Part shown: positions 1 through 44,998 of the stretch, piece after piece | Numbering within the stretch: position 1 is the first letter of the stretch | Layout of the letters: every line of letters begins with the position of its first letter | Origin: Gammaproteobacteria bacterium | Lineage (GTDB): Bacteria > Pseudomonadota > Gammaproteobacteria > SZUA-152 | Length of the DNA: 44,998 nt | Direction: 5' to 3' | Assembly (NCBI GenBank): GCA_011321815.1 | Contig: DROS01000091.1 | Location: 1-44,998 of the forward strand | Program-made: the position numbers and the translations under genes | The notes under the pieces: generated by a model | The model's input: only the letters and a program-made list of their open reading frames with translations | Database searches by the model: none | What the model was told of the DNA's origin: nothing

Positions 1-1
1 C

Positions 2-565
2 ACCAACAATTTTCTGCTCAAAGGCCCCTGGTCCGGCGACAGGAACGGCGGCACCGGTGAACGGGAAGGGAGTCCCGATGCTGCAAATCACCTGTGCTTC
101 AAATGCCACGAGTTTGATCAGTACGCCAACCCCAATCCGCCGGTAATGCAAGACAGTGGTTTTGGCAACGCTTCCCTCTGTTTTAACTGCGGCGGCCCTT
201 ACGTGAATAATTATCACATTGCCCATGCCAATGTGGTGGTGAATTTCCGTTGCAATCTCTGTCATGTTGCGGTGCCCCATGGCTGGAAGAACAAGGCCTT
301 TCTGGTCAATCTCAATGATGTGGGGCCCGAGGCCGGTTTTCCCAGCACGGGCAACCAGGTGCGTTACTATACGGGGGGGATACCGCCGGTGGGAGGCTAC
401 ACTCAGGGTCCTTATTACAACCGCGCCGCCCTTAAGATCCGCAGCTTTGCCCGCAGTGGTGAGTGGACGGAAAACAACTGCGGCTCATCCGGACCACCGG
501 GTAATGGGCAATCGGGTGTCTTTTGGATGACCAGTTTCGATGAGGGCTGCCTTTTCCTGCCCTGA
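2..565 (+). CDS. Multihaem c-type cytochrome, C-terminal part (5' end outside window)
   Basis: The frame is open from the window edge to a TGA at 563-565, giving about 187 residues with no start inside. Two canonical haem sites are visible, CFKCH and CNLCH. Between them lies CFNCGG, which has the CxxC but lacks the following His. Histidines in NYHIAH could serve as distal ligands. The segment CHVAVPHGWK near the last haem and a Gly/Pro-rich tail without haems end the protein. It is probably exported to the periplasm or beyond, like other multihaem cytochromes. The next genes on the same strand are ResB/CcsA-type haem attachment proteins, which may serve this cytochrome. Total haem number and signal peptide cannot be seen. 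An ORF caller starting at ATG 146 would lose the first haem site. Confidence 0.85.
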   Translation, partial: TNNFLLKGPWSGDRNGGTGEREGSPDAANHLCFKCHEFDQYANPNPPVMQDSGFGNASLCFNCGGPYVNNYHIAHANVVVNFRCNLCHVAVPHGWKNKAFLVNLNDVGPEAGFPSTGNQVRYYTGGIPPVGGYTQGPYYNRAALKIRSFARSGEWTENNCGSSGPPGNGQSGVFWMTSFDEGCLFLP

Positions 566-822
566 ATCTGTCGCCGTTCTGATTGCCAGTGCCGCAAATG
601 TAAAATCATGGGCGGCAATGTCTCTGAATTTTTAAATATTTCCCGTGTGTTGATGGGTTTATTGTGTGGGCATGGGGTTTGCCTGGATTCTATTGTGACC
701 GGGCCAGAATTCGTCGCATTCGTGAACCTCTCTGTTTAATGTGGTCAAGGTATACTGCGTGCGGCGTTGCCGGATGCGGCAGGTGTGAGTGTGGAATTTA
801 TTGATGGAGTGAGATTGCTACT
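566..822. other. Intergenic spacer upstream of resB
   Basis: No open frame of note lies between the cytochrome stop and the ResB start. A TATACT-like box near 750 could be a -10 element for the resB/ccsA genes, but no convincing -35 partner is seen. Confidence 0.4.
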
Positions 823-1815
823 ATGTTGCGTCATTTGGCCTCGTTAAAATTTACCTTGGTGGGGATGGTCTTATTGGCCGGCGGCGCCACATTGAGTTAT
901 GGCAATCCTGCCGATGTCTCGGTTTGGGTGTTGATCGTTCCGTTGGCTTTACTGGCCTTGAATCTGGCTGCGGCTATTATTACCAATCCACGCATCAATC
1001 GTCAGCCAGGGTTGCTGGTATTTCACGTTTGTTTATTGGCGACGGTGTTGTTGGCCGGACTGGGCCGGTTAACGCACCTGGATGCGCATCTTGAAATTGC
1101 TCAAAATGAGGCGTTTAGCAAAGATATCTTGCAGGAGGTACGCAAAGGCCCTTGGCATTCCGGTAATCTGGACAAGGTGCAGTTTGTCCAGGGAGCTTAC
1201 ACTGTGGATTATGCGCCGGGTCTGAAGCGTGGCTTGACACACAGTCAGGTTTTCTTGCCTGGGGTGGGTGGTGCGACGGTGATGCAGGATGTGGGTGATG
1301 ATCGTCCGCTGATTCTGGAGCGTTATCGTTTTTACACTACCCATAACAAGGGATTTGCCCCCATTCTTACCTGGTTACCAGATCAGGGCGAACCTATCAC
1401 TGGCCGCATCAACATGCCTGCTTATCCACTTTATGATTACAAGCAGGATAACAGCTGGATTCCTCCAGGCACCAAAGAAGAGATCAAATTCTGGTTGCAA
1501 TTGCAGACGGGGATGACTTTGGACAAACCCTGGGTGTTGGATGGACGGAACGCATCGGGTACTTTGGTGGTCACAAGTGGCGGTAAGCGTGTGGAATTAA
1601 AACCGGGCGATGAAGTGTCGTTGGCGCACGGCCGCCTGCGTTTCGAAAACCTGACTACCTGGATGGGATATCGCGTATTTTATGATCCCACCATACAATG
1701 GTTGTTCTGGGTAACCGTTGTAGGAGTATTTGGATTGACACACTTTTTCTGGGTTAAGCTGAATCTTGTCCCCTGGCTGGATGAGGGTAATGAACGGCGG
1801 GGGGGCAAGGCATGA
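823..1815 (+). CDS. ResB/Ccs1-like cytochrome c biogenesis protein
   Basis: The protein has 330 residues. Three transmembrane helices lie near the N-terminus (about 7-25, 32-54 and 63-83), followed by a large soluble periplasmic domain and a last helix at about 291-313. That is the topology of ResB/Ccs1, the partner of CcsA in System II cytochrome c maturation, which brings haem and apocytochrome together at the periplasmic face. It is shorter than many ResB proteins, which often exceed 400 residues. The stop overlaps the start of the CcsA gene by four bases (ATGA), so translation is probably coupled. Seeing a System II pair upstream of a full System I operon is unusual and suggests a dedicated substrate, perhaps the multihaem cytochrome just upstream. 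The family call rests on topology and partner gene. Confidence 0.8.
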   Translation: MLRHLASLKFTLVGMVLLAGGATLSYGNPADVSVWVLIVPLALLALNLAAAIITNPRINRQPGLLVFHVCLLATVLLAGLGRLTHLDAHLEIAQNEAFSKDILQEVRKGPWHSGNLDKVQFVQGAYTVDYAPGLKRGLTHSQVFLPGVGGATVMQDVGDDRPLILERYRFYTTHNKGFAPILTWLPDQGEPITGRINMPAYPLYDYKQDNSWIPPGTKEEIKFWLQLQTGMTLDKPWVLDGRNASGTLVVTSGGKRVELKPGDEVSLAHGRLRFENLTTWMGYRVFYDPTIQWLFWVTVVGVFGLTHFFWVKLNLVPWLDEGNERRGGKA

Positions 1816-2657
1816 ATATGGTTGCAGAGCAGCCCTGGTTGTGGGCCGGCCTGGGTGCTTATCTGGTGGCCACACTGGTGGCCATGTGGGGGGTGTCGCC
1901 ACGTTCTGAGAACAGCCTGTTAGTGGTCAACAAGACGCACGAAAAGCTGGTGTTGGGTTTTATTGTGCTGGGAGTGTTGTTACTTACCGCCGCCATTGCT
2001 GCCCGCTGGGTACGTATCGGACACGGGCCGTGGATCAGTTTGTTTGAGTTGTTAATGAGCCAGATGTGGAGTCTGGGTCTGATTTTTGCCGTGCTTTACT
2101 GGAAGTTGCCAGGGTTGCGGCCCAGCACGGTGATTGTATTGCCGGTGATGTGGATACTCGGTAGCTGGGTGTTGCTTTTGGAGCCGGATATCAGTCACTT
2201 TCCCGCAACCTACTATAATGTCTGGAAGTGGTCTCATGTAGGTGTGGGCAAGGTCTTTTTGGCCTTGTTGCTGGCAGGGGTTGGCCTTGGTGGAGTGATG
2301 ATCCTGCGCACGACGGAGCGCGGCAAAGTCTGGTTTCGTGCCATGCCTTCGGATGCCGTCATTGACAAACTGGCCTGGCGGCTGATGATGCTGGCATTGG
2401 TGTTCGACAGTCTGATGCTTATTGCCGGCGCAGTGTGGGCGCAGGATGCCTGGGGGCGTTATTGGGCGTGGGATTCACTGGAAACTTCGGCCTTTCTGAC
2501 CTGGATTTTTCTTGCCATTGGTCTGCATGTGCGGTTGACCTACAAGATCAAGCCCTGGGTCAGTGGCGCTATTATCATTGGAATTTTCATCATGGCCTTT
2601 AGTACCTATTTTGGCGTACCGTACCTCAGTCCTTCGGCGCACAAGGGGATGGTGTAA
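1812..2657 (+). CDS. ccsA: CcsA/ResC-like haem handling and cytochrome c assembly protein
   Basis: This is a 281-residue polytopic membrane protein of the haem-handling (CcmC/CcmF/CcsA) family. The tryptophan-rich WWD signature is clear at about residues 212-231 as WAQDAWGRYWAWDSLET. Conserved-type histidines lie in KWSHVG, IGLHVR and SPSAHKG, as expected for binding haem at the outer face. With ResB it should form the System II haem exporter and cytochrome c synthetase. The start overlaps the resB stop, and the stop overlaps the next start (2657), so resB, ccsA and the TPR gene are tightly coupled. CcmC or CcmF identity is unlikely because true copies of both occur further downstream and its partner is ResB. 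Confidence 0.88.
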   Translation: MNMVAEQPWLWAGLGAYLVATLVAMWGVSPRSENSLLVVNKTHEKLVLGFIVLGVLLLTAAIAARWVRIGHGPWISLFELLMSQMWSLGLIFAVLYWKLPGLRPSTVIVLPVMWILGSWVLLLEPDISHFPATYYNVWKWSHVGVGKVFLALLLAGVGLGGVMILRTTERGKVWFRAMPSDAVIDKLAWRLMMLALVFDSLMLIAGAVWAQDAWGRYWAWDSLETSAFLTWIFLAIGLHVRLTYKIKPWVSGAIIIGIFIMAFSTYFGVPYLSPSAHKGMV

Positions 2658-3352
2658 TGGCCGGCAGGCATGATTTTGAGGCGCTGACGGTAATCCTTTC
2701 TGTGGCTATTGTTGCCGCCATAGGGAGTTTGATCAGTACGTTACCGGCTTGGGAAATGGGGGCATCTTCGACACCTCTGGTGAGGGGGTATACCATACCA
2801 GCGCATATGCGTAATGCACCGACGGCCAGATCCGTGGCTCCTGAACAGGGGCCACGGCAGGCTTTTCGTGAAGCCTTTGCTGAGCCACAAACCGAGCTGG
2901 AAGCGAAAATCATGGAGCGGTTTCAGCAGGGAGCAGCATTGCTGCATGCTAAACGTTATGACTATGCGATTACTGCATTGGATTCAGTGTTGAGTATGGC
3001 GCCGAACATGCCCGAGGCTTATGTCAATATGGGGTATGCGTTCCTCGGGCTGGAAGAATATGGTCCGGCACGGGGTGCTTTTGAAAAAGCGCTGAGCATA
3101 AAACTGGATCAGGTGAATGCCTATTACGGTCTGGCGATTGCCTTTGAAGGCGCGGGCGAATTTGAAGCCGCGCTGGGGGCCATGCGTAGCTACATTCATT
3201 TGTCCAAACCTGATGATCCTTATTTGGCCAAGGCCCGCGCTGCACTGTGGGAATGGGAAGCGCAGCTGGGCCGTATTGAAGGTGTGGAGGTCGCGCCGGA
3301 AGGTGTGCAAGGGCCGTCGATCAAGCCACCTTCCTGGGATAACCAGCATTAA
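2657..3352 (+). CDS. TPR-repeat protein, membrane-anchored
   Basis: The protein has 231 residues. One hydrophobic N-terminal segment (about 8-25, VILSVAIVAAIGSLISTL) would act as a signal anchor, leaving the rest in the periplasm. From about residue 80 to 200 there are roughly three tetratricopeptide repeats, recognisable from the AYVNMGYAFLGLEEYGPA and AYYGLAIAFEGAGEFEAA helices. TPR domains bind protein partners. Given its overlap with ccsA it may hold apocytochromes for haem attachment, by analogy with CcmI in System I. That role is inferred from position; the sequence shows only the repeats. Confidence 0.7.
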   Translation: MAGRHDFEALTVILSVAIVAAIGSLISTLPAWEMGASSTPLVRGYTIPAHMRNAPTARSVAPEQGPRQAFREAFAEPQTELEAKIMERFQQGAALLHAKRYDYAITALDSVLSMAPNMPEAYVNMGYAFLGLEEYGPARGAFEKALSIKLDQVNAYYGLAIAFEGAGEFEAALGAMRSYIHLSKPDDPYLAKARAALWEWEAQLGRIEGVEVAPEGVQGPSIKPPSWDNQH

Positions 3353-3451
3353 CCCTGTTCTTTGTTTTCCGCCAGCTTATGTCACTGATTGCGGTTAATG
3401 TTTCATCGGTTTTGTTCTGTTTTGGATTGACGGAAGAGGTTATTTGATTCC

Positions 3452-4033
3452 ATGGTCCCAGCGTCTTCAGTGAACAGTTTTTTGTTGATCCGATGGGTAT
3501 TATTGTTAGTTTTGGGATTGGTATTGCAGGCCTGTAGTGAGTCACAAATTCCTCTCAAAATCCACATTGGGCAAGTAATGCCGCCGTTGGAAGTGCAGGA
3601 TCTGTTTAACCAGCCCGCCATTATCAAACCGGTTCCCGGTAAGTTATTAATGCTCAATATCTGGGCCACCTGGTGCGGACCCTGTCGCCATGAAATGCCC
3701 AGCATGCAGAGGTTTGCTGCCCGCCTGGGTAATGACCGGCTTGAATTGGTGGGGCTTTCGGTGGACATGGACGAGCATGTTGTGCGTGAGTACCTTATTG
3801 AAAACAAAATCAGTTTTCCCAGTTACCTGGATCGTGATCTTAGTGAAGTCACCGGTGTGCTGGGCGTGCGCATGTTTCCATCCACCTTTTTTGTGACGCC
3901 TGATGGTGTTCTGGTCAAGGTGGTTGAGGGTTGGCGGGAATGGGATTCCCCCAAGTTGGTGGCAGAGGTTCAGGCTTTGCTGCCTCCAGTTTCATCGAAA
4001 GAGTTATCGCCGCAGATTAATCCGGAGTTGTGA
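3452..4033 (+). CDS. TlpA/ResA-like thioredoxin-fold lipoprotein
   Basis: This 193-residue protein has a signal sequence ending in a lipobox-like LVLQAC at about residue 28, so it is probably a lipoprotein facing the periplasm. The thioredoxin active site WATWCGPC follows at about residues 70-77, and a FPSTFFV segment near residue 145 matches the cis-proline loop of the fold. ResA/TlpA-type proteins reduce the cysteines of apocytochrome CxxCH motifs or other envelope disulfides. Lying after ResB, CcsA and TPR genes, it completes a System II-like set with its own thiol reductase, separate from the CcmG of the downstream operon. A second ATG lies close by (about 3491), but the chosen start gives the longer n-region. 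Confidence 0.82.
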   Translation: MVPASSVNSFLLIRWVLLLVLGLVLQACSESQIPLKIHIGQVMPPLEVQDLFNQPAIIKPVPGKLLMLNIWATWCGPCRHEMPSMQRFAARLGNDRLELVGLSVDMDEHVVREYLIENKISFPSYLDRDLSEVTGVLGVRMFPSTFFVTPDGVLVKVVEGWREWDSPKLVAEVQALLPPVSSKELSPQINPEL

Positions 4034-4437
4034 TCACGGTATCGGTAATATCCAAGCGAAAGAGCAGTTTGGGAATTGTTTTGGTTTTATTGGGTTTGTT
4101 ATCTGTTTCCTGGTCTTTTACGTGTTGCTTTGGTTGCGTAGTTCATTATATTCATCGGCACAACTGTTTTTGCTGGGCACAAAAAGTTTAAAATTGAATT
4201 GTCGGAGATTACAGGCATTTTCAAATCTGGTAATGGTTTGAGTGAAATACCATTTGCCAGGCAACGCCAAGCTTTTTATAAAAAACATTGAAACAGGCAT
4301 GTTTCTAGCAATTTTATGATTAACGTGCAACTGCATGTGGTAATTGTCTTAAGGCATGAGAGTTTAGTGTTTATACAATAAAGGAATCTGGTTAAGCACT
4401 AAAAGCCGGATAGTTTCACTGTTTCAAAATTCGTTTA

Positions 4438-4602
4438 TATACCCGTAGCGATTGAGGTTCAGGTCTGATTGCACGCTGCCCTGTTTCCGCCATGACCACG
4501 TTGTTGTCCTTGCCATAGAATAACGGCTACGCGTCATTTCGCCTCGCGATGAAGAAAAATATGACGCACATTTAAACCTGAATCCCAAACGCCACGGGTA
4601 TA
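4438..4602. repeat. MITE-like palindromic element
   Basis: The left arm 4438-4464 is the reverse complement of the right arm 4576-4602 over 27 bases with four mismatches; both begin or end with TATACCCGT / ACGGGTATA. The inner part (about 4506-4578) contains a CCATAG...CTACG core and a GAAAAATATGACGCACATT segment. Both recur in diverged form at 26515-26592. There is no coding capacity, so it would have to move in trans or spread as a palindromic unit. Confidence 0.6.
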
Positions 4603-4662
4603 GCGCAGAATATTTCATCATTGGAAAAATCAATAGTGATTCATTTTGAGCCGGACACTCCC

Positions 4663-4696
4663 AATATTATTGATTATTTAGATAATCAATAATATT
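4663..4696. repeat. Perfect 15-bp AT-rich inverted repeat
   Basis: AATATTATTGATTAT at 4663-4677 and its exact reverse complement at 4682-4696 are separated by TTAG. It could form a long AT hairpin or be a dimeric protein-binding site. There is no GC-rich stem, so an intrinsic terminator is less likely, although TTT follows. Confidence 0.6.
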
Positions 4697-5011
4697 TTTC
4701 TCCGCTTCTCCATTATCAGCCCGATAGGGCGATGAGAAGGGAAAGGCTTCCACCTCTATTTGGGTTTTACCAAACTCCTCAATAGCCATCCGATTGTTCG
4801 CTTCGCAGATAACCGCGTTTAGAGTGATAGAAAAGATGCCCGGCAATTCATGTCTCTAAATTCAGGTTCAAAGCCTTTTAAGCCGATTGTCTTGTGTTTA
4901 CAACAGCTTTCGGTGGAGCTATGGCCAACGTCAGTGTTACACTAGACGGCTTTCGGTGGCGGTGGCTGCTGGCTTTGGCAATGGTACACATGAGAGGGGT
5001 GAGTGGGGTCG

Positions 5012-5629
5012 ATGTTGGAAGTCCGTGATCTCGAATGCGCACGCGGCGATCACCGCTTGTTCACCGGGTTAAATTTTCAATTGCAAGGTGGGGAACTCTT
5101 GCGTCTGCGCGGGTCAAATGGCAGTGGCAAGACCAGTTTGCTGCGGATGTTGTGCGGTTTGCTGGAACCCGCTGAGGGCGCAGTGTTATGGAAGGGTGAA
5201 AATATCCGTGCCCAGCGCGACGAATTTAATGCTGAGCTGCTGTATCTGGGGCACAGCAATGGGGTGAAATCTGAGTTAACCGGTTTCGAGAATTTGCGCA
5301 TCAACAGCGCTCTGTGTGGCTGTTCACTGACAGATGAGCAACTTTATGACGCCTTGGCGGAAATCGGCCTCGGTGGCCGCGAAGATCTGCCTACCCAGGT
5401 TCTGTCGCAGGGGCAAAAACGCCGTGTGGCGCTGGCGCGGTTATTATTAAGTGATGCGGCATTGTGGATACTGGATGAGCCGTTCACTGCGCTGGACGTA
5501 AATGCTGTGGCGCAGCTGGCCAGGTTGATTGAGGCGCATCTGCAAAAGGGTGGCATGGCGGTATACACCACGCACCAGGAAGTGAAAATGCGCGCGGGAG
5601 CCTACCGTGAAGTGAACCTTGATCAATGA
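5012..5629 (+). CDS. ccmA: Haem ABC exporter ATP-binding subunit CcmA
   Basis: This 205-residue ABC ATPase is counted from ATG 5012, preferred over the upstream in-frame GTG at 5003 because GAGGGG lies ahead of it. Walker A is GSNGSGKT at residues 34-41, the signature LSQGQKRR lies near residue 131, and Walker B is WILDEP followed by FTALD. The family works with CcmB as part of the CcmABCD complex. That complex uses ATP to release haem-loaded CcmE from CcmC in System I cytochrome c maturation. It is the first gene of a complete ccmABCDEFGHI set, and its stop overlaps the ccmB start by four bases. Confidence 0.95.
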   Translation: MLEVRDLECARGDHRLFTGLNFQLQGGELLRLRGSNGSGKTSLLRMLCGLLEPAEGAVLWKGENIRAQRDEFNAELLYLGHSNGVKSELTGFENLRINSALCGCSLTDEQLYDALAEIGLGGREDLPTQVLSQGQKRRVALARLLLSDAALWILDEPFTALDVNAVAQLARLIEAHLQKGGMAVYTTHQEVKMRAGAYREVNLDQ

Positions 5630-6336
5630 GCAAGATCAATGGGGCAGGCGAAGTGAATCAATCCAGCCTGTTTGCCGCCTGGCGGGCAATGGTTGTGCGT
5701 GACCTGACTCTTGCCATGCGCCGCCGGGCGGATGTGCTGACGACGTTATTTTTCTTCATTATCGTGGTCAGCCTGTTTCCGCTGGGGGTGAGCCCGGAGA
5801 TGGCGGTGCTGCGTGAAATTGCCCCAGGGGTAATCTGGGTAGCGGCGCTGTTGGCTTCGATGTTGTCACTGGGACGTTTATTCTCGGATGATTACCAGGA
5901 TGGCACGTTGGAGCAAATGTTGTTATTGCCCCAGCCTCTGTCGGTACTGGTGTTAGCCAAGGTGCTGGCCCACTGGCTGGTATCAGGGGTACCGCTGGTG
6001 TTGCTGTCTCCGCTGTTGGGGATGCAGTTGGGGCTGGGTGGAGATGCCATTATGCTGATGATGTTGACCCTATTACTGGGTACGCCAGTGCTGAGCCTGA
6101 TTGGTTCTGTGGGGGCAGCGCTGACACTGGGGGTGCGTGGCGGTGGGGTGCTGGTTTCCTTGCTGGTGCTGCCGTTGTATATTCCCGTGCTGATTTTTGG
6201 CACCGGTGCGGTAGATGCCGCGACATCGGGTATGGCGTTTGAAGGGCACTTGTCGTTGTTGGGCGCTTTTTTTGTGTTGGCGGCGTTGCTGACACCACTG
6301 GCGACGGCGGCGGCGTTGCGTATCAGTGTTGAATAA
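5626..6336 (+). CDS. ccmB: Haem exporter permease subunit CcmB
   Basis: The protein has 236 residues with six predicted transmembrane helices. The N-terminal part has the CcmB pattern with a basic stretch (LAMRRRADVLTTLFFF) before the first helix, and a LGRLFSDDYQDGTLEQ loop after the second. It is the membrane partner of CcmA in the System I complex. The start overlaps the end of ccmA. An in-frame ATG exists only at the chosen start. A gap of about 95 bases separates it from ccmC, the first non-overlapping junction of the operon. A few extra N-terminal residues before AAWRAMVVRDL make it slightly longer than the usual 220. Confidence 0.93.
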   Translation: MSKINGAGEVNQSSLFAAWRAMVVRDLTLAMRRRADVLTTLFFFIIVVSLFPLGVSPEMAVLREIAPGVIWVAALLASMLSLGRLFSDDYQDGTLEQMLLLPQPLSVLVLAKVLAHWLVSGVPLVLLSPLLGMQLGLGGDAIMLMMLTLLLGTPVLSLIGSVGAALTLGVRGGGVLVSLLVLPLYIPVLIFGTGAVDAATSGMAFEGHLSLLGAFFVLAALLTPLATAAALRISVE

Positions 6337-6431
6337 ACTGAATGGTTTTGTCAGGTGCCGGATGAGTTTATTAAACAGCGTATTAAATAATAAAAAGCTG
6401 AATAAATGGAAACAATGAATGAGTTTTAATC

Positions 6432-7211
6432 ATGGCTTTTAAAAACTCCATCGCGTGGTACTACTTTTCCTCGCCCAAAAATTTCTACCCGCTGGCCGGG
6501 CGGTTGATTCCGTGGTTTTGGGGCCTGTCGGTCATTCTGTTGGTTGTCGGGTTATATATGAGCTTTTTTGTTGCCCCCACAGATTACAAGCAGGGTGAAA
6601 GTTATCGCATTATCTTTATCCATGTTCCGGCAGCATGGATGTCCATGCTGATTTATCTGGTGATGGCGGTTTATGCCATTATCGGCCTGGCCTGGAAACT
6701 GCGCATGGCAGAGATGATGGCCAGTGCCCTGGCACCCACCGGGGCCATGTTTACTTTTCTCGCGTTGTGGACGGGAGCTTTCTGGGGTAAACCCACCTGG
6801 GGCACTTACTGGGTGTGGGATGCGCGGCTCACGTCTGAATTGATCCTGTTATTTCTATACATTGGCTATATCTCGTTGCAGTCGGCAATTGATGATCCGC
6901 GCCGCGCTGCGCGCGCCAGTGCCTTGCTGGCTATTGTCGGTGTGATCAATCTTCCTGTGATTTACTGGTCGGTGAAGTGGTGGAACACCCTGCATCAGGG
7001 CGCATCGGTGAGCCCTACGATGGAGCCGAAGATGGCATCCGTCATGGTGACGGCGATGCTGGTGATGACCTTTGCCTTTTGGATGTACACCATTGCAGTC
7101 GTGCTGATGCGTGTACGGCGCACGGTACTGGAACGCGAAAGCCAGACCTCCTGGGTGAAAGCCTTGGTAGGTGACCGGGTGGAAAACAGTTCAGCAGGAG
7201 AAAAACAGTGA
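6432..7211 (+). CDS. ccmC: Haem exporter/handling protein CcmC
   Basis: This 259-residue protein has six transmembrane helices and carries the WWD motif as GTYWVWDARLTSE in its middle part. Conserved histidines flank the motif (FIHVPAAW before it, NTLHQGAS after it). CcmC binds haem at the periplasmic side and transfers it covalently to CcmE, so it is the core of haem delivery in System I. The start at 6432 follows a short AT-rich spacer. The TGA stop at 7209-7211 overlaps the GTG start of ccmD. Similarity to CcsA is limited to the WWD family; size and context fix this one as CcmC. Confidence 0.95.
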   Translation: MAFKNSIAWYYFSSPKNFYPLAGRLIPWFWGLSVILLVVGLYMSFFVAPTDYKQGESYRIIFIHVPAAWMSMLIYLVMAVYAIIGLAWKLRMAEMMASALAPTGAMFTFLALWTGAFWGKPTWGTYWVWDARLTSELILLFLYIGYISLQSAIDDPRRAARASALLAIVGVINLPVIYWSVKWWNTLHQGASVSPTMEPKMASVMVTAMLVMTFAFWMYTIAVVLMRVRRTVLERESQTSWVKALVGDRVENSSAGEKQ

Positions 7212-7375
7212 GCGAATTTTTTGCCATGGGTGGGCGTGGATTTTATGTCTGGATGTCCTATGGCGTCACTGCCTTGTTTATGGTTGTTGAAGTGATTGCC
7301 GTGGCGCGCAGCAAGAAAACGGTGCTGAAACGGTTGGCCCGCATGGTGCGGGCCGAGGCGCGGGGTAATTCTTAA
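7208..7375 (+). CDS. ccmD: CcmD, small membrane subunit of the haem export complex
   Basis: This is a 55-residue reading frame starting with GTG that overlaps the ccmC stop. It has one transmembrane helix (about residues 17-33) followed by a strongly basic cytoplasmic tail (ARSKKTVLKRLARMVR). The FFAMGGRGFYVWMSYG segment before the helix is typical of CcmD. The protein stabilises CcmABC and helps release holo-CcmE. Position between ccmC and ccmE and the motif leave little doubt, although it is short enough to be missed by automatic gene calling. Confidence 0.92.
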   Translation: MSEFFAMGGRGFYVWMSYGVTALFMVVEVIAVARSKKTVLKRLARMVRAEARGNS

Positions 7376-7378
7376 CTT

Positions 7379-7409
7379 AGGAACGTAAAAGTTATTCATG
7401 CACGTTCCT
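7379..7409. repeat. Inverted repeat in the ccmD-ccmE spacer
   Basis: AGGAACGT at 7379-7386 is repeated inverted as ACGTTCCT at 7402-7409 with a 15-base loop. The right arm belongs to a TGCACGTTCCT sequence family that recurs at 35498-35515 and, diverged, at 37946-37957 and 38088-38099. It may act as a weak mRNA hairpin inside the ccm operon. Confidence 0.5.
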
Positions 7410-7493
7410 TGGCAGTATCCGTGACCGACCCTGTGGGTTTGTTCATTGGTGAAATTTAAACGGTGTAAGTGAAAACAGAGTTGCGGGGTCAGT

Positions 7494-7949
7494 ATGAAAA
7501 CACGGCATAAACGAATGGCATTTATTTTGGTAGGGCTGGCGGGCCTGGCTACGGCGGCAGGGTTGGTGCTCAATGCCCTGAACAGTAATCTGGCGTTGTA
7601 TATCAGTCCCACTGATGTGCTGGCCGGCAATATTCCCAAGGACAAGGCTTTTCGTCTCGGCGGTATGGTGGTGGAAGGCAGCCTGAAGCGACAGGATGAC
7701 GGTCTGACTGTGCATTTTGATGTGAGTGACAATGTTGAAACGGTGACGGTTGCCTTTACCGGTATTTTGCCCGACCTGTTTAAAGAGGGTACCGGTGTAG
7801 TGACGCAGGGCAGAATGGTTAATGGTCTGTTCAAGGCCACGGAAGTATTGGCCAAACACGATGAAAATTATATGTCACCGGAAGTGGCAGAGATGCTGGA
7901 GAAAGGTGAAAAGGCCAACCAGGCCGCGACCGGTGCAATGGCACCTTGA
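7494..7949 (+). CDS. ccmE: Cytochrome c-type biogenesis haem chaperone CcmE
   Basis: The protein has 151 residues with an N-terminal membrane anchor (about 8-28) and an OB-fold periplasmic domain. The haem-attachment sequence [10 protein letters not shown] gives His122 as the covalent haem-binding residue, with Tyr126 as the likely axial ligand. CcmE receives haem from CcmC and carries it to CcmF/H for ligation to apocytochromes. The C-terminal tail after residue 130 is flexible and Ala/Gly-rich. It stands about 120 bases after ccmD, with its own start region. Length and motif match the classic His-type CcmE rather than the Cys-type variants. Confidence 0.95.
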
Positions 7950-8011
7950 TTATTTACGTTGATTGCTTGCCATTTATTGGTGCTATTTGAGCTTACATGA
8001 GGATTAATTAA

Positions 8012-10048
8012 ATGATTCCAGAAATCGGGCATTTTGCGCTTATCCTGGCGCTGTGTGTTGCTGTAGTGCAAGGCGTGGTTTCCATAGGTGGGGCGCAGCT
8101 GGGCATTCGCTCGTGGATGGCGATGGCGCGCCCTGCGGCACAGGTGCATTTCATCCTCGTTGCAGTGGCTTTTGCCTGTCTGATGTATGCGTTTATCTAT
8201 AATGATTTCTCCGTGAAGTATGTTGCCACCGTATCCAACTCGATGTTGCCGGTACAATATCGTATTGCCGCAATATGGGGTGGCCATGAGGGTTCATTGT
8301 TATTATGGGCCCTGCTGTTGGCAATCTGGACGATGGCCGTAGCCCGCTATAGTCGCAATTTGCCGTTAGACATGGTGTCACGGGTCATTGGTGTTATGGG
8401 TCTGATTTCAGTGGGCTTTTTGTTGTTCATGCTGTTTACTTCGAACCCTTTTGACCGCCTGTTACCTGCTGCTGCTGATGGGCGGGATCTTAACCCATTG
8501 CTGCAAGACCCGGGGCTGATTATTCATCCGCCTTTGTTGTACATCGGCTATGTTGGCTTTTCCGTGGCTTTTGCTTTTGCTATTGCCGCGTTGTTGGGTG
8601 GGCATATGGATGCCACCTGGGCGCGTTGGTCACGACCGTGGACGACGATTGCCTGGAGTTTTTTGACCGCTGGTATCGCATTGGGCAGCTGGTGGGCCTA
8701 TTACGAATTAGGTTGGGGTGGCTGGTGGTTTTGGGACCCTGTAGAAAATGCCTCGTTTATGCCTTGGCTGGTAGGTACCGCGCTGGTGCATTCACTGGCG
8801 GTGACTGAAAAACGCGGCAGCTTTAAAAACTGGACGGTGTTGCTGGCCATTTTTACCTTTTCGCTCAGCCTGTTGGGAACTTTCCTGGTGCGCTCCGGCG
8901 TATTGACTTCGGTGCATGCCTTTGCCACCGATCCTGAGCGCGGTGTGTTTATTCTTGGTTTCCTGATTGTGGTGATTGGTGGTTCGTTGGCCTTGTTCGC
9001 CTGGCGTGCGCCGAAGGTGGGTTTGGGTGGGCGGTTTAGTCTGGTTTCGCGCGAAACATTTTTGTTGTTGAATAACGTGATGTTGGTGGTTGCTGCCGGA
9101 GCGGTGCTATTGGGTACTTTGTACCCGCTGTTGCTGGATGCGTTGGACATGGGCAAAATTTCCGTGGGCCCTCCGTATTTTGACACGGTATTTCTGCCGC
9201 TGATGGTACCGATGATTTTTCTCATGGGGCTGGGACCAATTGCACGCTGGAAACAGGCGGATTTGCCGGACATGGCCAGCCGCATGAAATGGGCAGCAGC
9301 GGTGAGCCTGATAATGGCATTGATTTTACCGTTTGTGATGGGGGAATGGTTTGCATTGACCAGTCTGGGTTTTGCGCTGGCCTTTTGGATTTTCAGCAGC
9401 ATTGTGGTCAGCGTGAACGAGCGTTTGCGGAAAACTGCTGGCGGTGGTGGTTCAAATACAGGTTTGTTGGCGCGTATAGGCGCGTTGCCAAAGGCCTATG
9501 TCGGTATGAATGTTGCGCATGTGGGGGTAGCTGTTTTCATTATGGGGGTCACTATGGTGAACACTTATGAAGTGGAAAAAGATATGCGTATGGAAGTGGG
9601 TGATACCGTGACCATGGCCAACTATACGTTCCGCTTTGATGGTGTGACTGAAATTGAAGGACCCAACTATACGGCCAGTCGTGGTCAGGTACTGGTTACC
9701 ATCGACGGTGAAACCGAGGCAGTATTGTTTCCCGAAAAACGGGCCTATTTTGTGCAGACCATGCCAATGACCGAGGCTGCCATTGATACGGGCCTGTTTC
9801 GCGATCTGTATGTGTCGTTGGGTGAGCCGGTGGGCAACGGTGCCTGGAGTGTGCGCGTTTATTACAAACCCTTTGTGGACTGGATCTGGGGTGGAGCCTT
9901 CCTGATGGCGATTGGTGGTATTTTTGCGATTAGTGACCGCCGTTATCGTTTGGTGTCGCGTAAACGCAAAGCCAGGGCGAAGGGAAAAGAAAGTGAACAA
10001 GCCACGACCGGTCAAGCGGTTACCGCCCAGTCATTTGAAAGAGAATAG
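8012..10048 (+). CDS. ccmF: CcmF, haem lyase core subunit of System I
   Basis: This is a 678-residue polytopic protein with about 14-15 helices, full length for the family. The WWD motif reads GGWWFWDPVENASFMPW at about residues 235-251. Conserved histidines occur in WGGHEGSL, IIHPPLLY, LVHSLAVTE and SVHAFATDP, the four positions that handle the WWD-domain and membrane haems. CcmF oxidises and transfers haem from CcmE to the apocytochrome bound by CcmH/CcmI. A strong hydrophilic loop lies between about residues 540 and 630. The gene is followed after five bases by ccmG, so the late part of the operon is tightly packed. Confidence 0.96.
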   Translation: MIPEIGHFALILALCVAVVQGVVSIGGAQLGIRSWMAMARPAAQVHFILVAVAFACLMYAFIYNDFSVKYVATVSNSMLPVQYRIAAIWGGHEGSLLLWALLLAIWTMAVARYSRNLPLDMVSRVIGVMGLISVGFLLFMLFTSNPFDRLLPAAADGRDLNPLLQDPGLIIHPPLLYIGYVGFSVAFAFAIAALLGGHMDATWARWSRPWTTIAWSFLTAGIALGSWWAYYELGWGGWWFWDPVENASFMPWLVGTALVHSLAVTEKRGSFKNWTVLLAIFTFSLSLLGTFLVRSGVLTSVHAFATDPERGVFILGFLIVVIGGSLALFAWRAPKVGLGGRFSLVSRETFLLLNNVMLVVAAGAVLLGTLYPLLLDALDMGKISVGPPYFDTVFLPLMVPMIFLMGLGPIARWKQADLPDMASRMKWAAAVSLIMALILPFVMGEWFALTSLGFALAFWIFSSIVVSVNERLRKTAGGGGSNTGLLARIGALPKAYVGMNVAHVGVAVFIMGVTMVNTYEVEKDMRMEVGDTVTMANYTFRFDGVTEIEGPNYTASRGQVLVTIDGETEAVLFPEKRAYFVQTMPMTEAAIDTGLFRDLYVSLGEPVGNGAWSVRVYYKPFVDWIWGGAFLMAIGGIFAISDRRYRLVSRKRKARAKGKESEQATTGQAVTAQSFERE

Positions 10049-10053
10049 TCATT

Positions 10054-10626
10054 ATGTTGCGTTATATTGTGCCTTTATTGGTGTTTTTGGTCGTGGCGGT
10101 TTTTTTGGGGGTAGGGCTGGATCTTAATCCGCGCGAAGTACCATCCCCGCTTATTGATAAACCGGCGCCGGTTTTCAATTTGCCAAAACTTCATGCACTG
10201 GAAACATCGTTTTCCTCTAAAGAAATGTTGGGAAAAGTGTGGTTGCTTAATGTCTGGGCGTCGTGGTGCGTGGCTTGCCGTTCGGAACACCCGCTGCTGG
10301 TACAATTGTCGCGTGCGAATTTTGTGCCTATTTATGGTTTGAACTATAAAGATGAGCCAAATGAAGCTAAAAGCTGGTTGCAACAGCTTGGTGACCCCTA
10401 TGTTGCCAGTCTGAGTGATTATGAAGGAAAGGTAGGCATCGATTATGGCGTGTATGGTGTTCCGGAAACTTTTGTTATCGATAAACAGGGCGTTATTCGC
10501 CACAAGGTGATCGGTCCGGTTACACCTGCTGCTCTGGATAATTGTGTTTTGCCATTGGTGGAAAAATTACAGCAGGCTTCAGCACAAGCTGTGGTGAAAC
10601 GCACAGAAGTGGAGGGTTGTGCATGA
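10054..10626 (+). CDS. ccmG: CcmG/DsbE, thiol:disulfide oxidoreductase
   Basis: This 190-residue protein is held by an N-terminal membrane anchor (about 4-22) and has a periplasmic thioredoxin fold. The active site is WASWCVACRSEHP with Cys72 and Cys75, and the YGVYGVPETFVID segment carries the cis-proline. CcmG keeps apocytochrome CxxCH cysteines reduced or resolves mixed disulfides with CcmH. Its stop overlaps the ATG of ccmH (ATGA). It differs from the lipoprotein thioredoxin at 3452, which belongs to the upstream System II-like group. The acidic GLNYKDEPNEAKSWL stretch near residue 100 is typical of DsbE. Confidence 0.95.
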   Translation: MLRYIVPLLVFLVVAVFLGVGLDLNPREVPSPLIDKPAPVFNLPKLHALETSFSSKEMLGKVWLLNVWASWCVACRSEHPLLVQLSRANFVPIYGLNYKDEPNEAKSWLQQLGDPYVASLSDYEGKVGIDYGVYGVPETFVIDKQGVIRHKVIGPVTPAALDNCVLPLVEKLQQASAQAVVKRTEVEGCA

Positions 10627-11153
10627 GCTCGATGAAGATGCTGGTTATTTTGCTGTGTCTGCTTGCATTTACGTCCTTGGCAGCAGCCAAAGAAGCAACC
10701 CCCATGGCCACAGACCCGGAAATGGAAAAAACGGTTAACGCAATCGCAGCCGAATTGCGCTGTCTGGTATGTCAAAATCAAACTATTGCAGATTCCCATG
10801 CCCCTTTGGCAGTCGACCTGAAAAACCAAGTGCGCAATATGGTGGAGTCAGGCCAGTCACAGGATGAGATTGTCGATTATATGGTGCAGCGTTATGGTGA
10901 TTTTGTGCGTTATCGTCCACCAATGAAGGCAAGTACCATGTTGTTGTGGGCTGGCCCATTTTTGTTGTTGCTTATCGGTGTGGTGGTGTTGGTGGTTAAC
11001 TTACGCAAACGCGCGGCAATGATGAAAAACGACGAGGATTTATCTTTGGAAGAAAATGAACGACTTCAGAATTTGTTGGCGGCTGAGTTTTCACAGCAGA
11101 ATGCTGCGCAACGGGATTCGTCACAACAGAAAGCTGGGGTAGAAAAGTCATGA
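10623..11153 (+). CDS. ccmH: CcmH, cytochrome c maturation thiol protein
   Basis: The product has 176 residues counted from ATG 10623, which overlaps the ccmG stop. An in-frame start at 10542 inside ccmG is rejected because it would precede the signal peptide. The N-terminal signal (about 5-22) is followed by the conserved domain RCLVCQNQTIADSHA with Cys47 and Cys50, then by a second membrane helix at about 102-123. CcmH forms mixed disulfides with apocytochromes and hands them to CcmF. The protein has only the short thiol domain; the TPR half, fused in Escherichia coli, is the separate ccmI gene here. Confidence 0.95.
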   Translation: MSSMKMLVILLCLLAFTSLAAAKEATPMATDPEMEKTVNAIAAELRCLVCQNQTIADSHAPLAVDLKNQVRNMVESGQSQDEIVDYMVQRYGDFVRYRPPMKASTMLLWAGPFLLLLIGVVVLVVNLRKRAAMMKNDEDLSLEENERLQNLLAAEFSQQNAAQRDSSQQKAGVEKS

Positions 11154-12400
11154 TGGTGTTTTGGTTGGTTGCTGTGCTGTTGATTGCTGTGGCTTTGTTG
11201 TTTTTATTGCCGCCGTTGATTCAAAAACTGCAACGGGATTCAAATGAGGATGCGATTGGCCGCGATGAACTGAATGTCACCATATTCAAGGATCAGCTGG
11301 CGGAGCTGGAGCTGGATTTGTCTGCCGGAGTGATCACGCAAGAACAGTATGAAGTTGCGAAACACGATCTGGAACGTAGCTTTTTACAGGATGCCAACAC
11401 TGAGACCGATGCACCAGTCTCACAGACAGACAGTGTTGTCGGGCGCTCTGCGGCGGTGGTGATTGTGGTGCTGGTTCCGCTTTTGGCGGTGAGTATTTAC
11501 AATATGCTGGGCTCAGGAAAAGCGGGTCTGCATCCGGAAGATGCACGCCCGCAGGTGCAGGCCGAAGGCCATGAAGGCACATTGGAAGAACAAGTGCGCA
11601 AATTACAGGACCACCTGCAACAAAACCCGGATGATGTAGAAGGCTGGGGTATGTTGGCGCGTTCTTATTATTTCCTCAAACAATATGGTGCAGCGGCAGA
11701 AACGTTTGCGCGCACCTCGGCCTTGCTACAGGACTCTAACGCAGAATTGCTGGCTGATTATGCTGATGCGTTGGCGATGGCCAATGGCCGTAATATGGCG
11801 GGACGTCCTTATGAGCTGGTGAAAAAGGCCTTGGAAATTGAACCGCGACTTCAAAAGGCCTTGTGGCTGGCGGGTACAGCGACGTATCAATCGGGAAATT
11901 TTGAAGACACGTTGGGCTACTGGAAGCGCTTGTTGGAAATTTTCCCCAAAGGTTCGGAAAATTATCTGCAAATGCAAAAAAATATTGCCGAGATTCAGCA
12001 ACGGCTGGGATTACCGGTAGACACTGAAATACAAACGGCTGCGGCGGCAGGTGGTGCGAGCATCTCCGGTGTGGTGCGGCTGGACGAGTCGCTAATGTTG
12101 GATGCAGGGGTTGATGACACCCTGTTTGTTTATGCACGGGCTGCCAATGGGCCGCGCATGCCCCTGGCTATTGTGCGTAAAACGGTGAAAGATTTACCAT
12201 TTGAGTTTACTCTGGACGATTCCATGGCGATGAACCCGGCGATGAAACTATCAAATTTCCAACAGGTAGTGGTTGGCGCACGCATTTCCAAAAGTGGCAA
12301 CGCCATGCCTCAGCCGGGTGATTTGCAGGTGGTATCCCAGCCTATGGGCGTTGATGATGTAAAAGGCCTGGAGTTGGTGATTAGCGAAGTAATTCAATAA
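11150..12400 (+). CDS. ccmI: CcmI, apocytochrome-binding TPR protein
   Basis: The protein has 416 residues. Two N-terminal helices (about 3-22 and 98-120) flank a cytoplasmic loop with the family-type sequence NVTIFKDQLAELELDLSAG. Roughly 145-290 is a set of TPR repeats (GWGMLARSYYFLKQYGAAA and following). The C-terminal 120 residues form a separate periplasmic domain. CcmI binds the C-terminal helix of apocytochromes and escorts them to CcmF/CcmH. The gene overlaps the end of ccmH by four bases and closes the System I set. The following cytochrome gene begins only about 27 bases later and may be co-transcribed. Confidence 0.93.
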   Translation: MMVFWLVAVLLIAVALLFLLPPLIQKLQRDSNEDAIGRDELNVTIFKDQLAELELDLSAGVITQEQYEVAKHDLERSFLQDANTETDAPVSQTDSVVGRSAAVVIVVLVPLLAVSIYNMLGSGKAGLHPEDARPQVQAEGHEGTLEEQVRKLQDHLQQNPDDVEGWGMLARSYYFLKQYGAAAETFARTSALLQDSNAELLADYADALAMANGRNMAGRPYELVKKALEIEPRLQKALWLAGTATYQSGNFEDTLGYWKRLLEIFPKGSENYLQMQKNIAEIQQRLGLPVDTEIQTAAAAGGASISGVVRLDESLMLDAGVDDTLFVYARAANGPRMPLAIVRKTVKDLPFEFTLDDSMAMNPAMKLSNFQQVVVGARISKSGNAMPQPGDLQVVSQPMGVDDVKGLELVISEVIQ

Positions 12401-12427
12401 CATGTTCTTCGGTGATTGGAGGAAAAA

Positions 12428-12745
12428 ATGATGAATAAGTTACCCGTTGTGCAGCTATTTTTGGGTTTTTTGTTGCTGGCAGCATCTTCTGGTGTGGTGC
12501 TGGCAGGTGACCCCATGAAAGGGCGCCCTTTGTATGTGGATCGTTGTTCGGGTTGCCATGGGTTGAGTGGTGCGCCACAAGTCGCAGAGGTGCCTAATTT
12601 TAAATTGGGTGAGGGGTTGATGAAGTCGGACCAGGAAATAGTTGCTTTTATAAAAAAAGGTAGAGGTGTTATGCCGGGCTTTAACGGTATTCTCACGGAT
12701 ACTGAAATCCGCGATATTCTCGCTTATGTGAGAACCTTTTTCTGA
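12428..12745 (+). CDS. Small monohaem cytochrome c
   Basis: This 105-residue protein has a cleavable signal peptide ending near VVLAGDP and one haem site, CSGCH. A Met in GRGVMPGF near residue 80 is a plausible sixth ligand, giving a class I cytochrome c. GGAGG at 12418-12422 precedes ATG 12428; a TTG start at 12416 is unlikely because it overlaps the ribosome site. A second ATG at 12431 is equally possible. It is the first gene of a group that continues with two beta-propeller proteins and a Kelch protein. It could be their soluble electron carrier. No closer family is recognised. Confidence 0.88.
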   Translation: MMNKLPVVQLFLGFLLLAASSGVVLAGDPMKGRPLYVDRCSGCHGLSGAPQVAEVPNFKLGEGLMKSDQEIVAFIKKGRGVMPGFNGILTDTEIRDILAYVRTFF

Positions 12746-13932
12746 TGGTATCCCGGGCTGCGACTATAGAGTTATTACCGCGACGTTTGAGTAACATGAC
12801 CGCCGTAATTTTGGTATTGGCGGCGGTGTCGTTGTTGGCCGCATGTTCTGGCGACGAAACGGCTACTTCTTCTTCCACTGCTACAGGCGCGAAAGTGCCT
12901 GTAGCGCAACCTGTGTCACCTGCCGTTGTGCAGACTGACAGCGGTTACCGTGTTGCTGATTCATTTAATGTGGGTGAGCGCGTGTATGTGCGTTCCATGG
13001 TTGCCGATGCGAAGCAGAACCGTTTGTGGGTGGGCACCAGTGTTGGTGTGCTGGAAGTCGATATCACTAGCCGTAATCTGGTGAATACGTTTACCCGCGA
13101 GCAGGGTCTGGCTAATGAATATGTGTTTGGTATGCATGTCGATAGCCAGGGCAATCGTTGGTTTGGCACCAATGGCGGTGGCATTTCGCGTTATTCCCCC
13201 GCTGGGGAATGGAAGACATTTTTCCCCATGCACGGGCTGGCTGATTACTGGGTATATGCATTCACTGAGCAGGATGACGGTACTTTGTGGATTGGTACCT
13301 GGGCGGGGCTGAATAAATACGACCCAAAGACTGACACTTTTCACACCTACTTAAAAGAACTGGTTAATGAATGGGTGTATGGTCTGGACGTGGATTCACA
13401 GCAACGTGTCTGGATTGGTACCGAAGGTGGCATCAATATGTTTGATGGCAAAACCTGGTCAACCTGGACGCATGAAGACGGCCTGGGGGCTGATAATGAG
13501 CAGGGGTTGCCCATGAGCACCAATACCGGTTTGGGGACACGCTCACGCCATGATCTGAGCATTCTCTCCATGGATCAGCAGACATACAATCCCAACTACG
13601 TTTTTTCACTGTTGGTAGCAAAAGACGACGGCGTGTGGGCGGGCACATGGGGTGGCGGCGTGAGCCGCTTTGATGGCAAGGTCTGGCAGAATTACACCAC
13701 GAAAGATGGTCTGGCCGGCAACATTGTCTACAGTGTGGCACAGGATGAAAAAGGCGGCATGTGGTTTGGCACCAATGCCGGATTGTCATATTTTGACGGT
13801 AAAGACTGGCACTCTTTTACCCGTTCCAATGGCCTGTTAGACAATAATATCTACGCAGTCACGCCTGTGGGCTCGAATCAGGTTTGGGTGGGCAGTCGGT
13901 CAGGTGTCGTATTGTTGGTTGCTGATAATTAA
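12745..13932 (+). CDS. Beta-propeller lipoprotein with two-component-regulator-type blades (paralogue 1)
   Basis: This 395-residue exported protein has a signal sequence with lipobox LLAACS at about residues 30-35. The rest is made of repeated blades with the pattern LWVGTS.GV, RWFGTNGGGISRY, LWIGTWAGLNKYD and WFGTNAGLSYFDG. This pattern is known from the periplasmic sensor part of hybrid two-component regulators and from sialidase-like propellers. Seven blades fit the spacing. There is no kinase or DNA-binding domain, so it stands alone. The start overlaps the cytochrome stop (TGATG); ATG 12796 would give a shorter signal peptide and is a real alternative. The next gene encodes a clear paralogue. 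A role as scaffold or partner of the adjacent cytochrome is inferred from order only. Confidence 0.75.
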   Translation: MVSRAATIELLPRRLSNMTAVILVLAAVSLLAACSGDETATSSSTATGAKVPVAQPVSPAVVQTDSGYRVADSFNVGERVYVRSMVADAKQNRLWVGTSVGVLEVDITSRNLVNTFTREQGLANEYVFGMHVDSQGNRWFGTNGGGISRYSPAGEWKTFFPMHGLADYWVYAFTEQDDGTLWIGTWAGLNKYDPKTDTFHTYLKELVNEWVYGLDVDSQQRVWIGTEGGINMFDGKTWSTWTHEDGLGADNEQGLPMSTNTGLGTRSRHDLSILSMDQQTYNPNYVFSLLVAKDDGVWAGTWGGGVSRFDGKVWQNYTTKDGLAGNIVYSVAQDEKGGMWFGTNAGLSYFDGKDWHSFTRSNGLLDNNIYAVTPVGSNQVWVGSRSGVVLLVADN

Positions 13933-13988
13933 ATTGCTGGGTGACCGTTGACCAAAATGGTGCCTGGAAAAATGCATTGGAGGATGTT

Positions 13989-15248
13989 GTGAATATTAGT
14001 TCAAAAGGTTTGGCCGTAGCGGCACTGGTTGCAGGAGGGCTGATTGTTGCAGCCTACAATTTTGGTAGCAAGCAGCAGGAGCAGGCTTCACCGTCCAATG
14101 CGACTCCGAACGTGACCCCCAGTGCGCCACCACTTGCTGGTGCAACTGAGATGCCTCCGGGCCACCCTGTAACAACCGGTACGCCTGCGGTTGACTTGTT
14201 GCCAAATCAACCTGCAAATAATGCAAAATTTGCACATTTCCGTGTTGGCCAACGAAATGTCAAAGGTATGCTGGCGGATGGCAATGAAGTATGGGTGGGT
14301 ACATCCGGTGGCGTGATTCGTTATGACCTGAAAACCAATGACTACAAATTGTATGATGTCAAAAATAAAAGTCTGATTTCCAATGGCGTATTTCATGTCA
14401 GCAAGCTGCGCGGCAAAATTATGGTAGGCACTTATGGTGGTGGCCTGTCAGTGTATACACCGGAAACGGATCAATGGAAAAATTACAATATTCCGGATGG
14501 TCTCGCAGACCAGTTTGTGTACGATATTGTCGAGGCGGATAATGGCGATTACTGGATCGCTACCTGGTCTGGCGTCAATCGTGTGCCTAATGGCGATTTT
14601 TCAGATACCTCCAAATGGGAAACCTTTACTGTCGAAAATACCCAGGGTGGCTTGCCCAACGACTGGGTTTACAGTGTCGCGGTAGGTAAAGACGGTGATG
14701 TTTGGTTTGCCACGGAAGGTGGTTTGGCACTTTACCGGGACAAGCAGTGGACTAACTGGCAACACGAAGATGGGTTGGGTGCGCCCTACGAAAAGGTGAA
14801 AGACGATATTGCGTTTAGCAATGACCCTGCCAAATCATCCAAACACCACGCCAAGCAAAAGGCTGAACAAGGTCTGAGTGATATCAAAGTCGGCTATAAT
14901 CCAAACTATATTGTTTCCATGATAGTGGATGAAAATGGCATCGTCTGGGCAGGTACCTGGGGTGCCGGGTTGTCCCGCTTTGATGGCAAAACGTGGAAAA
15001 CGTATACGGTGAAAGAAGGTCTGCCAGGAAATCATATTTTCATGTTGTACAAAAAACCGGGTGGTGAGATGTGGATTGGTACCAATAAAGGTCTGGCGCG
15101 ACCAAACGCAAATGGAGAAGGGTTCAAGGTGATGACCAAAGCCGATGGCCTGTTTGCCAACAACGTTTTTTCGTTGGCTGAAGCTTCCGATGGTAGTTTA
15201 TGGGTAGGAAGTTTCGGTGGTGTGGCGAGAATTACTGACTATAACTAA
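13989..15248 (+). CDS. Beta-propeller membrane-anchored protein (paralogue 2)
   Basis: The product has 419 residues from GTG 13989, chosen because GGAGG lies at 13979-13983; the frame also opens at GTG 13941. An N-terminal hydrophobic segment (about 6-24) is followed by a Pro/Ala/Thr-rich linker to about residue 85. The blades match the preceding gene closely: YNPNYIVSMIVDENGIVWAG aligns with YNPNYVFSLLVAKDDGVWAG, and WQHEDGLGAP with WTHEDGLGAD. The two genes are therefore a tandem duplication. An insertion rich in Lys and His (KSSKHHAKQKAEQG) sits between blades at about residue 300. There is no lipobox, so it differs from its neighbour in membrane attachment. Function is unknown beyond a propeller fold. 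Confidence 0.75.
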   Translation: MNISSKGLAVAALVAGGLIVAAYNFGSKQQEQASPSNATPNVTPSAPPLAGATEMPPGHPVTTGTPAVDLLPNQPANNAKFAHFRVGQRNVKGMLADGNEVWVGTSGGVIRYDLKTNDYKLYDVKNKSLISNGVFHVSKLRGKIMVGTYGGGLSVYTPETDQWKNYNIPDGLADQFVYDIVEADNGDYWIATWSGVNRVPNGDFSDTSKWETFTVENTQGGLPNDWVYSVAVGKDGDVWFATEGGLALYRDKQWTNWQHEDGLGAPYEKVKDDIAFSNDPAKSSKHHAKQKAEQGLSDIKVGYNPNYIVSMIVDENGIVWAGTWGAGLSRFDGKTWKTYTVKEGLPGNHIFMLYKKPGGEMWIGTNKGLARPNANGEGFKVMTKADGLFANNVFSLAEASDGSLWVGSFGGVARITDYN

Positions 15249-15298
15249 GTTTTTCCGTGTGAGACGCTAATTAGCATAACGGTAAATGTGTGATCTCG

Positions 15299-15328
15299 AA
15301 GCTCTGCCTGGAAATCCAGGTGGAGCTT
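15299..15328 (+). terminator. Hairpin between propeller and Kelch genes
   Basis: AAGCTC (15299-15304) pairs with GAGCTT (15323-15328), and the inner CCTGG/CCAGG pair extends the stem around an AAAT loop. No T-run follows directly, so it may lower rather than stop transcription into the Kelch gene, or protect the upstream mRNA. Confidence 0.5.
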
Positions 15329-15350
15329 TCGTGTATCTGAGGGCTTTAAA

Positions 15351-16718
15351 ATGAAACAAGTTGTTTTTTTAATAATACTTTTGGTGCTGGGGGCGTGTTC
15401 ACCGACAGAAGACGGAACGCCAGCACAAAATAACGCCACACCAAAAAATAAGGTAGCGAAAAATGAAGTGTGGATTTCTGGCTGGAAAGAAACCAGTCCA
15501 TTAAATGTGGTGCGTGCAGGCGCAGCAGTGGTAGTGCACAATAATTTCATTTATATGATTGCCGGAGTTGATGGCCGGGATTTTTTACGTAGCACGGAAT
15601 ATGCGCCTATTTTACCGGATGGACGCATTGGTGAATGGAAAATGGGGCCACAGTTAATTGAAGATCGTGGTTTTACAGAAGCAGTTGTGAAGAATGGCTA
15701 TATCTATGTTGTTGGTGGTGGTAATGGCCCGAATGGTCAACATTTGTTGACCACAGTAGAGCGTGCTGAAATTAACCCGGATGGTAGTTTGGGTGCATGG
15801 CGGCAAGAAAGTAACCGTACAGTGCTTCCCCGGCGTTGTACCAAATTAAGTTTGATTGGTGACTATTTATATTCATTTGGTGGCTATGGCGGGACACTGC
15901 TGGACAGTGTGGAATATGCAAAAATTGAAGCCGATGGCAGTGTTGGCAAGTGGAGCATGGCCAGTGAGGCGATGACATTGCCGCGTTATGTGAACAGTGT
16001 AAAAGCGGTCGGCGGGTTTGCTTTTGTACTGGGTGGGCATGATCAACAAAAAGGAGTGGGTATTGTCGATGTGGAGTGGGCCAAGCCCCAGGCCAACGGC
16101 GATATTCATTCCTGGCAGAAAACTAGCCCATTGAAAACCGGGCGTTATGGCATGGCCTCTGCCAAGAATGATAAAACAATCTATATACTGGGTGGTTTAA
16201 CCGGACTTGAATATCTTGGCAGCATAGAAAAAAGCCAGGTACTGCCCGAAGGCGGTTTGGCGGCGTGGCAGGAAACGACAGCAATGAGTGTGCCGAGGGC
16301 GACATTCAGCGCCTTCACGAATAATGGTTACATTTATGTGCTGGGTGGCGCTAATCGGGATGGTTATCTGCGCACTGTGGAATATGCTGAAATCAATGAG
16401 CAGGGCGATTTGGGTTTCATGGGCAGCCCGCAAGAACGCGAGCAATATTTACAACGAGTTAAAGCCAAAAAGAATAATGGGCCGATGCTTCCCAATGAAG
16501 GCATCGTCAAACAAATATTGCGTGCTGAAATGTACAGTTATGTGCAGGTATTAAATCAGGGGAAACTGGTATGGATTGCCGGTCCGAAAACAGAACTGTC
16601 TATTGGTTCCCGTATTCGGTATAGCAAGGGAGTGTACATGAGTAATTTTTTCAGCAAGGAGTTACAGAAGCCCTTTCCTGAAGTGACTTTTGTGAGTCGC
16701 ATAGAAGTTGTTCAATAA
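15351..16718 (+). CDS. Kelch-repeat lipoprotein
   Basis: This 455-residue protein begins with a typical lipoprotein signal, LVLGACS at about residues 12-18. From about residue 35 to 370 there are six or so repeats of roughly 55-60 residues. They share YIYVVGGGNG-like strands and an INPDGSLGAW-type segment, for example YLYSFGGYGG, TIYILGGLTG and YIYVLGGANR. This is a Kelch-like beta-propeller. The last 80 residues, including GPMLPNEGIVKQILR and RIRYSKGVYMS, form an extra domain that is not recognised. It follows the two other propellers on the same strand, so three different propeller proteins stand in a row behind one cytochrome. An outer-membrane or periplasmic location is predicted; no catalytic residues are evident. 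Confidence 0.78.
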   Translation: MKQVVFLIILLVLGACSPTEDGTPAQNNATPKNKVAKNEVWISGWKETSPLNVVRAGAAVVVHNNFIYMIAGVDGRDFLRSTEYAPILPDGRIGEWKMGPQLIEDRGFTEAVVKNGYIYVVGGGNGPNGQHLLTTVERAEINPDGSLGAWRQESNRTVLPRRCTKLSLIGDYLYSFGGYGGTLLDSVEYAKIEADGSVGKWSMASEAMTLPRYVNSVKAVGGFAFVLGGHDQQKGVGIVDVEWAKPQANGDIHSWQKTSPLKTGRYGMASAKNDKTIYILGGLTGLEYLGSIEKSQVLPEGGLAAWQETTAMSVPRATFSAFTNNGYIYVLGGANRDGYLRTVEYAEINEQGDLGFMGSPQEREQYLQRVKAKKNNGPMLPNEGIVKQILRAEMYSYVQVLNQGKLVWIAGPKTELSIGSRIRYSKGVYMSNFFSKELQKPFPEVTFVSRIEVVQ

Positions 16719-17030
16719 GCCTGACGCCGGTCAATACTTTCAGTCTGAGCATAAATAGTTGCAAAGTGCTGAATAATAGAAAGCCTCTGAGTAGTATTAG
16801 AGGCTTTAGTACGACTTGGTGCAAATAACCGATAACGAAATATTGTTTTCTGTGTTCGGCAGTGACAGGTAAGTTACCAGGTACCATTAAGGGTAAAAAA
16901 AAACTCTGATTTTATCGGTGCAGGGTATATGTAAATGCCAGCGTCCTGGCTGGTTAGCTAACATAATAATTGGCATGACCATTACGGTATGTAGGGCGCT
17001 TGCTGTGTAATGGTCATGGGTGTTCAAGCG
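16719..17030. other. Spacer with two hairpins before the IS relic
   Basis: No gene is seen. AAAGCCTCT (16780-16788) pairs with AGAGGCTTT (16799-16807), a likely but weak terminator for the Kelch gene because no T-run follows. CATGACCATTAC (16974-16985) pairs perfectly with GTAATGGTCATG (17007-17018) across a 21-base loop next to the IS end. Confidence 0.55.
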
Positions 17031-17575
17031 GTTAACTTTAAAGTCCCCGATAGGGGATCCGTAAATCCCATGCCTTTAGGCGGCAGGGATGGAATGGTAA
17101 GCTTGATGGCATGCAGAATTACAAGCACGGCGGTCATACGATATAGGATTGCAAGTATCACTTGGTATGGGTAACGAAGTATCAATATCCGATTTTGGGT
17201 GGTGATGTTGGTTTGCGTTGCCGTGAGCTGCTTCGAGAGATAGCGTGGAGTAAGGAAATGATGATCTATGCGGGTTCTATCAACCGTGATCATGTATATA
17301 CTGCTGATAGGTATTCCGCCCAACTTGTCGGTATCGAAAGCGGTGCAATTTCTCAAGGGTAAGAGTTCTCACAAATTATTGTCGGAGTTTTCGGTGCTGA
17401 GGAAGAGATACTGGGGTCAGCATTTGTGGGCGGGAGGCTATTGGGTAGCCTCCAGTGGTAATGTAACGGATGAAGTTCGGAAGGCATACATAAAGAACCA
17501 AAAGCCGGATGAACCCGATGATGATTTTAGTGTGCTGTAATCGCCTTTAGGCGAAATGACCGGCTTTCAGCCGGT
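17031..17575 (+). mobile_element. Decayed IS200/IS605-type insertion sequence
   Basis: A tnpA relic lies between subterminal hairpins. On the left are TCCCC/GGGGA at 17044-17057 and an ATCCC...GGGAT structure. On the right are CGCCTTTAGGCG at 17542-17553 and ACCGGCTTTCAGCCGGT at 17559-17575. IS200/IS605 elements have such hairpins instead of terminal inverted repeats. No tnpB is present. Exact ends are uncertain by some tens of bases. Confidence 0.75.
17111..17540 (+). pseudogene. IS200/IS605 family TnpA transposase, inactivated
   Basis: The reading frame matches the Y1 (HUH) transposase of IS200-type elements: a YHLVWVTKYQYPIL start region, RELLREIAWSKEMMIYAGSINRDHV in the middle and PPNLSVSKAVQFLKGKSSH towards the end. 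Three separate lesions are visible. An in-frame TAG at 17144-17146 interrupts the N-terminus, where a Tyr codon would be expected. A one-base insertion at about 17299 shifts the frame right after the HUH region. The second His of the HUH pair is Tyr (HVY). The catalytic Tyr in AYIKNQ is still there. The element is therefore long dead in itself, but could move in trans if intact relatives exist in the genome. Confidence 0.85.
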
Positions 17576-17619
17576 GGAGTATTCACACCCATTAATGGGT
17601 CGTCTTTTTCTCACCATCC

Positions 17620-17652
17620 CCCCCAGTCAGCAGTTAAACTGCTGACTGGGGG
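17620..17652. terminator. Strong 14-bp hairpin behind the pentahaem cytochrome gene
   Basis: CCCCCAGTCAGCAG (17620-17633) pairs perfectly with 17639-17652 around TTAAA. It begins six bases beyond the stop of the - strand cytochrome gene. No T-run follows on the - strand; ATATTTT follows on the + strand. It is the natural transcript end for the - strand operon, possibly also for the opposite direction. Confidence 0.7.
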
Positions 17653-17657
17653 ATATT

Positions 17658-18641
17658 TTACTTGGCATGACAGGTCAGGCACAGCCCACTGGGGCCACCG
17701 ATACCATTGTCATTTGGGGTACTGTTACTGATGCGCAAGAAACTGGGGATAAATTCAGTACCGGCACCGTTGGAGGGAATGCCGTGCGGATCATGGCAGG
17801 AGGCGCACTCTACAGCAGGGCCAGAGCCGCTATCGTACAGGCGCACCTCATATTTTTCAGCGAAGCCGCTACCGTTGCTGTCAAAAAATGCCCATTTGCC
17901 AGGGACACTTATTTCCGGTTCATTGTAGTCGATTCCGGGCCCAAAGGTGGTGGGAAATGTTATGCCGATAACGTGATCGTTGCGCAGATCGGTACCAAGC
18001 ATAAACAGTCGAAAATCAGGGATCACAGAGTTGGGTGCACTGTGGCACAGAGCGCAAGCTGAACCTATGTCTCCATTTCCCAGTTCTGGCCCTAATGTGA
18101 AATGATTGCCTGATGTACCTGGCCGGCCGTTATCAGGCCATTGATCCAGAAAGGCTAGATTGGATGTGCCAACCTCTGTGTTGCCGTAGCCGCCGGAACC
18201 CGGCATGTTTAACACGGAGTCAATGGCAATAGTGCCATCATGGCAGGACAGACAGGTCAACGAGTTTGGGCCAGGTACACCGAGACGGCCTTCCAGGCCA
18301 ATGGTGGTGGGCGTATCGTAGACAGTATAATTGCTCACATTGTTAATTGTACGATTCCAAAGAGGAGCGTTGATCTGCTTGTTTGCACCGTGTGGTGTGT
18401 GGCAGTAAACGCATACTTCGCCATAATCGTTGCGAGCAAAATCCATAACTATGCCCGCGCCACCTGCATCTTTATTGTATTGGAGGGTGAGGTTATGGCG
18501 GGTGTTTGCAATGCTGCCAACGTTGCTCGCTTTCGAGTTTGGGTCCCAGCCATCAGCAAACGCAACAGCCCCAACCCCGGCCATTCCCACCCCGACCAAA
18601 CTTAGCGAAAGTACAATTTGTGGTGTTATTTTCAGTGACAT
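17658..18641 (-). CDS. Exported pentahaem c-type cytochrome (doubled-CxxCH type, paralogue A)
   Basis: This 327-residue protein has a signal peptide ending at about residue 29 (GVGAVAFADG). Five CxxCH sites occur in order: CVYCH, CLSCH, CALCH, CASCH and CLTCH, the last three residues from the C-terminus. Extra histidines in HTPHGAN and HDPHGIP are candidate distal ligands. Doubled CxxCH arrangement with DPHG is typical of multihaem cytochromes in respiratory electron transfer. The gene at 19956 encodes a paralogue with the same order and the same CHAK end, and both flank an NHL propeller gene. There is a 220-base gap to that NHL gene, so it may have its own promoter. Location is periplasm or beyond; partners are not known. 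Confidence 0.88.
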   Translation of the reverse strand: MSLKITPQIVLSLSLVGVGMAGVGAVAFADGWDPNSKASNVGSIANTRHNLTLQYNKDAGGAGIVMDFARNDYGEVCVYCHTPHGANKQINAPLWNRTINNVSNYTVYDTPTTIGLEGRLGVPGPNSLTCLSCHDGTIAIDSVLNMPGSGGYGNTEVGTSNLAFLDQWPDNGRPGTSGNHFTLGPELGNGDIGSACALCHSAPNSVIPDFRLFMLGTDLRNDHVIGITFPTTFGPGIDYNEPEISVPGKWAFFDSNGSGFAEKYEVRLYDSGSGPAVECASCHDPHGIPSNGAGTEFIPSFLRISNSTPNDNGIGGPSGLCLTCHAK

Positions 18642-18723
18642 GACAAAATCCCTATTGGTTATTGATTGCCAATACCCGTGAGAATGGCTTTATTCGTTAA
18701 TTATTATAGCTTTTAGCTTCATC

Positions 18724-18752
18724 GGGTACGCATAGCCAAACTGAGCGTACCC
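18724..18752. promoter_or_regulatory. Hairpin in the spacer between NHL and pentahaem genes
   Basis: GGGTACGC (18724-18731) and GCGTACCC (18745-18752) form an eight-base stem. On the - strand it lies after the NHL gene and before the pentahaem cytochrome gene, so it may be a processing or attenuation site that sets different levels of the two products. No T-run follows. Confidence 0.4.
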
Positions 18753-18864
18753 CCTAAAATCCCGCACCTGACTACAATTTAACCATAACCAGGCAGCACT
18801 CGCTAATAAGTTGTCTTTATATCACGAGCTGGTTATATCAGGCAAACCGACAGATTCGGTTTTT

Positions 18865-19980
18865 TTACTCTTTTGGCCGGTGCTCCCCTCCCAGGTAGCC
18901 CCCGTTTTTTTCGACGCCGGCAGGTCGATAGATATCAACTTTACGAAAAAACTGATCAACGACGTAGACACGACCATCCTCATCGACAGCAATACCGGCG
19001 GGTAGCATATAGCGCCCGGGCCCGGGGGATTGGTTGCGTTCGCCAATAAACATAAGGAGTTGGGCCTGCGTGTTGAATATCTGGAAGTTACCGAAAGCGG
19101 CATCGACTACATAAATATTTCCGTCAGGATCGGTTGCGATGCCTTTGGGGCGTGCAAAATTACCGACTTTCCGCCCAACAGTGCCAAAGCTGAATTTATG
19201 TGAGCCGTCCGGATTAAAGGCCTGTATGCGAAAATTGCCACTATCGGTGACGTAAACGGTACCATCCAGGGCTGTGGTGACTTGCAATGCCAGATTGAAT
19301 TCACCATCTTTGCGGCCCCGGGTGCCTACGGTTTTTTTCAATTCACCGGTTTTGGCGTCAAAAATATAGAGGTGGTGTTCCTGTGTGGTAACGCCACCGG
19401 TGTCAATGACATAGGCTTGTAAACCATCCGGGCTTACGGCAACACCTGATGGGCGTTTGAAGATGCTGCGATTACCGAAGGCCCGCAGGAATTTTCCATC
19501 TTTGTCAAAAACGACAACACGTTTCGCTGAGTTATCGGCGACATAGACTTCCCCGTCTTTGCTGACGGCGATGCCGATTGGTTTGGCCAATGAGCCAGGG
19601 CCTTCTGTGCCGATTATTTTGAAGTCTCCACCGGGCACATCAAACATCAGTACGGCACGTTTAACGGTGTCAGTAACGTAAATGCGCCCCTGATAAACAG
19701 CAACACCATAGGGTTTGCTCAGGCCGGTTGCTGTACCCAGTGAGCCTGTGGCAAAGATACGCAATTTGTCTGCGCCAGTAATTTCCTTGACATCAAAGCT
19801 GCTGCGGATGGTGCGTTCAAAATAAAAGCGTGCCTCTTCGGGGGGGGGAGGGTACGCCAGTACAATTTCTTCCCTGCGAACCTCTTCGCTGCTGCAACCA
19901 GCCAGTAAGAGGGTGAAAATGATCCCGAACCAGATCAGTCCATAACGTATTTTTTTTATTTCGCGTGACAAGTAAAACAT
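18865..19980 (-). CDS. NHL-repeat beta-propeller lipoprotein
   Basis: This 371-residue protein has a lipoprotein signal with lipobox LLLAGCS at about residues 23-29. From about residue 75 to 360 six repeats are seen with the NHL pattern, such as KPYGVAVYQGRIYVTDT, KPIGIAVSKDGEVYVADN, RPSGVAVSPDGLQAYVIDT, RPKGIATDPDGNIYVVDA and LPAGIAVDEDGRVYVVDQ. NHL propellers bind proteins, sugars or RNA; in bacteria exported versions often accompany cytochrome genes. The start overlaps the end of the upstream cytochrome gene by about 25 bases, so the two are translated together. With the Kelch and tandem propellers nearby this is the fourth propeller protein of the island. Its binding partner cannot be told. 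Confidence 0.85.
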   Translation of the reverse strand: MFYLSREIKKIRYGLIWFGIIFTLLLAGCSSEEVRREEIVLAYPPPPEEARFYFERTIRSSFDVKEITGADKLRIFATGSLGTATGLSKPYGVAVYQGRIYVTDTVKRAVLMFDVPGGDFKIIGTEGPGSLAKPIGIAVSKDGEVYVADNSAKRVVVFDKDGKFLRAFGNRSIFKRPSGVAVSPDGLQAYVIDTGGVTTQEHHLYIFDAKTGELKKTVGTRGRKDGEFNLALQVTTALDGTVYVTDSGNFRIQAFNPDGSHKFSFGTVGRKVGNFARPKGIATDPDGNIYVVDAAFGNFQIFNTQAQLLMFIGERNQSPGPGRYMLPAGIAVDEDGRVYVVDQFFRKVDIYRPAGVEKNGGYLGGEHRPKE

Positions 19981-20768
19981 AGCACCTCGGCATTAGCGCG
20001 TAGTAATAGTTCCCGTGAGGGGTCGTGTACATTGTGACAAGTCATGCATTCTACTTGGCCGTCATATAATTTAACACCGTTGGCAAAGCCATCGGGCGTA
20101 TCGGGCGGGCGAAAATCCGTATCTTTGAATGTCAGGCCGGCATATCGCATGGAAATGGGGTGGTCGTTGCGTAAATCGGTGCCGAGCATTTTTACAGTGA
20201 TGTCGTGGGCGACGTCACCATTGTGGCATTTGCCGCAGCTCTCAATGTTGTCTTCGGGGTTGATGCGCATGTGCATGGCATTGTCCGCTGCCGCATCAAA
20301 TGTGGCAGGTTTAAATACCACCATATCTACTGCCATGGTGCCATCGTGACAGGACAGGCAAAGCATGCTGATGGGATTGGGTCCGCTGGTTTTGTTGTCC
20401 AGATTAACGCTATCGTATAGCTGGTAGTTACTCAATGCGGGCACGTAGCGGTTCCAGCCGTCGATGCCGCCAAAGTCTGCGGGAACGGCACCCGCTTCTT
20501 CCGGAGGAATATGGCAGTAAACGCAGGAGTAACCATAGTCGGAAAAGGCAACGCCAGCCATGGCAACCACACCGGCACGTGCATTGAGGCCGGTGAAATC
20601 GTGTTTGGAGCCCAGGATCGGGTCATCTGCGCCAAGTACCGGGTCACCGACAATGGCGGCGGCAGCAGCGTAGGTGGCCCATGCCAGCCCGCCGACCAGC
20701 AAAGTGAAGATCAAGAAAATGGTGCCAGCTTTCATCTTGGAAAGCTGTTTTTTTATTTGCCGCGACAT
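19956..20768 (-). CDS. Exported pentahaem c-type cytochrome (paralogue B)
   Basis: The product has 270 residues from ATG 20768, chosen because a GGAAGAAG purine stretch lies just ahead and a good signal peptide follows (about 13-36, ending in TYAAAAAI). A longer in-frame start at 20831 would add 21 residues of poor signal character. The five haem sites are CVYCH, CLSCH, CGKCH, CMTCH and CFTCH, the last near the C-terminus. The sequence around haems 1 and 2 (YSCVYCHIPPEE, CLSCHDGTMAVD) matches the gene at 17658 (EVCVYCHTPHGA, CLSCHDGTIAID). Both also share an LGTDLRNDH segment after haem 3. The C-terminal end runs into the NHL gene. It is the first gene of the - strand operon and stands opposite the triple-domain cytochrome. 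Confidence 0.88.
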   Translation of the reverse strand: MSRQIKKQLSKMKAGTIFLIFTLLVGGLAWATYAAAAAIVGDPVLGADDPILGSKHDFTGLNARAGVVAMAGVAFSDYGYSCVYCHIPPEEAGAVPADFGGIDGWNRYVPALSNYQLYDSVNLDNKTSGPNPISMLCLSCHDGTMAVDMVVFKPATFDAAADNAMHMRINPEDNIESCGKCHNGDVAHDITVKMLGTDLRNDHPISMRYAGLTFKDTDFRPPDTPDGFANGVKLYDGQVECMTCHNVHDPSRELLLRANAEVLCFTCHAK

Positions 20769-21134
20769 GCTTCTTCCGCCCCCGTGCAACGTAAATGCTG
20801 CAATGCAACATCTGGTGGCATTGTTGTGCATGAAAACACCAACATGCCATCGTAGAAAAATGTTAGAAAAAGTCCGGTAAATCCGCGTATTACCTTCGCT
20901 ATCGGCTCACTATACGCGAGCTTTAGGGTAGCGTAAAAGCCGTTTTTACGCCACAATCCGCGAGCTTTATCGTGAGTGGGTATATAATGTTGTACCGCTT
21001 GGGCGTGTATTGCCTGGTATTATGGGTGTGTGCGCTGCAACCTGTTGAATTATTGTCTGTTTTCAATAAATTTCGTAGGTGGGCGGCTTGCTTGCAGGAA
21101 ATAACTTTAGGAAAATTGAGAGGTACCCTGGTTT
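20769..21134. promoter_or_regulatory. Divergent promoter region between cytochrome operons
   Basis: This spacer drives the pentahaem operon leftward and the six-haem gene(s) rightward. CGCGAGCTTTA occurs twice in direct orientation, at 20915-20925 and 20959-20969. Between the copies GCGTAAAA (20931-20938) pairs with TTTTACGC (20944-20951). This symmetric arrangement could be an operator for shared control. No sigma boxes are assigned with confidence. Confidence 0.45.
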
Positions 21135-22376
21135 ATGAAAAACGGTGTGGTGTGGGTAGCAGGTGTAATGCTGCTTGTGTTGGGGGCGACGAGCGCCAGT
21201 GCGGCGGCGACCAAAAATGAACCGGTGGCGGATAAAAAAGATGTCGCTGCCCTGTACCTGAAAAACTGTTCCATCTGCCATGGCGATAAGGGCGATGGTA
21301 ATACCCGTGCCCAGTCTGGTATGTATCCCAAACCTCGTAATTTTACGACTGCTGAGGCTGCTATCGAGCTGACTCGTGAGCGCATGATCAAGTCGGTTAC
21401 TGAGGGGCGTCCTGGCACTACCATGGTGGCGCACAAAAAAAGACTGAGTGAACAGCAAATTGCTGATTTGGTTGATTATATCCGCAGCAATTTTATGCAG
21501 CTTCCGGAAGCAGAAGCCGGAGTGCCGGCAGCAGTGAGTCCCGGGGAAAAAATTTATACCGCCAATTGCGCAGTGTGCCACGGGGATAACGGTAACACCG
21601 CCCGTTGGGCTCAAAATGGTCTTCACCCGGCACCCCGGGATTTTACTTCGCCCGAGGCACAGAATGACCTGACTCGTGACCGTATGCTGAATTCAGTGAC
21701 CAATGGTCGTCCTGGCACGGGCATGATGCCTTACAAAACGCGCTTGTCCAAAGATGAAATTGCCGCTGTCGTTGGTTTTATCCGTTTCAAATTTATGGGG
21801 GTTGATCCTGACAAAGACACCGGTGCTGCTCCGTTGGCCATCGGTGGGCCGGAAGTCCAAAATCCGCCAACACCCCAGACTGGTGGTATTCCGGGTGTGG
21901 ACGCTCCTCTTGCCGCGGCGAGACCGGTGCCAGCGAAAACTGATCCGCACCAGCAGCCTCATGCCACGTCGACGCCTGCGGTTGCGCCTGCCCAGCCCGC
22001 TGTAGGCCACAGCATTGATGTCGATATGTCTCTGCCGGTGCCCAACGGTTTGAAAGGCGATCTGGTCTGGGGGCGTCAGTTTTATATGGCCAATTGTTTT
22101 GATTGTCATGGTGTGACGGGTGAGGGCGATGGTCCGCGAGCCTATTTCAATATTCCCCGGCCCCGTAATTTCACCAGTGAAGCCTCGCGGCAGGTGCTCA
22201 ATCGGCCACGTATTTTTAATAGCGTTACTAATGGCCGGGTGGGTACGGTGATGCCTGCCTGGGGCAAGGTACTGACCGAGCAGGAAATTGCCGGGCTTAC
22301 TGAATTTGTATTTCAGACCTTCATTCAGCCTGCTGAAGAAGAAGGTGGCGGCACGGACAAAAAAAAAGTCCCGTAA
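21135..22376 (+). CDS. Exported triple-domain cytochrome c
   Basis: The protein has 413 residues with a signal peptide ending near SASAAATK (about 22-25). Three class I-like cytochrome domains of about 85 residues follow. Each has a haem site (CSICHG, CAVCHG, CFDCHG), a PRNF or PRDF segment, and a late Met in a GRPGTTM-, GRPGTGM- or GRVGTVM-like motif that should be the sixth ligand. A Pro/Ala-rich linker (about 225-290) separates domains two and three. The frame ends TDKKKVP just after a run of nine A at 22359-22367. The following frame encodes three more haem sites, two of them in domains of this same kind. It may therefore be the N-terminal half of a six-haem protein made by -1 slippage. 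Confidence 0.88.
   Translation: MKNGVVWVAGVMLLVLGATSASAAATKNEPVADKKDVAALYLKNCSICHGDKGDGNTRAQSGMYPKPRNFTTAEAAIELTRERMIKSVTEGRPGTTMVAHKKRLSEQQIADLVDYIRSNFMQLPEAEAGVPAAVSPGEKIYTANCAVCHGDNGNTARWAQNGLHPAPRDFTSPEAQNDLTRDRMLNSVTNGRPGTGMMPYKTRLSKDEIAAVVGFIRFKFMGVDPDKDTGAAPLAIGGPEVQNPPTPQTGGIPGVDAPLAAARPVPAKTDPHQQPHATSTPAVAPAQPAVGHSIDVDMSLPVPNGLKGDLVWGRQFYMANCFDCHGVTGEGDGPRAYFNIPRPRNFTSEASRQVLNRPRIFNSVTNGRVGTVMPAWGKVLTEQEIAGLTEFVFQTFIQPAEEEGGGTDKKKVP
22359..22367 (+). promoter_or_regulatory. A9 run, candidate -1 frameshift site
   Basis: Three in-frame AAA codons end seven bases before the stop TAA at 22374. Runs such as A AAA AAG in dnaX support -1 slippage. Here slippage would fuse the two cytochrome frames. 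A sequencing or assembly error in the homopolymer would look the same. Confidence 0.55.
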
Positions 22377-22384
22377 CAAGCCTG

Positions 22385-23353
22385 TTGCCGGTAGCAGATA
22401 GCACGCCGACAGCGCAGGAGGCAGGGTATGGCCCCGCTCATGATGATCGTCATGAGCGGGGGCGGGCTATTTACAATTTCCGCTGTTATTTTTGCCACGG
22501 TTATTCCGGTGACGCCAAAACCCTGGCGGCAAGTTATCTGACTCCGCGCCCGCGCAACTTTGCTGCCACAGAGCTTGCTGATATCAGCTATGAGTCCATG
22601 GTCAATGCTGTTACTCATGGTCGCCCTGGTACTGCCATGTTGGGCTTTGCCAATACCATTAGTGCTGAAGACATTGCCTTGGTGGTGGATTTTGTGCGCC
22701 GCGAATTCATGCAAAACAAGGATCATAATACGGCGTATCATACTGTGGAAAACGGTTGGCCGAACCACGAGCAATATGCTTTGGCTTTTCCCTTTGCATT
22801 GGAAGAGATCGCTCTTGATACACCCTCTGAGCAGCTTAGTCCGCAGCAACGGGCAGGCCGCCGTATTTTTATGCAAAGTTGTGTTACCTGCCATGATCGT
22901 GGTCGGGTTAATGACGAGGGGGTGATCTGGGACCCGCGTCCGGTGTCGTACCCGCGCAATCGGTATTCACATCGTCAGACAGAGCCTGACAGTGTCAGTA
23001 GCGCCAGTCCTTATGCGCGTCACGAGCAGGCCCCCGTGCTGGAAAATTCCACTGCGCAGGAGAAAGAGGGTGAGGCCTTATTTCAGAAAAACTGCGCTTT
23101 TTGCCATGCCCCGGATGGCACGGGCAAAAACTGGATTGGCAGCTTTCTTGAGCCACATCCAAGAAATCTCACTGATCCGGCGAATATGCAGGGAATGACC
23201 GCAGAGCGTTTACGGCAGGTGATTCGTGATGGTTTGCCGGGCACTACCATGTCTGCATGGAAAGGTGTGCTGGACGCCGGGCAGATTGATGCTGTGATTG
23301 CTTATATTAACCGGGCTTTTCACCCTCTGGCCGATGGTGCTCCGGCAGATTAG
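22385..23353 (+). CDS. Triple-haem cytochrome segment without signal peptide (probable continuation of previous gene)
   Basis: A frame of 322 codons can be opened only at TTG 22385 or CTG 22382, and neither has a ribosome site or signal peptide. The haem sites are CYFCH, CVTCH and CAFCH. Domains one and three carry the same PRNF/PRNL and GRPGTAM/GLPGTTM signatures as the preceding gene. A cytochrome c must reach the periplasm to receive haem, so a stand-alone product would be non-functional. A -1 shift in the A9 run at 22359-22367 would read DKKKSPVTSLLPVADS and join it to the exported upstream part, giving about 735 residues with six haems. The middle domain lacks the usual GxPGT Met motif. 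Confidence 0.75.
   Translation: MPVADSTPTAQEAGYGPAHDDRHERGRAIYNFRCYFCHGYSGDAKTLAASYLTPRPRNFAATELADISYESMVNAVTHGRPGTAMLGFANTISAEDIALVVDFVRREFMQNKDHNTAYHTVENGWPNHEQYALAFPFALEEIALDTPSEQLSPQQRAGRRIFMQSCVTCHDRGRVNDEGVIWDPRPVSYPRNRYSHRQTEPDSVSSASPYARHEQAPVLENSTAQEKEGEALFQKNCAFCHAPDGTGKNWIGSFLEPHPRNLTDPANMQGMTAERLRQVIRDGLPGTTMSAWKGVLDAGQIDAVIAYINRAFHPLADGAPAD
22432..22461 (+). other. Perfect 12-bp stem-loop inside the cytochrome frame
   Basis: Bases 22432-22443 and 22450-22461 are exact reverse complements with a six-base loop TGATCG. It lies 65 bases after the A9 run within coding sequence (GPAHDDRHERGR). AGGAGG at 22416-22421 precedes an ATG in another frame at 22428. Confidence 0.55.
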
Positions 23354-23623
23354 ATGGTTATGCAGGTCTGATTCTGAGTGTGCAGCACTTCTCCGGCAGA
23401 AGATGCCAAGCCTTTTTGATCCAAATTAAAGTAGTGACAAGAAATTTTATGGTGCTGGAGAGCATGGATTTCACCGTTACCGGTATTGGTCCGGGTTTAC
23501 AAAATCTGGTATCAACCATGAATTTGCACCGTATTTATGATGAAGAGATGTGGATTAACACTACCCCTTTGCCGCTGTAGCCCTTACCATTAGCTGTTCG
23601 AATTTCCGGGAGTGGTATAAGGT

Positions 23624-24667
23624 ATGGTAAAGGTTGGCATTGTGGGGGGGACGGGTTACACCGGCGTGGAGTTGCTGCGTTTGCTGGCGGCTCACCCTGA
23701 AGTAGAGCTGGTGTTGATCACCTCCCGCTCCGAGGCAGGTCTGCCTGTGGCGGAAATGTTTCCCAATTTGCGCGGCCATATTGATATCGAATTCAGTGTG
23801 CCTGATCCTGCGGCTTTGGCTACTTGCGACGTGGTGTTTTTTGCAACACCCAATGGTGTCGCCATGCAGTCGGTGCCAGAGCTGCTGGCAGCGGGCGTAA
23901 AGGTTATCGATCTGGCGGCCGATTTTCGACTCAAAGACACAGAGGAATGGGTGCAGTGGTATGGTCAGCCTCATGCCTGTCCGCAGTTGCTTGACGAGGC
24001 GGTGTATGGTCTGCCCGAGGTGAATCGTGCAGCCATCGGAGTGGCACGGTTGATAGCCAATCCCGGTTGTTATCCCACAGCGGTACAACTGGGTTTGTTA
24101 CCATTGCTGGAAAAAGGCTTGGTGGATACCGGGCGGTTGATTGCCGATTGTAAATCCGGTGTCAGTGGTGCGGGCCGCAAGGCCGCAGTAAGCACTCTGC
24201 TGTGCGAGACCAGTGAAAATTTCAAAGCCTATGGTGTGGCGGGACATCGGCATTGGCCAGAGATTCGCCAAGGGCTGAACGCCGTTGCTGATGGTAATGT
24301 GGGATTGACCTTTGTTCCGCACCTTACGCCCATGTTGCGGGGGATTCATGCCACTCTGTACGTGAGTCTGCTCAGCACCCATGATGCAACCGATACGGAT
24401 TTGCAGACGTTGTACGAGCAGCGTTATGCCCATGAGCCCTTTGTGGATGTGCTACCCATGGGCAGCCATCCGGAGACCCGTAGTGTGAAGGGCGCCAATG
24501 TTTGTCGTATCGCCATTCATCGGCCGCAAGGTGCTGACACCGTAGTGATTCTCTCGGTGATTGACAACCTGGTGAAGGGGGCGGCCGGGCAGGCGGTGCA
24601 GAATATGAATATTCTTTGTGGTTTGCCGGAAACCGCAGGGCTAACGGGAATGGCGCTTGTTCCTTAA
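23624..24667 (+). CDS. argC: N-acetyl-gamma-glutamyl-phosphate reductase
   Basis: This 347-residue cytosolic enzyme makes N-acetylglutamate semialdehyde from N-acetylglutamyl phosphate using NADPH, the third step of arginine synthesis. The N-terminal nucleotide-binding motif is [17 protein letters not shown] (residues 5-21). The catalytic Cys149 lies in the family signature NPGCYPT, and [11 protein letters not shown] and the [11 protein letters not shown] segment follow. Length matches the full-length ArgC class. It marks the change from the cytochrome island to housekeeping genes. In many gammaproteobacteria argC is followed by a coiled-coil protein gene, bactofilin and erpA, as here. No arginine operator could be assigned. 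Confidence 0.97.
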
Positions 24668-24780
24668 ACCGCGATAGCGCTTGTTATTACAGGTTCTGTG
24701 GCCCAGTGTGGTTGTTGTAAAATGATGTCGAAAAGTCGTACGCGTTTGACGCGAATAATGAAACAGGTTGGTTGGATATC

Positions 24781-25497
24781 ATGCCGTCAAAGCTGATTAT
24801 CAAGTCCCACCATCCCTGGCGATATCGTGTGAAACTGGTGTCGTTAGGGTTAGTGCTGACATTGCTTGCCTGGGGTGTGTTTGAATTCGGGTTTTCCCGT
24901 GCAGGCTACGACAATAACAACTTGCAGGCGCAACGCGAGCTGTTGCGCGAGCAAATCGAAATGGAAAAGCAGCGCACCCGGGATTTGCGGGCACAGTTGG
25001 CGGTGCTGGAGCGGGCGAGCCAGGTTGACCGGCAGGCCTACGACGTGGTGGAAAAATCGCTAAAGCAGGCGCAGGATGAAATGCTGGAGCTTAAACAGGA
25101 GGTGGCGTTTTACCGGGGGATTGTGTCACCCACGGAAGCTGCCAGCGGTCTGAATATCACCAGTCTCAAACTGGCGAGCATTGGAGAAGCCCGTGTCTAT
25201 CGTTTCAAGTTGGTATTGACCCAGCTGAAATCCAATGTGCGGCTTGTCAAAGGTTATGCGCGCATGGAGTTTGAAGGCGTGAAAGATGGTGCACAAATGC
25301 ACCTGAGCTTGAAGGAAGTCTCGGGTGGTGCTCTGGATAAGCTTAAATTACGTTTCAAGTATTTTCAGAATAACGAAGGTGAGATTGTCTTACCGGAAGG
25401 TTTTTTGCCCTCGCGGGTGTTGGTGGAAGTCGTGCCCAGTGGCAAGGATGCAACCCGGCTTAAGAAAACGTTTGATTGGTCGGATATTAGCTCGTAA
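24781..25497 (+). CDS. Coiled-coil inner-membrane protein (DUF6776-like)
   Basis: The product has 238 residues from ATG 24781; the frame also opens at TTG 24772. One transmembrane helix (about 19-38) is followed by a coiled coil at about 45-115 (LREQIEMEKQRTRDLRAQLAVLE and onward) and a compact C-terminal domain of beta character. The layout matches a small family of uncharacterised gammaproteobacterial proteins found between argC and a bactofilin gene, annotated from memory as DUF6776. Conserved neighbourhood with bactofilin suggests a role in cell-envelope organisation or shape, but nothing in the sequence shows an activity. Confidence 0.7.
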   Translation: MPSKLIIKSHHPWRYRVKLVSLGLVLTLLAWGVFEFGFSRAGYDNNNLQAQRELLREQIEMEKQRTRDLRAQLAVLERASQVDRQAYDVVEKSLKQAQDEMLELKQEVAFYRGIVSPTEAASGLNITSLKLASIGEARVYRFKLVLTQLKSNVRLVKGYARMEFEGVKDGAQMHLSLKEVSGGALDKLKLRFKYFQNNEGEIVLPEGFLPSRVLVEVVPSGKDATRLKKTFDWSDISS

Positions 25498-25550
25498 AAC
25501 TATAAATAAATAGAGCGCCATTTCCGGTGCTTGCGAAAGGAGTCAGCTAC

Positions 25551-25979
25551 ATGCTTTTTGGGAAAAAAAATACACGTCAAAATTCACAAATTGATTCACT
25601 GATTGGTAGTGGTACAGAATTACGCGGTGACGTGCATTTCAAGGATGGTTTGCATATTGATGGTGTTGTGAAGGGTAACGTAATCGCCGAAGGTGAAGGC
25701 TCTATGCTTACCATGAGCAAACAGGGGCGTATCGAAGGCGAGGTACGGGTGCATAATCTGGTACTCAATGGTGAGGTAGTGGGTGATGTACACGCCTCCG
25801 AGCATATTGAACTTGCTTCGGCAGCGCGCGTCACAGGTAATGTATATTACAATCTTATTGAAATGGCGATGGGGGCTGAGGTGAATGGCAACCTGGTACA
25901 TAAGTCGGGTTCTACCGTGACGGCGGAGCAGCGTGTATCGCCCGCAGGTGATGCCGGCCTTGCCGCCGACGGCGGCTGA
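25551..25979 (+). CDS. Bactofilin (polymer-forming cytoskeletal protein)
   Basis: This 142-residue protein starts at ATG 25551 behind GAAAGGAG; eight upstream codons from 25527 are not needed. The core, about residues 20-115, is a right-handed beta-helix seen as short repeats such as GTELRGDVHFKDGLHIDGVVKGNV and LVLNGEVVGDVHASEHIEL. Flexible ends flank it. Bactofilins polymerise without nucleotides and localise cell-wall enzymes. An M23 endopeptidase gene lies 5 kb away on the other strand, a family often working with bactofilins, although the two are not adjacent here. The MLFGKK N-terminus is typical of membrane-targeting bactofilins. Confidence 0.92.
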   Translation: MLFGKKNTRQNSQIDSLIGSGTELRGDVHFKDGLHIDGVVKGNVIAEGEGSMLTMSKQGRIEGEVRVHNLVLNGEVVGDVHASEHIELASAARVTGNVYYNLIEMAMGAEVNGNLVHKSGSTVTAEQRVSPAGDAGLAADGG

Positions 25980-26047
25980 TTCTTGACTAAATTAGTCAGG
26001 AATGTTTTACTTTAGCGATTGGTACTATTTTTGTGGGAACAGTAAAC

Positions 26048-26431
26048 ATGAGTACAGAAACAGTCTCGAATGACTCGGCCAGCGGGATGGAAAATGATCC
26101 CGAAGAATTGCTGATTGTCACTCAGAATGCGGTGGACAAAGTGAAGGCGCTCATTGAGGAAGAAGGTAATGACGCGTTGAAGCTGCGGGTGTTTGTTACC
26201 GGCGGTGGTTGCTCGGGTTTCCAGTATGGTTTTTCTTTTGATGAAAATATCAATGATGGCGATACCACTATTGAAAAAAGTGGCGTGACCTTTTTGGTGG
26301 ATCCCATGAGCTACCAGTACTTGGTGGGTGCCGAACTGGACTACCAGGAAGGCCTGATGGGTGCGCAGTTTATGATCAATAATCCCAATGCCAGCACCAC
26401 CTGTGGTTGTGGCTCGTCGTTTTCCATCTAA
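26048..26431 (+). CDS. erpA: Iron-sulfur cluster insertion protein ErpA
   Basis: This 127-residue A-type carrier delivers [4Fe-4S] or [2Fe-2S] clusters to apoproteins such as IspG. The three conserved cysteines are Cys55 in [11 protein letters not shown], and Cys119 and Cys121 in TTCGCGSSF. The [19 protein letters not shown] stretch fits ErpA rather than IscA. The start at ATG 26048 is chosen; an extra GTG at 26033 is five codons upstream. An acidic N-terminal tail of about 20 residues precedes the fold. It shares its strand with argC, the coiled-coil gene and bactofilin. Confidence 0.95.
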
Positions 26432-26740
26432 CGTTTAAATCCCACAGCAAGCCTTTTAAGTAGGTGAGCATGGTTATTTTAGCCTTTACCCGTCGTTTTC
26501 CGGCTTTTTTGCGCTGTTGCTTTGGTCACATAGTTCGCTATGCTCACTTGCGCAACGTCTTGAATATCGAAAAATATCCGATGCACATTTCATTAAAATA
26601 ATTATGTCCACCTGTTTAGGTCATATTGGTCTCAATCGCCAGTATCAGCAGGTGGGGACAACAGAATTAACAGACTCCCAGGCGGCCTGTTTGTTATGCT
26701 TGCACTCCCTTACTAATCAGTTTCAGCGCGGAGACACTTC
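26432..26740. other. Spacer upstream of citrate synthase with dispersed repeat
   Basis: No gene is supported; a small open frame at 26517 is covered by repeat sequence. The stretch holds a copy of the repeat family described at 26515-26592 and presumably the gltA promoter, which could not be placed. Confidence 0.5.
26515..26592. repeat. Dispersed palindromic repeat copy
   Basis: The segment contains TGTTGCTTTGGT, the palindrome CATAGTTCGCTATG and, later, GAAAAATATCCGATGCACATT. Diverged versions of the first part lie at 4124-4168 and of the whole at 4506-4578. Noncoding, likely a mobile palindromic unit common in this genome. Confidence 0.55.
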
Positions 26741-27898
26741 ATGAGTGAATACTTGCCAGGCCTTGCAGGCGTACCGGCCACGAAATCCAACATCTCGGCC
26801 ATTGATGGTGAGAAGGGTGTGCTCTATTACCGGGGCTATGCCATCGAAGAACTGGCCAAATACAGCAGCTTTGAAGAAACCACGTTACTGTTGTTGGATG
26901 GCGAGCTGCCTAATCAGGCAGACTTGAATGAATTTGATGCACAGCTGCGGGAAAACCGACAAGTCAAATACCACATTCGTGAGTTGATGAAGACATTGCC
27001 TGCAACCGGGCATCCCATGGATATGTTGCAAACTGCAGTGGCCAGTCTTGCCATGTTTTATCCGGGTAATGAATGCCTGACCAGTAAAAGTGTTTGCGAA
27101 GACATGAATTACATTCACAACATGACGGTGAAAATTATTGCGCGTATGGGCACCATGGTTGCCATGTGGCAGCATCTGCGCAACGGTTACGAGCCGCCTG
27201 CACCGCGTGAAGACCTCAGCTATGCGGAAAATTTTTTGTACATGCTCAATCGTAAAGAGGCTGATCCCTTGTTGGCGCGCATCATGGATGTCTGTCTGAT
27301 TCTGCATGCGGAACACACCATCAATGCCTCGACGTTTTCGACCCTGGTGACAGCTTCCACCCTGGCCAGTCCTTATAGTGTGATTGCCGCCGCCATTGGT
27401 ACTTTGTCAGGACCGTTGCACGGAGGCGCCAATCAACGTGTACTGGAAATGCTTAATGACATTGGCTCGCCGGACAAGGCCGAAGCCTATGTGGATAAAA
27501 AACTGGCCAACAAACAGGTTATTTGGGGTATGGGGCATCGTGAATATAAAACCAAGGATCCGCGCGCCACGATTTTACAGGAGTTGGTTGCTCAGCTCAT
27601 GGAAGCGCGCGGCGGTGCGGTAAATCCATTAATGGAAATTGCACTGGCTGTGGAAAAAGTGGTGGAAGACCGTTTGGCGCACAAAGGTGTTTATCCCAAT
27701 GTGGATTTTTATTCCGGTATTCTTTATCACGAAATGGGTATTCCCGGAGATCAATTCACCACGATTTTTGCCATGTCACGTTCAGCGGGTTGGCTGGCCC
27801 ACTGGCGCGAACAGTTGGCGGACAATCGTATCTTCCGGCCAACGCAGGTGTATATCGGTTCCCCGGAACGGGATTATGTTGCGATAGAGAAGAGATAA
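26741..27898 (+). CDS. gltA: Citrate synthase
   Basis: This 385-residue enzyme condenses oxaloacetate and acetyl-CoA. The catalytic residues are His227 in GPLHGGANQRV, His266 in GMGHREYK and Asp322 in PNVDFYSG. The oxaloacetate-binding HAEHTINASTF stretch is intact. The length is that of the short, type I-like citrate or 2-methylcitrate synthases (about 370-390 residues) rather than the 427-residue NADH-inhibited GltA of enteric bacteria. A 2-methylcitrate activity cannot be excluded, but no propionate genes are nearby. It ends 105 bases before the convergent anmK gene; no terminator could be seen between them. Confidence 0.93.
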   Translation: MSEYLPGLAGVPATKSNISAIDGEKGVLYYRGYAIEELAKYSSFEETTLLLLDGELPNQADLNEFDAQLRENRQVKYHIRELMKTLPATGHPMDMLQTAVASLAMFYPGNECLTSKSVCEDMNYIHNMTVKIIARMGTMVAMWQHLRNGYEPPAPREDLSYAENFLYMLNRKEADPLLARIMDVCLILHAEHTINASTFSTLVTASTLASPYSVIAAAIGTLSGPLHGGANQRVLEMLNDIGSPDKAEAYVDKKLANKQVIWGMGHREYKTKDPRATILQELVAQLMEARGGAVNPLMEIALAVEKVVEDRLAHKGVYPNVDFYSGILYHEMGIPGDQFTTIFAMSRSAGWLAHWREQLADNRIFRPTQVYIGSPERDYVAIEKR

Positions 27899-28003
27899 AT
27901 AAAGGAAACAGGGAAAAGGGCTTGAAAGGAAAGTAACGGCTTGGGGCATGCATGAAATAGTTTGTACATTCAGGATTATCTTTTTATTCCTGCTCAACTG
28001 ATT

Positions 28004-29125
28004 TCAAACGCCACAGGTATATACCCCGCCCAGTACCACGGGGCGGTACGCGCCAGTCACTCCGGGCAGATTGCCTGGACGTTGGGCCAGTCTTTCCCGT
28101 GCCAGCCAGGCAAAGGCCACGGCTTCCACCCATTCTGCGGGCAGGCCATAATTATCACTGGTTTTTATGGTTGTCGACGCAAGCTTCTTTGCGATGCGCT
28201 GCATCAGGTCGGCATTGCGCGCACCTCCACCGCATATCACCAGTTCTTTACTTTCTGTGGCATGTTTTTTGATGGCGTCAGCAATGCTGGTGGCGGTGAG
28301 TTCGCTCAATGTGGCTTGTACATCTATGGGAGCGAGTGTGTGTGAAAACCTGTTGAGATGTTGTTGTAGCCAGCTTGTATTAAAATACTCGCGCCCGGTG
28401 GACTTGGGTGGAGGTAACTGGAAAAAGCTGTCTTCTAACAGCGTGTCTAATAAGTGTAAATTTACGGTGCCGGAAGCGGCCCACCGGCCATCATAGTCAA
28501 AAGGCCGTTGCTGTTGCTGTTGAATCCAGCTGTCCAGCAATATATTGCCAGGGCCGGTATCGAAGCCGGAGACGGGTATTTTTGTGTCCATTGGCAGCAG
28601 AGTGATATTGGCCATGCCACCGATATTGAGGATTGTCCGGGTGTGTGTGCCAGTGCTGAAAAATGCTGCGTGAAAAGCGGGTACCAGTGGCGCACCTTGT
28701 CCACCGGCAGCCATATCACGTCGGCGGAAATCGGCTACAGTAGTGATGCCGGTCAGTTCGGCGATGGTGTTGGGGTCGCCGATTTGTAGTGTGAAACATT
28801 TTCCCTTTTCCAGCTCGGGTCGATGGCGAATGGTTTGTCCATGACTGCCAATGGCGTGAATTTGCGTGGCATTGATGTCTGCGTCGGTCAACAGTTGTTT
28901 GACGGCTGCGGCAAAGGTGTCACCCAGAATAATATCCAGTTGTCCCATGCGGTCGATTTCATTGTCACCCGGTGTGCACAAGGCTTGAATATTCTCACGC
29001 AGTGATTCGCACAAGGGATAATTGATCGCATGGTGCAACACCGGTTGGTCATTGGAAAAGCTGACCAGTGCCGCATCAATGGCATCGAGACTGGTGCCGG
29101 ACATGAGGCCGATGTAGTAACTCAT
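28004..29125 (-). CDS. anmK: Anhydro-N-acetylmuramic acid kinase
   Basis: This 373-residue cytosolic kinase opens and phosphorylates 1,6-anhydro-MurNAc released in peptidoglycan turnover, giving MurNAc-6-phosphate. The N-terminal phosphate-binding motif is MSGTSLDAIDAALV, the middle part has GSHGQTIRH and a nucleotide-binding FDTGPGNILLD, and CGGGARNADLM lies near the C-terminus. The start has AGGAGG eight bases ahead. It lies 3' of an M23 endopeptidase gene on the same strand, an order seen in many gammaproteobacteria and consistent with cell-wall recycling. Length is as expected. Confidence 0.95.
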   Translation of the reverse strand: MSYYIGLMSGTSLDAIDAALVSFSNDQPVLHHAINYPLCESLRENIQALCTPGDNEIDRMGQLDIILGDTFAAAVKQLLTDADINATQIHAIGSHGQTIRHRPELEKGKCFTLQIGDPNTIAELTGITTVADFRRRDMAAGGQGAPLVPAFHAAFFSTGTHTRTILNIGGMANITLLPMDTKIPVSGFDTGPGNILLDSWIQQQQQRPFDYDGRWAASGTVNLHLLDTLLEDSFFQLPPPKSTGREYFNTSWLQQHLNRFSHTLAPIDVQATLSELTATSIADAIKKHATESKELVICGGGARNADLMQRIAKKLASTTIKTSDNYGLPAEWVEAVAFAWLARERLAQRPGNLPGVTGAYRPVVLGGVYTCGV

Positions 29126-29179
29126 AAGTGAGCCTCCTGGGGAGGGCGAGTCAGAGGTATTGTTCTGTTTCTGATACTG

Positions 29180-30628
29180 TCACTCGCTTTTGTTATTTAA
29201 TACCACGGTGGTGCGTTGTAACACATCGAGCAGTGCGACCAAGCGACGGGATTTGTTGAGGAAGTCGGCTTTGTATTTTTTCTTGATGGGCGCAGCATCC
29301 GGCAGTCTGACGGTAAGCGGGTTGCGGTGTACGCCGTTAACGCGGAATTCATAATGTAAATGTGGTCCGGTGGATCGGCCGGTACTGCCCACATAGCCGA
29401 TGACTTGTCCTTGCCGTACGCGCTTGCCACGGCGCATGCCGGGTTTGATGCGCGACATGTGCGCGTACAATGTGCTGTATTTTCCGCCATGTTGAATGAT
29501 CACTGTTTTTCCATAACCGCCTTTGCGTCCGACGTGAATCAGTTTGCCATCGCCGGCAGCTTTGATGGGTGTGCCGCGTGGCGCCGCATAATCAACACCG
29601 TGATGATTTTTTCTTTTTTTCAGTGTGGGGTGATAACGCTTGCCAAAACGTGAACTGATGCGGGTGAAGTCCACGGGGGTGCGGATAAATGCCTTGCGCA
29701 TGCTGCGGCCATCAGGCGAATAATAATCGGACTGGCCGCTGGCATCCGTGTAACGCAAGGCACGATAGCTTTTGCCACGATTCACAAATTCGGCGGCAAG
29801 AATATTACCATCACGTTTTTTCTGTCCGTCGAGAAAAAGCTCTTCATAAACCAGGGTGAAGTGGTCACCGCTGCGGATGTCTAACGCGAAATCGATATCC
29901 CAGCCAAAGATGCCGGCCAGTTCCATAATCAGATTGTCTGACAGGCCAGCTGCCTGCGCGGCGAGAAACAGTGAAGAATCAATTACGCCGGTGGTATTGG
30001 TGACGCGGGTTTCCATTTGCCGGGTGTCGGTGGCAACCACAAAATTATCGTCGGCATCACGACTTACTTTCAGTGTGCTGAGGTCATCTATTTTATAAAC
30101 CAGTTGTTGCAGTTTGCCATTGTGGATGCCGAATTCAAATTGCTGCCCGGGCATCAGCCGTTTGAACGCGGCAGTGGATTTGTCGCTGCGCATCAAACGG
30201 TCCAGTTCCTGCGGGCTCAATCCCTGGCGGGCAAAAATCAATGCCAGATTGTCACCGCTTTTGACAGTAGCCGTTTGCCAGTCAATGTCTTGCCGGGCCT
30301 GTTCAATGGGAGGGGGCATTGTTTTTGCGGTCGGTTTTCCATGGGGAATGGGGAGCGGCAGGGTAATGCGTGTTTGCGTGGAGGCATTTGCTGCTCGCGC
30401 TGTTTCGGGCGGCGTGTGTGTATTTGCCTGTGTTTCCCTGGTGCTGTCAGTCATCAATGTAAAAATACTGATGATGATGGCCAGACTCATGACTAACCCC
30501 ACCCAGTGTGCTTTGCGGTTGATCAGACCGTCAGCAAAATGTTGTTTGGGGCTGGCAGGGTTAGATTGTTCCCCCGCAGGTTTGTAATCCCGTCGCATGC
30601 TGGAGTGATGGTGGGTAGTTTTGCGCAT
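29180..30628 (-). CDS. M23 family murein DD-endopeptidase with OapA/LysM-like domain
   Basis: The product has 482 residues from ATG 30628; the frame could begin at 30706, but the shorter form is preferred. A membrane anchor lies at about 42-59, followed by a Pro/Thr linker. A LysM/OapA-like part follows (VKSGDNLALIFARQGLSPQEL, about 122-145) with a second domain to about residue 305. The C-terminal zinc peptidase has its ligands in HHGVDY (His342, Asp346) and HLHYEF (His423, His425), with YAHMSRI (His390) as the catalytic site. It cleaves peptide cross-links of murein, like MepM. The downstream neighbour anmK recycles murein fragments. Here the usual divergent tyrS gene is missing upstream. 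Confidence 0.92.
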   Translation of the reverse strand: MRKTTHHHSSMRRDYKPAGEQSNPASPKQHFADGLINRKAHWVGLVMSLAIIISIFTLMTDSTRETQANTHTPPETARAANASTQTRITLPLPIPHGKPTAKTMPPPIEQARQDIDWQTATVKSGDNLALIFARQGLSPQELDRLMRSDKSTAAFKRLMPGQQFEFGIHNGKLQQLVYKIDDLSTLKVSRDADDNFVVATDTRQMETRVTNTTGVIDSSLFLAAQAAGLSDNLIMELAGIFGWDIDFALDIRSGDHFTLVYEELFLDGQKKRDGNILAAEFVNRGKSYRALRYTDASGQSDYYSPDGRSMRKAFIRTPVDFTRISSRFGKRYHPTLKKRKNHHGVDYAAPRGTPIKAAGDGKLIHVGRKGGYGKTVIIQHGGKYSTLYAHMSRIKPGMRRGKRVRQGQVIGYVGSTGRSTGPHLHYEFRVNGVHRNPLTVRLPDAAPIKKKYKADFLNKSRRLVALLDVLQRTTVVLNNKSE

Positions 30629-31090
30629 AAATTCAGGTATTAACTGATGGTTGTAAGTGTTTGTCTGACACGTCTGTTTACCGGTGGCGTCATATCTCGG
30701 CAGCATGCCCGTTTCCCTGTCCCGTTATATATCGGCAGGCAGTGGCAGTCAATGAAGGAAAAAGAGTGAAATTTGTGTCACTTAGCTCGTGAATTACATG
30801 TTTTTTATATTTTTTTGCCGCAAGGCAGCTTGATAATAAACCAGTTTCAGGCTGATTGATCATTTTATTAACAATTTTTGCGCGGCATTTTTCAGGGTTG
30901 TGTCACGTATTTTTTATTGGGATATAACTGTGCCGGTAGTGAGAAAGAAACTGGGAGTTTCTCTTTGACTCGGATACTATATGCGCGTCCTTCAGAAGGG
31001 AGGTGGCATAACAGCATGATGTCAGCCTTTTATGAGCGACGAACAAGATGAAAATGGGATTCACGATTAAAAATAAATAAGGAACGTATC
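30629..31090. other. Divergent spacer between M23 peptidase and protease genes
   Basis: About 460 bases with AT-rich stretches and no credible gene. AGAAACT (30946-30952) and AGTTTCT (30956-30962) form a short hairpin. A tiny frame MMSAFYERRTR at 31016 has GGGAGG upstream, but nothing else supports it. Confidence 0.4.
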
Positions 31091-33190
31091 ATGAAAAACA
31101 AACTACGTTGTATGGCTTTGCTGTTTGCAGGGCTTTTGTTTGCGACCCCCGTGCTGGCGGTAATGGGGCAAAATTCGATACCGCCGAAAGGCGCCTATGA
31201 TGGCGTGCTGGTAAAATTTAAAGCTGGTGTGAGCCAGACACGTATGAACCGTGCTTTCAGAGCAGCAGGCAGTCAACAACACCGCTCCTTCCGCAGTCGT
31301 TTGGTGCGAGGGCTGACCCGCGCAAAAATCGGTCGTGGCAATTCCCTGTCTGCGACATTACGTAGCTTGAGAAACAACCGTGATGTGGAATTTGCCGAGC
31401 CGAATTACATCCTTCACACTTACGCAATACCCAATGATTCTCGCTTTGATTCACTGTGGGGGATGCACAACACCGGTCAGACCGGTGGCGTAACAGATGC
31501 TGATATTGATGCGCCGGAAGCCTGGGATTTGCAAACAGGCAGTGACGTGATTATCGCGATAGTGGACACTGGCGTGGATTACAATCACAGCGAACTGTCC
31601 AACAATATCTGGAACAACAGCGCAGAGATTGCCAACAATGGTCGTGATGACGACGGTAATGGTTTTGTGGATGATGTTCGTGGCTGGGATTTTGCCAACA
31701 ATGACAGTAACCCCATGGATGACAATGATCATGGCACCCATCTGGCGGGCACCATTGCTGCCAGTGGCAATAATGGTTCCGGTGTGGCAGGGGTTAACTG
31801 GTCGGCACGTATCATGCCACTGAAGTTTATGGACAGTACCGGGGCTGGCAGTTCTGCCGATGCTATTGCCGCCATTGATTACGCTGTGGCCAATGGCGCC
31901 CGGGTTATTAATGCCAGCTGGGGTGGTGGACCTTTCAGTTCGGCCATGTTCAATGCCATCAGCGCTGCCAATGATGCTGGTGTATTGTTTGTCGCTGCGG
32001 CAGGCAATGAGAGCAACAATAATGATCGTACTCCCAGTTACCCGGCCGACTACGATCTGCCCAATGTGATATCTGTAGCAGCCACTGATGATGCTGATAC
32101 CCTGGCAGGTTTTTCCAATTTTGGGGCTAACAGTGTAGATCTGGGCGCACCGGGTGTGAGCATTCTGAGTACCGTACGTAATAATGGTTATGCCAGTTTC
32201 AATGGCACTTCCATGGCGGCCCCGCACGTGACAGGTGTTGCCGCACTGGTCATAGCCGATAATCCGAATATTGGTATTCCCGCATTGCGTGCGGCGTTGC
32301 TGGACAATACCGATGCGGTGGCCGATTTGGCAGGGCGTACTGTGACCGGTGGCCGGTTAAATGCCTTTAAGGCATTGGGTGGTGGTACCACGCCTCCGCC
32401 TCCGCCGACACCGGTGGTTACGGTCACTCCAGACAATACCAGTGTTATTGTGGGTGACAGCGTGCAGTTTAGCGCCAGTGGCGGTAGTGCACCCTATGTC
32501 TGGTCTGTGGCCGACACTGCTGTTGGCAGTATCAGCGCCAATGGTAATTTCACAGGGCTCGCCGTTGGCGTCACCCGTGTAAGCGCCACAGATGCCAACG
32601 GTGTACGCAGCAATGAGGCCACCGTCACTGTGAGCGATACTGCTGTTATCAGCATCTCACCCAATACAGCCAGCCTGCGTGTGGGTGAAAGTGTAACTTT
32701 CTCGGCCAGTGGTGGTAATGCCCCTTACAGCTGGGTCAGCAATAGCCCGGGTGTGGCGACCATTAACGCCAGCACTGGTGTACTTACTGCCCAGAATACC
32801 GGGTCTACTACTGTCACCGTTACGGATAACAGCGGCAATACCGCAAATTCCGGTGCTATTACCGTTACGGCACCACCACCACCGGTAGCGGTGACGGTAT
32901 CACCCAACACCGGCAGTGTTGCTGTTGGCGCCACCTTACAGTTCAGTGCCAGCGGCGGGAGCGCACCGTACAGCTGGAGTGTAAGCAATGATTCCGTTGC
33001 CCGCATCGACAGTAATGGTGTGCTCACTGGCCGCGCTGCCGGCAGCGTAATAGTGACTGCACGTGATGCCAATGGCGCTATTGGTAACAGTGGAGATATT
33101 ACTGTCACTGCCAACAACGGCGGCGGCCGGAAAGGTCATGGTCACCGAAGAGGCGGCATGATGGGCGGTGGCATGATGGGAGGCAGATAA
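31091..33190 (+). CDS. Secreted S8 subtilisin-like protease with Ig-like repeats and Gly/Met tail
   Basis: This 699-residue protein has a signal peptide (about 1-23). A short inhibitor/propeptide-type domain (about 35-110, YDGVLVKFKAG to EPNYILHTY) precedes a subtilase domain at about 125-420. The catalytic triad is Asp159 (AIVDTGVDYNH), His214 (DHGTHLAG) and Ser374 (NGTSMAAPHV), with Asn306 as the oxyanion residue. Three Ig-like domains of Big_2 type follow at about 433-695, each with a VTVTPDNTSVIVGDSVQFSA-like start and an ATDANG- or ARDANG-like end. The C-terminus, GHGHRRGGMMGGGMMGGR, is a short basic, Gly/Met-rich tail not typical of the family. Asp-rich loops around 186-213 may bind calcium. 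It is transcribed alone and has a terminator. Confidence 0.92.
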   Translation: MKNKLRCMALLFAGLLFATPVLAVMGQNSIPPKGAYDGVLVKFKAGVSQTRMNRAFRAAGSQQHRSFRSRLVRGLTRAKIGRGNSLSATLRSLRNNRDVEFAEPNYILHTYAIPNDSRFDSLWGMHNTGQTGGVTDADIDAPEAWDLQTGSDVIIAIVDTGVDYNHSELSNNIWNNSAEIANNGRDDDGNGFVDDVRGWDFANNDSNPMDDNDHGTHLAGTIAASGNNGSGVAGVNWSARIMPLKFMDSTGAGSSADAIAAIDYAVANGARVINASWGGGPFSSAMFNAISAANDAGVLFVAAAGNESNNNDRTPSYPADYDLPNVISVAATDDADTLAGFSNFGANSVDLGAPGVSILSTVRNNGYASFNGTSMAAPHVTGVAALVIADNPNIGIPALRAALLDNTDAVADLAGRTVTGGRLNAFKALGGGTTPPPPPTPVVTVTPDNTSVIVGDSVQFSASGGSAPYVWSVADTAVGSISANGNFTGLAVGVTRVSATDANGVRSNEATVTVSDTAVISISPNTASLRVGESVTFSASGGNAPYSWVSNSPGVATINASTGVLTAQNTGSTTVTVTDNSGNTANSGAITVTAPPPPVAVTVSPNTGSVAVGATLQFSASGGSAPYSWSVSNDSVARIDSNGVLTGRAAGSVIVTARDANGAIGNSGDITVTANNGGGRKGHGHRRGGMMGGGMMGGR

Positions 33191-33215
33191 CCCGTTGTGG
33201 TTTTTTGATCTGCGG

Positions 33216-33240
33216 AGGGGGCTCATTGAGCCCCCTTTTG
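33216..33240 (+). terminator. Rho-independent terminator of the protease gene
   Basis: AGGGGGCTC (33216-33224) pairs with GAGCCCCCT (33228-33236) around ATT and is followed by TTTTGTTATT. This is a textbook intrinsic terminator 25 bases after the stop. Confidence 0.9.
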
Positions 33241-33563
33241 TTATTTGTATTATGCCCCTGGTAAACAGGATCAAATGATTTGTTTACATGTTTCTATACA
33301 TCAGAAAACGAAAAGCAGCAGCAACAGTAATTTTGTTACTTGTTTTTTATCCAGTATTTTCATTTTTACTTATTATTTATTACTGACAGATCCGGTTTTC
33401 TGTGGTTTTGCGAAATTTTTTAATGTTGTTTTTTAATTTCCCATCAGTATCTTTGTGCCCGATTGAGGGTCCTTCCGGTATCATTTTTACGAACATTGAC
33501 TGTTTACCAAAGTATTGTTTGTTGTTGTGTTAAATTGTCGGGAAAACGCAGGAAAACCCTTGA
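33241..33563. other. AT-rich spacer upstream of the ABC exporter
   Basis: About 320 bases with many T runs on the + strand and no credible gene; a small frame at 33245 has no ribosome site. The promoter of the exporter gene should lie here but was not located. Confidence 0.4.
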
Positions 33564-35369
33564 ATGCCTGAACAAACCATCAAGCAACCCATACGTCATT
33601 CCACTAAGCCCGGTTGGGGAAAGTTGCGTCAATACTACGGTCGTTTCCGTAAATATACTCGCCCTGATGGGGGTTATTTCACGTTAGATATTATTTCCAT
33701 TGTGATCGCAGTGATTACCAACACGGCAATGATCTGGCTTATGGGCCAGCCATTGAGTCTGATTCAATCAGGGCAATATGATCAGTTACCGATGATCTTG
33801 GGTTTATTCACTTTTGTATTGCTGGTGAATCAGGCAGCGCAACTGGGTGGAGGTTGGTTGACCAACTGGCTGGGGCTGCGTTTTATTGGCCGGGTGCGCA
33901 ATGCCATTGTCTCGCGTTTGTTATATTTGTCTTTCCCGGTGGCAGGGCAGGTGGCGCGCGGTGATCTTCTGGCCCGTTTGAGTAACGATGTGGATCACGT
34001 CAGTGCCATCCTGGTGGAGGCGCGGTTGATGCTGGTTTCCCATTTGCTGACATTGGTTTTGTATGTTGGCATGTTGTTTTGGATTGACGTGCGCCTGGCA
34101 TTGATTGCTTTGGCTGTTGTGCCGTTGTTTGTGCTGCACCAGCGGTTTTTTTCAGAACGCAAACGACGCGCAACAGAAGGATTTTTACAGACTAACGGAA
34201 AATTGTTGGCTTTTGAGGAACAGAGCCTGGCCAATTTACGCGGCGTGAGTGCAAATACTGCTGAAGCGCCTGTAACGGCCATGCACCAAAAGGTATTTTC
34301 CGGAGTAAGTGCCTGGGCGATACGCGAGCGTGGCTTGGGAGTGGCCTTTGGTGTGAGTTTCACACTGCTGATTTACCTGGTGGGGCTGATGATTGCGCTG
34401 TTTGGTTTGGATGATGTGCGCAGTGGTGCGATGCCGGTGGGTTTGTTGGTGAGCTTTTTACTGTATATGGGGTACCTCAGTATGCCAGTGCGCGGCCTGG
34501 CGGGCATTGCGTTTCAGTATGCCGGTAATGTGCCCGCCGCATTGCGTATTCTGGAGATGATGGATGCGCCGCCTGCGGTGGCGGACAAGCCCGTGGCACC
34601 GGACTTGTGTGTGCACCAGGGGAAAATTGATATTGATGCCGTGTCGTTCGCCTATCCTGGCGGGGTGCCGGTTTTGCAACATGCCCAGGCGCATATTAAA
34701 GGTGGTGAAACGGTAGCGCTGGTTGGTCCCAGCGGTGCCGGTAAGTCCACTCTGGTGATGTTGCTGTTACGTTTTTATGACCCGCAACAGGGACGCATTC
34801 TCATTGATGGACAGGATTTGCGGGAAGTCAATGTTGCTTCGCTACGTCGAAACGTGGCCGTGGTGTGGCAGGAGCCATTTGTATTTAATGACACGATCCG
34901 TGCCAATCTGTTGATGGCCAAGCCAGATGCGACAGAGAAGCAGTTGATTACCGCCTGTCAGCGCAGTCATGCCTGGGAGTTTATTGAAGCTTTGCCCGAT
35001 GGGCTGGAGTCAGTGTTGGGTGCGGGCGGGACAGAGCTGTCCGGTGGCCAAAAACAACGCCTCGCCATTGCGCAGGCTTTTTTGCGTGATGCACCGGTTT
35101 TGATTCTGGATGAAGCTTCATCGGCATTGGACAGCCAGTCCGAGCAGGTGATTGTGCAGGCATTGGATGCCTTGCGCACCCACCGTACGACCCTGTTGAT
35201 AGCCCATCGTTATTCGTCTATCCGCACCGCAGACCGGGTGATTTATTTTGAAGCCGATGGTTGTCTCACCGTGGGCGGGCATGAGGCGTTTATGGCCAGT
35301 CACCCAGCCTACCGTGAGGCCGTACAGTGGCAAACCACAGAACATAATGCCCCCACTTCTGGATTTTGA
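33564..35369 (+). CDS. ABC exporter, fused transmembrane and ATPase domains
   Basis: This 601-residue half-transporter of the MsbA/multidrug type would work as a homodimer. Six transmembrane helices lie in about residues 40-325. The ATPase domain starts at about 350, with Walker A GPSGAGKST near residue 390, signature LSGGQKQR, Walker B VLILDEAS and a switch His in LLIAHRYS. The substrate cannot be told: it is not adjacent to lipid A genes, and no bacteriocin genes are near. The N-terminal 30 residues are basic and cytoplasmic. It stands alone, between repeats. Confidence 0.88.
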   Translation: MPEQTIKQPIRHSTKPGWGKLRQYYGRFRKYTRPDGGYFTLDIISIVIAVITNTAMIWLMGQPLSLIQSGQYDQLPMILGLFTFVLLVNQAAQLGGGWLTNWLGLRFIGRVRNAIVSRLLYLSFPVAGQVARGDLLARLSNDVDHVSAILVEARLMLVSHLLTLVLYVGMLFWIDVRLALIALAVVPLFVLHQRFFSERKRRATEGFLQTNGKLLAFEEQSLANLRGVSANTAEAPVTAMHQKVFSGVSAWAIRERGLGVAFGVSFTLLIYLVGLMIALFGLDDVRSGAMPVGLLVSFLLYMGYLSMPVRGLAGIAFQYAGNVPAALRILEMMDAPPAVADKPVAPDLCVHQGKIDIDAVSFAYPGGVPVLQHAQAHIKGGETVALVGPSGAGKSTLVMLLLRFYDPQQGRILIDGQDLREVNVASLRRNVAVVWQEPFVFNDTIRANLLMAKPDATEKQLITACQRSHAWEFIEALPDGLESVLGAGGTELSGGQKQRLAIAQAFLRDAPVLILDEASSALDSQSEQVIVQALDALRTHRTTLLIAHRYSSIRTADRVIYFEADGCLTVGGHEAFMASHPAYREAVQWQTTEHNAPTSGF

Positions 35370-35935
35370 TGTGAATTAAAAGCTAAAAACACCCCATCGC
35401 ATAACATTGATAATGAACACGGTTGTTCATTGTGGCGCCTCAATACAAAGATCGCCAACGGGCCAATCATTTTTGCCGTAAGTAAAATGAACCACTCCGT
35501 GCACGTTCCTTATTGTTTAATCGGTCATCCCGGCAAAGCCGGGACCCAGGGGAATCGGACAACTTCCTGGATCCCGGCCTTCGCCAGAATGACAAGGAAA
35601 GCAGTCGCAGAGACGCCATATTTTCTGCTTCCCCATGCTGTACCGCATACTGAATAGCATCTGCCACAGACACACATTGCCGGCTAAACATACGAACGAA
35701 AAAGACAGCCACCATTTCTTGACTTAATGGCAGTGAGTCGCAAGGGGAGGCAGGTTTTTTGTATCCCCGCTTGCACCGGCAAGGTGCTTAGCCTTAATGC
35801 ACGTTTTCTTTTGGTATTCTTTTTAAGCATAAAAAAACGGTGTGCGGGCTTGGAAATTTTTCAAGAACCCCTATTTCAAAGAAAGGCGACCAAAAACCTC
35901 TTTATCAATAATTGAAAACAAACAGGAGTCATGTC
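35370..35935. other. Repeat-containing spacer between exporter and DegP genes
   Basis: The stretch holds a palindromic repeat (35524-35593) and a copy of the CGTGCACGTTCCTTATTG sequence (35498-35515). Small open frames over it have no coding features. The promoter of the protease gene is probably in the last 100 bases. Confidence 0.5.
35524..35593. repeat. Palindromic GTCATCCCGG...GAATGAC repeat
   Basis: The left part begins GTCATCCCGGCAAAGCCGGG and the right part ends with its imperfect inverse ending in CCAGAATGAC. The unit resembles the dispersed palindromic repeats common in many proteobacteria. Each arm contains its own smaller palindrome (CCCGGC...GCCGGG). Confidence 0.65.
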
Positions 35936-37357
35936 ATGGATATCCGGCACGCGCATTCTGCTGTTGATACACGCTTCTTTTTGCATCATTTTTTCCCCCA
36001 GTCGTTTCAGCGGTTTGCCGCCGGGCTATTGCTCATAGTCTGGATGCCCGTGTCATTGGCGGCATTGCCCTGGTCGAGTGAAGGCAATGGCCGACCAACA
36101 CTGGCCCCTATGTTGCAGCAGGTGACTCCTGCGGTGGTGAATATTTCCACCAAGTCACGGGTAAGCATTCGCCAGAACCCGTTATTCAACGACCCCTTTT
36201 TCCGGCGTTTTTTCGATATGCCGGATATCCCTCAGCAACAGGAACGTCAGGCCCTGGGCTCCGGGGTGATCGTGGATGCGGACAAGGGGTATGTATTGAC
36301 CAATAACCATGTTATTGCCAATGCCGATGAGATTACTGTCACCCTGCGTGATAAGCGCCAGTTTGAAGCCAAGGTGGTGGGTACTGATCCGGATGCCGAT
36401 CTGGCCGTCATTCGCATTGATGCAAAAGAATTGCGCGAACTTGATATGGCTGATTCCAGTACCTTACAGGTGGGGGATTTTGTGGTGGCCATTGGCAATC
36501 CCTTTGGTCTGCAACAAACGGTGACTTCCGGCATCGTCAGCGCATTGGGGCGCACCGGACTGGGTATCGAAGGTTATGAGAATTTTATTCAGACCGACGC
36601 TTCCATTAATCCCGGCAACTCCGGTGGTGCACTGGTGGATCTGGACGGCAAACTGGTGGGCATTAATACCGCCATTCTTGGCCCCAGTGGTGGCAATGTC
36701 GGTATCGGTTTTGCCATTCCCAGCAATATGGCGAAAAGCATTATGGACCAGCTTATCGAGTATGGAGAGGTGCGTCGTGGACAGCTGGGGGTGATGGTGC
36801 AGGACGTGACACCGGATCTTGCCAAGGCATTTGGCATCAAACAACGTGATGGTGCGGTAATCGCTCAGGTGGTGAAGGGCTCGGCTGCGGAAAAGGCCGG
36901 ATTAAAGGTGGGAGATGTGGTGACAGCCATCAATGGCAGGGTAGTGACCCGTTCTGCCGACCTGCGCAATGCGGTGGGTATGTTGCGGGTGGGTGAAAAA
37001 GTGCGTTTGGAGATTATCCGTAACGGCAAACCGCGCACCATACATAGTCGTATTGCGGCACCCAAACGTACCAAGGCCGAGGCGGCGGGGTTGCCGAAGC
37101 GGCTGTCGGGCGCAGTGCTGGGCGCCATCGAAATGGGGCATCCTCTTGCGGGTAAAGTGGAAGGGGTTGAGGTTATTGATGTGAAACGTGGTAGCCCGGC
37201 AGCACGGGCGGGGTTGCGCAAGGGAGATATCATTGTTTCTGTTAACCGCCGGCCGGTGAAATCGGTTACTGATATACGCAAGGCGGTGAAAGGTAATAAA
37301 GGGATTTTACTGAATATTCAGCGTGGTAACGGCGCACTCTTTTTGGTGATCAAATAG
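35936..37357 (+). CDS. DegP/DegQ-type periplasmic serine protease with two PDZ domains
   Basis: The product has 473 residues from ATG 35936 behind AGGAG at 35924-35928; the frame also opens at TTG 35912. It has a long n-region and a signal helix (about 25-43, FAAGLLLIVWMPVSLAALP). The trypsin-like domain has the triad His125 (TNNHVI), Asp155 (DADLAVI) and Ser229 (NPGNSGGAL). Two PDZ domains follow, one with VVKGSAAEKAGLKVGDVVTAING and the second with VKRGSPAARAGLRKGDIIVSVN. HtrA proteins degrade or refold damaged envelope proteins. The linker loop FNDPFFRRFFDMP at about 84-96 is typical of DegP/DegQ. A small heat-shock protein follows in the same direction, suggesting a stress-response pair. 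Confidence 0.93.
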   Translation: MDIRHAHSAVDTRFFLHHFFPQSFQRFAAGLLLIVWMPVSLAALPWSSEGNGRPTLAPMLQQVTPAVVNISTKSRVSIRQNPLFNDPFFRRFFDMPDIPQQQERQALGSGVIVDADKGYVLTNNHVIANADEITVTLRDKRQFEAKVVGTDPDADLAVIRIDAKELRELDMADSSTLQVGDFVVAIGNPFGLQQTVTSGIVSALGRTGLGIEGYENFIQTDASINPGNSGGALVDLDGKLVGINTAILGPSGGNVGIGFAIPSNMAKSIMDQLIEYGEVRRGQLGVMVQDVTPDLAKAFGIKQRDGAVIAQVVKGSAAEKAGLKVGDVVTAINGRVVTRSADLRNAVGMLRVGEKVRLEIIRNGKPRTIHSRIAAPKRTKAEAAGLPKRLSGAVLGAIEMGHPLAGKVEGVEVIDVKRGSPAARAGLRKGDIIVSVNRRPVKSVTDIRKAVKGNKGILLNIQRGNGALFLVIK

Positions 37358-37444
37358 AGGTGAACTATTTGCAGTTTGATTATGCGTGAAAAAATAGTAC
37401 GTAGAAACAAGCAGGTATATTGCTCAATAAACAGGAGGTGGGTT

Positions 37445-37945
37445 ATGTCAACATTAAGCCAATTACGTCAGGGTGCTGCACAGGTATTGGGGAATATTGA
37501 GGATGGATGGAATAATTTGTGGTCGCGTGCCAAGCACGCGGTTACCCGGTTTACACCAGGCAAGCAGCAACGTGAACAGGCGGCAAATACGAGTGAATGG
37601 CCAGCGGCAGCACCCGGTTGGAGTGTACTGAGTGCCGAAGTAAAGGACTCCGGTGATGATATTATTGTACGTGTCGAAGTGCCGGGTATGGAGGCCGATG
37701 ATTTTGATATTCAGGTGGTGGATGATTACCTGATCGTGCGTGGTGAAAAACAATGGCAGCGGGATGATAAAAAAGGTCGTTACCATATCACCGAGTGCGC
37801 CTATGGTCAGTTTGAGCGCGCTATTCCATTACCCAAGGGCGTGGATGACGCGCATGCCAAAGCCGTATATCGGCGTGGTGTGCTGACGGTAACGTTGCCT
37901 GTATCTGAGTATTATCGCTCACGCCGTATCACGATTAACCAATAA
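37445..37945 (+). CDS. Small heat-shock protein (Hsp20/alpha-crystallin family)
   Basis: This 166-residue protein is counted from ATG 37445, with AGGAGG six bases ahead; the longer frame from 37376 is rejected. The alpha-crystallin domain spans about 65-155. It has VRVEVPGMEADDFDIQVVDDYLIVRGEK in the front half, and GQFERAIPLP and the GVLTVTLP motif in the back half. The N-terminal 60 residues are variable, as usual, and start with helix-forming sequence rich in Gln and Trp. Such proteins hold unfolding clients in the cytoplasm. It lies 90 bases after the DegP-type gene. A shared heat-shock promoter is possible but was not identified. Confidence 0.93.
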   Translation: MSTLSQLRQGAAQVLGNIEDGWNNLWSRAKHAVTRFTPGKQQREQAANTSEWPAAAPGWSVLSAEVKDSGDDIIVRVEVPGMEADDFDIQVVDDYLIVRGEKQWQRDDKKGRYHITECAYGQFERAIPLPKGVDDAHAKAVYRRGVLTVTLPVSEYYRSRRITINQ

Positions 37946-38103
37946 GGAATGTGTACGAAACAATCTGTCGATTCTGGTTTGCTTTTTTACTCCTGGTCAA
38001 ACGATCTCATTGCGCAGGCCCACTGTGCACCCTTTGAGGTCGTTTGATCAGGAAAAAATTCAGAGTCATCGTTGCACAGACTCTTCAGTGCACATTCCTA
38101 AAG
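37940..38103. repeat. Palindromic element behind hsp20, with inner terminator-like hairpin
   Basis: The ends are inverted copies: AGGAATGTGTAC at 37946-37957 and GTGCACATTCCT at 38088-38099. Inside, 37991-38009 pairs with 38035-38053 (19 bases, two mismatches), and AAAAAA follows. The left end overlaps the hsp20 stop codon. It could act both as repeat element and as transcript end. Confidence 0.55.
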
Positions 38104-38287
38104 GGTTTCTTTCTATTGTAACCAAAAAAGAAAGGAACTCTGTCGGATAAAACACAGAGCCCCTTCTGTTTTTTATGTGGGTTTATCCACATATCAGGTT
38201 AGGCGTAAAACAATGCCTGTACTTCATGGTGTTGCTTGCGCAACATGCGCCCGGTGTCAGGCGCGGGTTACAGCGAGTTGCACTGGT
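38104..38287. other. Hairpin-rich noncoding stretch
   Basis: Short perfect hairpins include CTCTGT/ACAGAG (38138-38143, 38154-38159) followed by TTCTGTTTTTT, TGTTGC/GCAACA (38230-38245) and GCGCC/GGCGC (38247-38264). The last two lie just past the stop of the - strand Gly/Met gene. No gene is visible. Confidence 0.4.
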
Positions 38288-38464
38288 TTACATACCACCG
38301 CCCATACCACCGCCGCCGCCCATGCCGCCGCCGCCCATGCCGCCGCCACCGCCGCCGCCCATGCCACCGCCACCACCACCGCCCATGCCGCCGCCGCCCA
38401 TGCCACCGCCGCCGCCACCGCCCATACCGCCACCGCCCATACCACCGCCTTGTCCCATACCCAT
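38288..38464 (-). CDS. Small glycine/methionine repeat protein
   Basis: This 58-residue frame contains only Gly and Met apart from one Gln, in a pattern of one Met after every three to seven Gly. ATG 38464 has GAGGAG eight bases ahead; an ATG at 38479 would add MRRFI. The opposite strand has an open proline-rich frame over the same DNA. Several Met codons, however, read ATA (Ile) there while staying ATG on this strand, and the ribosome site is on this strand. Similar short GGM tracts form the flexible C-terminal tail of GroEL, and the S8 protease at 31091 ends in a related tail. Met-rich tracts can also bind copper. Function is unknown; expression is not proven. Confidence 0.55.
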   Translation of the reverse strand: MGMGQGGGMGGGGMGGGGGGGMGGGGMGGGGGGGMGGGGGGGMGGGGMGGGGGMGGGM

Positions 38465-38502
38465 AATAAATCTCCTCATTTACATATTAATAAAATTTAA
38501 GG

Positions 38503-38536
38503 TGCGCTCACTAAATTCAGTAAATTAGTGAGCGCA
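38503..38536. terminator. Perfect 12-bp hairpin ahead of the Gly/Met gene
   Basis: TGCGCTCACTAA (38503-38514) pairs with TTAGTGAGCGCA (38525-38536), and TTTT follows on the + strand. On the - strand it would form a leader hairpin about 40 bases before the Gly/Met start codon. Either a + strand terminator or a 5' leader structure. Confidence 0.5.
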
Positions 38537-39706
38537 TTTTCAGCCAGAAACAACATTGGCTTTGCGCTGCTTATCACTTGATACCGGGTGATAAACACGC
38601 CAAAAATCTAGCAGTGGGGTAGTTTGTTGTCAATTTTTTGAGCAATTTTTCAAGGCAAAATAATACTTATAACATATTGATTTAAAAAGTATTATCGGAG
38701 TCTTTGCTGCTGGTTTTCCCTGATTCCGCTAAGCTGAAACAGAATTTTTGATCAAACTTTGATCAGTAATCGGATTGATTGCCCGATAAAGAAAGTCTTC
38801 TATAATAAATAACAATATATAGTTTCTTTCTATTGTTGTTGGTGTCTTGGGTAATTTATAAAACCAAGGATTTGGTTCGGGCTTTTGGCGCTGGCAGAGC
38901 ACTCTCTAAAACCCGTTAGCATATGTCACATTTATTTCATAATGCACTAAAAAAAGGCATTTTTCAGGCCTGGAAAAATGCGATGAAATAGTCAGCAGGC
39001 CATGAGTGTTTTAACGCCGTCGTGGAAACAGTGGAAACAAGAGAGCTGTACATCAAGTGATGAACCCGGGTTGGCTAAAAACGCCGGGATCAAATGTCCT
39101 GTGGGAAAATAATACCCAACAGGGACGGTATATTTTTTATTACCCAATTACCTGAATGATATGAATGGGTATGGTTGCAGATAACTTCCAGTTAGGTGAT
39201 TTTTTATATTCTTTCCTGTTTTTCCCGCAGTTTCCTACTATGCTTACCGTATTGTGATATGAATTAAATAGTGTAAAAAATAAGTTATGAAATAAAACCG
39301 AAAACAATCTATTTGTTGTTGGTCTTTTTTTCAGGGTTGCAAATTTTTAATGGAAATCTGAAACCTTTTCACCAGAAATAAATTATAGTGAGAGGTGTGT
39401 ATGCAGGAAATGCACAAAACTGTTTTTAATTAATAATTGTTGCGTTTGTACGGTTTTTTTGATAAAAATGAACGTCTCCCGGGGTAGTGTTAGTGGTCTC
39501 CTCCGGAGGGTTCGCAAGGAGGTGGTAGACGCCTGCTATCAAAGCTTGGTATGGGCATAATTGCAAATACCTATGGCGGTTGTGGTGTCTACTTATTGTC
39601 GTCAATAACAGCGCATGTGTTTGCGCGTTGACTGCACGCTGCTGTGTTCGTGCGCCATGGGATCAGTGGTGGCACCTGTGTGCAGATAATTAAACAAGTG
39701 GGTCAT
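38537..39706. other. Long gene-poor leader upstream of the biosynthetic genes
   Basis: About 1.2 kb of AT-rich sequence without a credible protein gene. It contains a GCATTTTTC/GAAAAATGC hairpin (38957-38981). It also has a possible 10-residue leader frame at 39401-39433 (MQEMHKTVFN) behind AGAGG, and a GC-rich structured piece at 39496-39530 where GTCT and CCTCC pair with GGAGG and AGAC. The promoter of the chorismate-lyase/PKS genes probably lies here. Confidence 0.45.
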
Positions 39707-40318
39707 ATGGATATGAACAAATCAATAAAATGCAACCCGCTTGACAAGTCTGAATCTGGTGAAGGCCCGAAACTGTTGCCACAGAAAAATTTTGTTTCTG
39801 AAGGAACTGAGGTCGTTGTTGAGCAGCCGCTTAGTACATTCCAGCAAATATTGTTAAAGACTGACGGTACGGTGACTGATCTCATTGCACTTTATACCGG
39901 GGAATCCATAAAGGTTAAAAAAGTCGGGCAAAAAATGTTTCTCAGTGATGTGCGTCAGGAATTTTTTTGTCCTCCCGAAACGCCATTGCTTGAAAGAAAT
40001 GTTTTACTTTGCGGTGATAATAAGAATTATCTTTATGCGGAATCTGTATTTGTTTTCGGATTGCTCTCCCGTTCAATTCAATACAAGCTGCTGGAAACGG
40101 ATTGCCCCATAGGGCTGATGTGGAAGGAAGAAAAGCTTGAGACGTACCGCCATATACTTGGCCATAAAACAGAAATTTGTGAAACAGTCTCCGCATATTT
40201 TGACGTGCCCTCTCACACTCCGATTGTGTCAAGGACTTACTCGATTTATCATCAAAGTAAGATTTTAGGTACTATTACAGAAAAATTTCCCGTTACATAT
40301 TTCAGGGAGAATATGTGA
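39707..40318 (+). CDS. Chorismate-lyase-like protein (DUF98 type)
   Basis: The product has 203 residues from ATG 39707; the frame is open upstream to GTG 39644, but no ribosome site supports that start. The sequence LLKTDGTVTDLIALYTGE (about 49-66) opens the fold. ERNVLLCGD (Arg97) and YAESVF (Glu112) follow, then CPIGLMWKEEKLETYR, and RTYSIYHQSKILGTITEKFP near the end with Glu192. This is the pattern of chorismate pyruvate-lyase relatives, including the DUF98 enzyme of mycobacteria, which makes 4-hydroxybenzoate. It stands 630 bases before a polyketide synthase with an N-terminal acyl-AMP-ligase domain, so it may supply its starter acid. Activity is inferred. The gene is AT-rich like the rest of the cluster. 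Confidence 0.75.
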   Translation: MDMNKSIKCNPLDKSESGEGPKLLPQKNFVSEGTEVVVEQPLSTFQQILLKTDGTVTDLIALYTGESIKVKKVGQKMFLSDVRQEFFCPPETPLLERNVLLCGDNKNYLYAESVFVFGLLSRSIQYKLLETDCPIGLMWKEEKLETYRHILGHKTEICETVSAYFDVPSHTPIVSRTYSIYHQSKILGTITEKFPVTYFRENM

Positions 40319-40947
40319 AATGTAAAAAAGAATAAAGCCACCGAAGAGTGCGTTTTCCGGGTTCCGGGTTCCGTGTTTCGGCTGTTGGCCGTGGTAGTCG
40401 CGCCCCTGGGAGAGACAATTTATTTTTCGTTTTGTGATGCGATTTCAGTGTGTTTTGATGTGCTCCCCCAAGCTTCAATTACCGCAAGAATCTATTCGTG
40501 TAATCACCAAAGTAAAATCTTCAAAATTATTGTTTCAGCTCTTTTTTACAGCATGGCGTGCAAACACTGTAAATTTTGAGTTGTTATAAAACAGTTTTGC
40601 AAGAATCTCTGTTGCGCACCCGATTAAAAACATATTATTTGCATGGATGTTTTGCTGGCCTGCTGATATTGAGGCGTATCACGCGCATGGATGAATGGGA
40701 TTGGTTATTCAGTCTGTTGGGGGGCGGCTGTATTTTTGAAGCATGCGGCTCCCGAAAAAATTACATTGACGAACATGATTCTGCGAGCTTTACTTCGGGA
40801 CTATTGGTAAATGAGTAAAAATCATCGAAAAGAAAAGTGCCATAGGTCTATGTCGCCAGAAAAATACACTATGTCCATAGTCAATGTATTTAACCGGCCA
40901 GATTAATTTTAAAAAAAGATTTCCATTGCGCATTTCAGGGAGGTGAT
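40319..40947 (+). pseudogene. Decayed pieces of a second chorismate-lyase-like gene
   Basis: Two stretches match the end of the preceding gene. 40441-40540 reads ISVCFDVLPQASITARIYS followed by CNHQSKIFKII, against VSAYFDVPSHTPIVSRTYS and IYHQSKILGTI. 40914-40947 matches 40281-40313 at base level up to TTCAGGGAG just before the next start. A possible weak trace of the front part (LQESLLRT against FQQILLKT) lies near 40590. The pieces are separated by unrelated sequence and stops. A partial tandem duplication that then decayed explains this best. The last piece supplies the ribosome site of the PKS gene. Confidence 0.6.
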
Positions 40948-43900
40948 ATGAAAAGGGAAAATCCATTGCAGGGTTTGTCTTCCGGGGCCTGCGACTCATT
41001 TATTGATCTTTGCAAGCGCTACCCTGTGGAGAAACGGTTTATTTTTCATGGGGAAAAAAATTCCTCGGTATTCCTTTCCGGAGAAGACCTTTTTGACAAG
41101 GTGAGCGGGCTGGGTTCAGCTTTACAGAAAAAGGTTAAACCACAAGAAAAAGTATTGATTGTGTTTCCGCAGGGGTTGGAATATATATACGGCCTGCTGT
41201 CATGTTTTCATGCAAATGTTATAGCAATACCTGTTCCTGTAACAGATACTACACAGATCGGGATTTTAACCGATAAAATTACATCCTTATTGAAGGACTG
41301 CCAAGCGACAGTTCTTTTGACAAATACGGAAACCAGAAGAAGTCTTGAAGATAGCCCGGTTCTGCATTCAGTAACGATGCTGGATATTGATTCTCTTGCG
41401 CAGAGTGAAACCAAAGAGGGCAGGGAAAGAGAAAAAACCCCGGATGATATTGCATTATTGTTTTACACCTCCGGTTCAACATCACAGCCCAAAGGGGTTA
41501 TTGTCAGCCATGGCAGCCTTATGTCACAGGCGAAAACGGCTGCCGGCCAGTGGGCCGTAGAGCAAAACAGTTGCATCGTTTCATGGATGCCACAATTCCA
41601 TAATTTTGGGCTTCACCTTGGTGTTCTGGCGCCACTTTTAAAAGGGGCTTCCAGTGTTATTCTTCCTCCTGGCAGTTTTATCAATTCGCCTGGCGACTGG
41701 TTTGGATATGTTGATCAATATCAGGCAACGCATATTGCAGCACCTAATTTTGCTTTTGATTATTGTTGTTCCCTGATTGATCTTTCATCTGTTGGGGATG
41801 TTTCTCTTAAGTCGCTAAAAGCAATTATCAGTGGTGGAGAGGCCAACCGTAAGGAAACGCACGATAATTTTATGCGTAAATTTCGCTGCCTGGGACTGGG
41901 GGAAAACATATTTTGTCCTCATTATGGTTTGTCAGAAATCGGCTCCGTTACAACTAAATCACCTGGTGCGCCATTGCGTTATCTTTCCTTGGACATTGCC
42001 AGCTTAACGCAACATAAAGTCAAATATTCAACATCGGAGAATAATAGTAAACAGGTAGCAAGTTGTGGTGCTTTGGGGGAAGGGCTGGAATTGAGAATCG
42101 CTGACCCTGATACCGGCGTGATTTGTTCTGCGGAGGATATCGGTGAAATATGGTTAAAATCAGACTCCCAATATAGTGGTTATATCAATCAGGATAAAGG
42201 CGCAGAAACTGACTGTACAGCGGTTCTCAACAATATAAAAGACGGGTTCATTCGTACCGGTGATCTGGGGTTTGTTGAAGATAATCATCTCTATATTGTT
42301 GGCCGGGAAAAAGAGGTGATGATCATTCATGGCAAGAACCACCATCCTGTTGATATGGAATGGACAATTAAAAACAGGGTTCCGCAGTTAACGCTGGCCT
42401 CGGCTGTTTTTTCCTGTGATATTTTAAATCAGGAAAGGGTTATTGTGGTGCAGGAAACCGAACAGCTGGATGGGGATGTCCAGTATGCAGGCCTCACCCG
42501 GGAAATATTTTCGGCTGTGTCACAAGTGCATGAAGTGACACTTTATGATGTTGTTCTGGTCAAAAAAGGCAGCATTCCCAAAACCAGTATCGGGAAAATT
42601 CAACGTAAACTTTGCCGCAGTGCGTATTTGGAAAACAACCTGACGATACTTTACCAGTATCGCAATAAAGCTTCAGAAAAAAATGAAGACTCTGCGCCTG
42701 TTGATTCGGCAGTAACAAAATCTGATCTTGAGCTTGTTGATATTTTAAAAAGAGAAATCTTTAACCCTGTTCTTGATGTCGATACCACCTTGTTGGAACA
42801 GGCGTCGACATTTATGGAGCTGGGGGTTAACTCAATTCAATATGTGCGAATTTCCAAAAAAATAGAAGAAGTCTTCAATCTCCTGTTTCAGCCAGTCATG
42901 TTATTCAAGCATTCCAGCTTTCAGGAGCTGGCGCGATATTTGTCAACACAAATAACCGCTGCGAAGCCACAATTACAGGCTGAGCAACACAGTGATTCAC
43001 AACAGACGCAGAAAGAGCATCGTGAATATCCTGAAGAAGTAACACCGTCTTTTTCTTATGATGATGCATGTAATGATGATGTTGCCATCATTGGTATGAG
43101 TTGCCATTTCCCTGGCGGCAGCATTGATCCGGATGCTTTTTGGGAAAATCTTGTTAATGGTAATGACTGTATTACGTCGGTTTCTCACAGCCGACCACAG
43201 ATTAATGATTTCTTTGATAAAAACTATGGTGAAAAATCAGATTCTTTCCCTCGGTGGGGTGGGTTTATTGAAGATGTTGATTGTTTTGACCCGGCATTTT
43301 TTAATATTTCTCCTCTGGAAGCCGAGAGTATGGATCCGCAACAACGAAAGGCGCTTGAGCTGACCTGGAGTGTCATTGAAAGCAGTGGCTACAATCCTCG
43401 CCAGCTGGCAGGCAGTGATGTAGGTCTGTTCATTGGTGCGCATAATGTCGATTATGCAGAACTGGTGATGGCGCAGCCCATGTTGATGGATACCTATGGC
43501 GCCTATCTTGATTCCGGTTTGCATATGAGCATGATTTCAAACCGGGTTTCCCGGTGGTTTGATTTTCATGGTCCCAGTGAGGTGATCAATACTGCCTGTT
43601 CAAGTTCGCTGGTTGCTATTCATCATGCTGTGGAATCTTTGCGCCAGGGTGATAGTTGTATCGCCATTGCCGGGGGAATCAATTTGTTGCTGGCGCCACG
43701 GATTTATCTTGCCTGCCATAATGCAGCCATGTTGTCTGAAGATGGCCGTTGTAAAACATTTGATGAAAAAGCCAATGGCTTTGTGCGTGCGGAAGGCTAT
43801 GGTGCTGTGTTACTCAAGCCTTATGCACAGGCGCTGAGGGATAATGATGTTATCTTCGGTGTTATCAAAGGCGTGGGTATTAACCATGACGGGCATTCAA

Positions 43901-44998
43901 ATTCACTCCGGGCGCCTAATCTCAAGGCTCAAAAACAACTTGTACAATCGGCCTATGAAGAGTCGGGGGTTGCGCCAGAAACCATCAATTATATCGAGGC
44001 CCATGGTACCGGAACTTCGCTGGGGGACCCCATCGAGGTCCAGGCGCTTTCCGAAGCATTCCAGGCTATCAACCCTGACATCGCGGACAATTTTTGTGGT
44101 TTGGGTACGGTTAAAACAAATATCGGTCATTGTGAGTCGGCTGCGGGTATTGCCGGTCTCATCAAGGTGCTTTTGGCAATGAAACACCAGACTTTGCCCG
44201 GTGTTTTACATTTTGCAGACCTCAATCCGTATATCACATTGCATAAAAGCCCTTTTCATATTGTAGAGCAGACACAAAAATGGCAGCGGCTGAAAAGCCC
44301 GGAGGGAGTGGAAATTCCCCGGCGGGCGGGTGTCAGTTCTTTTGGTTTTGGTGGCGCCAATGCCCATTTGATTGTCGAGGAACCTCCGCTTCCCTGCCAA
44401 AATGAAGCGATAATGGCAGTTGGCAAGCCCAGCCCTGTGCTCATTATATTTTCTGCGCATCAGCAAAAACCATTGCTGGCTTATGCCGAAAAATTTCTCG
44501 GGTTTATTCGCAAATCCTTGGCTGATTCCACACATATAAATTTAGCCGATATAGCCTATACCCTTCAGGTGGGGCGTGAGGCGATGGAGGAACGGCTGGC
44601 CTTTTGGGTGCAGGATATTCCGGCGTTGGCCAGGAAGCTGGAGGCCTTTTTACAGGGAGAAAAAGAAATTGAGGGTTGCTGGAAGGGGAGAGTCAGGCAG
44701 GAATCATCCAGCACGCTTTTGTTTGAAAGTGATGAGGACTCAAAAGAACTCATTCGCCAGTGGACCAGCAAGGGAAAGTTAGAAAAGATTGCACAATTAT
44801 GGGTTCAGGGATGCGCCATTGATTGGGATACATTGCATCGCCCACTTAAGGCACGCCGTATCAGCTTACCGACTTACCCCTTTGCCCGCGAGCGTTACTG
44901 GATTCCCGAAGCCGATGACGTCTTAAACGTCATAAACCAGCCGGCAACAATCCTGCACCCCCTGCTGCACACCAACACTTCAGACCTTGCCGGTCAGC
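40948..44998 (+). CDS. Polyketide synthase, trans-AT type, N-terminal part (FAAL-ACP-KS-DH..., runs off the window)
   Basis: From ATG 40948 behind AGGGAGGTGAT the frame is open for 1350 codons to the window edge. Residues about 1-575 are an acyl-AMP-ligase domain of the FAAL type, with YTSGSTSQPKG at 173, APNFAFDYC, RTGDLGF near 438 and a C-terminal KGSIPKTSIGKIQR. An ACP follows with the phosphopantetheine Ser629 in LGVNSIQ. The KS begins at about 710 and has Cys884 (TACSSS), His1019 (EAHGTGT) and His1061 (NIGHCES). After the KS there is only a linker ending LPTYPFARERYW, with no acyltransferase, so malonyl units must come from a separate AT. HPLLHTN at 1337 begins a dehydratase. The loading acid may be a fatty acid or the product of the lyase upstream. 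Confidence 0.92.
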   Translation, partial: MKRENPLQGLSSGACDSFIDLCKRYPVEKRFIFHGEKNSSVFLSGEDLFDKVSGLGSALQKKVKPQEKVLIVFPQGLEYIYGLLSCFHANVIAIPVPVTDTTQIGILTDKITSLLKDCQATVLLTNTETRRSLEDSPVLHSVTMLDIDSLAQSETKEGREREKTPDDIALLFYTSGSTSQPKGVIVSHGSLMSQAKTAAGQWAVEQNSCIVSWMPQFHNFGLHLGVLAPLLKGASSVILPPGSFINSPGDWFGYVDQYQATHIAAPNFAFDYCCSLIDLSSVGDVSLKSLKAIISGGEANRKETHDNFMRKFRCLGLGENIFCPHYGLSEIGSVTTKSPGAPLRYLSLDIASLTQHKVKYSTSENNSKQVASCGALGEGLELRIADPDTGVICSAEDIGEIWLKSDSQYSGYINQDKGAETDCTAVLNNIKDGFIRTGDLGFVEDNHLYIVGREKEVMIIHGKNHHPVDMEWTIKNRVPQLTLASAVFSCDILNQERVIVVQETEQLDGDVQYAGLTREIFSAVSQVHEVTLYDVVLVKKGSIPKTSIGKIQRKLCRSAYLENNLTILYQYRNKASEKNEDSAPVDSAVTKSDLELVDILKREIFNPVLDVDTTLLEQASTFMELGVNSIQYVRISKKIEEVFNLLFQPVMLFKHSSFQELARYLSTQITAAKPQLQAEQHSDSQQTQKEHREYPEEVTPSFSYDDACNDDVAIIGMSCHFPGGSIDPDAFWENLVNGNDCITSVSHSRPQINDFFDKNYGEKSDSFPRWGGFIEDVDCFDPAFFNISPLEAESMDPQQRKALELTWSVIESSGYNPRQLAGSDVGLFIGAHNVDYAELVMAQPMLMDTYGAYLDSGLHMSMISNRVSRWFDFHGPSEVINTACSSSLVAIHHAVESLRQGDSCIAIAGGINLLLAPRIYLACHNAAMLSEDGRCKTFDEKANGFVRAEGYGAVLLKPYAQALRDNDVIFGVIKGVGINHDGHSNSLRAPNLKAQKQLVQSAYEESGVAPETINYIEAHGTGTSLGDPIEVQALSEAFQAINPDIADNFCGLGTVKTNIGHCESAAGIAGLIKVLLAMKHQTLPGVLHFADLNPYITLHKSPFHIVEQTQKWQRLKSPEGVEIPRRAGVSSFGFGGANAHLIVEEPPLPCQNEAIMAVGKPSPVLIIFSAHQQKPLLAYAEKFLGFIRKSLADSTHINLADIAYTLQVGREAMEERLAFWVQDIPALARKLEAFLQGEKEIEGCWKGRVRQESSSTLLFESDEDSKELIRQWTSKGKLEKIAQLWVQGCAIDWDTLHRPLKARRISLPTYPFARERYWIPEADDVLNVINQPATILHPLLHTNTSDLAGQ

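Follow-up and report, generated by a model that had tools for sequence, protein, structure and literature searches.

A chorismate-lyase-like gene and a FAAL-type ligase-ACP-KS frame: the probable 4-hydroxybenzoate loading end of a gammaproteobacterial trans-AT polyketide synthase

Genes and features at the contig end

The window, i.e., the whole stretch of DNA analyzed here, is the entire contig C91 (44,998 bp) of a gammaproteobacterial genome of 3.58 Mb that is 99% complete in 109 contigs. This genome is labeled G000, and C77, C23, C9 and C53 below are further contigs of it. Since the window is a whole contig, the truncated module at its end is an assembly edge. Two genes occupy this end (Table 1). 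One is a chorismate-lyase-like gene, and the other is a frame of 1350 aa (40948-44997) that runs past the contig end and encodes a ligase, an ACP and a ketosynthase (KS1).

Table 1. Features of the lyase-ligase locus and the candidate acyltransferase of the same cluster
Feature	Position	Strand	Basis
PF01947 Rv2949c-like chorismate pyruvate-lyase	39707..40318	+	203 aa; Pfam, PDB 2nwi, R97/E192, orthologues
Spacer	40319..40947	.	Apparent decayed copies of ligase 5' end, lyase 3' part and, less surely, lyase end
FAAL-type AMP ligase domain, proposed 4-hydroxybenzoate-AMP ligase	40948..42672	+	575 aa; Pfam/NCBIfam, PDB FAALs, clade, residue changes
Acyl carrier protein domain	42751..42942	+	Residues 602-665; PF00550, 36.7 bits
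Ketosynthase KS1	43075..44214	+	Residues 710-1089; PF00109/PF02801; Cys and both His motifs present
RhiE-like KS-MAT linker	44446..44661	+	Residues 1167-1238; PF22336, 73.1 bits
Possible DH domain start, cut by contig end	44956..44998	+	12/14 residues vs 7zma; weak
Tandem trans-AT, stand-alone	C77:21153-23048		Same-cluster AT, if the C91-C77 join holds

The sequence-only reading had called the gene at 39707 chorismate-lyase-like, and Pfam agrees, with a match to PF01947 of 62.5 bits (E 5.9e-17, cut-off 22). By sequence it also matches PDB 2nwi (E 8.3e-13). The only NCBIfam chorismate lyase matched is the cyanobacterial equivalog NF037993, at 36.7 bits against a cut-off of 175, which makes the predicted enzyme a relative of that family outside equivalog membership. 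R97 is kept in 20 of 21 aligned rows and E192 in 19 of 21 (UbiC and PF01947 relatives, including the UbiC of this genome; two rows looked misread or misaligned). We take these residues to be the counterparts of R76 and E155, presumably the ligand-binding Arg and Glu of E. coli UbiC. The AlphaFold model has a mean pLDDT of 33.7, too low to be used for the fold. The frame opens at a GTG at 39644, five congener frames start at the position corresponding to 39698 (V-x-HMDMN), and the first ATG after it lies at 39707 (MDMN); thus, a start at 39707 is reasonable.

In the large frame, Pfam places an AMP-binding domain at residues 23-412 and a DIP2-like AMP domain at residues 456-568. The FAAL-ACP-KS architecture proposed earlier is supported by these and the other Pfam domains, and the ligase is a FAAL by fold and insertion. 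There is no AT Pfam match from KS1 to the contig end, so the proposed lack of an in-line AT stands as far as the frame reaches. The same reading had the linker lead to a DH. The RhiE-like linker is clearly present, whereas the DH comes down to the last 14 residues of the frame (HPLLHTNTSDLAGQ), 12 of which align with PDB chain 7zma at a stretch that we take to be its DH; no DH model matched anywhere in the window.

The lyase-ligase pair is present in three assemblies: the window, L027 and L028. L027 is a contig of 4,681 bases that matches window positions 38442-43129 end to end at 97.4%, and it has probably been misbinned into a Cyclobacteriaceae MAG. L028 (JAADIL010000221.1) is a contig of the congener G007, and its lyase was found in G007. 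Here the lyase stop and the ligase start overlap by 4 bases (GTGA). In the window the spacer separates the two genes. Its positions 40326-40428 align with the 5' end of the ligase (65/104) and positions 40433-40538 with the 3' part of the lyase (67/106), and neither alignment was matched by any of 1000 shuffles. The likeness of 40865-40942, just before the ligase start, to the lyase end is less sure (7 of 1000 shuffles as good). The part in between, about 40539-40864, has no recognized origin, and two further comparisons of the second part of the spacer were at the level of chance (420 and 121 of 1000). L028 10581-10634 aligns to both junctions in the window. Given this decayed lyase/ligase junction and the L028 alignment, the ancestor of the window probably carried the overlap too.

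Continuation of the synthase and its distribution in the genus

Searching the same genome with the large protein gave KS regions on C23, C77, C9 and C53, plus single KS-like genes. C23 is a separate cluster, since it has its own ligase-like gene, its own KSs and relatives of the AT and HMG-synthase-like genes of C77. C77 opens inside a PKS frame and has the order KS-ECH; ECH-ECH-ACP-ACP-KS-ACP-KS-ACP; an FG-GAP/UnbV protein; and KS-DH-ACP-TE. These are followed by an O-methyltransferase, a sulfotransferase, an HMG-synthase-like gene, a tandem AT and a PPTase, and then by sucA-, sucB- and lpd-like frames. The names HMG synthase, sucA, sucB and lpd, as well as HtrA-type protease and Hsp20 below, were assigned by eye from the sequences. 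A trans-AT type linker (PF22336) follows KS1 and all four KSs of C77, and these proteins have no AT Pfam match. That the C77 KSs are inactive was considered and rejected, as the Cys motif and the two His motifs are present in all four. In the last C77 module, the stretch ahead of the DH was also considered as a degenerate AT; this idea was dropped, as Pfam finds nothing there, and by blastp the stretch gave the C77 AT at E 0.08 and the C9 PKS at 0.006 over 43 residues.

The rest of the synthase is very probably contig C77, judging from gene order in the relatives. In G002, G003, G006 and G009 the lyase is directly followed by a C77-type PPTase (78-83% identical) and then by a sucA-like gene, and no synthase was found between lyase and PPTase in these four genomes. 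The left flank in G006 is also that of the window, with the protease and Hsp20 genes. G007 has the lyase and ligase on its contig C183 and a C77-like end, through PPTase and sucA, on its contig C180, where the last PKS protein is 77% identical to its C77 counterpart. In both G000 and G007, this arrangement places the cluster between the lyase and the PPTase. An unsequenced gap lies between C91 and C77, as between C183 and C180, and thus we infer the join.

Of the 96 genomes searched, 11, including G000, have a PF01947 match above 60 bits. Within the genus, the PF01947 lyase is present in 6 of 12 genomes (5 of 11 besides G000), and the PPTase is in the same six. UbiC (PF04345) is in all 12, so ubiquinone has no need of the PF01947 lyase. 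Weak PF01947 matches were considered as extra lyases, but those checked (G001, G002, G003, G005, G006) are UbiC. In the 11 other genomes, a gene closely related to the ligase (75%) was found only in G007; the fragment L027 carries one as well. Several genomes of the genus are only 73-86% complete, which makes any single absence weak evidence.

The dN/dS of the lyase is 0.09-0.12 over six pairs of the four congeners without the synthase, and that of the sucA-like gene is 0.05-0.07. Thus, purifying selection acts on the lyase even in genomes with no synthase found, so the gene must have another use and is not dedicated to the synthase. For the same reason, its adjacency to the ligase proves little by itself. 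In G002 and G006, the bases after the lyase stop resemble the ligase start of the window, with agreement at 11 of the 14 positions that follow the four forced ones; the fractions of window offsets as good are 2e-5 and 4e-5. The likeness is weaker in G003 (9/14, 0.0014) and G009 (8/14, 0.010). Against the ligase start of G007, the same bases match at 5 to 8 of 14 positions, with no clear likeness. The likeness to the window suggests, short of proof, that the synthase was lost in the clade of G002, G003, G006 and G009. In a sucA-type tree of 10 genomes (two had no match), the six lyase carriers group together (99/98), and with G008 left out (9 genomes) the four synthase-less genomes do so (100/100); with a root support of 48, the tree does not fix how G000 and G007 branch relative to these four.

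The ligase and its proposed substrate

The closest solved structures to the ligase are FAALs. The FAAL insertion, placed by eye, is intact, with a region similar in length to that of 3kxw. The best NCBIfam ligase matches are mostly fatty-acid--AMP ligases, all below their cut-offs. For FAAL features, eLife e70067 (PMC8460268) was consulted.

Outside the genus, the best match to the ligase is WP_257835445.1 on the Burkholderia glumae plasmid NZ_CP100299.1 (35.9% over residues 6-674). It scores 436 bits, against 325 bits for the next best among 369 genomes of the class, 314 bits among 398 genomes of the phylum and 317 bits among the other plasmid records listed (30 of 172), though these scores come from different programs and are comparable only roughly. 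Two Acinetobacter phage records reach 234 bits, and no relative was found in viral contigs. In a tree of 40 sequences, the B. glumae ligase groups with those of the window, G007 and L027 at 100/100, and the 36 other FAAL rows stand outside this clade. Both arms of this clade are long, so some attraction is possible; the pairwise score agrees with the tree. The B. glumae ligase is preceded, on the same strand, by pabB with a pabC-type domain (PF00425, PF01063), pabA (PF00117) and an AurF family protein (PF11583, p-aminobenzoate N-oxygenase). By its gene content, the relative therefore also adjoins a predicted route from chorismate to a para-substituted benzoate, different from the lyase route. 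Among the six plasmid neighborhoods viewed, benzoate genes occur at B. glumae only; the other five had shorter flanks. No PF01947-type lyase was found beside FAAL homologues in 37 loci with flanks of at most 1.5 kb.

Residues that are typical of FAALs are replaced in this clade. Gln-172, before YTSGS, is kept in 37/37 other FAAL rows and is Phe in the window and Leu in B. glumae. Position 332 is Thr or Ser in 36 of the 37 others and Gly in both ligases. Residue 325, which immediately precedes the Tyr-Gly of motif A5, is His in the window and Asn in B. glumae, and neither occurs in any of the 37 others; by GrsA-type numbering, this residue would line the acyl pocket. At residue 466 the ligase has His in place of Tyr.

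The methyltransferase encoded on C77 is similar to O-methyltransferases of small molecules, including several whose substrates are phenols. The G007 cluster has a second O-methyltransferase and a hydroxylase-like protein of 397 aa, whose solved relatives include Rv3094c (3e-40), 3-HSA hydroxylase (4e-31) and p-hydroxyphenylacetate hydroxylase C2 (1e-18), while Pfam gives it acyl-CoA dehydrogenase domains only. No hydroxylase was found in the sequenced part of the window's cluster. These enzymes fit a phenolic product, though the polyketide part could also be their target.

We suggest, with a probability of about 0.7, that the frame is the loading end of a trans-AT polyketide synthase primed with 4-hydroxybenzoate from the adjoining lyase. 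The lyase would convert chorismate to 4-hydroxybenzoate and pyruvate, and the ligase, with its FAAL fold and separate clade, would form 4-hydroxybenzoyl-AMP and load the fused ACP. For the extension by KS1, malonyl units would be supplied by the separate tandem AT, whose gene is present on C77 and is linked to the window through the presumed join. The enoyl-CoA-hydratase-type domains of the later modules and the HMG-synthase-like gene suggest beta-branching, and the assembly line would end in the thioesterase. The O-methyltransferase and sulfotransferase would probably tailor the product, possibly at its phenol. This chorismate route into a trans-AT line was also the idea of the sequence-only reading. 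It gains from the G007 overlap, the ligase clade, the tailoring candidates and the tandem AT, whereas the lyase has proved not to be dedicated to it. Some observations count against a 4-hydroxybenzoate starter: identity to the B. glumae ligase reaches only 36% and the substrate of that ligase is itself deduced, the C91-C77 join spans a gap in the assembly, the FAAL insertion is intact with FAALs as the closest solved structures, and the lyase falls short of the NF037993 cut-off.

The ligase could instead be a FAAL of the usual kind with a fatty-acid substrate, and the lyase a neighbor kept for some other purpose. This would fit the intact fold and insertion region, the mostly fatty-acid NCBIfam matches, under cut-offs as they are, and the conservation of the lyase without the synthase in G002, G003, G006 and G009. 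We consider it unlikely, since the two genes overlap in G007 with a decayed trace in the window, the ligase groups with a ligase beside p-aminobenzoate genes and not with the 36 other FAAL rows, and the FAAL-typical Gln and Thr/Ser are replaced. On the lyase/ligase overlap, the B. glumae clade and the hydroxylase-like protein and second O-methyltransferase of G007, we favor 4-hydroxybenzoate over a fatty acid as the predicted starter.

A different benzoate, such as p-aminobenzoate or a 4-hydroxybenzoate that is hydroxylated on the ring or O-methylated, appears less probable still. The closest relative of the ligase adjoins p-aminobenzoate and AurF genes, G007 has the hydroxylase-like protein with two O-methyltransferases, and the window's cluster has one O-methyltransferase; however, the neighbor in the window is a chorismate lyase and not pab genes, ring tailoring may follow assembly, and the sequenced part of the cluster holds no hydroxylase. 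Finally, the lyase might feed 4-hydroxybenzoate to ubiquinone and merely flank the cluster, in keeping with its persistence without the synthase in four congeners. With UbiC in every genome of the genus and the PF01947 lyase not found in half of them (several 80-85% complete; the G001 and G005 matches are UbiC), we reject this as very improbable.

Beyond the preferred 4-hydroxybenzoate reading, we lean, with somewhat less assurance, toward a wider proposal. A separate clade within the FAAL lineage may have turned to loading para-substituted benzoates derived from chorismate onto trans-AT lines, and it may have gained a partner for benzoate supply on two or more occasions, by different routes: a DUF98 lyase for 4-hydroxybenzoate in this gammaproteobacterial genus, and p-aminobenzoate synthase with an AurF family oxygenase on the Burkholderia plasmid.

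Meaning and comparison with known systems

If correct, this proposal provides a sequence signature for aryl-primed trans-AT lines. Present annotation may give such lines fatty-acid starters, because the ligase scores as a FAAL. In addition, the lyase and ligase-ACP would be a testable pair for the change from a fatty-acyl to a benzoate pocket, and the genus would offer a series in which the cluster is either present or absent with lyase and PPTase kept.

In the initiation of mycobacterial phenolic glycolipids (PMC7205293), Rv2949c makes p-hydroxybenzoic acid, FadD22 activates it and Pks15/1 elongates it, and the genes are neighbors. The logic of lyase, ligase and synthase is the same as that proposed here, with other proteins. 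In the mycobacterial route the ligase and synthase are separate genes and Pks15/1 is an iterative cis-AT enzyme, whereas in the window the ligase, ACP and KS are one protein in a trans-AT line. The elansolid PKS of Chitinophaga is a trans-AT line like that of the window, though from Bacteroidota, unlike the window's host. Its starter is reportedly 4-hydroxybenzoate. A full-text literature search, with most matches judged without full reading, found no statement of a 4-hydroxybenzoate-primed trans-AT line. The sequence-only reading had regarded such a product as new, but it is not new in kind if the elansolid starter is indeed 4-hydroxybenzoate. The new part is a predicted one, i.e., a FAAL-derived, ACP-fused clade of benzoate ligases, with the substrate assigned from sequence.

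Compared with FAALs in general, the ligase shares the fold by sequence, the insertion region and the ACP fusion, and it differs at residues 172, 325, 332 and 466 and in its separate clade. The NRPS/PKS of B. glumae is like the system in the window in having a ligase of the same clade fused to an ACP and RhiE-like linkers after its KSs, and it too is immediately preceded by genes for a para-substituted benzoate derived from chorismate. It is unlike the window in that this benzoate would come from pabB-pabC, pabA and an AurF family oxygenase, in an AT fused ahead of the ligase, and in the condensation and adenylation domains that follow.

Ligase-like gene of the second trans-AT cluster

The second trans-AT cluster carries a ligase-like gene with relatives in two congener genomes, G006 and G009 (loci L080 and L081). 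The ATP-binding motif TSGSTxxPKG is absent from this gene and from its G009 relative, and the alignment of all three to the ligase of the window stops at about residue 455. Their reading frames remain open. From these sequence features, we suggest that the three may represent an inactive FAAL that is perhaps maintained by selection.

Coordinates of the features
Feature	Location	Remark
Ligase-like gene	L026 (G000, C23) 12220-13653	second trans-AT cluster
FG-GAP/UnbV-ASPIC repeat protein	L022 (G000, C77) 10827-12887	686 aa; within PKS cluster
PPTase of G007	L086 1501-2250	listed frame 249 aa, open
Hsp20-lyase interval	window 38122-38863	no clear gene
Contig in Cyclobacteriaceae MAG	L027 1-4681	
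Hybrid NRPS/PKS cluster	L131 (Burkholderia glumae plasmid) 15636-38271	

Congener and contig comparisons

At the equivalent place in G007, there is no frame for the FG-GAP/UnbV-ASPIC repeat protein. The genome search found one TGA within the match to the G007 PPTase, although the listed frame is open; this could perhaps be a late stop. The interval between the Hsp20 and lyase genes contains tandem repeats of the CCGCCGCCGCCCATG type. It aligns at about 69-79% with the equivalent site in G002, G003, G006, G007 and G009, and an Rfam search of it returned no match. The contig L027 matches the gammaproteobacterial window end to end at 97.4%, and its placement in a Cyclobacteriaceae MAG is probably a binning error.

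Burkholderia glumae plasmid cluster

Besides its p-aminobenzoate genes, the plasmid cluster carries a gene of the AurF family, one of the ClpP type and one for an MFS exporter. As a guess, the ClpP-type gene might be a self-resistance copy.
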